Source: an uncultured Bacteroidota bacterium
Lineage (GTDB): Bacteria; Bacteroidota; Bacteroidia; AKYH767-A; JABDAW01
Assembly (NCBI GenBank): GCA_903844645.1
Contig: CAIMUP010000039.1
Span: 1-64,000 of the forward strand
DNA: 64,000 nucleotides
Direction of reading: 5' to 3'
A program made the position numbers and the translations under genes. The first letter of the stretch is position 1, and the number at the start of each line of letters is the position of its first letter. The notes beneath the pieces are model-generated. The model was given only the letters and a program-made list of their open reading frames with translations. It searched no databases and was not told the DNA's origin. Shown piece after piece: positions 1 through 64,000 of this stretch.

Positions 1-294
1 CAGATAGCTTAATGATGCGTACAGATAGCTTAATTATGGAAGGAGATAGCTTAATTATTCCACCAGATAGCTTAACTATTCCTCCAGATAGCTTAATGAT
101 GCGTACAGATAGCTTAATTATGGAAGGAGATAGCTTAATGATGCGTACAGATAGCTTAATTATGGAAGGAGATAGCTTGTTTATTCCTCCAGATAGCTTA
201 ACTATTCCTCCAGATAGCTTAATTATTCATTCAGATAGCTTAATTATTCATCCAGATAGCTTGATTATTCATTCAGATAGCTTAATCACAGCTA
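1..294. repeat. 21-bp tandem array A1 (14 units)
   Basis: Fourteen units of exactly 21 bp start at 1, 22, 43 and so on to 274, with no insertion or deletion; the array may continue left of the window. The first half of each unit is nearly constant (AGATAGCTTAA). The second half is drawn from a small set: GATGCGTA, TTATGGAAG, CTATTCCTC or TTATTCAT. The pair GATGCGTA then TTATGGAAG recurs as a 42-bp block at units 1-2, 5-6 and 7-8. An open frame of heptapeptides runs through it only because 21 is divisible by 3. Confidence 0.95.
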
Positions 295-367
295 ACGACG
301 GGCATTTCCAGCCACCTCACTTTTTACTTTTTGGCAATATTTGCGTAACGCACCTGATAGGTAATGA

Positions 368-416
368 CCAACATCCTGACAGGCAATCGCCCCTTAGCGA
401 TTTCCTGTCAGGTTGG
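368..416. repeat. REP-like hairpin R1
   Basis: An imperfect palindrome: outer arms CCAAC/GTTGG, middle arms CCTGACAGG/CCTGTCAGG, inner arms AATCGC/GCGATT around the loop CCCTTA. Related copies occur at 33539-33590 and 60980-61055, and the outer stem alone at 63951-63976. No U-tract follows, so a dispersed palindromic repeat is more likely than a terminator. Confidence 0.8.
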
Positions 417-810
417 CAAATTTCCCTCAATCCCTCTATTCTATTAAATCTCTATTCACCTCCTTACTTTTCTAAAACAATTCTATTCGATAAAGATACA
501 TTATCTTACCCAACCAAATACATCATTTGAGAAATAAAAACAGCATTCTAAAACCATTTCACGATACCTTTCAACTCCCCAAGAGACGCTTACTTTCCGC
601 CAAGAGATTGCCAAAAGGCACAGTGGGAGCGGACATTGAAAAAATTGGCAGAGCGGGAAAAAAGTTATGAGTTATGAATTTTTAGTTATGAGTTTTTGGA
701 AATTGGGAGGTGGAGATGGGAGAATGTGGATTAATTGGGTGGATAAAAATCTTACCTGCCACGAAAACATTCTTGGAAAGGACATAATCATTGAACTAGG
801 TTCTATAAAA
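417..810. other. Gene-free stretch
   Basis: No convincing gene is seen. The stretch has AT-rich sequence and a short direct repetition of AGTTATGAGTTATGA-like words near 664-700. It separates array A1 and hairpin R1 from the terminator of the M36 peptidase gene. Confidence 0.6.
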
Positions 811-843
811 CAAAAAAGGCGATAGAAAATCTATCGCCTTTTT
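811..843 (-). terminator. Intrinsic terminator of the M36 peptidase gene
   Basis: Perfect 9-bp stem GGCGATAGA/TCTATCGCC (818-838) with a 3-base loop, flanked by an A-run at 812-817 and a T-run at 839-843. It can therefore act in both directions; on the minus strand it lies just after the stop codon at 866. Confidence 0.85.
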
Positions 844-865
844 CATTTTTAAGATTTGGAATTGT

Positions 866-3800
866 TTACTGCACCACAATTTTGCTTTGCAGAATGGCAT
901 CTCCGTTTTGAAGTATAACCATGTAAACACCTTTGGCGATGTCGGTAAGATTCATCTGATATAGATTCTCACCCACCACAGCCGTGTTGCTTGCAGAGAA
1001 TACAAGGCGACCCGTAACATCCATCAAACGGAGAGTATAAACACCCTCTTTGTCAGAAGTAAATGCAACGTTAGCATGGTCATCAGCAGGGTTCGGATAA
1101 ACATTAAAGGCATAATCGAAATTGTCTGTTTCTCCATCCTCTAACCTTGGTGCAGTGGTAAAAGTTTGCGTAGCACTAAAGCCCGAAACGCTTGTTTGAG
1201 CAGCATTACAGATGGTTTCTATCTGCCAATCATACTGCGTATTATGCGTCAATTGAGAGAAGGTATAATGCGTGTTCGGGGTAATGGAATGAGGTGCCCA
1301 AATGTTTGCATTATGCTTGCTGATACGGATAATATATCCATAATAACAACCCGGTTGTACCCAGTTCGCAACGGCAGTGGTAGCCGTAATTCCTGCAGTT
1401 GAAAATCCGGTAGGCATCGTACACGCATTGTTTAATACGATGGCAGCCGTTCCGGTGCATCCCGCAGCATTCGTAACAGTTACAGAATAAGTTCCTGGGG
1501 TATTCACAGGGATTAATGTTGATTGCGTATTTGCATTGTTACTCCAATGATACGAAGCATACAAAGCGACGGTCAATGTAGCTGGAGAACCACTGCAATA
1601 AGTAGCGATACCCGTTCCGGAAATGTTAGGCATAGGCGCAGGAACAACGGTTACGGTTCTTTGTCCTACAGCAGTACAACCAAACGTATTCGCGACAGTA
1701 ACCATGAATGTTCCGGCAGTTGAAACCGTAGTAGAAGAAGTAGTTCCTCCCGTGCTCCAATGATACGTTGAATACGCAGTAGTGCTTAATGTTATGGAAC
1801 TTCCCGAACAAATAGTGAATGGTCCGCTTCCGGTAATAACAGGGATCTGGATGATGGAAGAATTAATGACCCTTATCGCAATGCCTGTGCAACCATGAGC
1901 ATCGGTAACAGTAACTTTATAAGTACCCGCAGTACCCACAGAGATGGTAGGACTCGTAGCATTATTACTCCAAATGTAAGAGGCATAAGCCCCGGCATTA
2001 AGGGTTACAGGTGTGTTATTACATATTGTGGAAGGACCGGTAATAGTTGGAGTAGGATTGGAATACACGGTAACTATTTGAGAAGCCATTCCTGTACAAC
2101 CATTCGCATCGGTAACAGTAACTTCATAAGGTTGTGAACCATAAGCGGGGATTGATTCACTGGTAGCACCTGTATTCCACAAATACGAAGAATATAAACC
2201 AGCATCTAACATGACAGAACCACCATCACAGAATTCAGTAGGACCATTGGCAATAATCGAAGGGGTAGGACTAACATTCATCACGATGCTTAATGTATTA
2301 GACATACCGGTACAACCACTCGCGTTATCAGTAACGACCACATAAGCCGAAGCAGAATAACCAACAATAATACTTTGAGTAACTTCTCCGTCAAACCATT
2401 GGTAAGCGTCATATGTACCTGCATCCAAAGAAATATAATCGCCTTGGCAGAAAGTAGTTGGTCCGCTTGTGGTAATAACAGGCGTAGGAGAAGGAATAGC
2501 AGTAATATCAATAGTAGCAGAGCCAGTACAACCTATCCCATCGGTTACGACCACTGTGAGGTTATCGCTGTAGTAGAAGGTGATAAATTCAAAAGGAGTA
2601 GTATAAGGTTGGGTATTTATTCCTGTCCATGTATAAGAAGCATACATACCTGGATCAAGGAGAACACCAACATTATCGCAGAATGTAGTAGAAATCGGCA
2701 TACCATCTACCGGAGATAATGCGGTGATGCTTGGAGTCGGAAGAGGATCATCAATAACATCATGAGAAGCAACACCAATACATCCATTTGCAGCAACAAC
2801 AGTTACGGAATAATTTTGTGTAGCAGATATTGTGTAGTTAATTGAACTCGTTGTTTCACCAGTTGACCATAAGTAAGAACTATAAATAGGATTGGCATAA
2901 GTAACCGTTACCTTTGCATAATAATTATTAAGAACCGGAGTAGGAATTAAACCGAAGCAAGTAACATTGTTACCAATCATCAAAGTATTGCTGCCACCAG
3001 CAACATAACCAGTAACTGGGATATTTAGAGAAACAATATTGCTGTTAAAGTTGCAATCGCAGTATTGAGGAGTTTCAGCAAAGCTTGGTCCTGAATTTCC
3101 GTTAAGCATGGTAGTATGGGTAGATGTTCCATCACATTCTATTCCTACAGAAAAATCAACTTGAATATTGGTAACAGCACCACTGCCTATATCATCCCAT
3201 GAAAAACCACCACTTGTAGTATCGCAATTGTTATATTGTGATCCAAAATTACAACTATTGCCCAATTGAACAAGATCAGAGAGTGATATATTATAAATTT
3301 TTGTAGTAGCTTCAACAGCTAAAGTTCCAGAGAATGGTGCGCTGCCATGACAAAAACCATCGGGTCCTGATAAATCAGGAACGATAGAAGGAGATACTGT
3401 TGCGCTTGCAGTACCCGTTGTTGGTAAGTTATCACAACCCATTCCTGTTACAGTTACTGTATAAGTTCCAAATGAAGTAGGTACGATGGTTTGTGTGGTT
3501 TCACCGTTATTCCAAGAATAGGAATCGAATCCGGCACCAGCATCTAAAGTTGCCTCTGAAGGAGTACAGAATGAACCGCCGCCAAAAGCATAAGGAGTTA
3601 ATCCTGGAGGCATCGAGAAGTCAGCCGTTTCATCTCCCGCAACATTAGCATCGCCTTCTTGTGCGAAAAAGCCCATTCCTCTTCTTGCAAAAGCATTCCA
3701 GATAATACAACGATGAGCACCATTATAAAGAAGTTGATCTGCCATTAAAATACCATCTCTTGAATCTAAGAAACCAGGACCGCAGATTTGCAACTTCATT

Positions 3801-5944
3801 CCTTCAAGAACTAAGATTGTAGCCAGATTGTTACCTGCCGCCACATTAAGCGGGTTGCTGTCGTAACCATAGGCATCAACTAAGAAACGTGACATATCCC
3901 AAATAGCAGAACACCATATTTCTCCGATATAATGAACTTCTGAATTATTCGCCAAGTCTGCATAAGTATGTGGATTAACACTCATGTCGGTTGAATAAGG
4001 GAAACTTCTAATACCAACACCGTTTGTAGTTTCATTGAAAACATAAGTACCCAAACCTTTCGCATCGGTGCTTTGATCGCCAGGCTTCATGGTCATCATC
4101 AAAGCATTCCAATCGCTCCATCCTTCGCCACCTTGCTCGCCATTATTCAAACAACCAACATTGGATGGACCACCAGTAAGGCGATTAGAAACACCATGAC
4201 CATATTCGTGAGCTATAATTCCATTATCCACACTACCATCTTTCTGTTGATATGGCGAAGGCGCACAATAATTAATTGTTCCGCTGACAGATCCGTTTTG
4301 CATTTCATTAGTGATGGTTGTAAAGTCATCAAAAGAAATCATGATGGCAGGAATATTTGAATTGATTACATAAGATGCTGACATGTGAAAGATAGGAGTG
4401 TTCGGATGGTTGGCTATAATTACTCCGATCGCGCCAGCATCAATTGCATTTTGAACCTTTTGTACAAAAGCACACGTTCCTCTTCGGATCAATGCTATCT
4501 TTCCAGCTACGTTGTTAAGAATCGGTTCGCAACCATCTATTACATTACCATTACCATCATCCACTAAAACAATCTCTCCGGTAGCTATTGTAGATACTGG
4601 TGGTTCGAAATCTCCGGTAGTGAACTGCATAGGTCCAGCAATGTTAATAGGATCGGTAACATTGAAACTACTGCATAAGTCTGGTGGAGCAATGTTCCAC
4701 AAGTACATTTGCATTCTAGGATTCTGTCCATCTGGTGGGGTTCCAAAATTGGCATTGTCAACTCCTCCTCCATCGAATCCTTCTGCGAGAACATAATCAG
4801 CACCGATACCGCCACGTCCATAGTTATTACTTTGGAAGTTGCCGGAGTTTTCATCAAAGCCAAGATGATACAAATGATCGTGTACTGAATTATTCACATA
4901 ATACAGATTCGTTAGTGCAGCATCCATACTGACGGTCGGAGCCACATTGTCATCGAATGGGTAATCAAAGTTTAAACTCACTCCTCCATCAGGAGAATAT
5001 CCTGGCAAATCATCCGCATCTTGATCTTCGTAAGCATACACATTGTTTCCTCTGGTGATGGTGTATTCAGGACCAGGCTGACCATCGGTATCTTGCCATC
5101 CATAAGGAGAGGCGATAGGGTCGGCTGGGTCGGTCAATACTGTTCTTCCGCCAAAGTTTGGGGCTTGTAATGGGAATGCAAAGACCTTGTATGAAGCTCC
5201 GGTTACAGGGCTTGGCGATGGGGATGGTGATGGCTCCATCGCTTGTTGAATTTGATTCGAGGGATAGTAATTCGGTGTGGCTGGTGCGAAGGAACATTCT
5301 TTATTATAATCATTTTTATCTAAGAAATTCCCAGTTAAGGCATCCACCCTAACATTCCACCAGTTGTGGCTTTTAGCCATCTTCATCGTTACGTTCCAGG
5401 CGAGGTTTACGCCGTTCTTGGTAGGCATATAGACCAATTCTACTTGGATGGGCAGCTTCGCCACATTCCCTGGAGTGAAGGAATATTTGTTAGCCTTCAA
5501 ATCGGCTTCCAACTGGGAGAATTCGCCAGATGATTCCACATTCAAATGCTTCAAAGCAGCATTGATGGCATCAATGGGGCTTAAATTTGGCTTCGAGCCA
5601 TTGGCTTTTTCCTTGATGTGTGGAATTAACCCGGGCTTGCAATACCCGATTTTCCCATTCTTCATCGCAAAAACGGTGATGGCATTGTACACCTTTACGC
5701 CGTTGTACATTTGGTTCAGATAGGCGTGGGTAAGCCCGGTAGATTTGTCGGTGTACTGGTCGCTCACGACCCATTCTGCGACATCAGCATCTGCCCAATG
5801 GTTCTTATCCTTTTGAGAGGAAAGATAAGCCTTGAACAGCTCCTGATTAGAGGTTCTCGATCCTTGTGCATTCGTTTGCACAAAGCCTGTAGCCAGCATC
5901 AGCAGGGCTATCAGTAACGTGGTAAATTTGTTTGATTTAGACAT
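866..5944 (-). CDS. Secreted M36 (fungalysin-type) zinc metallopeptidase with Ig-like repeats and T9SS sorting domain
   Basis: This 1692-residue protein starts with a signal peptide (about 1-26), followed by a fungalysin/thermolysin-type propeptide to about residue 200. The catalytic region carries the zinc motif HEYGH (H579-H583) and a downstream EGWSD (E607) expected to supply the third ligand. A PA (protease-associated) domain is inserted at about 410-540. From about residue 800 a chain of Ig-like modules repeats the word SVTVTxxxGCTG, then comes a fibronectin III-like module. The last ~75 residues form a T9SS type A sorting domain (VYPNPADD ... GVYMVILQNG). It should be exported by Sec, crossed through T9SS and attached to the cell surface, where it degrades extracellular protein; the substrate is unknown. 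A -7 box lies at 6067-6074 and a terminator at 811-843, so it looks monocistronic. Confidence 0.93.
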   Translation of the reverse strand: MSKSNKFTTLLIALLMLATGFVQTNAQGSRTSNQELFKAYLSSQKDKNHWADADVAEWVVSDQYTDKSTGLTHAYLNQMYNGVKVYNAITVFAMKNGKIGYCKPGLIPHIKEKANGSKPNLSPIDAINAALKHLNVESSGEFSQLEADLKANKYSFTPGNVAKLPIQVELVYMPTKNGVNLAWNVTMKMAKSHNWWNVRVDALTGNFLDKNDYNKECSFAPATPNYYPSNQIQQAMEPSPSPSPSPVTGASYKVFAFPLQAPNFGGRTVLTDPADPIASPYGWQDTDGQPGPEYTITRGNNVYAYEDQDADDLPGYSPDGGVSLNFDYPFDDNVAPTVSMDAALTNLYYVNNSVHDHLYHLGFDENSGNFQSNNYGRGGIGADYVLAEGFDGGGVDNANFGTPPDGQNPRMQMYLWNIAPPDLCSSFNVTDPINIAGPMQFTTGDFEPPVSTIATGEIVLVDDGNGNVIDGCEPILNNVAGKIALIRRGTCAFVQKVQNAIDAGAIGVIIANHPNTPIFHMSASYVINSNIPAIMISFDDFTTITNEMQNGSVSGTINYCAPSPYQQKDGSVDNGIIAHEYGHGVSNRLTGGPSNVGCLNNGEQGGEGWSDWNALMMTMKPGDQSTDAKGLGTYVFNETTNGVGIRSFPYSTDMSVNPHTYADLANNSEVHYIGEIWCSAIWDMSRFLVDAYGYDSNPLNVAAGNNLATILVLEGMKLQICGPGFLDSRDGILMADQLLYNGAHRCIIWNAFARRGMGFFAQEGDANVAGDETADFSMPPGLTPYAFGGGSFCTPSEATLDAGAGFDSYSWNNGETTQTIVPTSFGTYTVTVTGMGCDNLPTTGTASATVSPSIVPDLSGPDGFCHGSAPFSGTLAVEATTKIYNISLSDLVQLGNSCNFGSQYNNCDTTSGGFSWDDIGSGAVTNIQVDFSVGIECDGTSTHTTMLNGNSGPSFAETPQYCDCNFNSNIVSLNIPVTGYVAGGSNTLMIGNNVTCFGLIPTPVLNNYYAKVTVTYANPIYSSYLWSTGETTSSINYTISATQNYSVTVVAANGCIGVASHDVIDDPLPTPSITALSPVDGMPISTTFCDNVGVLLDPGMYASYTWTGINTQPYTTPFEFITFYYSDNLTVVVTDGIGCTGSATIDITAIPSPTPVITTSGPTTFCQGDYISLDAGTYDAYQWFDGEVTQSIIVGYSASAYVVVTDNASGCTGMSNTLSIVMNVSPTPSIIANGPTEFCDGGSVMLDAGLYSSYLWNTGATSESIPAYGSQPYEVTVTDANGCTGMASQIVTVYSNPTPTITGPSTICNNTPVTLNAGAYASYIWSNNATSPTISVGTAGTYKVTVTDAHGCTGIAIRVINSSIIQIPVITGSGPFTICSGSSITLSTTAYSTYHWSTGGTTSSTTVSTAGTFMVTVANTFGCTAVGQRTVTVVPAPMPNISGTGIATYCSGSPATLTVALYASYHWSNNANTQSTLIPVNTPGTYSVTVTNAAGCTGTAAIVLNNACTMPTGFSTAGITATTAVANWVQPGCYYGYIIRISKHNANIWAPHSITPNTHYTFSQLTHNTQYDWQIETICNAAQTSVSGFSATQTFTTAPRLEDGETDNFDYAFNVYPNPADDHANVAFTSDKEGVYTLRLMDVTGRLVFSASNTAVVGENLYQMNLTDIAKGVYMVILQNGDAILQSKIVVQ

Positions 5945-6066
5945 AAGTTATTATTAATTATTTTTTGCGCCTACTCTGCACGGTTTTCGGCATCCCCGTA
6001 ATTATTGATTCCTTGGATAATGGATTTCGTTTTAAGTGTTATGGTGAAATAGTTTTGTAGCGTCGG

Positions 6067-6074
6067 CAAAACTA
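6067..6074 (-). promoter_or_regulatory. -7 box upstream of the M36 peptidase
   Basis: The minus strand reads TAGTTTTG, matching the Bacteroidota -7 consensus TAnnTTTG. It gives a leader of roughly 115 nt before the ATG at 5944. No clear -33 element is seen. Confidence 0.6.
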
Positions 6075-6178
6075 AACTAAAGTTTCATATTCTCCAAAAC
6101 AAATGTTAAAATTAATACCAAAAATTTCGGGCTGCCACCTTTCGATGAATCATGGGTGATTCCTTAAATTACAAAAAA

Positions 6179-6278
6179 GCGTCCTCGCATGGAATCCAAG
6201 CGTCCTCGGAAGGAATCCAAGCGTCCTCGGAAGGAATCCAAGCGTCCTCGGAAGGAATCCAAGGAAGGATTCGAGGGG
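6179..6278. repeat. 21-bp tandem array A2 (4 units plus tail)
   Basis: Units begin at 6179, 6200, 6221 and 6242 with the words GCGTCCTCG and GGAATCCAA. The array ends in an inverted copy of its last half unit (GAATCC ... GGATTC), making a small hairpin at 6256-6274. It sits between the 3' end of the NHL/Ig-like gene and the promoter of the M36 gene, about 105 bp upstream of the -7 box. Confidence 0.88.
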
Positions 6279-6337
6279 TAGAAACAGGCATGGAATCTCA
6301 TTTACAAACTGAATTAACCGTAAAATTAACATCCGCA

Positions 6338-6375
6338 ATAAAAAGCCCCCCGAGATTTTCGCGGGAGGCTTCTTA
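6338..6375 (-). terminator. Intrinsic terminator after the Ig-like T9SS gene
   Basis: On the minus strand a GC-rich stem (GCCTCCCG ... CGGGGGGC, with one mismatch and an AT-rich loop) is followed by TTTTTATT. It lies about 20 nt after the stop at 6397. Confidence 0.75.
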
Positions 6376-6396
6376 TCGTTTCAATGGATCAATATT

Positions 6397-9300
6397 TTAT
6401 TCCACCACCACGTTCCGCTGCATCACCCCTACCCCATTTTGCAACAATACCAAATAAAGTCCTCGCGGAATGGCAGCAAGATTCAATTCATATTGGTTGT
6501 CGCCACCCACCGAAACGAGGCTTTTATTCATCACCACCCTTCCAGTAATATCTATCATTCGGATGGAATAAAGTTCCTCTGCATTGGAAGAAAAAACAAC
6601 GGTCAATTGGTCATTGGCAGGGTTCGGATAGACCTGGAATGAGGCAATTTGCTGGTCGGGATTTGTAATCCCGTCCCCTAATCTTGCAACGGTAGTGAAT
6701 GTTTGTACGGCACTATATCCCGAAACATTGGTCAGCGAGGCATTACAATTCGTCTGAATCTGCCAGTCGTACGCCGTATTATGCGCCAATCCCGAGAACG
6801 TATAATGGCTGTTTGGCGGGATGGTATTCGTTGTCCAGCTATTGGCATTATGGATGCTGATTCGGACATTATAACTCTGATGGCAACTCGGCTGAATCCA
6901 ATTACCCATTGCATAGGTAGCCCCGATATTCGTAGTCGGAATGGCAGGCATCGCAGGGATGGCACAGGCATTAGTTATCATGGTAGAAGATATTCCGCTG
7001 CATCCATTCGTGCTGGTTACTGTAACGGAATAGGTGCCTCCGGTATTCACCGAATCGCTTTGGGTAATCGCACCATTGCTCCAGAGATAAGTCGGAAATA
7101 CCGCCCCCACCGAAAGCATCGCATAGCCTCCCGCACAAAGCGTATTAAGATGCGTAACGAGGATATTCGGGGCAGGAGAAGTATATACCGTAACCACGCG
7201 TTGCACAGTGCCGGAACAGATACCGCCATTCGTAACCGTAACGATATAACTGCCACTGGCGGAGGCTGAAATAGTTTCGGTAGTGCTGCCATTGTTCCAA
7301 GTATAAGTGGAATACGAACCAGCATCTAATGTTACCGAACTTCCCGAACAGAACTGGGTAGGACCATTGGTCGCAATCACAGGGTTAATAAAAGGAACTA
7401 CCGTTACCACCCGCATTGCCGTACCCGTGCAGCCGTTATTCCCTGTTACCGTTACCGCGTAGTTGCCAGACGATAAAGCTAAGAGGGATTCGGTATTCGC
7501 AGCATTCATCCAATGGTACGAAAGATATGTTCCGGCATCCAACGTAACCATCCCACCTTGGCAAAAGGTGGTCGGACCATTGGCAGTAATCAAAGGCGTA
7601 GGCGATACAACGACCGATACAGCTATGGTTGCCGAAGCAGAACAATTGCTTGCATTGGAAACGGTAACGGAATATATTCCGGTGGTTGTTGCGGTAAGAG
7701 TGGCAGAGGTCGCTCCAGTATTCCAAAGGTAGGTTTGGTAGCTTCCTGCATTTAATATCACAGAACCACCTACGCAAAAGGAAGTAGGTCCATTCGGAAT
7801 AATAACAGGGCTTGGATGCGTGAATACTTCCACAAACTGGCAAGCAGTGCCCGTGCATCCATTCGCATTTGTAACCGTAACGCAATACGGTTGCGAGCCA
7901 TAAACGGTAATGGATTCAGCAGTGCTTCCCGTATTCCAAACATAGGCAAGGTAATTCCCTGCATCCAATGAAACGAAACCTCCCTGACAGAAAGATGTTG
8001 GTCCACTCGGAATAATAGTTACCGCAGGACTTGGGTTCACCCCTACCCCGATTGATGCCGTTCCAGTGCATCCATTACTATTCGTAACCGTTACGATGTA
8101 TGTGCCAGAGATGGTTGCAGTTATAGTTTGGGTTAAGGAAGTATTACTCCAGATATAAGAGGTATAAACTCCTGCATCTAACACTACCGAACCTCCATCA
8201 CAAAAGGTGGTTGGTCCATTTGCGATTATACTTGGCGAAGGATTTTGATAAAAAGTAACCACTCGTGCTGCCGTCCCCGAACATCCATTCGTTTCCGTAA
8301 CGGTTACTACAAAAGTCCCTGCTGTTATAGTAGAAATAGTTTCTGTCGTCGCACCAATATTCCAAAGGTAGAAGGCATGAATCCCTGCATCCAACGTCGC
8401 GGAATTACCGCTGCATATACTTGCGATCCCAATAATGGTCGGCGTAGGGATTGAATTCACCACCACCACTTGAGATGCTGTTGCAGTACATCCATTACTA
8501 CTCATAACAGTTACTGAATAGGTATAACTCGTTGTTGCATTTATTGTTTCCGTGGTTGCGCCAATATTCCATAAGTAAGATGAATAATTCCCTGCATCCA
8601 ATGTTACAGAACCACCTTGACAAAAGGTAGTTGGTCCATTTGGAATAATGCTTGGCGATGGAATACCATTCACAGTAACCACTTGCGATGTCGCGCCGAT
8701 ACATCCATTAACATCGGCAACCGTAACCTGATAGTTACCCGTACTATTCACCGTGATAGCTTGAGAGGTAGCCCCTATACTCCAAAGGTAGCTTGTATAA
8801 GCCCCCGCATTCAACACCACAGAACTTCCCTGACAAAAGGTAGTAGGACCATTCGGAATAATACTTGGGATTGGACTGATAAACACATTCACAATCGCGG
8901 ATGCCGATGCCGTACAGCCGTTGTTATTCGTTACCGTAACCCGATAGACATTCGTCGAAGTGGCAACGATAGTTTCCGTAGTAGCTCCTGTATTCCAGAT
9001 GTAGGAAGAATAATTCCCTGCATCCAAGGTTACCGAGCCGCCATCGCAGAAGGTAGTCGGTCCATTAGGGATAATAGTCAGGTTAGGGATTGCAAAAACA
9101 TTCACAGCTTGTGTAGCAGTACCTGTACATCCATTGCTGTTGGTAATAGTAACACGGTACGTTCCTGTTGAAGTAATAGTGATGGATTCTGTCGTAGCAT
9201 TTCCGGTATTCCAATGGTAGGATTGATAAACCCCTGCATCCAATGTTACCGAACCTGGCTGACAAAAGGAAGTAGCACCGGAAGGGGTGATAGTGGGAGC

Positions 9301-9477
9301 GATGAAAGGTATTACAGTAACTGTTTGCGATGCAATTCCCGTACAGCCATTATTGTTATTAACTGTAACTGAATAAACTCCCGATGTAGCAATACTTACT
9401 GATTCAGTAGTTGCTCCGGTACTCCAAATATAAGTTGAAAAAACCCCGCATCTAATAGCACTGAACCTCCCTGACAA
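6397..9477 (-). CDS. 3' part of a frameshifted surface protein: Ig-like repeats, fibronectin III-like module, T9SS sorting domain
   Basis: This open frame has about 14 Ig-like modules, each with words like FCQGGSVTLDAG and SSYLWNTGATTETI, then a fibronectin III-like module and a type A T9SS sorting domain (VYPNPANDQ ... GLYLVLLQNG). It lacks a signal peptide. Its natural reading begins inside an Ig module near 9440, where the frame of the upstream ORF should continue, and the first residues called here are out-of-frame noise. A one-base change in the A6C4 run at 9438-9447 would join it to the ORF at 9396-12080 into one protein of about 1890 residues. The modules closely resemble those of the M36 peptidase next door, suggesting module exchange between neighbours. 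The likely role is surface adhesion or display. Frameshift origin (mutation or sequencing error) cannot be decided here. Confidence 0.85.
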   Translation of the reverse strand: MSGRFSAIRCGVFSTYIWSTGATTESVSIATSGVYSVTVNNNNGCTGIASQTVTVIPFIAPTITPSGATSFCQPGSVTLDAGVYQSYHWNTGNATTESITITSTGTYRVTITNSNGCTGTATQAVNVFAIPNLTIIPNGPTTFCDGGSVTLDAGNYSSYIWNTGATTETIVATSTNVYRVTVTNNNGCTASASAIVNVFISPIPSIIPNGPTTFCQGSSVVLNAGAYTSYLWSIGATSQAITVNSTGNYQVTVADVNGCIGATSQVVTVNGIPSPSIIPNGPTTFCQGGSVTLDAGNYSSYLWNIGATTETINATTSYTYSVTVMSSNGCTATASQVVVVNSIPTPTIIGIASICSGNSATLDAGIHAFYLWNIGATTETISTITAGTFVVTVTETNGCSGTAARVVTFYQNPSPSIIANGPTTFCDGGSVVLDAGVYTSYIWSNTSLTQTITATISGTYIVTVTNSNGCTGTASIGVGVNPSPAVTIIPSGPTSFCQGGFVSLDAGNYLAYVWNTGSTAESITVYGSQPYCVTVTNANGCTGTACQFVEVFTHPSPVIIPNGPTSFCVGGSVILNAGSYQTYLWNTGATSATLTATTTGIYSVTVSNASNCSASATIAVSVVVSPTPLITANGPTTFCQGGMVTLDAGTYLSYHWMNAANTESLLALSSGNYAVTVTGNNGCTGTAMRVVTVVPFINPVIATNGPTQFCSGSSVTLDAGSYSTYTWNNGSTTETISASASGSYIVTVTNGGICSGTVQRVVTVYTSPAPNILVTHLNTLCAGGYAMLSVGAVFPTYLWSNGAITQSDSVNTGGTYSVTVTSTNGCSGISSTMITNACAIPAMPAIPTTNIGATYAMGNWIQPSCHQSYNVRISIHNANSWTTNTIPPNSHYTFSGLAHNTAYDWQIQTNCNASLTNVSGYSAVQTFTTVARLGDGITNPDQQIASFQVYPNPANDQLTVVFSSNAEELYSIRMIDITGRVVMNKSLVSVGGDNQYELNLAAIPRGLYLVLLQNGVGVMQRNVVVE

Positions 9478-12080
9478 AATGTCGTTGGTCCATTCGGTGT
9501 AATCGAAGCCGTAATGATATTGTTAATAGTAACTACTTGTGAAACCGTACCAGTACATCCATTAGTGCTGGTTACTGTAACAACGTAATTATTTCCTGTC
9601 GTCACCAAAATCGTTTGAGTGGTTGCGCCATTACTCCAATGGTAGGACGAATAAGTGCCGGCATCCAATACCACAGAACCCCCAATACAAAACGTAGTAG
9701 GTCCGCTTGGGGTGATTGAGGGATTCAAATTGCCTATTGTAATATCTACTCCATTATCTCCCCCAATGACAAAAGGATTATTTCCAATAACACGAATTCT
9801 GTAATGAATTCCCGTAATAGAATTTGATGGTATTATCGCTGAAATTGTTCCAGAAGCTGTATCTGTAATGGAACCAATAGTAATAGGGTTAGTAAAACTC
9901 CCATTAGCATCACTAAGTTGAGCTGTGAATACATTCCCTGAATTAAAATATGCATACTTGCTATATGGGACTACCAAAGTACCTCCGGGACAAAGGTTTG
10001 TAGATACGGCATTTGTAACTAATGAAAGTATTAATTGATAACAAACTTTCATTCTTGGTAACACTGTGCTATCAGTATTATATTGCGAAGCAAAATACAT
10101 ACATGCGGTGCTATCCTCATGTTGAAGTTTTAGAAAAAATCCGTAATTTCCATAAGTGATCATATCATTAACCATGGGCAGAACATTTATTCTGGGGTAA
10201 CTTTGGGTAGTAGATGTACTGGTCGGGAGAATAATTTGGTTTACCGTGGTGGTGGTTGGTTGATTACCCCAAGAAAGACTAAGATTCCAATATGAATCTA
10301 TTCTCTGTAATAAACTTGCATTATATCCAGCTTGACCAGTAACATTTGTCGAATGATGCCAATAAAGCGATAACAAACTACTATCAATAAAAGCGTTTGT
10401 GGGTATGCTTGAATAATCAAACTTTATTAAACTTCTTAATGTGATAGCTTGATGATAAGCAACAAACTCTGGATAATTTTGGAATGTATAATAATAATAT
10501 CCCGTTTCGGAATCCATTAATCCACCTCTCGACGGATAAAGAATATTGCAAGTAATTTGATTACAATGATTAACGATAACAGTTTGTGAAGCTGTATTTG
10601 TTCCAACGCAGCCAATAGTATCCGTTGCAGTAATAGTATAGGTTCCAGTTGTAGTAGCAACAATAGATTCAGTGGTCTCTCCACTGCTCCAAATATAGTG
10701 TCGAAACATTCCAGCATCTAATACGACTGAACTTCCATTACAAAAAGTTGTTGGTCCATTCACTGTGATAACTGGTGTATGACTAACCATTACAACCATA
10801 GAATCTGTGGCTGTGCAGCCACTCCAATTGGTAATTGTTACCACATAATTCCCTGTTGTTGTTACATGAAGCGTCTTGGTCGTTTGTCCCGTATTCCAAT
10901 TAAAATATGCAAAAGTACCTGCATCCAAAATTACAGTATCTCCATTACATAAACTTGTTGGGCCATTAGCTGTAATCGAATGTTGTTGGGAAATGGAACA
11001 GGGTGTATTCATTATTTTTCTTACCCTGTGATTCCCGTTATCTGCAATATAAATATTTCCATCCGAATCCACAGAGATTGCAACTGGATTGTTAACCCTG
11101 GATAAAGAATCAATTACATTATCAAAATAAGGACCCTGCCCTACTATAGTTGAAATATATCCCGTATAATCATAATCAACTTTCCTAACTCGATTATTAT
11201 CCATATCTGCAATGTACAGGTTATATCCACTAAAAAATACATTAACCGGATAGGCTAATTCAGCAGTCGTTGCATCCATATTATCTCCGTTGTATCCATA
11301 ATTTCCTGTTCCGACAGCTGTAGTTATTGTACCACTACCGTCAACTTGTCTGATTCGATTGTTTTGGGCATCTGCAATATACATATTGTTATATGAGAAA
11401 CTTATACCACTGGGTCCATTTAATTCCGCACTCGTTGCTGCAATATTATCACCATTATAACCTGCTGTACCATTACCTGCAACGGTTATTATTACCCCAG
11501 AAAAAAGATCAACTCTTCGTATCCTTTCATTATAAAAATCTGCAATATATAATTGCCCCGAACTTACTGCAATGCTAACAGGATAATATAAGGTAGCCGT
11601 CGTTGCCTGGATATTATCACCATTGTATCCTCCTCCTCCTGTTCCTGCCACAGTAGTAATGATTCCGGTTGATAAAACTATTTTCCGAACCCGATAATTC
11701 CCACCATCAGCTACATAAAGATTCCCATTATAAAAGGCAATACTTTGAGGGTCTATATTTGCCGTAGTTGCAGGAATATTATCTCCATTATAGTTATAAT
11801 TTCCTGTACCAGCAATGGTTGTAATAATACCGGTTAATTTATCAACTTTTCTTATCCTCCGATGCCCCCCATCAGCTATGTAAATATTCCCTGAATAATC
11901 AAATGCTATACTTCTCGGATAAGAAACGCTTGCAGAGGTAGATGGTATAGAATCTCCATTATAAAGCGTACCTCCATTACCAGCAGTGGTAATAATAATT
12001 TGCCCATTCACCTTTACCGCATCCCCCCCCAACACCACCACCACCAAAATCATAAGTATTATTTTTTTCATCATCATCAT
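9396..12080 (-). CDS. 5' part of a frameshifted secreted NHL-propeller / Ig-like protein
   Basis: The 894-residue frame starts with a signal peptide (hydrophobic stretch ILMILVVVVLGG), followed by about six NHL blades to about residue 360, each with words such as YNGDNIPATTA and IYIADxxNHRVRKI. Two Ig-like modules follow, then a DNRLRE-like module (about 515-690; FDYSSIPTNAFIDSSLLSLYW), then further Ig-like modules. It ends abnormally with FFQLIFGVPEQLLNQ, where the other modules read VFSTYIWSTGATTES; this places the frameshift at 9438-9447. NHL propellers usually bind proteins or glycans. With the 3' ORF it would be a T9SS-exported surface protein. The -7 box is at 12099-12106. Confidence 0.88.
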   Translation of the reverse strand: MMMMKKIILMILVVVVLGGDAVKVNGQIIITTAGNGGTLYNGDSIPSTSASVSYPRSIAFDYSGNIYIADGGHRRIRKVDKLTGIITTIAGTGNYNYNGDNIPATTANIDPQSIAFYNGNLYVADGGNYRVRKIVLSTGIITTVAGTGGGGYNGDNIQATTATLYYPVSIAVSSGQLYIADFYNERIRRVDLFSGVIITVAGNGTAGYNGDNIAATSAELNGPSGISFSYNNMYIADAQNNRIRQVDGSGTITTAVGTGNYGYNGDNMDATTAELAYPVNVFFSGYNLYIADMDNNRVRKVDYDYTGYISTIVGQGPYFDNVIDSLSRVNNPVAISVDSDGNIYIADNGNHRVRKIMNTPCSISQQHSITANGPTSLCNGDTVILDAGTFAYFNWNTGQTTKTLHVTTTGNYVVTITNWSGCTATDSMVVMVSHTPVITVNGPTTFCNGSSVVLDAGMFRHYIWSSGETTESIVATTTGTYTITATDTIGCVGTNTASQTVIVNHCNQITCNILYPSRGGLMDSETGYYYYTFQNYPEFVAYHQAITLRSLIKFDYSSIPTNAFIDSSLLSLYWHHSTNVTGQAGYNASLLQRIDSYWNLSLSWGNQPTTTTVNQIILPTSTSTTQSYPRINVLPMVNDMITYGNYGFFLKLQHEDSTACMYFASQYNTDSTVLPRMKVCYQLILSLVTNAVSTNLCPGGTLVVPYSKYAYFNSGNVFTAQLSDANGSFTNPITIGSITDTASGTISAIIPSNSITGIHYRIRVIGNNPFVIGGDNGVDITIGNLNPSITPSGPTTFCIGGSVVLDAGTYSSYHWSNGATTQTILVTTGNNYVVTVTSTNGCTGTVSQVVTINNIITASITPNGPTTFCQGGSVLLDAGFFQLIFGVPEQLLNQ

Positions 12081-12098
12081 AATTTATTTATTAAGGCA

Positions 12099-12106
12099 CA
12101 AAATTA
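12099..12106 (-). promoter_or_regulatory. -7 box of the NHL/Ig-like gene
   Basis: The minus strand reads TAATTTTG, an exact TAnnTTTG match, placing the start of transcription only about 12-15 nt before the ATG at 12080. Confidence 0.6.
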
Positions 12107-12169
12107 CATAAAACTTTATTAATAAAAAAAATCCCCCCGACATACACCGAGAGGACCTTATTTTTCCAT

Positions 12170-12198
12170 CCCCCTCTCCCCTTCGAGAGGGGTTAGGG
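12170..12198. terminator. GC-rich hairpin between the unknown gene and the NHL gene
   Basis: Arms CCCCTCTC/GAGAGGGG around CCCTTC can also pair further out (CCCC/GGGG). The U-tract is weak (TTTTT at 12161-12165 is on the plus strand), so termination is only possible. Just beside it, an 18-bp tandem duplication (GAGGCTATTTAAACC at 12201 and 12219) covers the stop codon of the gene at 12227. Confidence 0.45.
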
Positions 12199-12226
12199 GT
12201 GAGGCTATTTAAACCATTGAGGCTAT

Positions 12227-13138
12227 TTAAACCTTCATCAACCGAATCGTAATCCGCCTAATCTTCCCCGCCTCAATCCCAACATTAGGAATCGTTTGAG
12301 AAACATAAGTAGGATAAGAAACCACCACCGAATAATTCCCATTCGCCATCGTCTTCTCACGAACATTACCATTACGGCTACTCACCCCACGATGATGCGT
12401 AATCCCATCAAAAGCATCCGAATGAACACCCTTCAATTTCACCCCCGTCACATCATCCACAATATGCAGCTCCAGCAAAATATGCTTACTACCCAACTCC
12501 CCCTTCCGATACGCAAAAGTACACCCATTCACAAACGTCTCATTCGTCAACAAATAACCCGTCGCCAACCCAATCACATCCTCCGCCACATCATCCAACT
12601 CCTTAATCTTCCCCTTCATATCCAAAGTCGCCGTTTTCACCTCCACCCGAACCACAGTCGTCGAATTCTCATCCAAAACAAAAGCCGCAGCCTTAGCCAC
12701 CGCAGAAGCAATCACAGGAGCCGAAATCCGAATCCCCAAAGCCTCCATCGCAAGCAAATACTCCGAAGCATCATCCGTCACAATTTTCCACCGCGACACC
12801 GCCAACTCATCATCAACATAATACAAATCCGTAAACGAAAAATTAACCTCCCCCCGCAACGGCTCATTATGAGACTTCCGCCCAAAAACCCGAGTCAATT
12901 TCGCAATCGCCAAACACTCCATCGCAGCCGCCAATTTCTTCCCCGATTTACCCACCGCCACACCCGTATTATCATTATCCTCGATAAGCTTAATCGCCTT
13001 CACCTCCTCGATAACATCATGCAAATCCGCAAAAGTACCAATTAAAGCCTCATCCAATAAATACTCCTCCGCATGATCCATCCCATACTTATGCAATGTT
13101 TCACCCGCATTCAAAATTCTTAATTCAGTTGCTTCCAT
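12227..13138 (-). CDS. Unrecognised protein, possibly DUF6261-like, with a C-terminal regulatory-like beta domain
   Basis: The 303-residue protein has no signal peptide or membrane segment. The first ~200 residues are mostly helical (EEYLLDEALIGTFADLHDVI; GKSGKKLAAAMECLAIAKL) and recall Bacteroidota DUF6261-type proteins, although I am not sure of that family. The last ~70 residues (SSRNGNVREKTMANGNYSV ... GKIRRITIRLMKV) resemble a carboxypeptidase-regulatory-like beta sandwich. It stands alone, between a terminator-like hairpin and array A3, which begins about 70 bp upstream of its start. A second unknown gene at 57305 has the same arrangement, with an array ending immediately upstream. No function can be assigned. 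Confidence 0.7.
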   Translation of the reverse strand: MEATELRILNAGETLHKYGMDHAEEYLLDEALIGTFADLHDVIEEVKAIKLIEDNDNTGVAVGKSGKKLAAAMECLAIAKLTRVFGRKSHNEPLRGEVNFSFTDLYYVDDELAVSRWKIVTDDASEYLLAMEALGIRISAPVIASAVAKAAAFVLDENSTTVVRVEVKTATLDMKGKIKELDDVAEDVIGLATGYLLTNETFVNGCTFAYRKGELGSKHILLELHIVDDVTGVKLKGVHSDAFDGITHHRGVSSRNGNVREKTMANGNYSVVVSYPTYVSQTIPNVGIEAGKIRRITIRLMKV

Positions 13139-13205
13139 ATTTTTATTTAATAATTAATAACTTGTAATACAATACTATTTTTAATATTCGATCCCAAAAC
13201 CATGT

Positions 13206-13436
13206 CACTCGTTGTCCACAGATAACCATTCGTTGTCCAAAAACGACCACTCGTTCCGCCAAAACATCCACTCGTTCTAATTGGATGACCACTCGTTCCA
13301 CCAAAACGACCACTCGCTGTATTTAGATGCCCACTCGTCCTAAAAATAAGACCACTCATTCTAAAAATACGACCACTCGTTATACCCAGATTAACACCCG
13401 TTCCAATAAAACGAACACCCTCCCCCACAAAACAAC
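13206..13436. repeat. 21-bp tandem array A3 (11 units)
   Basis: Units start at 13206 and every 21 bp to 13416, all in register. A constant half GACCACTCGTT alternates with a divergent half (for example CCGCCAAAACAT, CTAATTGGAT, CTAAAAATAA). Weaker in-register traces continue to about 13490. It lies between the 3' end of rplN and the 5' end of the unknown gene at 12227-13138. Confidence 0.9.
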
Positions 13437-13652
13437 CATCATTAGCTAATTTACAAACCCCACCCAGACGAATTCCTACAAACCCACCCAGCTTCTTTTG
13501 AAACTTTATTGTCGAATAATTACCTCTCCCCACCATCCGAATAGTGCCTTGTGAATTTCAACCCATTCAGGGTCATGAATCCCTCTGTGGTCCTTATGCC
13601 AATGCTCGGATACCCCAGAGAAACAAACCGTTTCGGGGAAGGCAATAAAAGA
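13437..13652. other. Gene-free stretch beyond array A3
   Basis: No gene is convincing here. The minus-strand open frames are short, overlap array sequence and lack a start context. The stretch from 13545 to 13640 (around CCCATTCAGGGTCATGAATC) is not repeated elsewhere in the window and remains unexplained. Confidence 0.5.
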
Positions 13653-13708
13653 GCGAACCCCCATTCAATTAGATAATTCCTTAATTGAATGGAGGTTCGC
13701 ATTTTTGT
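13653..13708. terminator. Terminator after the ribosomal protein operon
   Basis: A long stem pairs GCGAACC...CCATTCAATTA with TAATTGAATGG...GGTTCGC around a 10-base loop (13653-13700). T-rich sequence lies on both sides (ATTTTTGT on plus, TCTTTTATT on minus). It directly follows the rplN stop codon at 13724 on the minus strand and marks the end of the operon. Confidence 0.8.
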
Positions 13709-13723
13709 ATTATTTAATCGGAC

Positions 13724-14092
13724 TTAAAGCACCTCGGGAGCCAGAGAAACAATTTTCATGAATTGCTTTTCCCTCAACTCTCTCGCCACCGGTCCGAAGA
13801 TACGAGTACCTCTTAATTCGTCGTTCGCAGTTAATAAAACTACGGCGTTATCATCAAACCTGATGTACGAACCATCAGCTCTGCGCACCTCTTTGCTTAC
13901 GCGAACAACTACAGCTTTCGATACAGCTCCTTTTTTGATATTTCCGGAAGGCAATGCGTGCTTCACCGAAACTATAATCTTATCGCCCAAAGAAGCATAT
14001 CTCCTCTTGGTTCCACCTAATACGCGTATGCAAAGAACTTCTTTTGCGCCGCTATTGTCAGCCACTGCCAACCTGCTTTCTTGTTGTATCAT
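13724..14092 (-). CDS. rplN: 50S ribosomal protein L14
   Basis: The 122-residue L14 of the large subunit binds 23S rRNA and helps form the bridge to 16S rRNA. The start [18 protein letters not shown] and the end [12 protein letters not shown] are typical, and the length is canonical. It is the last gene of this operon, 18 bp after rpsQ, and is followed at once by a terminator. In most bacteria rplX, rplE, rpsN and others follow; here they are absent. Confidence 0.98.
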
Positions 14093-14110
14093 TTTAGTAT
14101 TTAATAAAAA

Positions 14111-14374
14111 TTATTTTACGTTCTCTACCACTTCTTCCAGCCTCCAGCGTTTATTTTTGCTTAATGGGCGGGTCTCCATAATCCTGACCAAGTCGCCAAT
14201 ATTCGCCAAATTGGTTTCGTCATGCGCCATAAAAGTGGAAGTCTTACGAATAAACTTACCATATTTAGGATGCTTCACCCTTCTTTCTACAGAAACCACG
14301 ATGGACTTGTTCATCTTATTACTGACGACTTTACCTACGAGTTCCTTTCTACTTTTTCTTTCAATTACTTCCAT
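14111..14374 (-). CDS. rpsQ: 30S ribosomal protein S17
   Basis: The 87-residue S17, a primary 16S rRNA binder of the small subunit, shows the conserved [18 protein letters not shown] and [14 protein letters not shown]. The length is normal. It lies 26 bp after rpmC in the same operon. Confidence 0.97.
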
Positions 14375-14400
14375 ATTATTATTCTTAATAATTTTTATGA

Positions 14401-14610
14401 TTAACTTTTAGCCGCCTCTGCCGCCATTTCGCGTTGTTTTAATTCGGTGATTAACCTTGCCACCAACTTGCGAGATTTGGTTAATGAAGAAGATGTTTCG
14501 ACAGCGGTAATTTTGTGTCCCATCTTCATTTTGTTGTAGTTCATTCGCTCGCTAGCGATTCGCTCGCGAACCTCGTCTATGGATAAATCCTTAATATCAA
14601 GCTTTTTCAT
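14401..14610 (-). CDS. rpmC: 50S ribosomal protein L29
   Basis: The 69-residue L29, located near the peptide exit tunnel and a docking site for trigger factor and SRP, is a two-helix hairpin ([39 protein letters not shown]). Its start overlaps the end of rplP by 14 nt, suggesting translational coupling. Confidence 0.96.
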
Positions 14611-15031
14611 TGTTATTTACTAAATCTCGTCTGACAATCATTTTTGTATTCACACATAATTTTTGGGCAGCTAATCTCAAAGCCTCCTTGGCAGTTTCAT
14701 ACGGAACGCCTTCGGCTTCAAAGATAATCCTGCCCGGTTTTACCACCGCTACCCAAAATTCGGGAGCTCCCTTTCCTTTTCCCATACGTACTTCGGCGGG
14801 CTTGCGAGTAACTGGTTTATCAGGGAATATCCGAATCCAGATTTGCCCTTCACGCTTCATATACCTGGTCACCGCGACTCTTGCTGCCTCTATTTGTTTG
14901 CTGGAAATCCATGCAGATTCAAGGGACTTCAAACCATAAGAACCAAAATTCAATTGGTCGCCTCTTTTAGCATTACCCTTCATCTTGCCCTTATGCATCT
15001 TCCTGTATTTGGTTTTCTTTGGCTGTAACAT
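14597..15031 (-). CDS. rplP: 50S ribosomal protein L16
   Basis: The 144-residue L16 helps shape the A site of the large subunit. It has the family start [19 protein letters not shown], the central [20 protein letters not shown] and a standard length. It lies between rpsC (32 bp upstream) and rpmC (overlapping). Confidence 0.98.
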
Positions 15032-15063
15032 ATTCTTTAATTATTTATTTCTATTATTAATAT

Positions 15064-15873
15064 TTATCTTGAATCTCTGCCTCCGCCACCTCGGCTATCT
15101 CTGTCTCTTCCTCCACCGCCCCCAGGTCTGCCTTTTCCACCTCCGCCACCACGACGATCGCGATCACCAAATTTTCTATCATCTCTTCCGCCACCAGATT
15201 GACCTGGCTTGTAATCCTTCACGCCTTGGTTTGGAGATAAATCAACCTTACCAAATTTCTCGCCCTTACAAATCCATACCTTCACGCCAATCTTTCCATA
15301 GGTAGTTTGCGCTTCAGCCATTCCAAAATCAATATCCGCACGGAAGGTATGTAATGGAGTCCTTCCTTCTTTATATTGTTCCGTTCTCGCCATATCTGCC
15401 CCCCCCAATCGCCCGCCTATCATCACCTTAATTCCTTCAGCACCCACTCGCATAGTTGATTGAATAGACGATTTAATCGCCCTTCTAAACGAAATACGAC
15501 CTTCCAATTGTTTAGCAATACTATCACTAACCAATTGAGCATCCAACTCGGGTCTTTTTACTTCAAAGATATTTATCTGAATATCCTTCTTGGTAACCTT
15601 TTTTAGTTCCTCTTTTAATTTATCTACCTCTGATCCTCCTTTACCGATAATAATACCAGGCTTAGCCGTGTAAATAGTAATAGTAACTAATTTCAAAGTC
15701 CGTTCAATAATGATCTTAGAAATACCACCTTTCACCAAACGAACCATAAGGTACTGTCTGATTTTTTCATCTTCTACCAACTTTTCAGCATAGAATCTTC
15801 CACCATACCAGTTGGAATCCCAACCTCTTATTATTCCCAATCTATTACCGATTGGATGCGCTTTTTGTCCCAT
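15064..15873 (-). CDS. rpsC: 30S ribosomal protein S3 with glycine/arginine-rich tail
   Basis: The 269-residue S3 of the mRNA entry region has an N-terminal KH domain ([18 protein letters not shown]) and a complete C-terminal S3 domain. It then extends by about 45 residues of low-complexity glycine/arginine/aspartate sequence ([19 protein letters not shown], ending GGGGRDSR). Such RGG-like tails are disordered and can bind RNA; a functional role here is inference. It overlaps no neighbour and starts 2 bp after rplV. Confidence 0.97.
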
Positions 15874-15875
15874 AT

Positions 15876-16325
15876 TTATTCTTGATTTTCTTCTTGATCT
15901 GTTTCTACTTCTTCAACAATTTCTTGAGGAGCAAATTTACCCGCCAATACTATTGTTACATGATTCGAGCGTTTACGAATTCTGTTTCCTCGACCCTGCG
16001 GTGCAGGACGGAGTCTTTTTAACTGCCTTGCGCTATCAACAAACACCTCTTTTACTATCAACCCTTGATCATCTATATTCTCATCAGGATTTTTGAGTGC
16101 CCAATTAGTAATAGCTGACAAAAGCAGTTTTTCTAATCTGATAGCTGGTGCCTTTTGGTTAAACTTCAAGATACTAATTGCCAAGGTAACATCTTTTCCT
16201 CTGATTAATTCCGCAACCATTCTCATTTTCCTCGGAGAAGTTGGGCAGTTATTGTACTTAGCAATGGCAACATTGCCTTGCATTTCCTTTCTTCTTGCCG
16301 CAGATTCTTTTTTACGTACTCCCAT
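15876..16325 (-). CDS. rplV: 50S ribosomal protein L22
   Basis: The 149-residue L22 lines the peptide exit tunnel with its beta hairpin. Conserved words are [20 protein letters not shown] and [20 protein letters not shown]. It carries an acidic C-terminal extension ([12 protein letters not shown]) that makes it longer than the ~110 residues of E. coli L22. Confidence 0.97.
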
Positions 16326-16333
16326 ATTCTTTA

Positions 16334-16603
16334 TTACTTAGATTTATTTCCACTATGTCCTCTAAAAGTCCGTGTTGGCGAAAACTCCCCCAACTTGTGA
16401 CCTACCATATTCTCTGTAACATAAACAGGAATAAATTTATTCCCGTTATGAACGGCAACCGTATGCCCGACGAATTCAGGAGAAATCATTGATCTCCGAG
16501 ACCAAGTCTTAATTACTGTTTTCTTTTTCTTCTCATTTAAATCCAATACTTTTTTCTCCAATTTGGCATCAATGTACGGACCTTTTTTTACTGAACGACT
16601 CAT
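16334..16603 (-). CDS. rpsS: 30S ribosomal protein S19
   Basis: The 89-residue S19 of the small-subunit head shows [15 protein letters not shown], the central [20 protein letters not shown] and the end [19 protein letters not shown]. The length is canonical. It lies between rplB and rplV. Confidence 0.98.
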
Positions 16604-16630
16604 TTATTCTATTATATCTATTAGTTCAAA

Positions 16631-17455
16631 TTATTTCTTCCTTTTCTCCAAAATAAACTTGTTGGAAGCCTTCTTTGGATACCTTGTCTTTTTACCTTTT
16701 GAGAACAATCCTTTTCTCGATCTCGGCTGCCCACCAGATGCTCTTCCTTCACCTCCACCCATAGGATGATCAACAGGATTCATCGCAACACCTCTCACTC
16801 TTGGTCTTCTCCCCAACCATCTTACGCGACCAGCTTTTCCATGACTTTCTCCCGAGTGGTCAGCATTAGAAACCATTCCAATTGTAGCCATACAGGTAAT
16901 CAATATCAATCGGGTCTCGCCAGAAGCTAATTTCAACACTGCATATTTCCCATCCCTATTCATCAATTGGCAGTATGTTCCGGCACTTCTGCTCATGATC
17001 CCACCTTGATGCGGTCTCAATTCAACACAATGAACATTCGTCCCCAAAGGAATATTCTTCAGCAACAAAGCATTCCCCAATTCAGGTGCCACATTCTCGC
17101 CAGATACAACTTCTTGCCCTACCTTCAATCCGGCTGGTGCAATGATATATCTTTTCTCGCCGTCAGCATAGTGAAGCAACGCAATCCGGCAAGTACGGTT
17201 TGGATCGTATTCAATAGAAAACACTTTAGCAGGAATATCGAACTTGTCTCTCTTAAAATCTATAATTCGATACTGTTGTTTATGCCCGCCGCCCATATAG
17301 CGCATGGTCATCTTGCCGGTATTATTTCTTCCACCGCTTCTTTTCTTTGGAAGCATCAAGGATTTCTCCGGTTTATCCGTAGTGATTTCAGCGTAGTCGC
17401 TGATAGTCTTGAATCGTTGCCCGGGTGTATTCGGTTTAAATTTCTTTAATGCCAT
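16631..17455 (-). CDS. rplB: 50S ribosomal protein L2
   Basis: The 274-residue L2, needed for subunit association and peptidyl transfer, has the conserved C-terminal motif with the essential histidine ([20 protein letters not shown]) and the usual basic tail. The length is normal. It lies 14 bp after rplW. Confidence 0.98.
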
Positions 17456-17469
17456 AATCTGCTCTTCTA

Positions 17470-17763
17470 TTATATATTACTGTAAAAATCTATGATATCG
17501 CCTTTCTTCAGTGTTACGATTGCTTTCTTAAACATTGCCTTACGCCCAGTGCTTACACTCTTTCTGTTCATTGTTTGGCGAGAACTTTGCTTTCCAAGAT
17601 ACCGCATAGTATTAACATCTTCAACACTGACACCATACATGGATTCGACTGCCTTACGTATCTGAATTTTATTATGATTTACATCCACAATAAAACCATA
17701 ACGCCCCTTGGCTGCCTCCTTGTTCATTTTCTCTGTAATAATTGGTCTTTTAAGAATATTCAT
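17470..17763 (-). CDS. rplW: 50S ribosomal protein L23
   Basis: The 97-residue L23 of the exit-tunnel rim, a contact site for SRP and trigger factor, shows [20 protein letters not shown] and the typical end [14 protein letters not shown]. It is the first gene of the operon here: a -7 box lies 50 bp upstream, and rplD, rplC and rpsJ, which normally precede it, are missing. Confidence 0.96.
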
Positions 17764-17812
17764 TGTCTTATTTTTATGATTTTTTCAAGCCCTTTTTTTA
17801 TTTTTGGGACGG

Positions 17813-17820
17813 CAAATATA
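17813..17820 (-). promoter_or_regulatory. -7 box of the rplW-rplN operon
   Basis: The minus strand reads TATATTTG, 50 bp before the rplW start. It shows that rplW is a genuine operon start and not a gene left without a promoter by a contig break. Confidence 0.65.
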
Positions 17821-18320
17821 TATTTTATTTATGTAATGACAATGCAAACGTCCGATTTTTTTCTGATTTTTTCCTTAAATATGCCTCTTTTAGCACCTTT
17901 TGCAAAACTTTATTTGTTCTGAAAGCCCCGTGTTTAGGGCATTTGAGGATGGGGTAAACTTTTTTTAACTTTTTTTCATCTTTTTTTTCAACAGCCCTCT
18001 TTTTCTTCTCTAAAAAATGGCATTTTCGGGGTTTGGGGAGGATTTTGAATCGGAAATTGGTATCTGAAATTTGCTCTAAAATCCATTTTATTACCCTAAA
18101 ATCCATCAAAAAAAGCACCCTCATTCTGAGGGCATTCCGGTGGGTAGGTATTCCTTTAATAAGAGACCTCTTTTCACCCCCTTCCCTCCTTTTATTAGTA
18201 AAAAAAGAGAGACGCAGTGGGCGAAACTTCCGTTTTTCCAGGAATTATAGTGGTATAATACACATTACCACCTATTTAGCTTGCATATTGTTTGAAATTA
18301 CAGGGAAAAAACAGGGCTAA
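17821..18320. other. Gene-free stretch upstream of the ribosomal operon
   Basis: AT-rich sequence with long T-runs. Two copies of CTAAAATCCAT lie 20 bp apart (18075 and 18095), and a small hairpin CCCTCATTCTGAGGG lies near 18118. No open frame has a convincing product or start. Confidence 0.55.
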
Positions 18321-18321
18321 A

Positions 18322-18440
18322 CTTTCCCCGAATGTCAAAAAATTTTCCCCTTTTCCGGTTTTTCTTTCCCCTTATTCCCAAAATTTTCCCCTTTTTTCAG
18401 AAACTTTTCCCCTTCTTTCAGATTCCTTTCCGAATATACG
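18322..18440. repeat. Degenerate 21-bp array A14 (about 5-6 units)
   Basis: The word TTTCCCC recurs with its CCCC at 18326, 18347, 18368, 18388 and 18409, and a last CC at 18430: steps of 21, 21, 20, 21 and 21 bp. The other half of the unit varies freely (TTCCGGTT, ATTCCCAAA, TTTCAGAAA). It lies in the divergent region between rplW and the glycosyltransferase at 18670. It is weaker than the other arrays. Confidence 0.65.
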
Positions 18441-18669
18441 GTTTCGGTCAATGTTTCCGGGCATTTGGGGAAGAGTTTTTCGGCTTTTATCCCAAGAAAA
18501 TCGGAGCATAAGATTAAATACCTTATTAGAAGGAAATGGTGGGCGTACAATGGGAATGATTTGGACATTTTGCTCCTTATATAAGAGGATAATTTCCGCG
18601 CTTCATGAACGATAGGGCATGAATCGGAATAGATGCCCCTTGGTTTATTAATTTCGCGCCCTAATATCT

Positions 18670-19539
18670 ATGAAAATATCTGGCTTTAGCTTCATCAGGA
18701 ATGCGTTGAAATATGACTACCCCGTGGTCGAGGCGATTACTTCTGTGCTTCCTCTTTGCGATGAATTTGTTTTGGCTTTGGGCAATTCGGATGATGAAAC
18801 AGAGGGCTTGATTGCTTCGATTAATTCTCCGAAAATAAAGGTTATTCACACCGTTTGGGATGAAAGTTTACGGGAAGGCGGCAGAGTGCTTGCGGATGAA
18901 ACAAATAAGGGTCTGGATAGCATAGCGGCGGACTCGGATTGGGCTTTTTACATTCAGGGCGATGAGGTAATTCATGAGAAATATCATGCTGAAATCAAGA
19001 ATAAAATGTTTCTTTATAAGGATGATAAAAGGGTGGAAGGATTGTTGTTCGATTACCTTCATTTTTATGGCTCTTACGATTATGTAGGCGACTCGAAACG
19101 CTGGTATCAGAAGGAAGTACGGGTAATTCGGAATAATAAAAGCATACGTTCGTATCGGGATGCGATGGGCTTTAGAATTGATGGAAGGAAATTAAATGTG
19201 AAGGCGATTGATGCCACTGTTTATCATTATGGATGGGTGAAACCACCGCAATTAATGCAAGCCAAGCAGAAGTATTTCCATTCCTTGTGGCATGATGAAC
19301 AGAAGGTGGCGAAGATGGTGAGTACGGCTGCCGATTTCGACTATTCTACCATTGATTCTTTGGCATTATTTACCGGTACGCACCCTGCCGTGATGCAGAA
19401 AAGGATTGCGGAGAAGAATTGGTCGTTTGATTTTGATTTATCGAAGAAGAACCTCTCCTTAAAACATCAATTCACAAAGAAAATAGAGCAACTGACTGGC
19501 TGGAAACCGGGTGAATACAGGAATTATAAGATTATTTAA
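18670..19539 (+). CDS. Family 2-like glycosyltransferase
   Basis: The 289-residue cytosolic protein has an N-terminal GT-A fold of family 2 type: SGFSFIRNALKYDYPVVEAI at the start, a nucleotide-sugar region (LALGNSDDETEGLI), and DWAFYIQGDEVIHEKY at about 97-112, where QGDE stands where the metal-binding DxD is expected. It should transfer a sugar to a cell-surface glycan or lipid; the donor is unknown. The ATG is preceded by TAATTTCG, one base off the -7 consensus (about 18649). It converges on the aminotransferase gene with 9 bp between stop codons. Nearby glycosyltransferases at 25450 and 34970 are not in the same operon. Confidence 0.85.
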   Translation: MKISGFSFIRNALKYDYPVVEAITSVLPLCDEFVLALGNSDDETEGLIASINSPKIKVIHTVWDESLREGGRVLADETNKGLDSIAADSDWAFYIQGDEVIHEKYHAEIKNKMFLYKDDKRVEGLLFDYLHFYGSYDYVGDSKRWYQKEVRVIRNNKSIRSYRDAMGFRIDGRKLNVKAIDATVYHYGWVKPPQLMQAKQKYFHSLWHDEQKVAKMVSTAADFDYSTIDSLALFTGTHPAVMQKRIAEKNWSFDFDLSKKNLSLKHQFTKKIEQLTGWKPGEYRNYKII

Positions 19540-19548
19540 GGAAGTTCC

Positions 19549-20844
19549 TTATCCCTTCGCAATTTTTTCTACTGCATTGATGAAGAAATCGAGGTCCTTC
19601 AGCTTGGTATAAACATGCGGCGTAACGCGAACTCCTTTAAACTCATCATGCGATATTTGTGTGGTGTAGATTTTATACTTCGAGAAGAGTTCTTCCTGTA
19701 TCTTCGAGTGTTCCATGCCTTCGATGGTGAAGTTACATAGTGCACAGCTTTGGTTATCCTTTAGGGAGGTATTGAATTTCACTTTCGGTATCTTGCCTAC
19801 TCGTTCTGCCCAGTAATTTTTTAGGTATCGCAGTCTTTCTTCCTTCCGTTTGGCTCCGATTCCGTTATGGAAATCCAAAGAATTCCCTATCGCCAATTCA
19901 ATAGGAAAAGAACGGGTGCCGAGATGTTCAAACTTCCTGATATCAGTTACAGAGAAGTCCTTCGGAGCACCAAAGAGCGGGTATAATTTCTCAATCTTAT
20001 CCTTCTTTATCCACATCATGCCCGTGCCGAACGGTGCGCAGAGCCATTTATGCAAACTCGTTGCCCAATAATCTACATGGAGGTCATAAATTTTATAATC
20101 AACATGAGCAAAAGAATGGGCGGCATCGCAGATAACCTCACATCCATGCTCATGTGCCATATCGGCAATCTCTCGAACGGGATTAATCTGCCCGGTCATG
20201 AATATTACATGGCTGACATGGACAATTTTGGTCTTCGCGGTCATTCCCTTTCTATAGGCTTCGGTAATCTCACTCACATCTTTGGGAGCGACAGGGATGG
20301 AAATAATATTCAGCTTGATGCCATCTCTCTTCACCCGCTGATTCCAAGCATTCATCATGTTCGGATAGTCTTGATTGGTGATTAAAACCTCATCCCCTGC
20401 CTTCAAATCGAGACCGAAGATAATCGTTTCCAAACCCTCACTCGAATTCCGGTTAATCACCACCTCTTCTGCATTAACGCCTGCCAATTCGGCAAGTTTA
20501 TTCCGTACATTTTCTCTGCCCTGACCCAGAATTGTCCACATATAATATGCCGGTCCTTCATTACAAATCCGAACATACCTATCCAGGGCATTCTGCGTGA
20601 CTAAGGGCTGCGGACTAACGCCTCCGTTATTCAGATTAATGATTTCGGAAGACACCGAATACGATTGCTGGATGGTGAACCAGTAGTCCTCGTCCATTGC
20701 CGAGACTTTTGCCGGCAGATGCTCAATCCGCGCTGTGGCGGCTTTTACTCCCTCCATCGGGATAAGGTCTAAGAGCGATAAAGTTGCGATACCTCCGGCA
20801 ACTCCTCCGGCTTGTTTGATAAAATTTCTACGAGTGTTCTCCAT
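19549..20844 (-). CDS. Tat-exported class V aminotransferase (isopenicillin N epimerase / cysteine desulfurase fold)
   Basis: The 431-residue PLP enzyme opens with a twin-arginine signal (TRRNFIKQAGGVAGGIATL), so it is probably exported folded with its cofactor. The PLP fold shows NRNSSEGLETIIFGLDL, the cofactor-pairing aspartate in ICDAAHSFAHVD, and the Schiff-base lysine K266 in ATSLHKWLCAPFGTG. The family contains epimerases, desulfurases and lyases; the exact reaction cannot be read from sequence. It is monocistronic, with a divergent region and array A4 upstream. The start fits a TAATTTTA near-match to the -7 box about 20 bp upstream. Confidence 0.9.
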   Translation of the reverse strand: MENTRRNFIKQAGGVAGGIATLSLLDLIPMEGVKAATARIEHLPAKVSAMDEDYWFTIQQSYSVSSEIINLNNGGVSPQPLVTQNALDRYVRICNEGPAYYMWTILGQGRENVRNKLAELAGVNAEEVVINRNSSEGLETIIFGLDLKAGDEVLITNQDYPNMMNAWNQRVKRDGIKLNIISIPVAPKDVSEITEAYRKGMTAKTKIVHVSHVIFMTGQINPVREIADMAHEHGCEVICDAAHSFAHVDYKIYDLHVDYWATSLHKWLCAPFGTGMMWIKKDKIEKLYPLFGAPKDFSVTDIRKFEHLGTRSFPIELAIGNSLDFHNGIGAKRKEERLRYLKNYWAERVGKIPKVKFNTSLKDNQSCALCNFTIEGMEHSKIQEELFSKYKIYTTQISHDEFKGVRVTPHVYTKLKDLDFFINAVEKIAKG

Positions 20845-20970
20845 ATTATTATGTTTAAGGCGGTAAAATTACATAAAAGAATATTAATAGAATCCTACCC
20901 GATGAAAATTTATCTTATCAACCTATTATTAAACGGCATCCGATTTTCCATTCCGATAAAAGGGGTTTAA

Positions 20971-21201
20971 GTTCCCAGAAACAGCATTTGCGTTTTCAGA
21001 AAAGGCATTTGAGTTTTCAGAAAAAGCATTTGAGTTTTCAGAAAAGGCATTTGAGTTTTCAGAAAAAGCATTTAGGTTTTCAGAAAAGGCATTTGAGTTT
21101 TCAGAAAAAGCATTTAGGTTTTCAGAAAAAGCATTTAGGTTTTCAGAAAAGGCATTTGAGTTTTCAGAAAAAGCATTTAGGTTTTCAAGGTTTTGGAGGT
21201 C
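20971..21201. repeat. 21-bp tandem array A4 (10 units plus one divergent)
   Basis: Units begin at 20971 and every 21 bp to 21181. The core TTTTCAGAAAA is itself a short palindrome, followed by GGCATTTGAG or AGCATTTAGG; the two endings alternate irregularly. The array lies between two divergent genes, about 165 bp upstream of the histidine kinase -7 box. Confidence 0.95.
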
Positions 21202-21365
21202 GTTTTAGGGGGATTTAACGATAGAAAAGGGGCTTCCGCCCAATTAAATGCAGGGTTTCTATTAGTAATTTTGGAATCGGAGGAATTTTCGAGGCATCCC
21301 CCCCCTACCCCTTTCCGAGGTCGGAAAAGGAAAATCAAAATCCTTTTCACTTCTTCCCAAAAATC

Positions 21366-21373
21366 TATATTTG
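21366..21373 (+). promoter_or_regulatory. -7 box of the hybrid kinase gene; decides its start
   Basis: TATATTTG matches the consensus and overlaps the TTG at 21371 that would otherwise open a longer frame. Transcription should begin about 21379, so the ATG at 21380 is the true start and the mRNA is close to leaderless. Confidence 0.7.
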
Positions 21374-21379
21374 CCGCTC

Positions 21380-23728
21380 ATGGAATTTAAAGAACTACGG
21401 CAATTAATAATTGATAAACTGAAACGGGAACTCCCCGCCAACCTTTTTTATCACAATGTAAAGCATACCCTGTTGGTTCTGGAGGCTACCGAAGAGATTT
21501 GCCGGATGGAAAATATCGGTGAATCGGATACTTTAATGCTTCGTACGGCAGCCCTGTTTCATGATATAGGGTTTATTAGAAGATATCTCGATAACGAACC
21601 CATCGGAGCCGAGATGGCAGCCGAAATTCTGCCCGACTGTGGGTATAATGAAAATCAGATAGCGGTCATTAAACGCCTGATTCTCGCTACCGCCATGCCC
21701 CGTAACCCGAAAGACCATCTCGAAAAGATTATTTGCGATGCCGATATGGATTATCTCGGCAGCGACGACTATTTTTCGATGTCCCAAAAGCTAAAATTGG
21801 AGTGGGGATATCATTGGAAGAAACTTTCCTTGACAGAATGGTATGCGATGGAGTTTAATTTCTTAGAATCACATATTTTCTTCACAGATTCAGAATATCG
21901 TCTCCGAGAAAAAGTAAAGATAGAACATAAGAATGAGATAAAAGTTTTGTTGGATTCGCTTCGCGAGAAAGAAGCAATCCCCCTGCGCCCTTTATTCACC
22001 AATAACCTGACGAATCAAGAAGAAATTGTCGCCTTCCTTAAAGAAGTAACCATCTTCTCTCATTCAGGGGAGAATCTCTTAGAGTTAGTTTCGTCCCGCC
22101 TTGTCAAGATAGATGTCGAAGAAGGGGAAACCCTGTTCCACAAAGGCAATCAAGGCGAGAGTATGTACTTTATTTACGAAGGAACTATGATCATTCACGA
22201 TGGTGAATACAAGATTGCGGAGCTTGGTAAGCATGATTTCTTTGGGGAGTTCTCATTATTAGATACCGAGAAGCGTTCCGCGTCAGTAACTGCCAGTACA
22301 GAGGGTATTTTATACCGTTTAGGGCAAGAAGATTTCTTTAAAATGATCGAGTTTGACCCAGGTTTGTCAGCCGAATTGTTTCGAGCGTTAATTAAAAGAT
22401 TCCGCAGCCATAATCATAAGATAATCGAAGAATACAAACATCGTCAGGTGAAGCTCGAAGCCACTATTATCGAGCGTACTAAAGATATTCAAAAGGAGAA
22501 AGAAATAGCCGACCAGCAACGTAAACGTGCCGAACAAAGCGAAAAGTTTAAACAACAGTTCCTTGCGAATATGTCGCATGAAATACGTACTCCGATGAAC
22601 TCGATTGTCGGTTTAAGTAACCTTCTTATCAATTCTCCGATGAACGATCAACAGAAAAAATATCTCAATGTCATTCGTAAGTCCTCCGATAATCTTTTAG
22701 TGATCATCAATGATATTCTCGACCTCTCCAAAATACAAGCCGGCAAGATGGAATTTGAAACAATCCCCTTCCTGATGCATGAAGTCTTGGAAACTGTCTA
22801 TCATACCCTTCGCTTTAAGGCTGAAGACAAAGGTTTAGCGTTTAGTTTTGAATTGGATGAGTCTGTTCCGAAGGTACTTATGGGTGATCCGGTTCGGCTG
22901 AATCAGGTGTTGATAAACATTATCGGTAATGCCATTAAATTTACAGAGAAAGGCTTCGTGAAATTCGTTGTGGATGTCGAAGAATACACTAATCAAATCG
23001 TTTCTCTTCCTAAAAATAAAAAGAATAAAAAGGAAGAAGGTAAACAAATCTATCGTCTCCAGTTTTCTGTGATTGATTCCGGTATTGGGATGAATGAAGA
23101 GCAGCAAAAAAAGGTTTTCGAGAGCTTCTCACAAGCAAGTTCGGACACGACAAGAAAGTATGGCGGCACGGGCTTGGGTCTTACGATCTCCAAACAATTA
23201 GTCGAGTCGCAGGGCGGTACTATCGGATTGAAAAGTGAACCTGGCAAGGGCACTACTTTCTATTTCCTGATGAACTTTCCGCTTGGTTCGATGGAGGAAA
23301 TAGAGAAGAAGGAAATGGGTAGTACAGAAGATTTCGTCAAGCATCTTAGCGGCATGAAAATTCTTCTTGTCGAGGACAATCCATTCAATCAAATGGTTGC
23401 GGAAGATACCATCAAGGAGAGCATTCCTGATATTATTATTGAGATTGCAGACAACGGCAAGATTGCTTTGGATATGATTTCCAAAAACGATTATGACCTC
23501 GTCCTCATGGATATTAATATGCCCGAAATGGATGGTTATGATGCCACCAAAAACATTCGCCAGATGCCCGCGCCAAAGAATAAACTCCCGATTATAGCCA
23601 TGACTGCCAGCGTTACAAAGGAAGAGATAGATAAATGTTTTGCTTCCGGCATGAATGAATATGTTCCGAAGCCTTTCCAGCCACAGGATTTGCTGATGAA
23701 GATGAAAAACTTAAGGGGTAAGGTTTAA
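21380..23728 (+). CDS. Hybrid histidine kinase with HD and cyclic-nucleotide-binding domains and C-terminal receiver
   Basis: The ~782-residue soluble protein combines, in order: an HD hydrolase-type domain (about 15-150; FYHNVKHTLLVL, LFHDIGFI), a cyclic-nucleotide-binding domain (about 210-335; GETLFHKGNQGESMYFIYEG, GEFSLLDTEKRSASV), a coiled coil, a HisKA dimerisation domain with H400 in NMSHEIRTPMN, an HATPase_c domain (NAIKFTEKG, DSGIGM, GGTGLGLTISK), and a receiver domain with phospho-acceptor D711 in DLVLMDINMPEMDG. It has no membrane segment, so it senses a cytosolic signal. A cyclic nucleotide at the second domain is likely, while HD hydrolase activity is uncertain. No partner regulator is adjacent; phosphate may go to its own receiver and then to a distant phosphotransfer protein. 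Confidence 0.95.
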   Translation: MEFKELRQLIIDKLKRELPANLFYHNVKHTLLVLEATEEICRMENIGESDTLMLRTAALFHDIGFIRRYLDNEPIGAEMAAEILPDCGYNENQIAVIKRLILATAMPRNPKDHLEKIICDADMDYLGSDDYFSMSQKLKLEWGYHWKKLSLTEWYAMEFNFLESHIFFTDSEYRLREKVKIEHKNEIKVLLDSLREKEAIPLRPLFTNNLTNQEEIVAFLKEVTIFSHSGENLLELVSSRLVKIDVEEGETLFHKGNQGESMYFIYEGTMIIHDGEYKIAELGKHDFFGEFSLLDTEKRSASVTASTEGILYRLGQEDFFKMIEFDPGLSAELFRALIKRFRSHNHKIIEEYKHRQVKLEATIIERTKDIQKEKEIADQQRKRAEQSEKFKQQFLANMSHEIRTPMNSIVGLSNLLINSPMNDQQKKYLNVIRKSSDNLLVIINDILDLSKIQAGKMEFETIPFLMHEVLETVYHTLRFKAEDKGLAFSFELDESVPKVLMGDPVRLNQVLINIIGNAIKFTEKGFVKFVVDVEEYTNQIVSLPKNKKNKKEEGKQIYRLQFSVIDSGIGMNEEQQKKVFESFSQASSDTTRKYGGTGLGLTISKQLVESQGGTIGLKSEPGKGTTFYFLMNFPLGSMEEIEKKEMGSTEDFVKHLSGMKILLVEDNPFNQMVAEDTIKESIPDIIIEIADNGKIALDMISKNDYDLVLMDINMPEMDGYDATKNIRQMPAPKNKLPIIAMTASVTKEEIDKCFASGMNEYVPKPFQPQDLLMKMKNLRGKV

Positions 23729-23756
23729 GTTCCCCGTTTTCTCTTTGCCCTTGCTT

Positions 23757-24407
23757 TTATTTCTTTATTTGGACGAGGTAATACTTTGAAATATTATCAA
23801 TTTTTGTAATACCGAATCTATGAAACCATGCAAACATAAATGAACTATCATTAATCCACATAACACAACAAGGTGAAGGATTATTAAAATCTATATTTAC
23901 TTCTTTATCGGTTTTAAGATTTTTAAAAATTACATTTACTCCACCTTCCCACATAGGGTCGTAACATAAACAATAACATGATCCAGATGGAGAAAAGTGA
24001 GGGAAATCAGGCAGTGTATCTATATCGCCATTTTTTTTGTTTATTAAATAAAAACCTGGATTTGTATAATTCCCTTCTACTAAATAATATTCATGGGAAT
24101 TGTTCTCACCATAAAATTTAAACTCTCCTTCACCATGATTAAAGAATTCAATAACTGTATCCTTGAATTCGGCATATTTATTATTATATAAAGGAAGCCT
24201 TAAAATACTACCATCAGTTTTAAATTTACCCGTTGTATCTAATTTGAATTCTTTATAAATAAATATGCCATTATTTCTAAAAAAAACACTATCACACTCC
24301 TTTAATATATAGTCATCGGTTTCTTTGATGACTTTAAAGTCTTGGGCAGGCATGTTAATCGCCAGGAAAAGGAGGGAAAGGAGGAGCGGGATTCTATGAG
24401 ATTTCAT
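23757..24407 (-). CDS. Secreted protein of unknown function
   Basis: The 216-residue protein has a signal peptide (SHRIPLLLSLLFLAINMPAQ) and a mature part rich in aromatic residues and beta strands (NNGIFIYKEFKLDTTGKF, GDIDTLPDFPHFSPSGSCYC). It resembles no family I can name, though the pattern suggests a periplasmic or outer-membrane-associated beta protein. It ends 29 bp from the convergent kinase gene. A -7 box TACATTTG lies at 24412-24419, only 5 bp before the ATG, so the transcript is probably leaderless. Confidence 0.8.
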   Translation of the reverse strand: MKSHRIPLLLSLLFLAINMPAQDFKVIKETDDYILKECDSVFFRNNGIFIYKEFKLDTTGKFKTDGSILRLPLYNNKYAEFKDTVIEFFNHGEGEFKFYGENNSHEYYLVEGNYTNPGFYLINKKNGDIDTLPDFPHFSPSGSCYCLCYDPMWEGGVNVIFKNLKTDKEVNIDFNNPSPCCVMWINDSSFMFAWFHRFGITKIDNISKYYLVQIKK

Positions 24408-24411
24408 CAGG

Positions 24412-24419
24412 CAAATGTA
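24412..24419 (-). promoter_or_regulatory. -7 box almost abutting the start at 24407
   Basis: The minus strand reads TACATTTG, an exact consensus match. Array A5 begins 29 bp further upstream. Confidence 0.55.
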
Positions 24420-24447
24420 GAAATCGGTTTGGAATGGATTTTCTATA

Positions 24448-24594
24448 CTCCAAAGTATATCATTTGAACTCCAAAGTATATCATTTGAACTTCAAAGTAT
24501 ATCATTTGAACTTCAAAGTATATCATTTGAACTTCAAAGTATATCATTTGAACTTCAAAGTATATCATTTGAACTTCAAAGTATATACTTTGAA
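24448..24594. repeat. 21-bp tandem array A5 (7 units), dyad-symmetric
   Basis: Units start at 24448, 24469 and so on to 24574. Each contains TTCAAA and TTTGAA, so two dyad axes occur per unit, about 10.5 bp apart. The last unit is a perfect 20-bp palindrome, TTCAAAGTATATACTTTGAA, at 24575-24594. The array lies between divergent genes, 29 bp from one -7 box and about 107 bp from the other. Confidence 0.95.
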
Positions 24595-24701
24595 GTCCAA
24601 AAAAGAGGCGTTTTCAAAACCAAAGCTTTTTATCTTCTGGAAAAAACCATCTTTTCGGGGTTTCAAAACTTTGATTGAGGAATTTGAATCCGAGAGATTG
24701 G

Positions 24702-24709
24702 TAGTTTTG
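24702..24709 (+). promoter_or_regulatory. -7 box of the DUF3820 gene
   Basis: TAGTTTTG matches the consensus, 31 bp before the ATG at 24741. Confidence 0.55.
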
Positions 24710-24740
24710 CCAGCAATTAATTACAAAATAACATCAAAAA

Positions 24741-24974
24741 ATGACTCCCGATAACACAGAACCAAATCCTGAATTATTACTTCAATTAGTAGAGATGAAA
24801 ATGCCCTTCGGAAAGTACCAAGGAACGGTGCTTTGCAACTTGCCGATTCATTACTTAGAATGGTTCGCGAGAAAAGGATTCCCCGAAGGAAAATTAGGGG
24901 TGCTGCTGCAAACAATCTATGAAATAAAACTGAACGGATTGGAGGATTTGCTGAAACCGTTGAAGAAAAAATAA
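24741..24974 (+). CDS. DUF3820 family small protein
   Basis: The 77-residue protein has the DUF3820 signature: MPFGKYQGTVLCNLPIHYLEW followed by GFPEGKLGVLLQTIYEIK. The family occurs widely in bacteria and has been labelled a quorum-sensing-regulated virulence factor, a name without firm mechanism; some relatives are fused to exonuclease domains. It is cytosolic. It converges with the gene at 24980, with 5 bp between stop codons. Confidence 0.88.
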   Translation: MTPDNTEPNPELLLQLVEMKMPFGKYQGTVLCNLPIHYLEWFARKGFPEGKLGVLLQTIYEIKLNGLEDLLKPLKKK

Positions 24975-24979
24975 CGGGC

Positions 24980-25408
24980 TTACTTCTTGAACCGCCGGTA
25001 GCGGTATTTTTTATCCTTAAAAATGATGGTCAGCACGTCTTCCTTCTTATTAAATTCATAACGGAAGGTGATGATTTTCCCGACTTCAGTGATGGCGCAA
25101 TTGCCCGTATGGATGCCCGTTACAACATCTTTTTTAAGATGCGCAACAAAGTAACTCGGGCAGGCAAAACCATTCTCGGGGTCGAGAAAAATAGCATACC
25201 ATGATGCTTCTTCGCCACTGTTAAAATGAATAAATTCGTTTTCCTCGCCTTCACCAAACAAAGGCACGCCGAGCAAGGCTCCGTTCAACGAATCCGATGC
25301 TTTCCAAGTGCCTAAAATGAGGTTGTCTTTCTTAATTAATGCACCCTTTACTTGCGCCTTTACGGCGATGCAGAAAAAGAATATGAAGGCTACTACAATT
25401 GTTCTCAT
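24980..25408 (-). CDS. Small secreted protein of unknown function
   Basis: The 142-residue protein has a signal peptide (TIVVAFIFFFCIAVKAQ) and a lipocalin-like or small beta-barrel pattern (LILGTWKASDSLNG near the N-terminus, then alternating strands to ILTIIFKDKKYRYRRFKK). The GTW word near the start is common in lipocalin-like domains, but this is only a resemblance. It may be co-transcribed with the glycosyltransferase gene at 25450-26637, which lies 41 bp upstream on the same strand. Confidence 0.78.
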   Translation of the reverse strand: MRTIVVAFIFFFCIAVKAQVKGALIKKDNLILGTWKASDSLNGALLGVPLFGEGEENEFIHFNSGEEASWYAIFLDPENGFACPSYFVAHLKKDVVTGIHTGNCAITEVGKIITFRYEFNKKEDVLTIIFKDKKYRYRRFKK

Positions 25409-25449
25409 TACTGGTATTATTTGGTATTATTTAATCTTATTTCGAAGAA

Positions 25450-26637
25450 TTATTGTTCCAAAAGATGATGATACAACTTACGGGTATCTTCCACCAATCT
25501 GGTATAATGAAATTTTTGATGAACATGCTCCCAACCCTTCTCCCCCATCGCTTTCCGTATCTGTTCGTTCTCCACCAACCAGACGAGATTGTTGGCAAAA
25601 CTCATCAGCCTATTGGGGCTACCAAGCAATGCCGTAACATTTGGCAGAACAATATTTTCCACTCCCCCGACACTGGTCGAAACAATCGGTTTGCCGGCTG
25701 CCTGTGCCTCGATTAGGCTTACCGGAGTGCCTTCATTGAGCGACGTCAGGACAATAATATCCAGCCCTGCCATAGCCCAATCAATATCTTTTATCCAGGA
25801 GGTAAAAGTGAGCGGGGCTTTCTTTTCATTCATAGTGAAGTCCACAAATTTGATGTTTAGCGAGGCGGCATGTTGCTCTATTTTCCTGCGTTCTTCGCCA
25901 TCGCCAATGATGAAAGCACGGATACGTTTGGCAGACTTCTTAAAAACGACTTCCAAAGCATCTATAAAGAGGCGATGATTCTTGATGGGCACTAATCTTC
26001 CGACAATGCCGATGGCTATTTCATCATCATCGAGGAGATATTTCTTACGGAAGTCGGCACGCTTACTGTCACGGTTGGTATTAAATTTATCGAGGTCGAA
26101 TCCGAGTGGGATGGTGGCAATATTTTCTGCGGCACAGATTTTATATATCATCGAAAGCTCCATTTTTTGCTGGTCTGATATGGCAATGATCTTGCTCGAT
26201 TTGCTTGCCAGATACCGTTCGATATTAATAAAGATACGAGTCTTGACGGGATTAAAGTAGGAGTGAAAAACATGCCCGTGAAAGGTATGAATAATAACCG
26301 GCACCTTACAATGATGTGCTGCCAACCGCCCCACAGTACCTGCTTTGGCGGCATGAGTATGGACAATGTCGGGTTTGAATTCGTTGATGATTTTTTTAAT
26401 TCTTTGATACGCCTTCCTATCTTGCATCGGGTTGATAGATCGTTTCATTTCGGGGATATAAGTGGCGGCGATGCCGAGATTATCGAGGATGAATTCGGAA
26501 CTTTCTTCGGACTCATCTTTCGTTCCGGCTATCAGCATGGTTTCAAATTCGGGAGCGAGGAATTTGGTCAGATAGGCGGCATTATAAGTGGGACCACCGA
26601 GGTTTAAACGATTAATAATACGAAGTACGCGCGGCAT
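25450..26637 (-). CDS. Family 4 glycosyltransferase
   Basis: The 395-residue GT-B enzyme shows an N-terminal acceptor domain (INRLNLGGPTYNAAYLTKFL, IIHTFHGHVFHSYF) and a C-terminal nucleotide-sugar domain (IGIVGRLVPIKNHRLFIDAL, the E-x7-E region in NEGTPVSLIEAQAAGKPIV, SVGGVENIV). It probably works at the inner face of the membrane in lipopolysaccharide or exopolysaccharide synthesis. CGAAATTA just upstream (26645) is one base off the -7 box. Array A6 follows beyond. Confidence 0.93.
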   Translation of the reverse strand: MPRVLRIINRLNLGGPTYNAAYLTKFLAPEFETMLIAGTKDESEESSEFILDNLGIAATYIPEMKRSINPMQDRKAYQRIKKIINEFKPDIVHTHAAKAGTVGRLAAHHCKVPVIIHTFHGHVFHSYFNPVKTRIFINIERYLASKSSKIIAISDQQKMELSMIYKICAAENIATIPLGFDLDKFNTNRDSKRADFRKKYLLDDDEIAIGIVGRLVPIKNHRLFIDALEVVFKKSAKRIRAFIIGDGEERRKIEQHAASLNIKFVDFTMNEKKAPLTFTSWIKDIDWAMAGLDIIVLTSLNEGTPVSLIEAQAAGKPIVSTSVGGVENIVLPNVTALLGSPNRLMSFANNLVWLVENEQIRKAMGEKGWEHVHQKFHYTRLVEDTRKLYHHLLEQ

Positions 26638-26728
26638 AAGGGGGCGAAATTACGGATTAATAATTATATTATCTCGAATAGGGGATTTTTTTACATCCCT
26701 ATACATAAGGAGTGAATGGGGGAATAAT

Positions 26729-26757
26729 GACCATAACACCCGTCCGGTGAACTGTCC
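26729..26757. repeat. Direct repeat flanking array A6, left copy
   Basis: GACCATAACACCCGTCCGGT at 26729-26748, followed by GA and then ACTGTCC, is nearly identical to 27159-27188. The two copies bracket the A6 array, 430 bp apart. Confidence 0.8.
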
Positions 26758-26864
26758 AAAGCGAAATAGTTATTATAAAGGAGTGGAAGGGTGTTTTTAC
26801 ACTTAAAATAGGCAAAAGAACTTGTGAGATTTTAAAAATTATAGCTATAATTTTCATTCCCGCA

Positions 26865-27158
26865 TCAAAGGGAAGCCGTCCCTCTTCTAAGGGACGACGT
26901 ATCTTTGAAGAGGGAAGCCGTATCTTTGAAGAGGGACGACATATCTTTGAAGAGGGACGGCTTCCCTTTGAAGAGGGACGACATATCTTTGAAGAGGGAC
27001 GGCTTCCCTTTGAAGAGGGACGGCTTCCCTTTGAAGAGGGACGACGTATCTTTGAAGAGGGACGGCTTCCCTTTGAAGAGGGACGGCTTCCCTTTGCAGA
27101 GGGACGGCTTCCCTTTGAAGAGGGACGACGTATCTTTGAAGAGGGAAGCCGTATCTTT
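26865..27158. repeat. 21-bp tandem array A6 (14 units)
   Basis: Units begin at 26865 and every 21 bp to 27138, the first two being degenerate. All contain GAAGAGGGA; the rest combines a few alternatives (CGACGTATCTTT, AGCCGTATCTTT, CGACATATCTTT, CGGCTTCCCTTT) in mixed order. The array is flanked by direct repeats and lies 76 bp upstream of the -7 box of the TPR gene. Confidence 0.95.
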
Positions 27159-27188
27159 GACCATAACACCCGTCAGGTGATTCTGTCC
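27159..27188. repeat. Direct repeat flanking array A6, right copy
   Basis: This copy of the left flank reads GACCATAACACCCGTCAGGT, then GA, then TTCTGTCC. It begins immediately at the end of the last 21-bp unit. Confidence 0.8.
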
Positions 27189-27193
27189 AACCT

Positions 27194-27218
27194 CCTTTCG
27201 GGTTTTTCTCCCGAAAGG
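27194..27218. repeat. Compact hairpin R2, compensatory relative of the hairpin at 63951
   Basis: A perfect 9-bp stem CCTTTCGGG/CCCGAAAGG with loop TTTTTCT. The hairpin at 63951 has the same loop but stem CCTGTCAGG/CCTGACAGG. Both stems are perfect, so the base changes are compensatory, which implies that the folded structure matters. Confidence 0.75.
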
Positions 27219-27233
27219 GTTAGAAGTTTTTCC

Positions 27234-27241
27234 TACTTTTG
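27234..27241 (+). promoter_or_regulatory. -7 box of the poly-G gene
   Basis: TACTTTTG is an exact consensus match, 33 bp before the ATG at 27274. It supports 27274 as the real start codon rather than the GTG at 27399. Confidence 0.65.
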
Positions 27242-27273
27242 CCACCTTCAATAACACCAAATCTCCATTTCCG

Positions 27274-27345
27274 ATGAGCAAAAAGCCAGCAATTACGAAA
27301 CCATCCTCTCCTAATAAACGCGGGGGGGGGGGGGGGGGAGTTTAA
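27274..27345 (+). other. Out-of-frame start region with a G17 tract (phase-variation candidate)
   Basis: The ATG at 27274 opens MSKKPAITKPSSPNKR, then runs into the G17 tract at 27322-27338 and stops at 27343-27345. With 15 or 18 G the reading would pass through ...GGGSLNNPKSFFDLKTSFGF directly into the downstream frame at 27339, adding a sensible N-terminus and completing the first membrane helix. With 17 G the gene is off or reduced. A sequencing or assembly error in the tract is possible. Confidence 0.75.
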
Positions 27346-27398
27346 ATAACCCCAAATCTTTCTTTGACCTTAAAACTTCTTTTGGGTTTATCATTGCT

Positions 27399-29339
27399 GT
27401 GTTCGCCTTCTTGCTTTATGCGCAGAGTATTACTTATTATTATACAATTGACGATTCATTTTCTTTCAAAGAAAGTAAGCTAACCAAGCAAGGAATAAGT
27501 GGCATCCCAATGATTCTTAAATCTGATTATTGGTATGGTCGAGAGGATTATTTTCGGGGTCCCATTTATAGACCTTTCCCTCTAATTTTGTTTGCGACAG
27601 AGTGGCAATTTTTTCCTGACAATCCAATGGTTTATCATCTGGTAAATGTCTTATTTTATTCCCTTTTATGTCTTTTACTTTATTCCGTGCTTTGTAAATT
27701 ATTTGAGGAAACGAACCTCTTATTTCCCTTCGTTTGTACGATGCTTTACGCAGCCCATCCGATACATACCGAAGTGGTGGACAGCATCAAAAGTGCAGAT
27801 GAAATTTTAGCTTTCCTTTTTGCCCTTTTATCCCTATTTTATTTCCTTAAATCTATTGAGAAAAATTCAATACTCTATTTACTTTTCGGAGCTGTTTTTT
27901 ATTTCATTTCTTTGTTGTCAAAAGAAACGGCTATTGCTTTTTTTATTGTCATTCCATTAATGCTTTATGTATTCATCAAAGCAGATTTTAAAAGGATTCT
28001 TTTAATAACAAGTATTCTTTTTTGTACCACTATGGGTATGCTGTTAATACGATATGAAGTTCTGAAATCAGTTCCTGATAATGGCATACAACTAATGAAT
28101 AATTCACTTGTCGGAGCACCGGATTTTATCAGTCGGAAGATGACTGCATTTTATGTTTTATTAAGATATATTTTGTTGTTGTTATTTCCTCATCCTTTAT
28201 CTTACAATTATACCTTTAATCAAATACCAATATGCCACTTAAATAACCTACCCGTTCTATTCGGAATCGTTCTTTGTTTAGCCATATTTATATATTCTAT
28301 TATTAATATCAGAAAGAAAAGCATGATAGCATTTTCCATTTTATTTTTCCTTCTCACTATCATTCCTGTTTCTAATATTTTTATGCTGATAGGATCACCA
28401 ATGGCAGAACGGTTTTTGTTTATGCCATCGCTTGGTTTTAGTATGTTGACGACCCTATTCCTGATAAAAATAACGACTGCCAAAGCGGAAGAAAACAGAA
28501 TATTATCCTTCAAGGAATTTATCCAAGGGAATTCTAAAATAGTTATCATAGTCTCTATTTTATTATGTTTATATTCTATCAAAACTATTTCAAGAAATAC
28601 GGATTGGAAAGACGATGTTTCATTGGTAGGGCATGATGTTGAGATTGTACCAAATTGCGCAAGTGCTCATTTTAGTTGGGGGCATATCTTAGTAGATACT
28701 CTTTTTTTGGAAGAAAAGGATTCCGTTCAAAAAAATAAAATCCTTGATCAGGGGATTGATGAATTTAAAAAGGCGGTAGCTATTTTTAATAATTATACCG
28801 ATGCTTACAACTGGTTAGCCAAGGCATATATTCTAAAAAAGGATTACCAAAATGCCATTTCAGTTTATAGAATTTTACTTCATATAGATGGAGATAAGGA
28901 TACTGCTGATTTAAATTCATTAGCCGTTGCTTATTACGATTTTGGTCTTCATTGTAATCAAACAAATCAATATGAAAAATCTCTAAACACCTTTGATTCG
29001 GCAATAAAATATAAACCTAATTTTTCAGAATCTTATAACAATAAAGGAGTGGCTTATTTGGAATTAGGAAAGAATACTGAAGCTATTACAGAATTTGAAA
29101 AGGCTATCAAATTAGATGAGAAAAATCATACAGCATATTCCAACATTGGCTGTGCCTACACCAATCTTAAACAATATGAAATGGCATTACAGTATTTGAA
29201 TAAATCTATTTCTTTAGATTCTTCTGACCATTATCCGGTTTATATAAAAGGAGTTACTTATCAATTAATGGGTGATACCTTAAAAGCCAAAGAATACTTT
29301 GAAAAAGCAAACCAGAAAAGTGGTGGGCAGGGGCGGTAG
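27399..29339 (+). CDS. Membrane GT-C-like protein with C-terminal TPR repeats (start behind poly-G tract)
   Basis: The 646 residues called from GTG at 27399 are probably the remainder of a ~688-residue protein beginning at 27274. The N-terminal ~390 residues form about ten membrane helices in the style of dolichyl-phosphate-mannose or TMTC-type glycosyltransferases, with an acidic pair after helix 1 (YYTIDDSF) and later RGPIYRPFPLILFATEW. The C-terminal ~220 residues hold about five TPR motifs (AIAVYRILL; YNNKGVAYLELGKNTEAI; AYSNIGCAYTNLKQYEMAL). TMTC-like proteins mannosylate exported proteins; this role is inferred. The start is controlled by a G17 tract. A terminator lies at 29347-29381, before the convergent E1 gene. 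Confidence 0.88.
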   Translation: MFAFLLYAQSITYYYTIDDSFSFKESKLTKQGISGIPMILKSDYWYGREDYFRGPIYRPFPLILFATEWQFFPDNPMVYHLVNVLFYSLLCLLLYSVLCKLFEETNLLFPFVCTMLYAAHPIHTEVVDSIKSADEILAFLFALLSLFYFLKSIEKNSILYLLFGAVFYFISLLSKETAIAFFIVIPLMLYVFIKADFKRILLITSILFCTTMGMLLIRYEVLKSVPDNGIQLMNNSLVGAPDFISRKMTAFYVLLRYILLLLFPHPLSYNYTFNQIPICHLNNLPVLFGIVLCLAIFIYSIINIRKKSMIAFSILFFLLTIIPVSNIFMLIGSPMAERFLFMPSLGFSMLTTLFLIKITTAKAEENRILSFKEFIQGNSKIVIIVSILLCLYSIKTISRNTDWKDDVSLVGHDVEIVPNCASAHFSWGHILVDTLFLEEKDSVQKNKILDQGIDEFKKAVAIFNNYTDAYNWLAKAYILKKDYQNAISVYRILLHIDGDKDTADLNSLAVAYYDFGLHCNQTNQYEKSLNTFDSAIKYKPNFSESYNNKGVAYLELGKNTEAITEFEKAIKLDEKNHTAYSNIGCAYTNLKQYEMALQYLNKSISLDSSDHYPVYIKGVTYQLMGDTLKAKEYFEKANQKSGGQGR

Positions 29340-29346
29340 AGAAACC

Positions 29347-29381
29347 AAAAAAAGCGGTACACAGTGTGCCACTTTTTTTAT
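29347..29381. terminator. Bidirectional terminator between the TPR and E1 genes
   Basis: The stem AGCGGTACAC/GTGTGCCACT with one mismatch and one G-U pair is flanked by A7 on the left and T7 on the right, so it can serve both convergent genes. Confidence 0.75.
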
Positions 29382-29402
29382 TTCAGCAGCCTGTTTCTTT
29401 TT

Positions 29403-31382
29403 TTAATAGCGGATCAATTGCAGCAGCATCTGCTCGAACCGTGCCTTAGGGAGGAAATTAGTTTCCAAGGCATCCGACATCGGCACGGGTGTATCCAAAC
29501 TTGCAGCCCGCATCACTGGGGCATCAAGATATTGGAAACAATTTTCGGCTATGTATGCCGCAATCTCCCCGCCAATTCCGCCAGTTAGGCAGTCCTCATG
29601 CAGAATAATTACTCTGTTGGTTTTCTTTACCGAGGCTATTACGGCATCTTTATCCCAAGGCAATAAAGTTCGGAGGTCTATCAAATCAGCGTTTATTTCA
29701 GGATGATTTTTTAATACCTCCATCGCCCAATGTACCCCGAATCCGTAGGTAATGATGGATACGTCGCTACCTGTTTTTATAAGATTGGCTTTACCAATCT
29801 CTATCGTGTAATAATCATCCGACACCTCCTCCGAAATGCTGCGGTATAAAGCTTTATGCTCAAAGAACAACACCGGATTCGGGTCCTCAATAGCAGCTAA
29901 TAATAAGCCCTTGGCATCACTTGGGAAGGCAGGATAAACGACCTTCAGTCCGGGCGTATGAACGAACCAAGCCTCATTCGATTGCGAATGAAACGGACCC
30001 GCCCCAACGCCCGCCCCGCAAGGCATCCGAACGACTACATCCACCTGTTGCCCCCACCGATAATGGGTCTTCGCAAGGTTATTAATAATCTGATTAAAGC
30101 CACAAGTAACAAAGTCGGCAAACTGCATTTCGATAATAGATTTATAACCCATGATAGACAAGCCCAAGCCCGCGCCCAGTATGGCAGATTCGCATAACGG
30201 GGTATTGCGGATTCGTTCCTTCCCGAACTCCTCAACAAAGCCCAGCGTAGCCTTGAACACACCGCCATATTCCGCAATATCCTGTCCCATGATAATTAAG
30301 TTTGGGTGCATCTTCAAAGACATTTTCATAGCCTCCGAAATAGCATCTATGAATCGCTTTTCGGTTTTATTCGATGACGGCGGAAAGTGGATCATATTAG
30401 GAGTCGGCGCATATAGGTCTGATAATTCAATGGCAGTATCGGCATGTACCACATCCTCGCTGAATGCAAGGGTTACAGCATCGTCTATCTCTTGTTTAAT
30501 TTCTTGTTTTATGGAGTTTATAGTATCCTCATTTAGTATGTCTTCGTTTAATAAATAGGTCTCATAATTTGCAATCGGGTCCTTCTTCCCCCACTCCTCG
30601 AAGAGTTCTTTAGGAATATACTTCGTCCCCGAAGCTTCCTCATGCCCCCGCATCCGAAATGTAAGACACTCTAATAATATCGGTCGTGGATTCTCACGAA
30701 TTGATGCCGTAATCTGATTCATGGAATCATAAACTTCGAGAATATTATTGCCGTCCACCTGTGCACCTTCTATGCCATACCCAATACACTTATCAATAAA
30801 TTGCTTGCACCGAAACTGTTCATTACTGGGCGTCGAGAGACCATAACCGTTATTCTCAATAACAAATATTACAGGCAAATTCCAAACTGCAGCTACATTA
30901 ATTGATTCATGGAAATCTCCTTCGCTTGCTCCTCCATCCCCAGAAAAAACTACAGTAACCTTGTTATCTTTCTTGAGCAGATGAGCTAAAGAAATCCCGT
31001 CAGCCACGCCCATTTGCGGACCAAGATGAGAGATCATTCCTATGATATGATATTCGTTTGTTCCAAAATGAAAAGAGCGATCGCGACCTTTTGTAAAGCC
31101 ATTTCCCTTCCCTTGAAACTGTGAAAATAATCTTGTCAAAGGAATATTGCGAGAAGTAAAAACCCCAAGATTTCTGTGCATAGGAAGTATGTATTCGGCA
31201 TCTTCCAAAGCATTGCAAACACCGACTGATATAGCTTCCTGCCCAATACCGGAGAACCATTTTGAAATCTTTCCTTGTCTTAATAATACAAGCATTTTCT
31301 CCTCTATCATCCGAGGTTTCAGGATGCTTTTATAAAGATTAGTCAGTACTTCTGATGAATAGTTTTTTCTGTTATAGTTCAT
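29403..31382 (-). CDS. 2-oxoacid dehydrogenase E1, alpha and beta subunits fused
   Basis: The 659-residue thiamine-diphosphate enzyme decarboxylates a 2-oxoacid and passes the acyl group to the lipoyl E2. The alpha part (1 to ~320) has the TPP motif beginning GDGG at 148 and ending ENNGYG, and a RNLGVFTSRNIPL substrate region. The beta part (about 335-659) has GLGLSIMGYKSIIEMQFADF and DLRTLLPWDKDAVI. The fusion is known in Bacteroidota and usually annotated as branched-chain (2-oxoisovalerate) type. Substrate choice between branched-chain acids and pyruvate is inferred. E2 and E3 genes are not nearby. A divergent promoter pair separates it from the small ORF at 31443. Confidence 0.94.
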   Translation of the reverse strand: MNYNRKNYSSEVLTNLYKSILKPRMIEEKMLVLLRQGKISKWFSGIGQEAISVGVCNALEDAEYILPMHRNLGVFTSRNIPLTRLFSQFQGKGNGFTKGRDRSFHFGTNEYHIIGMISHLGPQMGVADGISLAHLLKKDNKVTVVFSGDGGASEGDFHESINVAAVWNLPVIFVIENNGYGLSTPSNEQFRCKQFIDKCIGYGIEGAQVDGNNILEVYDSMNQITASIRENPRPILLECLTFRMRGHEEASGTKYIPKELFEEWGKKDPIANYETYLLNEDILNEDTINSIKQEIKQEIDDAVTLAFSEDVVHADTAIELSDLYAPTPNMIHFPPSSNKTEKRFIDAISEAMKMSLKMHPNLIIMGQDIAEYGGVFKATLGFVEEFGKERIRNTPLCESAILGAGLGLSIMGYKSIIEMQFADFVTCGFNQIINNLAKTHYRWGQQVDVVVRMPCGAGVGAGPFHSQSNEAWFVHTPGLKVVYPAFPSDAKGLLLAAIEDPNPVLFFEHKALYRSISEEVSDDYYTIEIGKANLIKTGSDVSIITYGFGVHWAMEVLKNHPEINADLIDLRTLLPWDKDAVIASVKKTNRVIILHEDCLTGGIGGEIAAYIAENCFQYLDAPVMRAASLDTPVPMSDALETNFLPKARFEQMLLQLIRY

Positions 31383-31406
31383 AGTATGATTAATAATTTA
31401 GCTCGG

Positions 31407-31437
31407 CAAAAATATCTAAAATAATATTGTAATTTTG
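31407..31437. promoter_or_regulatory. Divergent promoter pair between the E1 gene and a small membrane protein
   Basis: On the minus strand TATTTTTG (31414-31407) serves the E1 gene; on the plus strand TAATTTTG (31430-31437) serves the ORF at 31443. Both -7 boxes are exact matches within 31 bp. Confidence 0.6.
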
Positions 31438-31442
31438 CATCC

Positions 31443-31607
31443 ATGAAAGATTTCAATATTCAGTTAGCTTTAGTAATTCTTCTTGTAGCAGGCGCAGTTT
31501 TCTATTTGATAAGAAGAACTGTAAGAGGCATCAATGCTAAGAACTGTGAGGGCGATTGCCATTCAGTTACTTCAACAAAATCAAAAAAAGAGAATCAAAA
31601 ATTATAG
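31443..31607 (+). CDS. Small cysteine-containing membrane protein (FeoB-associated-like)
   Basis: This 54-residue ORF has an N-terminal membrane helix (IQLALVILLVAGAVFYLIRR) and a short cytosolic part with the C-x4-C motif NCEGDCH, ending in a lysine-rich tail. It resembles the small FeoB-associated Cys-rich membrane proteins that lie beside feoB in many bacteria, but no iron-transport gene is nearby. Support comes from an exact -7 box 6 bp before the ATG and a strong terminator just after the stop. Confidence 0.7.
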   Translation: MKDFNIQLALVILLVAGAVFYLIRRTVRGINAKNCEGDCHSVTSTKSKKENQKL

Positions 31608-31610
31608 CTC

Positions 31611-31645
31611 AAAAAAAAAGAGTTCCGAAATTGGAACTCTTAATT
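31611..31645. terminator. Bidirectional terminator after the small membrane protein
   Basis: A perfect stem AAGAGTTCC/GGAACTCTT (31618-31641), flanked by an A-run on the left and TTTTT on the right. It serves both the + ORF at 31443 and the - lipoprotein at 31671. Confidence 0.85.
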
Positions 31646-31670
31646 TTTGAGCTAAATGGAACAAAGAAAA

Positions 31671-31967
31671 TTATTTCTTTGCTGGAGCCACTTTGCCGCC
31701 TTTAGCTGCAGGTGCGCCTTTGCCACCTTTCTTAGCCTTAGCTGAATCTTCAGCAGCTTTAGCCTTAGCCATTTCTTCTTCTGCTGCTTTTACTTTAGCA
31801 AGAGAATCTTGAGTGGCTGCTTCTTTAGCTGCCTTCGCAGCGTCTTCCACTGCTTTTACTGAATCTGCCTTTGCTTTTTCAGCGGCAGCTTTTTCTTCAG
31901 CACTTGGTCCACAAGCATAGAATGAAAACATTCCTGCGAGTAACATTAACGATAATACTTTTTTCAT
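31671..31967 (-). CDS. Small alanine/lysine-rich lipoprotein, paralogue of 32115-32450
   Basis: The 98-residue protein has a lipoprotein signal with a lipobox (LLAGMFSFYAC, cysteine about 19) followed by a helical, charged low-complexity body (EEKAAAEKAKADSVKAVEDA) and a lysine/glycine-rich end. It is likely an outer-membrane or periplasmic lipoprotein with a coiled-coil or disordered tether. The first ~30 residues are nearly identical to the next gene, showing a recent tandem duplication. Its own -7 box lies at 32008-32015. Confidence 0.85.
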   Translation of the reverse strand: MKKVLSLMLLAGMFSFYACGPSAEEKAAAEKAKADSVKAVEDAAKAAKEAATQDSLAKVKAAEEEMAKAKAAEDSAKAKKGGKGAPAAKGGKVAPAKK

Positions 31968-32007
31968 TTTTTTTAATTTAATATTTAACTGTTTTTAAAA
32001 TGCGGCG

Positions 32008-32015
32008 CAAAAGTA
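32008..32015 (-). promoter_or_regulatory. -7 box of the lipoprotein at 31671
   Basis: The minus strand reads TACTTTTG, 41 bp before the ATG at 31967. Confidence 0.6.
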
Positions 32016-32064
32016 AAAAAATTTTCGGATAAATAGTTACTTTGTCAAAAAAACTTTGAAAAAA

Positions 32065-32092
32065 TTAAGGAGGCTATCTATAAAGCTCCTTA
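32065..32092 (-). terminator. Terminator between the paralogous lipoprotein genes
   Basis: Stem TTAAGGAG.C/GCTCCTTAA with an 8-base loop, followed on the minus strand by TTTTTTC. It separates the two transcription units, each with its own promoter. Confidence 0.7.
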
Positions 32093-32114
32093 ATTTCCTC
32101 AAGATTTATGGTTA

Positions 32115-32450
32115 TTATTTAGAACCTGGTCTCTTCTGACCTACCTTTACAGCTGGTGCTGGAGTAGGTGCAGGAGCAGCCTTTGTTTCTGTTTTTGGAG
32201 CGGAAGAGCCAGCTTTGCCTTTTGCATTCGCTTTAGCATCTTCGGCTTTAACAATGGAATCTTTCATTGCTTGAATTTTTGCAATGGAATCTTGAATAGC
32301 AGCTTGGTGCGCAGCCTCTTCGGCTTTAGCAGCATTTGCAATTGAATCCATTTTTGCTTTTTCGGCGGCAGCTTTTTCTTCTGCGCTTGGTCCACAGGCG
32401 TAGAATGAGAACATTCCTGCGAGGACAATTAGTGACAATACTTTTTTCAT
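32115..32450 (-). CDS. Small lipoprotein, paralogue of 31671-31967
   Basis: The 111-residue protein has the same lipoprotein signal (VLAGMFSFYACGPSAEEKAA) and helical charged body. Its tail differs, being rich in proline and alanine (TKAAPAPTPAPAVKV). The duplicated N-terminus with a diverged tail suggests the two anchor the same way but present different C-termini. A -7 box lies at 32498-32505. Confidence 0.85.
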   Translation of the reverse strand: MKKVLSLIVLAGMFSFYACGPSAEEKAAAEKAKMDSIANAAKAEEAAHQAAIQDSIAKIQAMKDSIVKAEDAKANAKGKAGSSAPKTETKAAPAPTPAPAVKVGQKRPGSK

Positions 32451-32497
32451 TTTTTTTAATTTAATTTACTTACGTTTAATTTATTTTAATCAGGGCG

Positions 32498-32505
32498 CAA
32501 ATATA
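32498..32505 (-). promoter_or_regulatory. -7 box of the lipoprotein at 32115
   Basis: The minus strand reads TATATTTG, preceded on the same strand by an AT-rich stretch, 48 bp before the ATG at 32450. Confidence 0.6.
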
Positions 32506-32566
32506 TAATTAATTTTGGACATACGCATCATGTGTCCAAATATTTTTTCGTTTCCGAACTTTAATG

Positions 32567-32574
32567 TATCTTTG
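32567..32574 (+). promoter_or_regulatory. -7 box of the DUF5011-type lipoprotein gene
   Basis: TATCTTTG is an exact match, 50 bp before the ATG at 32624. Confidence 0.6.
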
Positions 32575-32623
32575 CGCCCAATAAAAAATATAGTTTAATC
32601 AATAAAAATTTAGTAAAAGTAAA

Positions 32624-33298
32624 ATGAAAAAAGTAATCTTAGTAATTAGTATGTGTGCACTTGTAGCAGGTGCAATGTTTTTAAACAGTTGTAAGAAGGA
32701 TGATACAACTGCCCCAGTAGTAACCATAACAGGTTCGAGTACTGTAACTTCAAGTTTGAACGCTTCCTACACAGATGCAGGAGCAAAGGCAAATGACGAA
32801 AAAGACGGTGATTTAACAAGTAAAATTACGACTACTTGGTCTCCTGCTTTTAACAAAGATTTGAAAGGTGAGTATGTAATTACTTATTCTTCAACTGATG
32901 CAGCAGGAAATGTAGGCACTGCAACCAGAACGGTAAAAGTTGTTAATGATGCCGAGTTCCTTGCTGGTAGTTTTGTGAATGCCCAAGACACTGAAACATC
33001 ACCTGTTCTTTATACCACTTTTGATGCAAATGTTACTACATCAAATACGGTGAACAACGCATTTACTATTGACAACTTCAGCCAATTAAGTACCTCTGCG
33101 GGTATTAAAGCTTCGTTGGATGCTACGGGTACGAACATCACGTTCTTATTGCCTCAAGCATTGTTGAGCAGTTCAAGCTTGACACAGGCGCATGGTGTGG
33201 TGGTTAGCAAATCATCTCCTGTCAAGTTTGAAATTATTTATCAGTGGGTGGATTCATTATCTACAACTGCTAGCGATGTTGCTTGGTACATCCGATAA
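32624..33298 (+). CDS. Lipoprotein with a DUF5011/HYR-type Ig-like domain
   Basis: The 224-residue protein carries a lipoprotein signal (VAGAMFLNSCKKDD). Residues about 30-110 form an Ig-like domain (VVTITGSSTVTSSL, SYTDAGAKANDEKDGDLT, STDAAGNVGTATRTVKV) of the DUF5011 type found in many Bacteroidota surface lipoproteins. The remaining ~110 residues form an unrecognised beta domain. It is likely surface or periplasmic and may bind a ligand or glycan. Two successive terminators follow. Confidence 0.87.
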   Translation: MKKVILVISMCALVAGAMFLNSCKKDDTTAPVVTITGSSTVTSSLNASYTDAGAKANDEKDGDLTSKITTTWSPAFNKDLKGEYVITYSSTDAAGNVGTATRTVKVVNDAEFLAGSFVNAQDTETSPVLYTTFDANVTTSNTVNNAFTIDNFSQLSTSAGIKASLDATGTNITFLLPQALLSSSSLTQAHGVVVSKSSPVKFEIIYQWVDSLSTTASDVAWYIR

Positions 33299-33315
33299 TT
33301 AATCTCTAACATCCT

Positions 33316-33347
33316 AAAAAAGCCTCGAATTTATTCGGGGCTTTTTT
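33316..33347 (+). terminator. First terminator after the lipoprotein gene
   Basis: Stem AAAAAAGCC.CGAAT/ATTCG.GGCTTTTTT with a two-base loop and T6, 18 bp after the stop codon. Confidence 0.85.
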
Positions 33348-33376
33348 GTGGGATATTGATACTGTTATTAAAGGAA

Positions 33377-33415
33377 GAAGCCCTCTCGATTCAGCATCGG
33401 GAGGGCTTCTTTTTT
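33377..33415 (+). terminator. Second terminator after the lipoprotein gene
   Basis: Stem AGAAGCCCTC.CGAT/ATCG.GAGGGCTTCT followed by T6. Two strong terminators in a row isolate this gene from array A7 and the SDR gene. Confidence 0.85.
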
Positions 33416-33515
33416 ATAACTTAATAAGATCTAAGTCAGCGGTCCGCCGTAGGGTACGGTGATAATTGCCGAAGGATGCCCTATCAATTTATCTTTCAAA
33501 ACGCCCATCCCATAA

Positions 33516-33590
33516 ACCTGAATCTTATCAGGTGTGGACAAGTATCCTTACAGGAAATCGCGAAGGGGCGATTGCCTTTAAGGATGCTTG
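33516..33590. repeat. REP-like hairpin R3 (diverged)
   Basis: A small hairpin ACCTGA/TCAGGT (33516-33533) is followed by a larger one: CAAG.ATCCTT / AAGGAT.CTTG outside, AAATCGC...GCGATT inside. The core AAATCGCGAAGGGGCGATT is the reverse complement of that in R1 and R4. It directly precedes array A7. Confidence 0.75.
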
Positions 33591-33596
33591 CCTATA

Positions 33597-33953
33597 GGTT
33601 GAGTTTTGGATTATGTTCGTCGAGTTTTGGAATATGTTCGTCGTAACTTGAATTTCATTCGTCGTAACTTCAATTTCATTCGTCGTAACTTCAATTTCAT
33701 TCGTCGTAACTTGAATTTCATTCGTCGTAACTTGAATTTCACTCGTCGAGTTTTGGATTTCACTCGTCGAGTTTTGGGTTTTCATCGTCGAGTTTTGGAT
33801 TTCATTGGTCGAGTTTTGGATTTCACTCGTCGAGTTTTGGGTTTTCATCGTCGAGTTTTGGATTTCATTGGTCGAGTTTTGGATTTCACTCGTCGAGTTT
33901 TGGATTTCATTGGTCGAGTTTTGGGAAATACACGTTGAGTTTGGGTTTGGGGA
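33597..33953. repeat. 21-bp tandem array A7 (17 units)
   Basis: Units start at 33597 and every 21 bp to 33933. Three forms mix: GTCGTAACTTGAATTTCATT, GTCGAGTTTTGGATTTCACT and GTCGAGTTTTGGGTTTTCAT. It lies between hairpin R3 and dispersed repeat D1. Open frames of seven-residue repeats run through both strands without any gene signature. Confidence 0.95.
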
Positions 33954-34118
33954 ACTGGGTCGTCTACTGCGCGAGGGATGGTAGGGGCTTGGTTGCCGCC
34001 TTTTGGTGGGGTCTTTTCTGGTGGGAGGCGGCAACGGAACCCCCGAACAGCCAGACCGCTGCTGCCTATTGGTGGGAACTTTGGTGGGGAGGCAGCAGGG
34101 GACGCGCCATAAAAAGGT
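33949..34118. repeat. GC-rich dispersed repeat D1, copy 1
   Basis: The sequence GCGCGAGGGATGGTAGGGGC and the following TTGCCGCCTTTTGGTGGGG match the reverse complement of 60871-60968. This copy has two hairpin modules: GTTGCCGCC/GGCGGCAAC and CTGCTGCC/GGCAGCAG, both with a GGTGGG-rich loop. It has no coding signature. Confidence 0.85.
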
Positions 34119-34151
34119 TTATGGTTAGGGAATTATTTCCTTTTGTTTTTT

Positions 34152-34159
34152 TAGTTTTG
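34152..34159 (+). promoter_or_regulatory. -7 box of the SDR gene
   Basis: TAGTTTTG matches the consensus, 22 bp before the ATG at 34181. It shows that the long in-frame extension back to 33935, which runs through repeat D1, is not translated. Confidence 0.65.
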
Positions 34160-34180
34160 CGGGGAACTAAATTTTTAATT

Positions 34181-34945
34181 ATGGAACGAAAAAAAGTGTT
34201 GATCACTGGCGCAACGGCTGGGTTTGGACGTGCTATCGCGATTAAGTTTGCGGAGCATCATTACGATGTTATCATTACCGGTCGGCGTGAGGAACGGCTG
34301 GCGGAATTGGAGGATTTGATTCGCGAGACTTACGAGGTGGATGTCCTTTCACTCTGTTTCGATGTGCGGGATAGAAAGGCTGTGGTGGCGGCGTTTGACG
34401 CTATTCCGCATAGCTGGAAGGGGATTGATATTTTGATAAATAATGCAGGCTTGGCGGTCGGATTAGCCACCATTCAGGAGGGGGATATTGACGATTGGGA
34501 GGTGATGATTGATACGAATATGAAGGGGTTGCTGTATGTCTCGCGGGCAGTGATGCCGGGCATGGTGGAGCGTAAGGCGGGGCATATTATTAACATCGGT
34601 TCGGTCGCGGGGAAGGAGACTTATGGCAAGGGAAATGTGTATTGCGCGACGAAGTTTGCTGTGGATGCGTTGACGAAAAGTATGCGTATTGATTTGCTTC
34701 CGCATAATATTCGGGTAAGCTCTATTTGCCCGGGGTTGGCGGAAACGGAGTTCTCTCTGGTTCGTTTCAAAGGGGATGCGGAGCGGGCAAAAGTTCCTTA
34801 TCAAAATATTGATGCCTTGACGGCAGAGGATGTGGCGGAGACGGTTTATTTTGTGGCATCGCGTCCGGCACATGTCTGCATTAACGATGTAGTAATTATG
34901 CCGACAGCGCAAGCGAATACGCACGATATTGTGAAGAAGAATTAG
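34181..34945 (+). CDS. Short-chain dehydrogenase/reductase (YdfG-like)
   Basis: The 254-residue NAD(P)-dependent oxidoreductase has the Rossmann motif TGATAGFG (9-16), NNAG (87-90) and the catalytic S141, Y154 and K158 (VYCATK). An arginine after beta 2 (TGRREERL) favours NADP. The sequence DVRDRKAVVAAFDAIP and the end VASRPAHVCINDVVIMPT fit the YdfG/3-hydroxy acid dehydrogenase group, which oxidises serine and 3-hydroxy acids. The GT39-like gene follows 24 bp later and is probably co-transcribed. Confidence 0.94.
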   Translation: MERKKVLITGATAGFGRAIAIKFAEHHYDVIITGRREERLAELEDLIRETYEVDVLSLCFDVRDRKAVVAAFDAIPHSWKGIDILINNAGLAVGLATIQEGDIDDWEVMIDTNMKGLLYVSRAVMPGMVERKAGHIINIGSVAGKETYGKGNVYCATKFAVDALTKSMRIDLLPHNIRVSSICPGLAETEFSLVRFKGDAERAKVPYQNIDALTAEDVAETVYFVASRPAHVCINDVVIMPTAQANTHDIVKKN

Positions 34946-34969
34946 GGTATTATTTAAGATTTATCAACG

Positions 34970-36424
34970 ATGGCAAAAGAGGAAAAATATCCTACGCTGA
35001 AGGTTTATATCATCCCCGTTCTGTTGTTCGTATTGAATATCGGGATGCGGATCATCAATATGCGCTACAACGGTCTTGGGGCATTGGAGGCGTTTAATTT
35101 GTATGAATCGGAGCTGTATGTGATTAAGATTTTCGGAAATATGACGGTGCTGAATAATCCTCCGCTGTATATTCTTTTCATGAAGTTCTGGGCTGCGCTG
35201 AATGGCATCAATGAAGGCTGGATACGGCTTCCGTCGGTGGTGTTCATATCGTTTACCTCGGTGATAGTTTATAATATCGGGAGGCGGTTTATCAGTTTCC
35301 AAGTCGGGTTGTTCAGCGCGATGGCGTTCTCGGCATGTACCACAGGATATTTCCTTTCCCACGAAGCTAGCGTGTATGCCCTGCTGACGATGCTCGCGAC
35401 GCTGTCCATGTATCTGTACCTGAACGTGTTGAAAAATCCGGAGAGCAAGACGAATAATTTCTTCCTGCTGGTAGTGAATGTGCTGCTGGTGTATGCCCAC
35501 TTCTACGGGATTACGATTATCATTACGCAGTTGTTCTTCCTGATGATCGTTACGAGGAATCAGGAGAAAGTAATCGTCGCTATACTAAGGAGTAATTTGA
35601 TATTGCTGGTGCTGTTTATTCCCGGGATCTATGTGTTCTTCAAACGGGTTTCTTTTATCAAGGCTACGGGGTCGTGGTTGTCCCGCCCAACCTTCGATTT
35701 CTTTTATGATGGCTTCACGACGGCTTCCAACATTTCTTTAATAGCGATTGTGTTTCTGGCATTCCTTGCCTTGGCTTATTTGCTGTTTGTTTTTAAAACT
35801 CGCACCGAAGACAGCGTGATAAGAACGGCATGGAAGCTGATTCCGCTGTGGTATTTTATTCCTTATGTAAGCATCTTTGTATTTTCGTTTTATCTGCCGG
35901 TGTTCTCGGCGAGGAATATGTTATTTCTATCTCCGGCATTTTATCTGACGGTGGGCATCGCCTTGAGTTATGCCTTTAGGAAGCTGACCGTGGTACAGTA
36001 TTGCTTGATGGCTGCCTTAACCATGGCTATGATTGCTTCGGTTGATATTAACCCGACCAAAAAGAATCATATCCGCGAGGTGGAACGCATTATCAAACGA
36101 AAGAAATTACCGGAAACGGCTGTGGTGGTGAATCCTTTTGCCGACTTCCTTGCCTATACTTATTACTACAACCGTGTCTATTTCAAGATGTGTAACCATA
36201 CCGAAGAGCTGATGAATTCCGAGCATATCTATTTCGAATGCTCGGCTGACAGCATCAAGGATATTACGAACAAAGCAGGCATTCAGGAATTGATTTATTA
36301 TCAAACGGGAGCTAAATGGGAGACGATGAATGAGAAAATCAATAAAGTCCTCGCTGCCAAATACTCCCATTCCGACCAGCTCTATTACCTGAAGCCGATC
36401 GCGGCGTACCGATTTTATAATTAA
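34970..36424 (+). CDS. GT39/ArnT-like membrane glycosyltransferase
   Basis: The 484-residue protein has about eleven membrane helices in a GT-C arrangement. The family word NNPPLYILFMKFW (canonical HPPLYY) is present at about 60-72, but the acidic motif of loop 1 is replaced by LEAFNLYESELYVI, so the catalytic acid is unclear. Loop sequence HEASVYALLTMLATLSMYLY follows. Such proteins move sugars from polyprenyl carriers to lipid or protein acceptors on the outer face of the membrane. It has no own promoter. Its stop overlaps the stop of the convergent gene at 36421 by 4 bp. Confidence 0.87.
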   Translation: MAKEEKYPTLKVYIIPVLLFVLNIGMRIINMRYNGLGALEAFNLYESELYVIKIFGNMTVLNNPPLYILFMKFWAALNGINEGWIRLPSVVFISFTSVIVYNIGRRFISFQVGLFSAMAFSACTTGYFLSHEASVYALLTMLATLSMYLYLNVLKNPESKTNNFFLLVVNVLLVYAHFYGITIIITQLFFLMIVTRNQEKVIVAILRSNLILLVLFIPGIYVFFKRVSFIKATGSWLSRPTFDFFYDGFTTASNISLIAIVFLAFLALAYLLFVFKTRTEDSVIRTAWKLIPLWYFIPYVSIFVFSFYLPVFSARNMLFLSPAFYLTVGIALSYAFRKLTVVQYCLMAALTMAMIASVDINPTKKNHIREVERIIKRKKLPETAVVVNPFADFLAYTYYYNRVYFKMCNHTEELMNSEHIYFECSADSIKDITNKAGIQELIYYQTGAKWETMNEKINKVLAAKYSHSDQLYYLKPIAAYRFYN

Positions 36425-36966
36425 TCCTTACTCCCGCTTTTATCGCCGACAAAATGGTCTTCCGTGTTTTTAAACAAGACATTAAACGTGGTTAAACTGC
36501 CATAGCAGCGGGTAACGTATTGCTGCATGTTCATTTTTTCTTCTTCGGAGAGTTTATCGTTAGAATTGATGCGTTGTTCCAAGACGCGGAGGCGATCGCG
36601 GAGCATGACAATTTTATTAAAAAACTGGTCAATCGGAATCTCTTTAGGCTTTAAATTAGAATCTGCGGGCTTCAAGATCATTGTGCCGCCAGCCCAGCGG
36701 ATGCCTAAATCAACCTTCTCTTGTATGTCAGAATATTTGCGGATAATATTGGTGAATATCCGTTCTATATCGGCAAGGCTGACGAGGTCGTCTGGCGGTT
36801 CGACATCCTCGATGACCTCGAAATTCTGATAATTCCGCGAAATCTCTTTCGTTCCGCTTTTAATAAAAGTGATGAGGTAGGTGGCGGGTTTTACGGAGAT
36901 AATCACTCCGTCTTCGTGTTCAGGATGTTTCAATCGGGTCCCGATTCCCAGGTAACGTGCTTCCAT
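36421..36966 (-). CDS. Conserved cytosolic protein of unknown function
   Basis: The 181-residue protein shows an N-terminal beta domain (ARYLGIGTRLKHPEHEDGVI, a pattern like a small SH3/KOW fold) and a C-terminal helical part (QFFNKIVMLRDRLRVLEQRI) with coiled-coil character. I know similar proteins in Bacteroidota only as hypothetical. There is no signal peptide. A -7 box TAAATTTG lies at 37000-37007. Confidence 0.8.
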   Translation of the reverse strand: MEARYLGIGTRLKHPEHEDGVIISVKPATYLITFIKSGTKEISRNYQNFEVIEDVEPPDDLVSLADIERIFTNIIRKYSDIQEKVDLGIRWAGGTMILKPADSNLKPKEIPIDQFFNKIVMLRDRLRVLEQRINSNDKLSEEEKMNMQQYVTRCYGSLTTFNVLFKNTEDHFVGDKSGSKD

Positions 36967-36999
36967 AGTTTGCTATATTATATTATTAATTTCAGGCTG

Positions 37000-37007
37000 C
37001 AAATTTA
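37000..37007 (-). promoter_or_regulatory. -7 box of the gene at 36421
   Basis: The minus strand reads TAAATTTG, 34 bp before the ATG at 36966 and 30 bp from the edge of array A8. Confidence 0.6.
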
Positions 37008-37036
37008 GGTTTCTGCATAGAAATAGAACTTTAGGG

Positions 37037-37179
37037 AATTATTTGTCGCCACACCGATAAGTTGGGGTGGCGGCAAATAATTATTTCTCGCCACACCGAT
37101 AAGTCAGGGTGGCGACAAATAATTATTTCTCGCCACACCGATAAGTCAGGGTGGCGGCAAATAATTATTTCTCGCCACC
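37037..37179. repeat. 42-bp (2 x 21) dyad-symmetric array A8
   Basis: Units start at 37037, 37079, 37121 and 37163 (last one partial). Each 42-bp unit is two 21-bp halves in opposite orientation (13 of 17 aligned bases match when the second half is reverse-complemented). Dyad centres therefore fall every 21 bp: one at the unit centre around CGCCACA...GGGTGGCG, one between units at AAATAATTATTT. It sits between divergent genes. Confidence 0.92.
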
Positions 37180-37294
37180 AAAATTCGTCTTACCGCCTCC
37201 AATAGTAGTGAATTTAGCATCCCAACAAGTTGGATTTCGGTTTCCATACCGAATATTTTTTCTTCCAATAGTTCGGTATTCCAGAAATTATTTG

Positions 37295-37302
37295 TAATTT
37301 TG
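37295..37302 (+). promoter_or_regulatory. -7 box of the T9SS type B gene
   Basis: TAATTTTG is an exact match, 25 bp before the ATG at 37327. An inverted pair ATACCGAA/TTCGGTAT (37247-37279) overlaps the -33 region and could be an operator. Confidence 0.6.
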
Positions 37303-37326
37303 TCCTCGAATTAAAATTAGATCATC

Positions 37327-40300
37327 ATGAAAAGAATAAATGTAATCCTCGTAATCCTCGCCGTTATCGGTTTTTTATCCATTATTAATGCCGATGCGCA
37401 GCAACAAGATTGGAACTGGTATTTCGGAAATAACGCTGCTTTGAACTTCAGCAGTGGCAACCCCACCTCGGTTTCCGGCAGCGCATTGGCTACCCAAGAA
37501 GGCAGCGCGAGCATCTCGGATGCTATCGGCAACCTTTTATTTTATACCGATGGAAGCAGCGTGTGGGACAGGAATAATAATTACATGCCGAGTGCCATCG
37601 GGACACTCTTGGGGGATGGCTCTTCGACCCAGTCGGGAGTCATCGTTCAGAAGCCCGGCAGCAGCACCTTGTATTATATTTTCACGGCAGATCAGGGCGG
37701 CTATGGCGGACCGAATCAGGGCATTAATTATTCTATTGTGGACATGACTTTGAATGCCGGCAATGGCGATGTAAGTACCCTGAACTCCCCGATTCTTGTT
37801 CCTTCGGTGGAGAAGATTACTGCCGTTCGGCATTGTAACGGCGTGGATGTTTGGATCATTATTCATGGTTGGTTAGACAATAATTTTTATGCCTATCTAC
37901 TCACCAGCACCGGTTTATCAGCCACTCCTGTAACCTCCGCAGTCGGCAGCGTTTATGTTAATACCAGCGGATTTTATAATGAAACCATCGGCTACATGAA
38001 AGTTTCGCCTAACGGCAGAAAGGTAGGTTGTGCCGTGTATTATGAAATGAATATTGCCGAGGTGTTTGATTTTGATAACTCCTCCGGCGTCCTCTCGAAT
38101 GCCATCACGATTAATTTAGGACCCCCACAAAATACCTCGGATGGACCTTATGGTCTCGCCTTCTCCCCGAACAGTCAGGTGATGTATGTCGGGTATTACA
38201 ACAACGTCCCGAACTCTATTATTTACCAGTACGACATTTCCTCGAATGTGCAATCTACCGTCATCGCCTCGCAATACCCTATCCCCGTTACCGATGCCAC
38301 GTTGGGTGCATTGCAGTTAGCTGTGAATGGCAAGATATATGTCAGCGAATATGGCTTGACACATCTGAATGCCATCAATAATCCCGATGTATTAGGCATA
38401 GGATGTAATTATACCCAAAATGCCGTGGCATTAACCACCGGAACATGCAGTTATGGCTTGCCAAACTTCGTGGATGCGTTCACCTCACCTCCCCCTGCCA
38501 CCTCGGAACATATAAATATAGTTTCGTGTAACGATACCCTCACACTAAGCCCCACCGGAACAGGTACCAGCTACCTATGGTCTAACGGTGCGACCACTGC
38601 TACGCTCTTTGTGAATGATACTCCGGGGGTTTATTGGGTGCATGTAATAGGAGCAACTGCCTGTACACAGGTGGTGAACATCGCGGATACCTTCAATGTT
38701 ACGTTTGCGATGCCGCCAGTGGTTAATTTAGGACCAGACCATTCTTTATGCAGCCCCGCTACCGATACTTTAAGAGCCGGAAACCCGGGGGACACCTATC
38801 TTTGGAGTACAGGAGCTACCACACAGAATATTCACATTAATACCACGGGTACTTACTGGGTGCAGGTGAATAATGGCGGTTGCACGGGCAGCGATACCGT
38901 TACCGTTACTTTCGTTACGAACCCTACGGTGAATCTTGGACCAGATACCACCATCTGTTCTAATGCTACCCTTACCTTAGATGCCGGAAACACGGGGTTT
39001 AACTTCCTTTGGAACACCGGAGCCACCACCGAAACCATTACTGTAAACACTGCCGGCACGTATTCAGTATTTGTCAGTCAGAATTTATGCCACGCCAGGG
39101 ATACCATCATCATCAGCATTGCGAATCCGCCCATTGTGAACATCGGACCGGATACCACCATCTGTTCTAACCAAACAATCACCTTGAATGCAGGGAATAC
39201 AGGCAGCACCTTCATCTGGAGTACGGGTGCTACGATACAAACCATCACCCCTACCGCTACCGGAGTGTATTGGGTACGCGTAAACCACGGTGGTTGTGCG
39301 GCTAGCGATACAGCTTCGGTAACTGTCATCCAAATGCCGGTGGTGAATCTGGGATTAGACGATACAATCTGCATCGGGAATACCATTACACTGGATGCTA
39401 ACAACGCTGGCTACAACTTTCTTTGGTCAACGGGGGCTACGACCGAAACCATTGATGTTACTTCTGCCGGAACCTACTCTGTTTTCGTGAATATGGGCTT
39501 GTGTTTCAGGAGAGACACGATCAATATTACCACCATCTTCCCTCCTACCGTGAATATTGGGCATGATACGGTGGTATGCAGCCCACATCCTGTTATTCTG
39601 AATGCAGGGAATGCCGGAAACACCTACCTTTGGTCCACGGGGCAGGCTACGCAGGGGATAACGGTTACCAATCCGGGCATCTACTGGGTGATTGTGAATA
39701 ACGGAAGCTGCACTCGGGCTGACAGCATGATTATTTCCGTGGTAACGCCTCCTGTTTTAGCCACTCTCTTCCATGCTGATACTACGCAGGGCTGCAATCC
39801 ATTAACTATTACCCTTACGAACGGCAGCAGTGGCGGTACTTCCTACCTTTGGCGGTTCGGGGATGGGCAAACGTCTGCGTTATTCAACCCGAACCACCAG
39901 TTTACGGTGGCTGGCTCCTATACTATTACCTTGATCGTGATGAATGACACCTCGACGGTCTGTGGCGACTATATTGACTCCTTGGTGATCAACCAATACA
40001 TCGCTGTGGCGGACCCTGTCGTGGTTACGAGTGGCTTTACGGGCAGCCCTATCAAGGGTTGTTCGCCATTAACGGTAGATTTTTTGAATACCAGCGTGAA
40101 TGGCACGGCGTATTACTGGTCGTTCGGGAATACCTTCGCGAGCACGGATGCGAATCCCGCAAACATCGTCTATACTGCTGCCGGAACTTACAAAATTACG
40201 CTCATCGCCTCCAGCCCGAATGCCCATTGTTACAACCCGCCTGATACGATGAGCATCGAAATAGTGGCAGACAGTTGCCAGCTCTATATTCCGAATGTTT

Positions 40301-40554
40301 TTTCCCCAAATGGGGATGGCAAAAACGAGTTTTTCCATGTCATCGGCGAGGGATATGCCAATTATCACCTGCTAATTTTCAACCGTTGGGGCGAGAAATT
40401 GTTTGAAAGCGATAGCAAGCTGGATTTGTGGAACGGACAGGTAAATAATACCGGAAGATTAGCTCCTGATGGCACGTATTATTATATTTTTACGGCGATA
40501 GACCCCGATAATAAACCCTTTGCCGACCACGGATTCCTGACTTTGATCCGGTAA
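37327..40554 (+). CDS. Giant secreted protein with Ig-like and PKD repeats and gliding-motility type (T9SS type B) C-terminus
   Basis: The 1075-residue protein has a signal peptide (VILAVIGFLSIINADAQ), then a ~350-residue N-terminal beta-propeller-like region (WNWYFGNNAALNFSSGNPTS, GYMKVSPNGRKVGCAVYYEM). About six Ig-like repeats follow (VNLGPDTTICSNATLTLDAG and variants), then two PKD domains (YLWRFGDGQTSALFNPNHQF). The end is a gliding-motility-associated domain (IPNVFSPNGDGKNEFF, FNRWGEKLFES, LAPDGTYYYIF), the type B sorting signal of T9SS. It should be exported and anchored or released at the surface as an adhesin-like protein. Confidence 0.93.
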   Translation: MKRINVILVILAVIGFLSIINADAQQQDWNWYFGNNAALNFSSGNPTSVSGSALATQEGSASISDAIGNLLFYTDGSSVWDRNNNYMPSAIGTLLGDGSSTQSGVIVQKPGSSTLYYIFTADQGGYGGPNQGINYSIVDMTLNAGNGDVSTLNSPILVPSVEKITAVRHCNGVDVWIIIHGWLDNNFYAYLLTSTGLSATPVTSAVGSVYVNTSGFYNETIGYMKVSPNGRKVGCAVYYEMNIAEVFDFDNSSGVLSNAITINLGPPQNTSDGPYGLAFSPNSQVMYVGYYNNVPNSIIYQYDISSNVQSTVIASQYPIPVTDATLGALQLAVNGKIYVSEYGLTHLNAINNPDVLGIGCNYTQNAVALTTGTCSYGLPNFVDAFTSPPPATSEHINIVSCNDTLTLSPTGTGTSYLWSNGATTATLFVNDTPGVYWVHVIGATACTQVVNIADTFNVTFAMPPVVNLGPDHSLCSPATDTLRAGNPGDTYLWSTGATTQNIHINTTGTYWVQVNNGGCTGSDTVTVTFVTNPTVNLGPDTTICSNATLTLDAGNTGFNFLWNTGATTETITVNTAGTYSVFVSQNLCHARDTIIISIANPPIVNIGPDTTICSNQTITLNAGNTGSTFIWSTGATIQTITPTATGVYWVRVNHGGCAASDTASVTVIQMPVVNLGLDDTICIGNTITLDANNAGYNFLWSTGATTETIDVTSAGTYSVFVNMGLCFRRDTINITTIFPPTVNIGHDTVVCSPHPVILNAGNAGNTYLWSTGQATQGITVTNPGIYWVIVNNGSCTRADSMIISVVTPPVLATLFHADTTQGCNPLTITLTNGSSGGTSYLWRFGDGQTSALFNPNHQFTVAGSYTITLIVMNDTSTVCGDYIDSLVINQYIAVADPVVVTSGFTGSPIKGCSPLTVDFLNTSVNGTAYYWSFGNTFASTDANPANIVYTAAGTYKITLIASSPNAHCYNPPDTMSIEIVADSCQLYIPNVFSPNGDGKNEFFHVIGEGYANYHLLIFNRWGEKLFESDSKLDLWNGQVNNTGRLAPDGTYYYIFTAIDPDNKPFADHGFLTLIR

Positions 40555-40659
40555 CGGTAGTTTTTCGTCTCAAAAACCGATTTCCCCGTTGTGGAAGGCG
40601 GAATTGGGCTTGGAATTTGCGTACATTACCTGACTAAAACAAAAGTTTAAGCCTACAAA

Positions 40660-40785
40660 TGTACGCTAATTGTCAGGGCATGTACGCTAATTGTCAGGGC
40701 ATGTACGCAAATTGTCAGGGCATGTACGCAAATTGTCAGGACATGTACGCAAATTGGCAAGGCATGTACGCTAATGGTGAATAAA
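40660..40785. repeat. 21-bp tandem array A9 (6 units)
   Basis: Units start at 40660 and every 21 bp to 40765, each with TGTACGCTAATTGTCAGGGC or a close variant; the last unit is degenerate. An out-of-register GCGTACATTACCTGAC at 40619 is a related partial. The array lies 50 bp upstream of the next -7 box. Confidence 0.92.
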
Positions 40786-40834
40786 ATTCCTCTTATCTCA
40801 TAGAATAAAACCATTCCATTCCCCGTTAATTTCG

Positions 40835-40842
40835 TAATTTTG
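40835..40842 (+). promoter_or_regulatory. -7 box of the DUF4139 gene; decides its start
   Basis: TAATTTTG overlaps the TTG at 40840 that would extend the frame by seven codons. The ATG at 40861 is therefore the earliest real start. Confidence 0.65.
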
Positions 40843-40860
40843 AACCCTAATAATATTATA

Positions 40861-42585
40861 ATGATGTATAGAATAAAATTAGTGCTTTGCACTGCTGTTT
40901 TGATGTCGCTTAACGCGATTTCTTTTGGAATCAATGACAATAAAATCACCCCTTCGGAGATAAAATCCGTGAAAATCTATACCACCGGAGCCGTCGTTAC
41001 GCGAACTGCGAAGATCGTAGTGGAATCAGGCACTTCGAGCCTCGAGTTCGACAATCTTTCCTCCAGTATTGACAAGCAAAGCGTAACCGTAACGGGAACG
41101 GGGGAGGTAACCATCTTGAGCGTGCAATACAATCTCAATTATCTGAATGAAGAAGCCAAGCCGCGCACCGTTTTGGTGCTCGAAGATTCGATAAAATTCA
41201 CGACTCACGAGCTTGCCAAGCTCGACAATCTCGAATCGGTCTATAACGAGGAGCTAAGCATGATTCTTTCCAACAAATCCATCCGCAATGAGCGGGAAGG
41301 CGTCAGCGCCGAGAACTTAAAGGAGGTTGCCGACTTCTATCGGAGCCGATTGAGTGATATTAAAGCCAAGCTGCTCGATATTAAAGACGAACAAACACGA
41401 CTTAAGAAGGATAAAAAACGGATTAATGCCCAGCTAAAAGAGCTAAACATGAATCGGAACATGCCTACGGGCACGGTCGTTGTGGCATTATCGGCTCCTG
41501 CGAAGACATCTGTCGTTTTAGAGATCAGTTACCTCGTAACTTCTGCCGGATGGAGCCCACTTTATGATATAAGAGCCAAAGATATTTCGAGTCCCATCCA
41601 ATTAAATTATAAAGCCAACGTACATCAATCGAGCGGCGAGGACTGGAAGAATGTAAAACTCACATTAAGCACCGGAAACCCGACCGTTAGTGGGCTTATG
41701 CCGCAGATGTACCCTTGGCATTTAAGTTTTTATGTGCCAGTAGTTATGAAAGCAACAGAAAGTAATGATGGTTCTGTAAGATCTGTAGCATCAATTGCAG
41801 GAACTGTTGCAGGTGTCCACCAAGCAGATGATATAGAAACCGATCACTTAACTAACTCTACTGATTATTTAACCGATTCTCGTAATTCGCAGAGGGCAGC
41901 TTATGGCTTTTCCAAAGCTAATAAGGAAGAAGACAAAAAGAAGTCGCTTTCCGAGGTAATTGTCGCGAATAATAACCAACTAAGTGTTGATTTCGACATA
42001 GCGATTCCGTATTCCGTGCCCTCGGATGGGAAAATTTATCTGGTTGATGTGCAACATTACGATATGAAGGCAGATTACAGCTACCACGCCATTCCTAAGC
42101 TCGACAAAGATGCTTTTTTAATTGCAAAAATTACCGGTTGGGAGGCTATGAATCTGCTTTCTGGCAATGCAAATATCTTTTTCGAGAACTCCTTTATCGG
42201 ATCCTCCTATCTTTCTTTGCAAAATGCCAGCGATACCCTGGATATTTCGCTTGGCAGGGATAAAAAGATCAGTATTAATAGAGAAAAACTCAAGGACTTC
42301 TCCAAGAACCAGTCGCTTGGCTCTAATACCGTGAAAACTTTAACGTACGAAACGACGGTTAGGAATAATAAAACCGAGCCGATTACCATCATTCTCGATG
42401 ATCAGATGCCTATTGCCGATAACAAGGATATTACGGTGAAGATGCTGGAGAATTCTAACGCAGAATACAATGATAAGACCGGGACTTTATCGTGGAAGAT
42501 GACGGTTGCGCCCAGTGCTACCGAGAAAAAGAAGCTATCCTTCACAGTGAAGTATCCTAAGGACCAGAATGTATCGGGATTGTAA
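40861..42585 (+). CDS. DUF4139 / mucoidy-inhibitor MuiA-like protein
   Basis: The ~574-residue protein has a signal peptide (MYRIKLVLCTAVLMSLNAIS), an N-terminal DUF4140 region (IKSVKIYTTGAVVTRTAKIV), a coiled coil (about 130-200; LLDIKDEQTRLKKDKKRINA) and a C-terminal DUF4139 beta domain (VVLEISYLVTSAGWSPLYDI; SSGEDWKNVKLTLSTGNP). The family is periplasmic; its biochemical function is unknown despite the MuiA name. The start is fixed at the first ATG after the -7 box. It converges with recF. Confidence 0.9.
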   Translation: MMYRIKLVLCTAVLMSLNAISFGINDNKITPSEIKSVKIYTTGAVVTRTAKIVVESGTSSLEFDNLSSSIDKQSVTVTGTGEVTILSVQYNLNYLNEEAKPRTVLVLEDSIKFTTHELAKLDNLESVYNEELSMILSNKSIRNEREGVSAENLKEVADFYRSRLSDIKAKLLDIKDEQTRLKKDKKRINAQLKELNMNRNMPTGTVVVALSAPAKTSVVLEISYLVTSAGWSPLYDIRAKDISSPIQLNYKANVHQSSGEDWKNVKLTLSTGNPTVSGLMPQMYPWHLSFYVPVVMKATESNDGSVRSVASIAGTVAGVHQADDIETDHLTNSTDYLTDSRNSQRAAYGFSKANKEEDKKKSLSEVIVANNNQLSVDFDIAIPYSVPSDGKIYLVDVQHYDMKADYSYHAIPKLDKDAFLIAKITGWEAMNLLSGNANIFFENSFIGSSYLSLQNASDTLDISLGRDKKISINREKLKDFSKNQSLGSNTVKTLTYETTVRNNKTEPITIILDDQMPIADNKDITVKMLENSNAEYNDKTGTLSWKMTVAPSATEKKKLSFTVKYPKDQNVSGL

Positions 42586-42595
42586 GGTTTAAGCC

Positions 42596-43690
42596 TTAAA
42601 CCGCGCCGTTTTTCACCGGGAATATTCGCACCTTTACCTTGATTTCATTGAAGATATTCTCTATTCGTTCTTGATGGGTATCGGTTACGAAGATTTGTCC
42701 AAAGGTATCTTCGGAAACAAGCGTCATTAGCCGGGAAACACGACTTTGATCGAGCTTGTCGAACACATCATCGAGCAGTAATATTGGCTTTATGCCTTTC
42801 TTGTTTTTAATATACTCGAATTGTGCCAGCTTAATAGCGATCAAGAACGACTTTTGTTGCCCTTGCGACCCTTGTTTCTTCAATTGATACTCGTTTATGG
42901 TGAAGGAAAGATCGTCTTTATGAATCCCTACCGAAGTATATTGCAAAGCCCTGTCTTTCTCGATGGCTTCGTTCAGAATTTGCCTGTATTCATTGGGTTT
43001 CAGGTTCGTTTCGTATTCTATTCCTACGGTTTCTTTCGCATCAGAAAGGAACTTATAATAGTTATTAAACACAGGTACAAATTCTGCTAAGAAAGCCAGC
43101 CGGGATTCGTAGATTTTATTCCCTAAGGGCACGATAATATCATCCCATAGTTCCAATTCCACGGCATCAAAGTACCTATTCGCCGCGAATCGTTTTAGTT
43201 GTGCATTCCGTTGGGCGAGGGCTTTATTATATTGTATTAAATTGTCGAGATATTCGCCATCAAATTGAGAGATAATGCTATCAATCAGCTTCCGTCGGTC
43301 GTCGCTGCCTTGCCATACGAGGTTAATGTCGGTAGGAGAAATCATGACGCATGGAAAACTCCCGATATGGTCTGACAATCGTTGATATTCCTTCCCGTTT
43401 TTCTTAAAAACTTTGCCTTGATTAATCTTAAATCCACAATATATTTCATCCTCTTTATCATGATCATGGATAGTCCCTTTGATCAGGAAAAAATGTTCGC
43501 CGTGTTTGACGTTTTGGCTATCTATAAAGTTGAAATAACTCTTACACATCGAGAGGTAATAAATGGCATCCAGCAGGTTCGTTTTTCCTTCGCCGTTATT
43601 GCCCACAAAGCAGTTGATACCTTCATCGAAATAGAGGTCTATCGCGGCATAATTCTTAAAATTCAGGAGGTGTAAATTCTTAATATTCAT
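42596..43690 (-). CDS. recF: DNA replication and repair protein RecF
   Basis: The 364-residue SMC-like ATPase loads RecA with RecO and RecR at gaps. Walker A is GNNGEGKTN (30-38), the signature motif lies in KKQGSQGQQKSFLIAIKLAQ, and Walker B in KPILLLDDVFDKLD. I chose the ATG at 43690; the TTG at 43699 would overlap a -7-like TTACTTTG. It is not near dnaA, dnaN or gyrB here, unlike in many bacteria. Confidence 0.95.
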   Translation of the reverse strand: MNIKNLHLLNFKNYAAIDLYFDEGINCFVGNNGEGKTNLLDAIYYLSMCKSYFNFIDSQNVKHGEHFFLIKGTIHDHDKEDEIYCGFKINQGKVFKKNGKEYQRLSDHIGSFPCVMISPTDINLVWQGSDDRRKLIDSIISQFDGEYLDNLIQYNKALAQRNAQLKRFAANRYFDAVELELWDDIIVPLGNKIYESRLAFLAEFVPVFNNYYKFLSDAKETVGIEYETNLKPNEYRQILNEAIEKDRALQYTSVGIHKDDLSFTINEYQLKKQGSQGQQKSFLIAIKLAQFEYIKNKKGIKPILLLDDVFDKLDQSRVSRLMTLVSEDTFGQIFVTDTHQERIENIFNEIKVKVRIFPVKNGAV

Positions 43691-43753
43691 CGGTGGCAAA
43701 GTAAGTAAATAAAGCGGTGGTTTCTTTGCCTTAATATGCGCCTTACCGGGCGG

Positions 43754-44536
43754 CTATTCTACTATTAAATGTACCTTCTCGAAGACATCGGAGGAGATTT
43801 TCCAGGGTTCATGAAACGGATGTTCGAGAATGAACACGAGAAACAAGGTTAAGCCAATAACAATGCCCAAAACAACCGTAAATATGATGTGTACCTTGAA
43901 GGGTTCGATGTAAAAATAATAACTAAAAAAGATGGTCGCCACCATTCCCATTATTAATACCAGCCATAGTACCGAAGGGAGGTTTTCTCCGCAGGCTATG
44001 AGCCGGTTTCTGCGGCAATCGAACATGGCATTAAACTCTTTGTACACCTCTCCAAAGATAATGTCGCGCCGTTCATTCGTCTTATCATATTTCGCGATGG
44101 AATTAAACACTTGCACGATTACCTGCCGCACTTCTTTGGCATCATTTCCTTTCTCCATCGAGAACCATTCTATGGTTACAACGGCAGTTTTATAGGCTTC
44201 TAATTCCTTGTGAAACTCTATCCGCATGGTGTCGGGCAATGTATTGATATTCCGATATAATGAGCCTAAATAGTTGGCTTCGTCAGACACATTGTTCTGA
44301 TTTTTTTCATAATTTTCCCATACCGCTATCACTAAGAATGCAAGCAGGACGGCAAAGAGAAGGGCTACGACATTCATGTAAGCAATGATGCCGTCTTTGC
44401 TGATTTCAAGGCTTTCTTTGGCGACGTATCTCTTGGAAATCAGCAAGCCTGCCAACGAAAATCCGACACAAGTTCCGACAAATAAGAGAGCTAAGAGGAC
44501 TGGGTGTCCAGCATAAAAAATACTAACTACGATCAT
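43754..44536 (-). CDS. DUF4239 (bestrophin-like) membrane protein
   Basis: The 260-residue protein has two N-terminal membrane helices (YAGHPVLLALLFVGTCVGFS; GIIAYMNVVALLFAVLLAFL), a central soluble helical part (EANYLGSLYRNINTLPDTMR) and two C-terminal helices (LPSVLWLVLIMGMVATIFFS; VHIIFTVVLGIVIGLTLFLV). This is the DUF4239 pattern, sometimes called bestrophin-like, with no proven activity. An ion-channel role is speculation. Confidence 0.88.
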   Translation of the reverse strand: MIVVSIFYAGHPVLLALLFVGTCVGFSLAGLLISKRYVAKESLEISKDGIIAYMNVVALLFAVLLAFLVIAVWENYEKNQNNVSDEANYLGSLYRNINTLPDTMRIEFHKELEAYKTAVVTIEWFSMEKGNDAKEVRQVIVQVFNSIAKYDKTNERRDIIFGEVYKEFNAMFDCRRNRLIACGENLPSVLWLVLIMGMVATIFFSYYFYIEPFKVHIIFTVVLGIVIGLTLFLVFILEHPFHEPWKISSDVFEKVHLIVE

Positions 44537-44677
44537 CGTTTTATAAAATTAATTTGGTGAATGAAGCGGCAAAGAAAGGAAAAAAAAGGGGATGGATTCT
44601 CCTTGTTTTGTCGGCTTAGGGATTTGATTTAATCAATCACCGTTATATTGAATGTTATTATTGAGGGGAGGTACCGA

Positions 44678-46144
44678 TTATTGCTTTAATTTATGTGCAA
44701 TTCTATAGTCTTCTATCACCTTCTCGATCTCTTTATTACCTTCTAATTCAGGAGCGTATTCGAATAAGAGATCGTAATCATTAAAACCAAGTTTAAGTGC
44801 AGTATTCAAAAGCTTATTACCATTAATGTTGTCATCCATTTGATAATATAAAGCTGCTTTTACATAAAATAATGAGGCTATAACAGGGTATCTAAAAACA
44901 CCTTCATTGATTACTTCCATTGCTTTCTTTTCTTCGCCCATATCCCATAGAAATTGGGGATAAAAACAATAATATTCTTCAGCAAGAAAACCATCTTTGT
45001 CTATTTTATCAAAAGTTTCTTGAGCCTTTGTTATGTCCCCTGCTTTATAGTAAGCATAGCCCAAGCGATCTAATATATAAGGCTCGTCGTTGCCATCTAT
45101 TTCATTCATTTTTTCATAGTATGGAACGGCTTCTTTAAACTCTTTTAGCTTCATTAAAGCATCTCCGATACATCCCTGCGAATCAGTTGTTTCATGGTTT
45201 ATTACATTATGAATTCTATAAACTTCTTCTGCTTTTTTATATTCTTTTGATTGCATATAGCAAAACCCTATCCAATAATAAGTGGTATTAATATTATCAT
45301 GCTTTTCCTCTCCTTCGTGCTGGGTAAAGAATTCTTCGTCTGTTGGTTTAGCATATTTAATACTCATATAATAAGCATTAACAGCTTCTTCGTAATCGCA
45401 ATTCATGGAGGCAAAACGTGCCTTTTCGTGATAGATAATAGCGTTTTCAGGATCAAGACTGATAGCAAAATCAAAGGCTTCAGTAGCTTCGGCATATTTT
45501 CCTTGTATTCTATTAATATTTCCGAAGAACATCCAACGAACAACCGAGGAAGGATTATCTTCTACTAATTTACCGAAAAAGTTTAGTGCTTCGGGGATCT
45601 CAATTCCGATGTTAAATTCATAAACTTTTAAGACAGAATCCAGGGCTTCATATTCACTGGAGTAATCTTGGCGTATTTCATTAAAATACGCTAAAGGTTC
45701 CATTTCTTTAACCTTCTGTTTAACCGAAGTCACTAATTCTTTCCCCTCGAATTCATACATTTCAGAAATATCATATCCATATTCTTCTGCCTTTCTATTG
45801 TCTGCTCGTGCTAATTCTGGCTCTTGTATCTGGAAATAACAGTTAGCCCGAACAGTATAAATCATATAATCCGTAGGTTGATGCAATGCCGCGGTATTAA
45901 GCACTTCAATTGCTTCATCAAACCTTCTTAATTCAAATAGAATCATCCCTTCAAAAACAAATAGAACCAAGGTATCGGGATGTTGCTTCTTAGCTGATTG
46001 CATTACCTTATCTGCCTCTGCAAACTTCTCTTTGAATAAATACCCTAATATTATTTGAATAAATATTCGGGTATCATAATACTGTTCCTTGCCTTCTGCC
46101 AAGCCCAGTTCATACATTTCTACTGCCTCTTCTGCTTCCTCCAT
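44678..46144 (-). CDS. TPR-repeat protein
   Basis: The 488-residue protein consists of about twelve TPR motifs (AIEVLNTAALHQPTDYMIYT; YAEATEAFDFAISLDPENAI; YKKAEEVYRIHNVINHETTD). It has no signal peptide or membrane helix, so it is a cytosolic scaffold for protein-protein interaction. Orthologues in Bacteroidota are annotated only as TPR proteins. The -7 box is at 46178-46185. Confidence 0.9.
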   Translation of the reverse strand: MEEAEEAVEMYELGLAEGKEQYYDTRIFIQIILGYLFKEKFAEADKVMQSAKKQHPDTLVLFVFEGMILFELRRFDEAIEVLNTAALHQPTDYMIYTVRANCYFQIQEPELARADNRKAEEYGYDISEMYEFEGKELVTSVKQKVKEMEPLAYFNEIRQDYSSEYEALDSVLKVYEFNIGIEIPEALNFFGKLVEDNPSSVVRWMFFGNINRIQGKYAEATEAFDFAISLDPENAIIYHEKARFASMNCDYEEAVNAYYMSIKYAKPTDEEFFTQHEGEEKHDNINTTYYWIGFCYMQSKEYKKAEEVYRIHNVINHETTDSQGCIGDALMKLKEFKEAVPYYEKMNEIDGNDEPYILDRLGYAYYKAGDITKAQETFDKIDKDGFLAEEYYCFYPQFLWDMGEEKKAMEVINEGVFRYPVIASLFYVKAALYYQMDDNINGNKLLNTALKLGFNDYDLLFEYAPELEGNKEIEKVIEDYRIAHKLKQ

Positions 46145-46177
46145 AGTATTATTTTAATGATTTTTTATCTCACGATG

Positions 46178-46185
46178 CAAAACTA
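46178..46185 (-). promoter_or_regulatory. -7 box of the TPR protein gene
   Basis: The minus strand reads TAGTTTTG, 34 bp before the ATG at 46144. Confidence 0.6.
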
Positions 46186-46209
46186 CATTTTTCTTGGGAA
46201 GTCCCTCCC

Positions 46210-46527
46210 CTACCGCTCGCCGTCTTGTAGCATAACTGACGAGTTTGCGCGGCAGGTCTTCTTCACATCAGCGGATACCATGGGAACATCATTAAAGATG
46301 TCCATTTCTTCGGTACTTACCGCATGTTCTTTACAAAGGGGGATGATGTATATTTCTTTGTCGCCGGAGTCTTCTTTGATGACATGAGAGCCGAGGACAT
46401 CAAAGCCAGAACAGTCCTTCACCACGCACATCCTGACTTTATTTTGAGAACTCCTTTCCCAATGAGTCAGCCAATTCCCGCACTGACAAACTTTTGCCGT
46501 GCCTATATCACAATTTTTTACTTTCAT
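46210..46527 (-). CDS. Small Cys/His-rich protein of unknown function, probably zinc-binding
   Basis: The 105-residue protein shows a recurring pattern known from many uncharacterised bacterial proteins: VCQCGNWLTHWE, then MCVVKDCSGFDVLGSHV, then IYIIPLCKEHA. The spaced Cys and His residues suggest a structural zinc site. No enzymatic residues are evident. It stands alone just beside array A10. Confidence 0.78.
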   Translation of the reverse strand: MKVKNCDIGTAKVCQCGNWLTHWERSSQNKVRMCVVKDCSGFDVLGSHVIKEDSGDKEIYIIPLCKEHAVSTEEMDIFNDVPMVSADVKKTCRANSSVMLQDGER

Positions 46528-46603
46528 TTTCTTATATATTGTTAATATTTTGTTTATCTTTTTCTAAATATGTAGGCTTAAAAATCTACTTTCAGATGAT
46601 TCT

Positions 46604-46792
46604 TAGTAAGGATGTGCACATCCTAAGTAACTATGTGACCATCCTAAGTAACTATGTGACCATCTTAAGTAACTATGTGACCATCGTAAGTAACTATGTG
46701 ACCATCGTAAGTAACTATGTGACCATCGTAAGTAACTATGTGAACATCCTAAGTAACTATGTGCACATCCTAAGTAACTATGTAATGATAGG
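46604..46792. repeat. 21-bp tandem array A10 (9 units)
   Basis: Units start at 46604 and every 21 bp to 46772. The half AAGTAACTATGTG is constant and ACCATCCT varies slightly (ATCGT, ATCTT, GAACATCCT, GCACATCCT). It contains the imperfect dyad GTAAC.TAT.GTGAC. The last unit runs into the hairpin at 46791. Confidence 0.94.
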
Positions 46793-46837
46793 TTATAAAA
46801 CCTGTTAATGAAAGGCTCCTTAACAGGTTTTATAACC
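46791..46837. repeat. Perfect 18-bp-stem hairpin at the end of array A10
   Basis: GGTTATAAAACCTGTTAA (46791-46808) pairs perfectly with 46820-46837 across an 11-base loop. It has no U-tract at the base, so it may not be an ordinary terminator. Confidence 0.85.
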
Positions 46838-46843
46838 AAATTA

Positions 46844-46954
46844 TTAATCTACAGGTATCTTAATTACTAAATCCATACCTTGAGGTCCGTCAGCAGTAAT
46901 TAATTGGTGCATAAAATAAACAATAATGCCGAATCCCAATAAAAAAAGCGACAC
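46844..46954 (-). CDS. Possible 36-residue membrane peptide
   Basis: The minus-strand frame reads SLFLLGFGIIVYFMHQLI, then TADGPQGMDLVIKIPVD and a stop: a membrane helix followed by a plausible soluble end, with ordinary codons. The only recognised start is a GTG at 46954 inside the terminator hairpin of the M16 gene; the frame continues upstream as IKEATL without a standard start. It looks protein-like but has no promoter of its own. It could be a real small protein, a decayed gene end, or chance. Confidence 0.3.
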   Translation of the reverse strand: MSLFLLGFGIIVYFMHQLITADGPQGMDLVIKIPVD

Positions 46955-46966
46955 AAGTGTCGCTTC
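46941..46966 (-). terminator. Terminator after the M16 peptidase gene
   Basis: Perfect stem AGCGACAC/GTGTCGCT around AA, followed on the minus strand by T7. It lies about 28 bp after the stop codon at 46994. Confidence 0.85.
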
Positions 46967-46993
46967 TTTTATATTGGATAAAGTAACAAGAGG

Positions 46994-49801
46994 TTATTTG
47001 ATAGTAGGTATCAAGGTAAATTGTGCCATATTTTCTTTCGTTAAATACTGATTCGCCAACCGTTTGAAATCATCCGACTTCAGCCCATTAACATAAGCGG
47101 TATAGTCATTCAATTCTAAGATATTCTCCCCATCAAAAGCAGAATTATTGATAGCTCCCAACCAAAACCGATTCTCTTTAAGATACGTTTCGCGTTCACG
47201 CAAGGCAGTCTCTTTTATCTTCAACATATCCTTGTCGTTGCAGCCCGTAGCCTTAATCTTTTCGATCTCTTCCCACATGGTTTTGATGAGTATCTCGACA
47301 TTCTCCGGAGCACACCCCCAACCAAAGTTCAACTCATAACTTTGTGTCGGATAATGACTCATCGAAGGGGTCGCTCTTACGCCATATACGCCGCTTTTCT
47401 CTTCCCTCATCTGCTCCCTCAATTTAATACTTACGAGTCGCATCAACAGATTTAAATCATTCCTGTTTTTACGGTTATAAACAAACTTATTCGTGAGCTT
47501 AATACTCACGGAACTCTTAGGTTCTATACCCCTCCGAATGGTCTTCTCTATCTTCCCTTTCGGAGGATTCAAACCAAGGTCTTTACACTTCTCAACCCCC
47601 TTGTTAGCCTTCATAGGAATGCCGCCAATGTACAGTTCTATCATGGGTTTGATGGTCTCTGGCTTGAAGTTCCCAACGAAGGTAAAGGTAAAGCCATTGG
47701 CATCTGCAAAACGCTCTTGGAATATCTCGAAAACACGATCCATATTGATCTCTGCCAACTGCTTTTCGGTCATCGGATTAGAACGAAGATTGTATTGCCC
47801 CATCGTTACCTTGATAGTATCCTGAAACGCCGCATCAGGGCTCGAACTTCTGTTCTGTAACAAGCCCTTTTCTCGCTCTATGTAAGCCTGAAAATCGGTC
47901 TTGCTTTTATTAAGATTGGTAAAGTAAAGATACACCAACTGAAACATCATTTCCATGTCCGACGGTGCACAATGCCCCGTGAATCCTTGCTTGGCATCAT
48001 CAATATAAGGATTTACATTCGCCACTTTCCCCGCCAATTGCTTCTGAAGTTGCACAGCATCAAAAGATCCAATGCCTCCATTATCAATAATAGTAGCACA
48101 CTCGGAGGCATTCAGATAATCCTTATCAGCAACCAACGAAGTACCGCCCATACTGAAGCCGGTAAAGATAATTTCATCATTTTTAAAGTCGGTAGGTTTC
48201 AGAATAATGGTCGCTCCGTTGGATAATTTCCAGGTAGTAATCCCCATCTCTTTCGTTTCCTTTACATCCACCACTTTCCCCGCCGTAGGCTTGTTGGCAA
48301 GCAACGGACTATCGGAAACTTTATCCTCATAAGGCTTAATATCTTTGGTCATTACGTTCTTTAATATCTCCTTTACTTTATCATCAGTAGGCATTGTGGC
48401 GGCACCTTTTTCAGGACCTGTTATAACGACCATCGCATCGTCCTCATGTATCCATTTCTTCGCCAAAGCATTGACCTCTTCGATGGTAATGGAGGGCAAT
48501 TGTTTCTTATAAAATTCATATTCATACGCTATGCCCGGAATAGGCTCTGCATCTAAGAAATTAGCGACGATAGCCCGTGTAAAATTCTTTGAATCCGTCT
48601 TATCTTTTTCGTTGTATTGAGTCTCTACATTCCTGATCATCTCTTTCTTGATCCTTTCCAATTCGGTTGTTGTGAAACCATACTTTTTAACGCGTTGATT
48701 CTCGGTAACCAAGGTCTCTATTCCGCGTTCTATTCCGCCATCTTTCACAACAGCAAACGAACGGTACGCATTCTTCGTCCTAACCAACCCACTATAGCTG
48801 GTATTGCCGAAAACAAAGGGAGGATTTTCTTGTTGTGTAAGCTCTCTCATCCTTGCTCCGAGCATCGTATTATATACATCCGCGATTAAATCTTTACGAA
48901 AGTCGCCAACTGTTTTAACAGCTTCTTTAGGGAGTTTATAAAGGATCTGAATCACGGTATTTGTAGCCTCTTTATCGGTAGCCTTCGAGACAATGACCCC
49001 ATGCGTATCAGGCACCGGAAAGGATTGCAAGGTACGGGTCGGGTTCGTGTTCTTAAACGTAAATTGTTTCTTGATCTTCGCTTCCATTTCATCCACATTA
49101 ATATCTCCAATAACGATAAATGCCATATTCTCGGGGCGATACCATTCATGATAAAAGGAACTCAAAGTTTCATACTTGCAGTTCTGCAAAATATCCTTCT
49201 TCCCGATCGGCAAACGGACGGCGTAGCGGGAATCTTTGAACATAGTGGGCCAATATTGTCGCCTCATTCGTTCATTTGCACCCTGTCCTAACCGCCATTC
49301 TTCGGTAACCACTCCGCGTTCTTTATCAATCTCGGTAGGATCGAAGGAAAGGTTGTGCGCCCAATCTTCATAAATAAGGAATGCCTTGTCAATTATCTGA
49401 ACAGAATCGGTCGGCACCTGAAGCATATACACTGTTTCGTCGAAGCTGGTATAAGCATTCAGATCAGCCCCGAATTTACTACCGATACTCTCGATATAAT
49501 CCACCAAATCGTTCTTCTGAAAGTGTGCAGAGCCATTGAACGCCATGTGTTCGGTGAAGTGAGCCAACCCTTGCTGGTCATCATTCTCTTGTGTGGACCC
49601 AACATTCACGGCAAGGCGGAATTCTGCACGATGTTCGGGCTTCGTATTGCGCATAATGTAATACGTCATTCCATTCGGTAACTTGCCCATTCGGATGTTC
49701 GGATTGATCGGCAGCGGGGCGTTCAGATCGGTAGTTGATTGTGCGAATCCGGTGATGAACATGGTCATTAGGAGCACGATTACGGTTACAATTTTTTTCA
49801 T
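46994..49801 (-). CDS. M16 family zinc metallopeptidase
   Basis: The 935-residue protein has a signal peptide (VTVIVLLMTMFITGFAQ) and four M16 domains as in insulysin/pitrilysin. The inverted zinc motif HFTEH (H81, E84, H85) is in the first domain, with a distal glutamate expected in ERGVVTEEWRLGQ. The later domains lack zinc ligands, as usual. It degrades peptides in the periplasm. CGAAAGTA at 49848-49855 is one base off the -7 consensus on the minus strand. The terminator is at 46941. Confidence 0.95.
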   Translation of the reverse strand: MKKIVTVIVLLMTMFITGFAQSTTDLNAPLPINPNIRMGKLPNGMTYYIMRNTKPEHRAEFRLAVNVGSTQENDDQQGLAHFTEHMAFNGSAHFQKNDLVDYIESIGSKFGADLNAYTSFDETVYMLQVPTDSVQIIDKAFLIYEDWAHNLSFDPTEIDKERGVVTEEWRLGQGANERMRRQYWPTMFKDSRYAVRLPIGKKDILQNCKYETLSSFYHEWYRPENMAFIVIGDINVDEMEAKIKKQFTFKNTNPTRTLQSFPVPDTHGVIVSKATDKEATNTVIQILYKLPKEAVKTVGDFRKDLIADVYNTMLGARMRELTQQENPPFVFGNTSYSGLVRTKNAYRSFAVVKDGGIERGIETLVTENQRVKKYGFTTTELERIKKEMIRNVETQYNEKDKTDSKNFTRAIVANFLDAEPIPGIAYEYEFYKKQLPSITIEEVNALAKKWIHEDDAMVVITGPEKGAATMPTDDKVKEILKNVMTKDIKPYEDKVSDSPLLANKPTAGKVVDVKETKEMGITTWKLSNGATIILKPTDFKNDEIIFTGFSMGGTSLVADKDYLNASECATIIDNGGIGSFDAVQLQKQLAGKVANVNPYIDDAKQGFTGHCAPSDMEMMFQLVYLYFTNLNKSKTDFQAYIEREKGLLQNRSSSPDAAFQDTIKVTMGQYNLRSNPMTEKQLAEINMDRVFEIFQERFADANGFTFTFVGNFKPETIKPMIELYIGGIPMKANKGVEKCKDLGLNPPKGKIEKTIRRGIEPKSSVSIKLTNKFVYNRKNRNDLNLLMRLVSIKLREQMREEKSGVYGVRATPSMSHYPTQSYELNFGWGCAPENVEILIKTMWEEIEKIKATGCNDKDMLKIKETALRERETYLKENRFWLGAINNSAFDGENILELNDYTAYVNGLKSDDFKRLANQYLTKENMAQFTLIPTIK

Positions 49802-50275
49802 TTGTTTTAATACTTGTTTAATACTTTATTAATTTATTTCGAGGGGGCGAAAGTAGGTTATTTTAATGTAATAAACTATTGTATCATGAACTTTAACCTT
49901 TCCTTAAATGGTATCCGGCATTCCTTATCATCCCCCGAATCAAGAATTTTTTAGTACTTACAAAGAGGAGAAAAAATATCCTAAAGACGATTTGAACTTC
50001 TGAAAATTATAGAACGCCCGGAATAAAACGGGGCTTAAGTTGCGATAATAATTCGGAGGGATAGCGGTTTTATGCTTATGAAATCCAAAAAAAGCCTTAA
50101 AAAGTAGTACCGAGAGCCGATTTTTTGGTAAATGGGTATTTATTTTATTCTTCGGAATTAAGACCTGTGACATCCTTCGATTTTCTTATCTGATAACATA
50201 CAAAGTGCTTATTAATACCTTATTAAATGGTATTAATCCTTTTTATAATCTTACTTTTAGGAAACGGATAATTTG
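49802..50275. other. Gene-free stretch upstream of the M16 gene
   Basis: AT-rich sequence without a convincing gene. A minus-strand frame of 71 residues (49958-50173) repeats FKAFFGFHKHK as FRAFYNFQKFK, but has no start context and no similarity I recognise; it may be a decayed repeat. The stretch ends at array A11. Confidence 0.5.
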
Positions 50276-50520
50276 AAATCCTCCGTGAAGGATTACAAAT
50301 CCTCCGTGGAGGATTGGAAATCCTCCATCGTGGCGCAGCTGTTCTCCGTTGTGGCGGAGCTATTCTCAATTGTGGTGCAGCTGTTCTCAATTGTGGCGGA
50401 GCTATTCTCAATTGTGGCGCAGCTGTTCTCAATTGTGGCGCAGTTATTCTCAATTGTGGCGCAGCTGTTCTCAATTGTGGCGTAGCAATTCCCAGTTGTG
50501 GCGTAGCAATTCCCAGTTGA
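50276..50520. repeat. 21-bp tandem array A11 (12 units) with a sequence switch
   Basis: Units start at 50276, 50297, 50318 and so on to 50507. The first two are AAATCCTCCGTGGAGGATT-like. From 50339 they become CTGTTCTCAATTGTGGCGCA-like. The unit at 50318 is a chimera: its first half is of the first kind and its second half of the second kind, and the 21-bp register is unbroken. Palindromes CAATTG and CAGCTG alternate with centres 10-11 bp apart. Confidence 0.93.
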
Positions 50521-50574
50521 GAATTCAGAGTATTATTTATGGAAAATAATATTAAACAGAGGGTGTCGCCCTTG

Positions 50575-53500
50575 CTAATTTGCCTTCGGAGTATCCGTTT
50601 TCTTGGTCACTTCATTCTTCTTCCGGAACCAATCCATCCAGGAATCGAACTCCTTCCGATAGACTAATCCGACACCTTGTGTAAGGCTGTAACCGACCGA
50701 ATTAATGGCATTGCTATTGGTCTTATTGAAGGCTTTGAATTGCAGATTTCCGCTTTGTGTAATGCGATAGAGGAGGTTGAAATCGCCGACCAGATTGTTG
50801 GTTACGGCATTGCTGGCATAGCCGAAGTTGCCATCAATACTCAAGCGGTCGTTGAAGAGCTGGGTAGAGATCAAGAGGTCGGTTTCTTGCTTCGACAGCG
50901 TACCTCCGGGATGGTAGTTGACACCGAGGTTGACATTCTTGATCAGTTGCCCGGTAAGGTTGGACATTTGGCTCGAAAGGAGCTGGCTAAGGTTGTAGCC
51001 CGCGCTGCTGGAATTTAAGCCATCGAAGTTGCCGCCAGCGGGCATAAAATATCCCAAGGCAAGCAAGGCGAATGCCTGTTTATTAATCTCGGCTTTGTTG
51101 CTTAATGCGTGGTTGGTTTCATTAATAAGATTGTCGTTATTAAGATTCGGGAAGGTGATGCCGAATTCGATTTGAGGGGATAATAAATTCCCTGTCAGAT
51201 TAAGCATAACATTAACAGGTCTCGACTGTTTTTCGATGACAGAATCTGAAGAAAGGGAAACGAGCAGGTCGGATATTTTTGCCTGTGTAGAATAAATGGC
51301 GTTAAGGTTCAAAGTCGCTCCCAATGCGGGTCCTGTCCATAGAATCGTTCCTCCTTTTTGAATGACAAAAGGCTTGTTGGCGAGGTCTCGGAAGGTGAAG
51401 AGGTAGTTGCCCTTTTCAACCGTGAAGTCACCATACATATTGAAGTTGCCATTGGTATTAATATCCATCTTCAAATTACCATTGCCGTTGCCTTTTATCT
51501 TATCCCCCACCTTCTCATCGAAGATAATCTGCAACTCGGCTTCAGGCGTAATCTCCAAGTCGAAATTCATTTGCAAGCCGCCAAAGTTAGCTTCATATTT
51601 CTTCTGTTCCAAGGCACTGTTTGTTCCCATGCTAACGAATGTAATAAAATCGCTCTCGCTAACATCGGTATTGTTGTTCATCGGGATACTTATTTGGGTA
51701 CCCTTCTCCGACTTGACAGCGACCTTCAACACCAAGTTTTCGATAGGACCATTTAGAGCTACGGCCCCCGTAGCATAAGCAGTTCCATAGAATAAATCAT
51801 TCATGGATTCCGTAGTATTCAGCATCTGGAATTTATAAAGATTCATCGCCAGATTCAGATTCCACTCCTTGAATTTTTTATGCGTTATCGAACCCGAAGA
51901 AGAGGCGTTGTTTCCCTTATCATCTTTAAGCTGCAAATTATCAAAATAGAAGCCCATGCTGGTAACATCCACGTCGTTGCTAAAGGTGTAATGGGTATTT
52001 AAGAAAGTAAATACAAACCCGATATTGGAGAGGTGCAACCTGCCTTTAATATCAGGATTATCGGGAGTTCCCTTAACGATAATCTTTCCCGCTGCCTTCC
52101 CCTTTGAATCTTTGTCAATAACCATCACCGCATCTATGAACTGGTTGAGAAGATTAAGATTTATCTGATCCAGATTAAGTTCAAAGTCGAGGTTGTTTGA
52201 ATCGCGTGCTGCATAATAGTTGCCGTGAATGTCTATGGTCTTTACATTCCCGTTCGCAACATTGGCAACAATTCCCACTATCTTCTTTTGATCATCCCAA
52301 GTGGTTGCAATATTGGCATCACCAAATAAATCATCATTCACTTTAAGCCCGTCAATCAACAAATTAGAGCTGATATGGAAGTTATTTGTAGGACCAGTAA
52401 GGTTCGCATCACCATTGATAATTCCATAAGCTTTTATTCCAATAGTCTTCAGAAGTTCATCGAAATTATTAAAGTTCAGTTTAGAAAAATTGATGTTTAA
52501 TTTATCATTCGGATTGGAAGATATTTTTCCGTCAACCACTATCTTTTGTTTACCACTTTCAAGGCTGAAATTTTTTACTGATAAGTAATTTGTATCAATA
52601 TCAATAAGGTTATTAGAATTGATTTCCCAAGACTTATTATCAATAACTATCTCTGAAGGAAGTATCTTAACTGTCGCAATATTGGCTCCACCGAATGAAA
52701 GGAAACCATTAATTTTAGCATGATTCGGAGCATTCTTTACATTCTGCAAAAGGGTTTGGAAGAAAATACTATCAGCCTTTATCTGGGTACTGACTTGAAC
52801 ATCATTTATCCACAAACTGTCATTAATAAAGAACTTATAGCAGTTAACATCTGCTGTTAGATAATTCTTATCTGAATTAATATCTATTTCAAAATCCCGA
52901 ACTGCCATCTTGTTATATTTGATGAGTGGAGACACGCCAGTCATTTGCAACTTCCCTGTAGTAGAATTAAAGGAACCGTTGAATGAAGTAAATGGTGCTA
53001 CTCTTAACTGCGGAAGGAATATCTTAGTAACCTCATTTGCATCTTTTATATGAATTGAAAAATCGAATTTCTGCACCTCGCGTTTGGTATTGTTTGTGTC
53101 TTTATATTCAGGAATAAAATTACCAAGCAGGCTTTTTAAAACAGGAAGTAAATTCTGGAATTTATATTCACCAAATATGTTTGCATCAGCAATATCTGAT
53201 TTGAGATCAAGGGTTTTTATCTTCCCTTCACCAGAGGCATTTATTTCTAATTTATTCAAGATTAAAGTCTCTGTCTTTTCATGATATGAGGTATTATTTA
53301 AAGCAATAAAACCATAAATATTATCCAACTTATTGCCTGTAAAATGAATAGACATATCCGAGGACAGTGAAGAGCTTTGATGCCGTTTTACGAGATTTAA
53401 TGTAGCTAACTTAGCTTCTGATACGCAGGTGTTAAAATCGAACACAGGCAGCTCTTTACTGAAGTCCACAGCCCCATTAAAGTTCATATTTATATTTTCA

Positions 53501-55083
53501 TCGTTAATATCCAAGTCGCCATGGAACTGACGGTTTGAGGCATGACCATTGAGAACAATATTCTTATAATTATAACTATTAAAATCCATGTTCTGAATGT
53601 TCACTTCAAGGTCTGCATTAAACTTTTTAAAGTATCTTGACAGAGTTCCAATCAGGTTCTCATCTTTCTCAATAACAATATTTTTCTCTAGAGGAAAAGC
53701 CGTACCTTTTACCTTTGCATTCAATGATATTATACCAAGTAAAGGTTCTTGTTGAATAATCTTCCCAAGGTTAAAATTCAGGGTGGATAACTTTCCAGAA
53801 TAAGTAGTCGTTTGTGTAGGTTTATTATACTTAACATTGATGTCAGAAGAGATAGTTCCTAGTGCTGTTTTCAAATTTCCATACGCCACAAAGTCAGCAA
53901 CGAACCCAGTAAACTTTCCGCTAAGGTTAATAACACCAAGATCCTTGAGATTTTCCGAAAGGTCAATATGTTTTTTATTCGGTAGTTCTATCTTTTCCAG
54001 ATCATGCTTATTAGTTTGTAAACTTTCAAGTGAAAGATCAATAAATGTATTATTTATATCCGGCAATCCATCCATATTTACATTCCCTTTGAACCTCGTA
54101 ACGTCTCCAAAGGCTATATCCAGATTCCTGCATTTCAATTTAGAGATAGTTCCCTTGATGTCGCCGCTAAGTTTGAAGGTGGTATTCATATCATACAACG
54201 AATGCTCAAAATATCCAAGGTCTTTAAACGAAATAACACTGTTATTAAACTTCGATTTGATATATACTTTATCGTAATAATCGTTGATGCAAGCGATACT
54301 ATCATAAACCATCGTATATTCCCCTTTGATCATAGAATTTGGGGTCTTAATCGTTAAAGATTTGAATGAAAAATTGGTAGGAGAGAAGGTAATATCTGCA
54401 GAAAAGTCATTCAAAACAAACCCACTGTGGTCAATAAAAGAAAGCCCATGCAGATTCGTAGTAATACTATCTCCAACCATCTTGAATTCGTTCAATTCGC
54501 CACTGATTTTCTTTACATGGAGGCGACTAAAGTTGATGCCCTGCTCGGTAGAAGTATCGTTTTCATCTATCAAGGTAAAGTCAATATTATTCAGTACCAG
54601 ATGTTTGCAAGATAACTTCAATCCAACCGCAGTAGTATCCTTAGGAGCGCCTGTTTTCAAGGCATTCAGGATAAATTGTATGTTCAAATCCTTCTCTCCC
54701 TTGTAAGTTTTTAGATGGAAGTAGGTATTGTCCAGCTCGCAAGTGTTAATGTCGAAGAAGGACTTCTTCAAAATAAAATCGGTGATACTCAATTTCAATT
54801 TTCCGGCATACAGCAGCGTATCGTGGTGTTGATCTTCGACATAAAAGCCCTCCAAAACCGCCTTATTAAAGAACTCCACGTTCACTCCATTGATATGTAT
54901 CTTCGTATGCAACTTGCCCGCGAAATAGTTCATAGCGACGTTCGTAATTCGTACCTGAACATACGGCAAATGCAACAGTCCGTAGCCGATTAACATGATG
55001 CCGATGAGGTTTATCACAACCCACAGAATTATTTTACGTGCCTTTTTGATAATTTTGCCCTTTAAAAATGAAATATAAACCAA
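50575..55083 (-). CDS. TamB-like translocation and assembly module protein
   Basis: The 1502-residue protein has one N-terminal membrane helix (IILWVVINLIGIMLIGYGLL), a very long beta-helical body with the repeated groove pattern of AsmA/TamB proteins, and a C-terminal DUF490 domain (FGITFPNLNNDNLINETNHA; GYFMPAGGNFDGLNSSSAGY). It should bridge inner and outer membranes and carry phospholipid or assist outer-membrane protein assembly. The TTG start at 55083 is uncertain: the -7 box TAACTTTG ends only 5 bp upstream, so a slightly later start is possible. It is divergent from tsaD. Confidence 0.93.
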   Translation of the reverse strand: MVYISFLKGKIIKKARKIILWVVINLIGIMLIGYGLLHLPYVQVRITNVAMNYFAGKLHTKIHINGVNVEFFNKAVLEGFYVEDQHHDTLLYAGKLKLSITDFILKKSFFDINTCELDNTYFHLKTYKGEKDLNIQFILNALKTGAPKDTTAVGLKLSCKHLVLNNIDFTLIDENDTSTEQGINFSRLHVKKISGELNEFKMVGDSITTNLHGLSFIDHSGFVLNDFSADITFSPTNFSFKSLTIKTPNSMIKGEYTMVYDSIACINDYYDKVYIKSKFNNSVISFKDLGYFEHSLYDMNTTFKLSGDIKGTISKLKCRNLDIAFGDVTRFKGNVNMDGLPDINNTFIDLSLESLQTNKHDLEKIELPNKKHIDLSENLKDLGVINLSGKFTGFVADFVAYGNLKTALGTISSDINVKYNKPTQTTTYSGKLSTLNFNLGKIIQQEPLLGIISLNAKVKGTAFPLEKNIVIEKDENLIGTLSRYFKKFNADLEVNIQNMDFNSYNYKNIVLNGHASNRQFHGDLDINDENINMNFNGAVDFSKELPVFDFNTCVSEAKLATLNLVKRHQSSSLSSDMSIHFTGNKLDNIYGFIALNNTSYHEKTETLILNKLEINASGEGKIKTLDLKSDIADANIFGEYKFQNLLPVLKSLLGNFIPEYKDTNNTKREVQKFDFSIHIKDANEVTKIFLPQLRVAPFTSFNGSFNSTTGKLQMTGVSPLIKYNKMAVRDFEIDINSDKNYLTADVNCYKFFINDSLWINDVQVSTQIKADSIFFQTLLQNVKNAPNHAKINGFLSFGGANIATVKILPSEIVIDNKSWEINSNNLIDIDTNYLSVKNFSLESGKQKIVVDGKISSNPNDKLNINFSKLNFNNFDELLKTIGIKAYGIINGDANLTGPTNNFHISSNLLIDGLKVNDDLFGDANIATTWDDQKKIVGIVANVANGNVKTIDIHGNYYAARDSNNLDFELNLDQINLNLLNQFIDAVMVIDKDSKGKAAGKIIVKGTPDNPDIKGRLHLSNIGFVFTFLNTHYTFSNDVDVTSMGFYFDNLQLKDDKGNNASSSGSITHKKFKEWNLNLAMNLYKFQMLNTTESMNDLFYGTAYATGAVALNGPIENLVLKVAVKSEKGTQISIPMNNNTDVSESDFITFVSMGTNSALEQKKYEANFGGLQMNFDLEITPEAELQIIFDEKVGDKIKGNGNGNLKMDINTNGNFNMYGDFTVEKGNYLFTFRDLANKPFVIQKGGTILWTGPALGATLNLNAIYSTQAKISDLLVSLSSDSVIEKQSRPVNVMLNLTGNLLSPQIEFGITFPNLNNDNLINETNHALSNKAEINKQAFALLALGYFMPAGGNFDGLNSSSAGYNLSQLLSSQMSNLTGQLIKNVNLGVNYHPGGTLSKQETDLLISTQLFNDRLSIDGNFGYASNAVTNNLVGDFNLLYRITQSGNLQFKAFNKTNSNAINSVGYSLTQGVGLVYRKEFDSWMDWFRKKNEVTKKTDTPKAN

Positions 55084-55096
55084 GTGCGCAAAGTTA
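55050..55096. promoter_or_regulatory. Overlapping divergent promoters of tamB-like and tsaD genes
   Basis: The plus strand has TAATTTTG at 55050-55057 (tsaD); the minus strand has TAACTTTG at 55096-55089 (tamB-like gene). The tsaD box lies inside the 5' coding part of the tamB-like gene. Confidence 0.6.
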
Positions 55097-55130
55097 ACAC
55101 AATTCCCGTACCTAAATAATATCCCTAATA

Positions 55131-56159
55131 ATGAATAAAGACATCTACATTCTCGGCATCGAATCTTCTTGCGACGATACCGCTGCTGCCGTCCTGAAAA
55201 ATGGTTATGTTTTATCGAATTCCATAGCCAACCAAAGCATCCACAAACTGTATGGCGGCGTAATACCTGAGGCTGCTTCGAGAGCGCATATGCAAAACAT
55301 AATTCCCGTGGTTGAAAACGCGATGAGCATTGCCGGAATCAGCAAGAAAGAACTTGCTGCCGTGGCTTTTACTAGGGGTCCCGGGTTGTTAGGATCTTTA
55401 CTCGTGGGTTCTTCATTTGCTAAAGCGTTTTCCATGGGTCTTGGCGTGCCGATCATTGCTGTAAATCACATGCAGGCACATGTTCTCGCGCATTTCATTA
55501 GGGATGATACGAAAAAAGGTGTTCCTACTTTCCCTTTTCTATGCTTAACTGTTTCGGGAGGGCATACTCAAATCGTTTTGGTTAGTGATTTTTTCGAGAT
55601 GAAGGTTGTTGGGGAGACGACCGATGATGCTGCCGGCGAAGCCTTTGACAAAATCGCGAAGACCATGGGTGTTCCTTATCCGGGCGGTCCTCTTGTGGAC
55701 AAGTTTGCACTTGCTGGCGACCCGAACAGGTTTGTTTTTACGCATCCCAAGGTTGCTGGGTTCGATTACAGTTTCTCTGGATTGAAGACCGCTGTTCTTT
55801 ATCTGGTGAGGGATGGTGTACAAGCGAATTCCGACTTTGTTCAGGACAACATCAATGATATTTGTGCCTCGGCTCAATATACTATCGTGGAAATACTACT
55901 TGCAAAACTGAAATTGGCTGCTGCTCATTACAAAATCAATACGATTGCTGTGGCGGGCGGTGTTTCTGCGAACTCGTTGCTACGTAAAAGGTTGCTGACC
56001 GATGGTGAAAAGCTGGGGTGGAATGTGTTTATTCCAGATTTTGGATACTGTACCGACAATGCCGCTATGATTGCGATGACGGGTTACCTTAAATTCCTGA
56101 ATTCCGACTTTGCTGCGCAGGATTCTGCTGCCAAAGCGCGGCTTTCCATTGGTAATTAG
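55131..56159 (+). CDS. tsaD: tRNA N6-threonylcarbamoyladenosine transferase TsaD
   Basis: The 342-residue enzyme transfers the threonylcarbamoyl group to A37 of tRNAs that read ANN codons, with TsaB and TsaE. It shows the ASKHA fold words GIESSCDDTAAAVLKNG and FTRGPGLLGSLLVG, the metal-binding HxxxH in NHMQAHVLAHF, and GGVSANSLLRKRL. The length is canonical. Long array A12 begins about 155 bp downstream. Confidence 0.97.
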   Translation: MNKDIYILGIESSCDDTAAAVLKNGYVLSNSIANQSIHKLYGGVIPEAASRAHMQNIIPVVENAMSIAGISKKELAAVAFTRGPGLLGSLLVGSSFAKAFSMGLGVPIIAVNHMQAHVLAHFIRDDTKKGVPTFPFLCLTVSGGHTQIVLVSDFFEMKVVGETTDDAAGEAFDKIAKTMGVPYPGGPLVDKFALAGDPNRFVFTHPKVAGFDYSFSGLKTAVLYLVRDGVQANSDFVQDNINDICASAQYTIVEILLAKLKLAAAHYKINTIAVAGGVSANSLLRKRLLTDGEKLGWNVFIPDFGYCTDNAAMIAMTGYLKFLNSDFAAQDSAAKARLSIGN

Positions 56160-56477
56160 CGGAGGAGCAGTACTGTTTCCGTCCGTTCCGGTACTACTAT
56201 TTTGCTTTCTGGTATTGTTATTCCGAGGAATAGTTTAGATTTGCGGCGTTGTGGTAGGTTTAGAACGAGTTAACGTAGTGTAATTATGATGAGTACTATT
56301 GTAAAAGAGCGTTTTGGTATTGTTAATAAGGATTCCGATATTGGAGGTATCTATTTGGGTATGAGTGGGATGAGTATCAGTACTACTCCCCTGCCCTCTG
56401 GTATTGATGTTGGGGATTTTGGTATTGGTCATAGCTCTTTTAATACCTCTTTTTGGAGTTCCAATACCGAAATTCAT

Positions 56478-56495
56478 AAAAAACATATGTTTTTT
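56478..56495. repeat. Palindrome AAAAAACATATGTTTTTT inside array A12
   Basis: The core CATATG (56484-56489) falls on the hexamer position of the 21-bp register. A second copy is at 56644-56663, 167 bp away, close to eight 21-bp periods. Confidence 0.8.
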
Positions 56496-56643
56496 TTTAG
56501 TTCGAATAGTGTTCCCGATCGTTTCAATATTGCTCCTCGGAGTTCCAATACCAAAACTCGGAGTTTTAATACCAGTCCTGCGAGTTTTGATACTACTGCT
56601 ACGGGGAGCAATACCAGTAAACTGACTTTTGGTATTGCAACTA

Positions 56644-56663
56644 AAAAAAACATATGTTTTTTT
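56644..56663. repeat. Second CATATG palindrome inside array A12
   Basis: AAAAAAACATATGTTTTTTT, a perfect 20-bp palindrome. The 1-bp register shift of the array occurs right after it, perhaps through slippage in its A- and T-runs. Confidence 0.8.
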
Positions 56664-57304
56664 ATTCCTTTGGTATGAGAACTCATTTTAATGGTATTGA
56701 AACGCCTTCTAATGGTATGAAAACTCCTTTTAATGGTATGAAAACTCCTTCTAATGGTATTGAAACGCCTTCTAATGGTATGAGAACTCATTTTAATGGT
56801 ATGAGAACTCATTTTAATGGTATGAAAACTCATTTTAATGGTATTGAAACTCCTTCTAATGGTATGAAAACTCCTTCTAATGGTATGAAAACTCCTTCCA
56901 ATGGTATTGTAAACCGAAGTTTTGGTATTGTAACTCTTAGCTCCAATACCGAAACTCTTAACTGCAATACCGAAGTTGCGAACTCCAATACTGAAACTGC
57001 GAACTCCAATACTGAAGTTGCAAACTGCAATACCGAAACTCTTAACTCCAATACCAAAACTGCAAACTCCAATACTGAAGTTGCAAACTGCAATACCGAA
57101 ACTCTTAACTCCAATACCAAAACTGCAAACTCCAATACCGAAGTTGCAAACTCCAATACCGAAGTTGCAAACTCCAATACTAAAGTTGCAAACTCCAATA
57201 CTAAAGTTGCAAACTCCAATACCGAAGTTCTGAACTCTACTACCGAAGTTCTGAACTCCAATACCGAAGTTCTGAAATCTACTACTTAAATTCATTTTTA
57301 TACT

Positions 57305-58060
57305 ATGATAACTATCTCTACTCTTAGGAAACTGTTCGTGAAAAGAACCGACTTTACGAATATCAAACATGCTGCTGCATTAATTCAGTATATAATCAAT
57401 TGTATCAATGCCGGATCGGGCTTTTCTCTGTATGAAGATCCGAATATTCCTACTGAATTTTACGAGGAAGGTACTGCTCGTTTCGAGGCAATACAGACTG
57501 CGGTGAATACTTATGCCAAAGTTCGGAAAAAGGCTAATAAACGAGCGATTAGCACTGCCATGGCGCGGGGGATGAATTGGCTTGCGGTGTATGCCGATAT
57601 GGTTGAAGCGATTGCCAATGCCGATGCGAACCGGAAGACACGGGAAGAGGCGGCGGCGAATATCAGTCAGTCGTTTTTGACACCTGAAAAACTGAATCAG
57701 AGGCGTAAAGGGGCTCCGGAAACACCTGTAATCGTGGGGAAGAATATCGGAACGGGGAAGGTTGTTATTAGAATTGCGAATGGGAAAACGTATCGCCCAA
57801 CGAAGACTATTATTGTTGCGATTGAAGGTCCTGAAACGCTGGATGACGGTACGGAACCGGTCGTAAACATAGTGAATGGGCTGCTGGAGATTACCGTTGC
57901 CGGCGCGGCTCATATTGTTTTTTCATCGGCTGATGGGAAAGGGAAAAAGACCGACTTTAAAGGGCTGAAAGCAGGTATTGCTTACCACTTTTTTGCATAC
58001 GGAATGAACGGGAAGAAGCAGGTTAGCGAGCTTTCTGGCAGGTTAATTCTGCGGGGATAA
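57305..58060 (+). CDS. Unrecognised cytosolic protein next to array A12
   Basis: The 251-residue protein has no signal peptide. Residues 1-120 are helical (FTNIKHAAALIQYIINCINA; ARFEAIQTAVNTYAKVRKKA; AISTAMARGMNWLAVYADMV) and the last ~100 residues look like an Ig-like or fibronectin III-like beta sandwich (GKTYRPTKTIIVAIEGPETL; GIAYHFFAYGMNGKKQVSEL). I cannot assign a family. The start lies 4 bp after array A12, so the array forms its whole upstream region. No -7 match is seen, so transcription may start within the array. Confidence 0.7.
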   Translation: MITISTLRKLFVKRTDFTNIKHAAALIQYIINCINAGSGFSLYEDPNIPTEFYEEGTARFEAIQTAVNTYAKVRKKANKRAISTAMARGMNWLAVYADMVEAIANADANRKTREEAAANISQSFLTPEKLNQRRKGAPETPVIVGKNIGTGKVVIRIANGKTYRPTKTIIVAIEGPETLDDGTEPVVNIVNGLLEITVAGAAHIVFSSADGKGKKTDFKGLKAGIAYHFFAYGMNGKKQVSELSGRLILRG

Positions 58061-58077
58061 CCTGCTCGGGGGAATTG

Positions 58078-60777
58078 TCAGTGTGTTGGGAGGTTTTTCA
58101 GTACCCGTTCGAATCCGAAGGATAGTATTTTGTCAACGAACTGGTATGGTTTGTAGCCGTTCAGTGCGCATTGATGAAAAATACAGGTTGCTGGCGTCAT
58201 TCCTGGTAGTGAATTGACTTCGATGAAGATTACTTCTATGTTTTCTGGGTCGTAAACGCGGACGAAGGCGTCTATTCGGGCGTATCCTTGTATGTCTAAA
58301 ACTTTGGCAGCACTTAGAAAGGTGTTTTTTACTACCTGGGAAATCTTTTCTCTATCCGCTTCGACGGCGGAATACCTTGCTGGCGTGATGTTCTGTCCTT
58401 CTCCCGCGAGGAACTTCTCTTCTAAAGACAAAACATCACCTTCTGAGAGGGTTTCCGATGCCTCAAAGACTTCGTACACTACCGAATCGCCCTCGAAATG
58501 GGTTAAAAGTCCGCCGGTTATTTCCAGAAAATGATTGGCGGCATTTGAAGTTATTAACTCTTCTATCAGAAACGCGTCTTTCATAGGGAATTCTTCCTTT
58601 TCCGATAGGTGAAGTCGTTCGCACAATACCGGATCGAGCGGCTCCGCATGTCGAAAGATGAGTTCTGAATATGCTTTTAATTCGTCTGCATTCTTAATCT
58701 TCTTGACCGCACTCGAACAGCCGTCGTCCACAGGCTTAGCGATGAAGGGGAATGTGTATTCTTGGAGAATGGTATGTATAGTTTGCGCGGCATCATGCTG
58801 GTAGTCCTTTTGCAGTACCAAAGAATGCTTTGCCACTATGAAACCGTTGCTTTTTAATACCTCATTGGTCAGGAACTTGTTTATAGTTAGCCTGGACGAT
58901 GCCGGACTGGAGCCATTGTATGGTAGTCCTACGCGTTCCAGTTCCTGTTGAATCGTTCCGTCTTCTCCTGGTCTGCCGTGCAATGCTATAAAGACTCCGT
59001 CCACCATCGTAGCGAGCTCGAGGAAGGTTACTCTTGTCGGGACTTCTAGGTTATCTGCGCTGGCATACTTGTCAGTTATGTCGGAACAGTTTTCTTTTAT
59101 CTCTTCCAGTATGCGGTGAGGTTTGTAGGCATGTATTTTCTCTTTGATATCATCTGCATTGTCCTTCAGCAGTATGTTTATCGGGATTTTATATAGCTCA
59201 AAAGCCTTGTCATCACCCAAAAGGAAGACGGGGACAGGTTCATACTTCTCGCTCGATGCTAATTTCTCGAAAACATTCCTTCCACTCTCCACGGAGATAT
59301 GTCTTTCGCTCGAATATCCACCTAAAACAACGGCTATCCTTATCTTATTTGACAGCAGCGTTTGTACTTTTACCAGTTCCATATCCAGCCGATTCAATAA
59401 ATCAGGCAATGCTTTCAAATCCTTCATGTCGCTGATCCTTTTCTGTAACGAACTCTGGATAATGAAGGTTAAAAACTGCGAAGGATTAAGCCCAATCTCC
59501 GCTGCCTGATGGAAAAAGAAGGACGAAGGCATCATCCCCGACGTGGTATTAGGGTCATTAAGAAATACCTCACCATCTTCTTTAATAAAACCATCTATCC
59601 GCGCATAAACATCAAAGTGAAGATCCATAAACAGGTTCTCACACTGATCCATGATGTCCTCAATCTGCTCGTAAGGTATCTCTATTGGCGTAACCTTGCG
59701 AGATAATCCCGGAAGGTATTTGGAACGGTAATCGAACAACTCTTTTCCTTTAATAATCTGTGTCGGCGGCAACGAAACACCTATCCCTTCATCATCAATC
59801 ACAATGCAAGAGAACTCTTTGCCATCAATAAATTCTTCTATCAATACCTCCTTCTCGCTATCCATGCCGTAAAGCACCAACTTCTTTTTATTCACCGCGA
59901 AATAAGCATCTATCTTCTTCAACAAAGCCTCCGGATGGTAGATTACTTCATCATCATTAAACAAAAGCGGTAGCCCTATCCCGTCGCGAATATCGGTTAA
60001 CGATTTAATATAATCCACCCGCTCCTTTTGGTCCCTCTTATCCCAGTCTTTCTTAGTCAATTCCTCAATAAAAAAGGCACGATTAACCGCCCTGCAAAAC
60101 TCCCTGAAACCATTCTCTTTAAGAATGGTAATACCCACTGAAGACCCTTGCGTAGCAGGTTTGATAACCATCGGCAGCTTAATATCCTCCAGCAAATCCT
60201 TAAACAATTCCTGCCGCTCCTTATCAGTATGATAAAACCATTCCTTGAAATAGGTAATCACATACGCCGGCAACGAATAATCCGTCTCATCCATACAATC
60301 TTTCTGATACCCTTTATCAATCCCGATAGCCGACGAAAGGATACCCGACCCCGAATAAGGAATCCCATAATACTCAAACAACCCCTGAATCCGACCATCC
60401 TCCCCAAACGCACCATGCAAACAAAGAAAAGCAAAATCAATATACTCCCCCAAGTCCTCCACAGCAATTCTCTTCCCAATCTTCCCAATCAAATCCACCT
60501 GCTCCTTCTTCGACAAATCGCCCAACGATTCCGCATAAATCTGAAAGCCATTCGGCGACACTGGCAACACCGAAACCGGAGGATAAAAATCACGAATACT
60601 ACCCTTATAAACAAACTCCCAATCCAGCAATACAAAGTTACCAAAGCTATCCACAAAAATCGGCACCGCCTCAAAGATAGACTTATTCAAATTATCAAAC
60701 ACCGTCCGTCCGCCAGCAAAAGAAACCTCCCGCTCCCGCGATTTCCCACCAAAAACAACCCCAATCTTAATCTTCAT
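58078..60777 (-). CDS. Double D-alanine-D-alanine ligase (two Ddl modules in tandem)
   Basis: The ~899-residue protein is two complete Ddl proteins joined head to tail. Ddl joins two D-alanines with ATP for peptidoglycan. Module 1 (about 1-455) has VVFGGKSREREVSFAGG, LHGAFGEDGRIQ, PMVIKPATQGSSVGITIL, and the metal-binding end VFLNDPNTTSGM, where D replaces the usual E of E-x-N. Module 2 (about 458-899) has VVLGGYSSERHISVESG, LHGRPGEDGTIQ, PFIAKPVDDGCSSAV and the canonical FIEVNSLPGMTPA. Module 2 looks fully active; module 1 may be altered in activity or specificity. The TTG at 60786 lies in the -7 box, so the ATG at 60777 is chosen. Confidence 0.93.
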   Translation of the reverse strand: MKIKIGVVFGGKSREREVSFAGGRTVFDNLNKSIFEAVPIFVDSFGNFVLLDWEFVYKGSIRDFYPPVSVLPVSPNGFQIYAESLGDLSKKEQVDLIGKIGKRIAVEDLGEYIDFAFLCLHGAFGEDGRIQGLFEYYGIPYSGSGILSSAIGIDKGYQKDCMDETDYSLPAYVITYFKEWFYHTDKERQELFKDLLEDIKLPMVIKPATQGSSVGITILKENGFREFCRAVNRAFFIEELTKKDWDKRDQKERVDYIKSLTDIRDGIGLPLLFNDDEVIYHPEALLKKIDAYFAVNKKKLVLYGMDSEKEVLIEEFIDGKEFSCIVIDDEGIGVSLPPTQIIKGKELFDYRSKYLPGLSRKVTPIEIPYEQIEDIMDQCENLFMDLHFDVYARIDGFIKEDGEVFLNDPNTTSGMMPSSFFFHQAAEIGLNPSQFLTFIIQSSLQKRISDMKDLKALPDLLNRLDMELVKVQTLLSNKIRIAVVLGGYSSERHISVESGRNVFEKLASSEKYEPVPVFLLGDDKAFELYKIPINILLKDNADDIKEKIHAYKPHRILEEIKENCSDITDKYASADNLEVPTRVTFLELATMVDGVFIALHGRPGEDGTIQQELERVGLPYNGSSPASSRLTINKFLTNEVLKSNGFIVAKHSLVLQKDYQHDAAQTIHTILQEYTFPFIAKPVDDGCSSAVKKIKNADELKAYSELIFRHAEPLDPVLCERLHLSEKEEFPMKDAFLIEELITSNAANHFLEITGGLLTHFEGDSVVYEVFEASETLSEGDVLSLEEKFLAGEGQNITPARYSAVEADREKISQVVKNTFLSAAKVLDIQGYARIDAFVRVYDPENIEVIFIEVNSLPGMTPATCIFHQCALNGYKPYQFVDKILSFGFERVLKNLPTH

Positions 60778-60782
60778 CGGCG

Positions 60783-60790
60783 GCAAAGAT
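60783..60790 (-). promoter_or_regulatory. -7 box of the double Ddl gene; decides its start
   Basis: The minus strand reads TATCTTTG and contains the TTG of the longer frame. Transcription should start about 60777, making the ATG there nearly leaderless. Confidence 0.65.
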
Positions 60791-60870
60791 AAAAAAGTCT
60801 AAGGTTTAAGGTTTAAGAGGGTTTAAGGTTTTGGAACACGGCAACAACCTTAAACCTTAAACCCTTTTGG
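60791..60870. repeat. Short GTTTAAG-rich inverted repeat
   Basis: The word GGTTTAAGG is repeated and followed by its complement CCTTAAACC (about 60799-60862), forming a hairpin with arms GGTTTAAGGTT/AACCTTAAACC. Function is unknown. Confidence 0.6.
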
Positions 60871-60968
60871 GCGCGTCCCCTGCCGCCTCCCCACCACAGA
60901 ACCCCACCAAAAGGCGGCAACCGTACCGCCCCTACCATCCCTCGCGCAGCAGACGCCCCCAGTTCCCC
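60871..60968. repeat. GC-rich dispersed repeat D1, copy 2 (inverted)
   Basis: The reverse complement matches 33949-34118: GGGGAACTGGG, GCGCGAGGGATGGTAGGGGC, GTTGCCGCCTTTTGGTGGGG and the end GGCAGGGGACGCGCC. This copy has one hairpin module; copy 1 has two. Confidence 0.85.
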
Positions 60969-60979
60969 ATACCCTCAAG

Positions 60980-61055
60980 CAACCTGACAAGCAATCGCCC
61001 CTTCGCGATTTCATCCTGACAGGTAATCGCCCCTTCGCGATTTCCTGTAAGGTTG
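60980..61055. repeat. REP-like hairpin R4 (double core)
   Basis: CAACCT/AGGTTG arms enclose two copies of the core AATCGCCCCTTCGCGATTT, at 60992 and 61025, each a small hairpin. The same core, once, is in R1. A copy of D1 on one side and an array on the other repeats the order seen at 33516-34118. Confidence 0.8.
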
Positions 61056-61125
61056 AAACCCGCTGCCCAGGATTTGCAATCCCGACCCCATCCCCCGTCA
61101 TAAAAGCCGAATCGGAGACAAAAAA

Positions 61126-61293
61126 AAGTGCCCGAATCGCATTTGGAAGTGCCCGAATCGCATTTGTAACCACCCGAATCACATTTGTAAGTGCCCAAAT
61201 CGCATTTGCAACCACCCAAACCGCATTTGCAACCACCCAAATCGCATTTGTAAGTGCCCGAATCACATTTGTAAGTACCCGAATCACATTAGT
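61126..61293. repeat. 21-bp tandem array A13 (8 units)
   Basis: Units start at 61126 and every 21 bp to 61273. Two alternative first halves (AAGTGCCCGAATC, AACCACCCAAATC) combine with the shared second half GCATTTGT or ACATTTGT. A C11 tract (61295-61305) follows at the next register position. Confidence 0.94.
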
Positions 61294-61310
61294 ACCCCCC
61301 CCCCCAATAA

Positions 61311-62639
61311 TCAAATAACAACCCCCTTCCAACGATTACTTTTCAGATAAAAGAAAGACATAACCCCCATCGTAAACCAATAAACAATCTCCCCAGTCCA
61401 AAAAACCTCTATCCTCGGATTAATTTCCCTCAACACAAAAAGATAAGCCAGATAAATCACAATGTTGATAAATTCGATAATCATCGTAACCCTCGTCGCC
61501 CCCGTACCAGACACCGCACTAAGTAATATAGACGAAAACGAGAACATAAAACACCCCCCACAAATAATATAAAATGAAGGTAACGAATCGCGAATGATCG
61601 CCACATCCGAAGTGCTAATCTGAAGAATCATTTCAGGCATCATCAAACAAATCAGGATAATGATAGTGATGGTTGAAACACTCAAAATGCAAATCTTTTT
61701 TATCAATGCCAATACCTCATCGCTCTTCCCCTGCCCGATTTCATTACTCACCATGCTATTAGCCGCAGTAAAGAAAGCCCAAATAGGCATCATAATAATC
61801 ATCAACGTATTCCGAATGACAGTAGAGATAGCCAAAGGATGTTCGCCTAACCTTTCGATAACCAAAAAGAAGATAAACCAACCTCCCATTGAGAAGAAAT
61901 ATTGCATCACGATAGGGGCTGATAGATTAACGATTTTCATAATGGATGTTTTACTGAATTCCTTGAAACGAAAGAGGTGGTACTTAAAGATTGTTTTATT
62001 AAAGATGCTATGAATAAAATAATATACCGCACCACTCACCTCCGCTATTGACGAGGCAAGTGCCGCTCCTGCAACACCCATCTTCGGGAAGCCATAATGA
62101 CCAAATACCAATACATAATCGAGGATGATATTTACAATCGCCATCACGAAAGAGGAATACGTAATCACTCTCGTTTCAGCAATGCCCACATACAGCGAAC
62201 GGAAGGAAACCGCTATCATCACAAAGAAGATTCCGAAGGCACGATAACGAAGGAAGATATTGGTCTGCGTTATCACTTCTTTGGATTTAAGAAACGAACC
62301 AATAAAGATGGACGAAAGATATTCTATCATAAAAAAAATGATGACGGAAAAAAGAATCATCAATACCAAGCTTTGGTCGAAGATACCGCCTATTTCGTTC
62401 TCCATTTTCTCTCCCGATTTCCTTGCAATCATAATCTGCGAACCGATACCGAGAGCCATACCTATCATCATCATCACGAAATAAAACACCCCTCCGATGC
62501 TCGATGCATCCATCTCAATCTCCCCCACTCTACCAAGGAATGCGGTGTCGGTGATGCCAAGAATTGTTTGTGCAACACCGGCAACCATTACCGGTAATGA
62601 TATACGCAATATTTCACTGTAGGTAGATTTTACTTGCAC
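61311..62639 (-). CDS. MATE family multidrug/toxin efflux transporter
   Basis: The 442-residue protein has 12 membrane helices in two six-helix bundles. The family words are LRISLPVMVAGVAQTILGIT, DTAFLGRVGEIEMDASSIGG, and QIMIARKSGEKMENEIGGIF. It exports cationic drugs or metabolites in exchange for Na+ or H+; the substrate is unknown. The stop codon lies 5 bp from the C11 tract next to array A13. No exact -7 box is seen directly upstream. Confidence 0.92.
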   Translation of the reverse strand: MQVKSTYSEILRISLPVMVAGVAQTILGITDTAFLGRVGEIEMDASSIGGVFYFVMMMIGMALGIGSQIMIARKSGEKMENEIGGIFDQSLVLMILFSVIIFFMIEYLSSIFIGSFLKSKEVITQTNIFLRYRAFGIFFVMIAVSFRSLYVGIAETRVITYSSFVMAIVNIILDYVLVFGHYGFPKMGVAGAALASSIAEVSGAVYYFIHSIFNKTIFKYHLFRFKEFSKTSIMKIVNLSAPIVMQYFFSMGGWFIFFLVIERLGEHPLAISTVIRNTLMIIMMPIWAFFTAANSMVSNEIGQGKSDEVLALIKKICILSVSTITIIILICLMMPEMILQISTSDVAIIRDSLPSFYIICGGCFMFSFSSILLSAVSGTGATRVTMIIEFINIVIYLAYLFVLREINPRIEVFWTGEIVYWFTMGVMSFFYLKSNRWKGVVI

Positions 62640-62721
62640 AGTTTTGTAATTAAATATAAAAGAAAAAGTGATTACTAAAAAGAAGAATTAACAACCGACA
62701 AAAAGATAGATTAATCGTACG

Positions 62722-63768
62722 CTATAATTCTTCATTGAAGAAGAGCCGATAGAAGTTCATTTTCTTGGTATCATCGAAGCCTTTCTCTATGAATTCAGGG
62801 CTTCCATGTACATAAACATGAAAATTCTTATCTAATTTTAAGACGCTTTTAAAATACTTCTTGGCATTCTTTACAGCACTTTCAGAGATGGCAAAATCTT
62901 CAGAAGGAACAGTGTTTTCACCATTCATATACTTCTGTTTGTAATGCTGAAAGGCTTCTATTATCTCGGGTTCTTGCATTACTTCTTCTTCAAATGTTTG
63001 TTCGTTGTAGCTTTCATTATCTGCAAAGAACTTCATCGAGCGGTCTTTAATCAGAAACTGTTGCTGACGGGTAATTTCCTGATCATCGTGAAGGAATTCA
63101 TCACAGAAATCTTTGCATACATTCAACATGTTTTTGGTGTGATAAAAATCGTCTTCCCGTTGTTTTAATCCTAAGAAATCTTCCTTCCAATATTGTGCCT
63201 CACCTGATTTATTCAAGTTATCAACCATGCAGGCGAGATAGCCGCTTTCCTTGTCAGTATTGAAGATGATGCAACCTTTGTCTAATTTATGAATGTTGAT
63301 TCCTTGTTGCGATTCGATGGCGAAATCGTCTTCCTTTTGATACACTTTGAGGTAAGTATCTTTGTTCTCGGATTTGAATAAACCGATGGCATCGCAAACC
63401 TCATCGCCTACGACGCAGCTCTTAAAATAAACGACATAAAATTCACCGCCATTAATCTTCGGATGCTCCGATTTCTCATACAGATGCTTTGCTATCTTAA
63501 CGCTTTCTTTGAGGAAATTCGCATCGTCATCAAAAATAGTTGATACGGAATGATAAACGACATTCAGTTCCTCTTCGCCTAAGTTGGTGAACTCATACAA
63601 AGCCTCACTTTTGAAAGGATTCAGGAAATATTGCAACAGAATTTCTTTAATAAAATCTTCTTTGAGATGAAGCAAATGCTTAGAAAATTTTTGTCCTTCG
63701 TTCTTATTTTTATTGCCAACGTGGTGGACAATTATTTTGCCAATCGTGGCATCGGTAAAGTAAAACAT
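62722..63768 (-). CDS. Nucleoid-associated protein (NdpA/YejK family)
   Basis: The 348-residue protein belongs to the 37-kDa nucleoid-associated family. It starts FTDATIGKIIVHHVGNK, then has GGEFYVVYFKSCVVGDEVCD and DKGCIIFNTDKESGYLACMV, and ends VHGSPEFIEKGFDD. In E. coli the relative binds double-stranded DNA and associates with the nucleoid, but its function is poorly known. It is monocistronic, with an exact -7 box at 63835-63842 and a leader of about 60 nt. Confidence 0.9.
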   Translation of the reverse strand: MFYFTDATIGKIIVHHVGNKNKNEGQKFSKHLLHLKEDFIKEILLQYFLNPFKSEALYEFTNLGEEELNVVYHSVSTIFDDDANFLKESVKIAKHLYEKSEHPKINGGEFYVVYFKSCVVGDEVCDAIGLFKSENKDTYLKVYQKEDDFAIESQQGINIHKLDKGCIIFNTDKESGYLACMVDNLNKSGEAQYWKEDFLGLKQREDDFYHTKNMLNVCKDFCDEFLHDDQEITRQQQFLIKDRSMKFFADNESYNEQTFEEEVMQEPEIIEAFQHYKQKYMNGENTVPSEDFAISESAVKNAKKYFKSVLKLDKNFHVYVHGSPEFIEKGFDDTKKMNFYRLFFNEEL

Positions 63769-63807
63769 AGTGTATTAAGATTAAAAATTAGAAACAATAA
63801 ATTAGAA

Positions 63808-63972
63808 ATGCAAATGAACAATTTTGTTCGGCGGCAAAGATACACTTTCGCGATGCTATTAATTGTCTTCGCAGTCATCATCGTCGTTTTGTTGTTTCCG
63901 CGAGGGCGGAACTATCACAAAATGATGGAAGAAAATCTATATCGTATGTATCCTGTCAGGTTTTTCTCCTGA
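63808..63972 (+). CDS. Possible 54-residue membrane peptide
   Basis: A frame with a single helix (YTFAMLLIVFAVIIVVLLFP) preceded by basic residues and followed by a charged tail. It overlaps the promoter of the nucleoid-associated gene and ends inside hairpin R5. No -7 box precedes it, so it may be chance. Confidence 0.25.
   Translation: MQMNNFVRRQRYTFAMLLIVFAVIIVVLLFPRGRNYHKMMEENLYRMYPVRFFS
63835..63842 (-). promoter_or_regulatory. -7 box of the nucleoid-associated protein gene
   Basis: The minus strand reads TATCTTTG, 67 bp before the ATG at 63768. Confidence 0.6.
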
Positions 63973-63976
63973 CAGG
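63951..63976. repeat. Compact REP-like hairpin R5
   Basis: Perfect 9-bp stem CCTGTCAGG/CCTGACAGG with loop TTTTTCT. The stem is the outer stem of R1; the loop is that of R2. The window ends shortly after, so its neighbours on the right are not visible. Confidence 0.8.
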
Positions 63977-64000
63977 TATTGTTTTTATTATCAAACCTGT

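Follow-up and report, generated by a model that had tools for sequence, protein, structure and literature searches.

A G17 tract at the start of a TMTC-like glycosyltransferase-family gene as a probable phase-variable contingency locus in an uncultured Bacteroidota bacterium

The G17 tract and the reading frames around it

The DNA analysed here (the window) comprises 64,000 nt, positions 1–64,000 of the forward strand of contig CAIMUP010000039.1 in assembly GCA_903844645.1, and originates from an uncultured Bacteroidota bacterium (Bacteroidia; AKYH767-A; JABDAW01). On its plus strand, a −7 promoter element, TACTTTTG (27234–27241), is followed by a start codon with the cytoplasmic leader MSKKPAITKPSSPNKR (27274–27321), a tract of 17 G (27322–27338) and the body of a predicted TMTC-like GT-C/TPR membrane protein (27339–29339). 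The frame opened by ATG 27274 encodes the leader, runs into the G17 tract and is closed by the TAA at 27343–27345, exactly as an earlier note on this DNA had read it. The long frame (SLNNPKSFFDLKTSFGFIIAVFAFLLYAQ...) spans 673 open codons between 27318 and its stop codon (29337–29339), and 666 codons plus the stop lie past the tract with no internal stop; the earliest ATG, GTG or TTG in this frame is the GTG at 27399, which falls within the first transmembrane helix (27360–27434, helix 8–32 of the model). At the assembled tract length, which is 2 mod 3, ATG 27274 and the long ORF are in different frames and the gene is OFF. By frame arithmetic, ATG 27274 shares the long frame whenever the number of G can be divided by 3, and the helix is joined to the ATG only with the tract in such a register; the earlier proposal that 15 or 18 G would join the ATG to the long ORF and the first helix therefore holds, as it does for every multiple of three.

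The position of the start codon was assessed through the 21 TMTC-like GT-C/TPR paralogues of this genome. The sequence at 27234–27241 fits the Bacteroidota −7 element TAnnTTTG, and such an element is found 38–41 nt upstream of the ATG in 11 of the 21 paralogues, both tract-bearing genes included (−40 here), so that the exact −7 box reported in the earlier note turns out to have a family-typical spacing as well. Alignment of the paralogue starts displayed a short cytoplasmic leader, often MSKK-like, preceding the first helix, with homologous leaders such as MSKKPAIIKPKTV and MSKKQPIIKPSSSNKR, and 19 of the 21 genes begin with a plain in-frame ATG without any tract. Because of the shared promoter position and the aligned starts, ATG 27274 is taken as the real family start, and the G tract therefore interrupts a coding frame; by frame arithmetic and the paralogue starts, its length decides the register of a family-supported start codon with the long ORF.

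A tract of this length is far above chance. Under order-3 statistics computed from the window without the G17 tract, the expected numbers of runs of at least 17 G or C in the window are ~8 × 10−8 and ~4 × 10−6. The second-longest G/C run in the window is 11, and the window is AT-rich, yet its A/T runs reach only 9. Pattern searches across the genome (3.84 Mb, 143 contigs) identified six G/C runs of at least 11 against ~0.2 expected from composition, and two A/T runs of at least 11 against ~8 expected, and so the excess of long runs in the genome is G/C-specific.

The promoter is also preceded by a 21-bp minisatellite array (26890–27160), one of more than a dozen arrays in the window, which lie mostly outside recognisable genes (1–286, 6177–6263, 13206–13381, 20976–21187, 24447–24601, 26890–27160, 33601–33924, 37037–37178, 40659–40775, 46605–46783, 50276–50519, 56671–57271 and 61126–61294). 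Their period is nearly always 21 bp (or 42/63) with unrelated unit sequences, and 21 bp corresponds to two turns of DNA. An array of the 21-bp type with a different sequence is located just upstream of the second tract gene as well.

The predicted glycosyltransferase and its paralogues

The body past the tract was compared with the TMTC motif list (DD, YRP, KE(T/Q) and ERxxY; PMC7801869) through the paralogue alignment. The DD motif of the first outer loop (M1, 27450–27455) is invariant in the 21 paralogues, and YRP (M2, 27567–27575), KET (M4, 27921–27929) and the ER of an ERxxY-like motif (M7, 28407–28412, here AERFLFMP) were located as well; the ERxxY reads ERFLF, and the RxD motif is not exact, reading SADE. 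A DUF1736 segment (PF08409, 28116–28235) matched its profile at the curated cut-off of 27, a borderline score that was reached with the frame neighbours included and was 24.8 bits in one search; most paralogues are clearly over this cut-off. The PF13231 (PMT_2) match of the tract gene is under its own cut-off, and TPR matches cover the C-terminal region (28707–29318). The tract gene keeps 51 of the 55 family-invariant columns (93%), which is inside the range of the intact members and slightly lower than most paralogues.

A fold search with the full-length protein returned TPR structures only among the matches listed, and a sequence profile against the PDB was likewise TPR-dominated; because TPR dominated the full-protein fold search, the membrane domain was modelled alone (pLDDT 73, pTM 0.81). 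The best 25 PDB matches of this model are all GT-C-type enzymes or subunits, i.e. STT3, PglB, Pmt, Dpy19, ArnT and PIG-U, with a best E of 7 × 10−5 and a modest TM of 0.4–0.5, which supports the GT-C fold class of the model rather than a specificity. Taken together, motifs, profile matches and model support an intact predicted GT-C/TPR glycosyltransferase, and since the catalytic motifs and the predicted fold are intact, a decayed pseudogene is argued against. The protein resembles the eukaryotic O-mannosyltransferases TMTC1–4 (PF08409, GT-C/PMT clan; PMC7801869) in its membrane GT-C domain, DUF1736, C-terminal TPRs and the DD, YRP, KE(T) and ERxxY-like motifs, but differs from them in being bacterial and multi-copy, in barely reaching the PF08409 cut-off and in reading SADE for RxD.

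The other 20 paralogues share 35–50% identity, and only two of the 21 genes carry a tract, the G17 gene and a G11 gene on another contig (C82:3965), whose tract is likewise 2 mod 3 and OFF as assembled. Common to both are the −7 box, the leader (MSKKQPIIKPSSSNKR in the C82 gene), the tract flanks (AAACGC-G(n)-AGTTTAAATAACCCC) and the first helix. Over this 5′ cassette the two loci are 86% identical at the DNA level, and their bodies share ~49% protein identity over the aligned part; another C82 paralogue of the same tandem group shares this promoter and leader start but lacks the tract. The recurrence of these flanks at a second locus, around a tract of another length, speaks against a purely technical artefact, and the difference between G17 and G11 means that the DNA length has changed since the two loci diverged. 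Tracts were absent at the paralogue starts of the two same-genus genomes checked, and the tract is therefore young or lineage-specific. The gene family itself is expanded at the genus level, with 21 copies here (G000) versus 13 and 18 in two genomes of the same genus (G001 and G002) and 0–7 in other genera of the order, and several copies are arranged in tandem.

Recurrence of the tract layout before export signals

The same genome holds a G14 tract lying in frame between an ATG and a signal peptide (L202:2140–4377, C104), in a gene whose 745-residue product carries a T9SS sorting domain; this gene is a second candidate switch. Of 29 distinct tracts of at least 11 in this genome and its relatives, ten coincide with a gene start (12% at control positions, p 0.001). 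Six of the 29 precede a hydrophobic segment there (control 2%, p 2 × 10−5), in a test that was designed post hoc, with three of the six cases from this genome and all lengths taken from assembly consensus. An earlier, overly permissive form of the N-terminal enrichment test, with 48% in the control, gave way to this stricter one.

L150, L155 and L167, all out of frame, are examples of this layout, which was also observed in other Bacteroidia at L218, in frame, and at L221 and L228, both out of frame. Two congeneric species carry homologous genes for an exported protein (L156/L166), with an in-frame G11 in one species and an out-of-frame G13 in the other. This recurrence supports the reading of the layout as a pattern of putative contingency loci. 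A class-wide scan for ATGA, 5 to 35 nt and G11 yielded matches in 31 of 295 genomes, several of them at contig ends, while ~18 genomes matched the backwards control, and it backs the layout only weakly.

Other G runs were also recorded. At L064 (C25:11270, G9) and L076 (C91:1258, G8) the tracts sit where two overlapping frames meet in genes for large, repetitive and probably surface-exposed products, and these are candidate frame switches. At L085, L062 and L078, terminator-like hairpins have runs of G9–G13 as their 3′ arm, and these runs look expanded; one of these hairpins lies directly past a 5S rRNA-like sequence. The G runs on C137, C17 and C101, at terminator-like or intergenic sites, were not counted as switches, and neither was the run at 61295–61305 (C11 on the plus strand, G11 on the minus strand), which is located beyond a MATE-type transporter gene, between its 3′ end and a 21-bp array.

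Phase variation and its alternatives

In our view, the G17 tract probably represents a simple-sequence contingency locus, which would subject one member of a glycosyltransferase family to slipped-strand phase variation. Replication slippage would make the tract longer or shorter by one or a few G; at lengths that are multiples of three, translation from ATG 27274 would pass through a Gly stretch of the leader into the first helix and produce the full TMTC-like GT-C/TPR membrane glycosyltransferase (ON), and at other lengths it would end shortly past the tract (OFF). The G17 and G11 members would switch independently, altering a subset of the transferred sugars or acceptor proteins. We infer variable tract lengths in cells, expression that switches along with them and, as the output, a glycan of the envelope or of exported proteins; with ~20 other paralogues present, one switching member may affect a portion of the glycan or protein pattern rather than all glycosylation. 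Of the phase-variable surface glycosylation put forward in the earlier note, the switch is thus backed by the tract, the start codon, the intact GT-C/TPR body and the recurring layout, and surface glycosylation as its output is suggested at the level of the family.

An assembly or consensus error would offer another account, in which the true tract is in frame (e.g. 18), the gene is always on and the G run encodes a Gly linker. The available sequence is a draft genome in 143 contigs, probably short-read, in which 17-base homopolymers are hard to call and the consensus at the tract may be wrong by one or two bases, and one or two bases suffice to set the state. However, the same flanks at the second locus confirm the tract, and errors of equal remainder would be needed at both loci; a pure G run is moreover poor for a fixed linker, whose synonymous third positions are expected to drift, and 19 paralogues manage without one. 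We therefore regard this account as unlikely. The OFF state of both tract genes as assembled is compatible with loss of function as well, i.e. with two redundant paralogues whose frame was broken by tract expansion and which, as incipient pseudogenes, are no longer used, and such a course could be afforded with ~19 intact paralogues left and would agree with the slightly lower conservation of the tract gene at the invariant columns (93%). But the 666 codons without a stop, the retention of every catalytic motif and a promoter still at the family position speak against it, and the frame is broken solely at the most slippage-prone site, leaving this course distinctly unlikely in our judgement.

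Long homopolymers can also induce slippage in transcription and translation, and a constitutive low expression through slippage of RNA polymerase or the ribosome on the G run would make DNA switching unnecessary. The shared remainder of 17 and 11 would suit this explanation, but the different lengths at the two loci indicate a change at the DNA level since divergence, and we hold it to be very improbable.

Switching through a contingency locus, the reading that we prefer, follows a known mechanism, here in an unusual lineage and an interesting gene family. Translational phase variation of contingency genes by poly-G/poly-C tracts is described in Campylobacter, Helicobacter and Neisseria (PMC6321876, PMC2823697, PMC3786947), in agreement with the general premise of the earlier note that homopolymer tracts near starts act as on/off switches. 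Like those systems, the present one has a G tract in the start of an ORF, a length that sets the frame, surface-related gene products, and several loci per genome with lengths differing between loci; unlike them, it has a rather long tract (17), a Bacteroidota host and TAnnTTTG promoters, the gene concerned belongs to a large TMTC-like family, and its tract lengths are assembly consensus values. Within the same phylum, Bacteroides phase variation of capsule and SusC/D genes by invertases (review PMC11868660) likewise turns surface-related genes ON and OFF stochastically, but by inversion of promoters or genes through recombinases, in contrast to homopolymer slippage in a coding frame. No report of poly-G phase variation in Bacteroidota was found in the literature searched, which included few subscription papers.

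The best-described examples of homopolymer phase variation come from host-adapted pathogens; for Bacteroidota, the described cases encountered in the literature searched are inversions driven by recombinases. If the present reading is true, a poly-G contingency locus would extend slippage switching to a major environmental phylum, Bacteroidota, and genes with the ATG-tract-export-signal layout in relatives would mark a set that probably varies under phage or grazer pressure. A wider proposal, to which we give little credence at present, is that the genus-expanded TMTC-like family comprises protein glycan transferases, perhaps including those of Bacteroidota O-glycosylation, and that those of its genes carrying a movable promoter-leader-G-tract cassette go ON and OFF independently, varying a glycoprotein surface beside poly-G switched T9SS exports. 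According to a 2025 review, neither the transferase nor the ligase that serves protein O-glycosylation in Bacteroidota has yet been discovered, and a search for homologues of the O-mannosylation machinery is proposed (PMC12871550); the TMTC-like family bears on this missing transferase/ligase and is a candidate, and no more than a candidate, for the O-glycosylation transferase of Bacteroidota.
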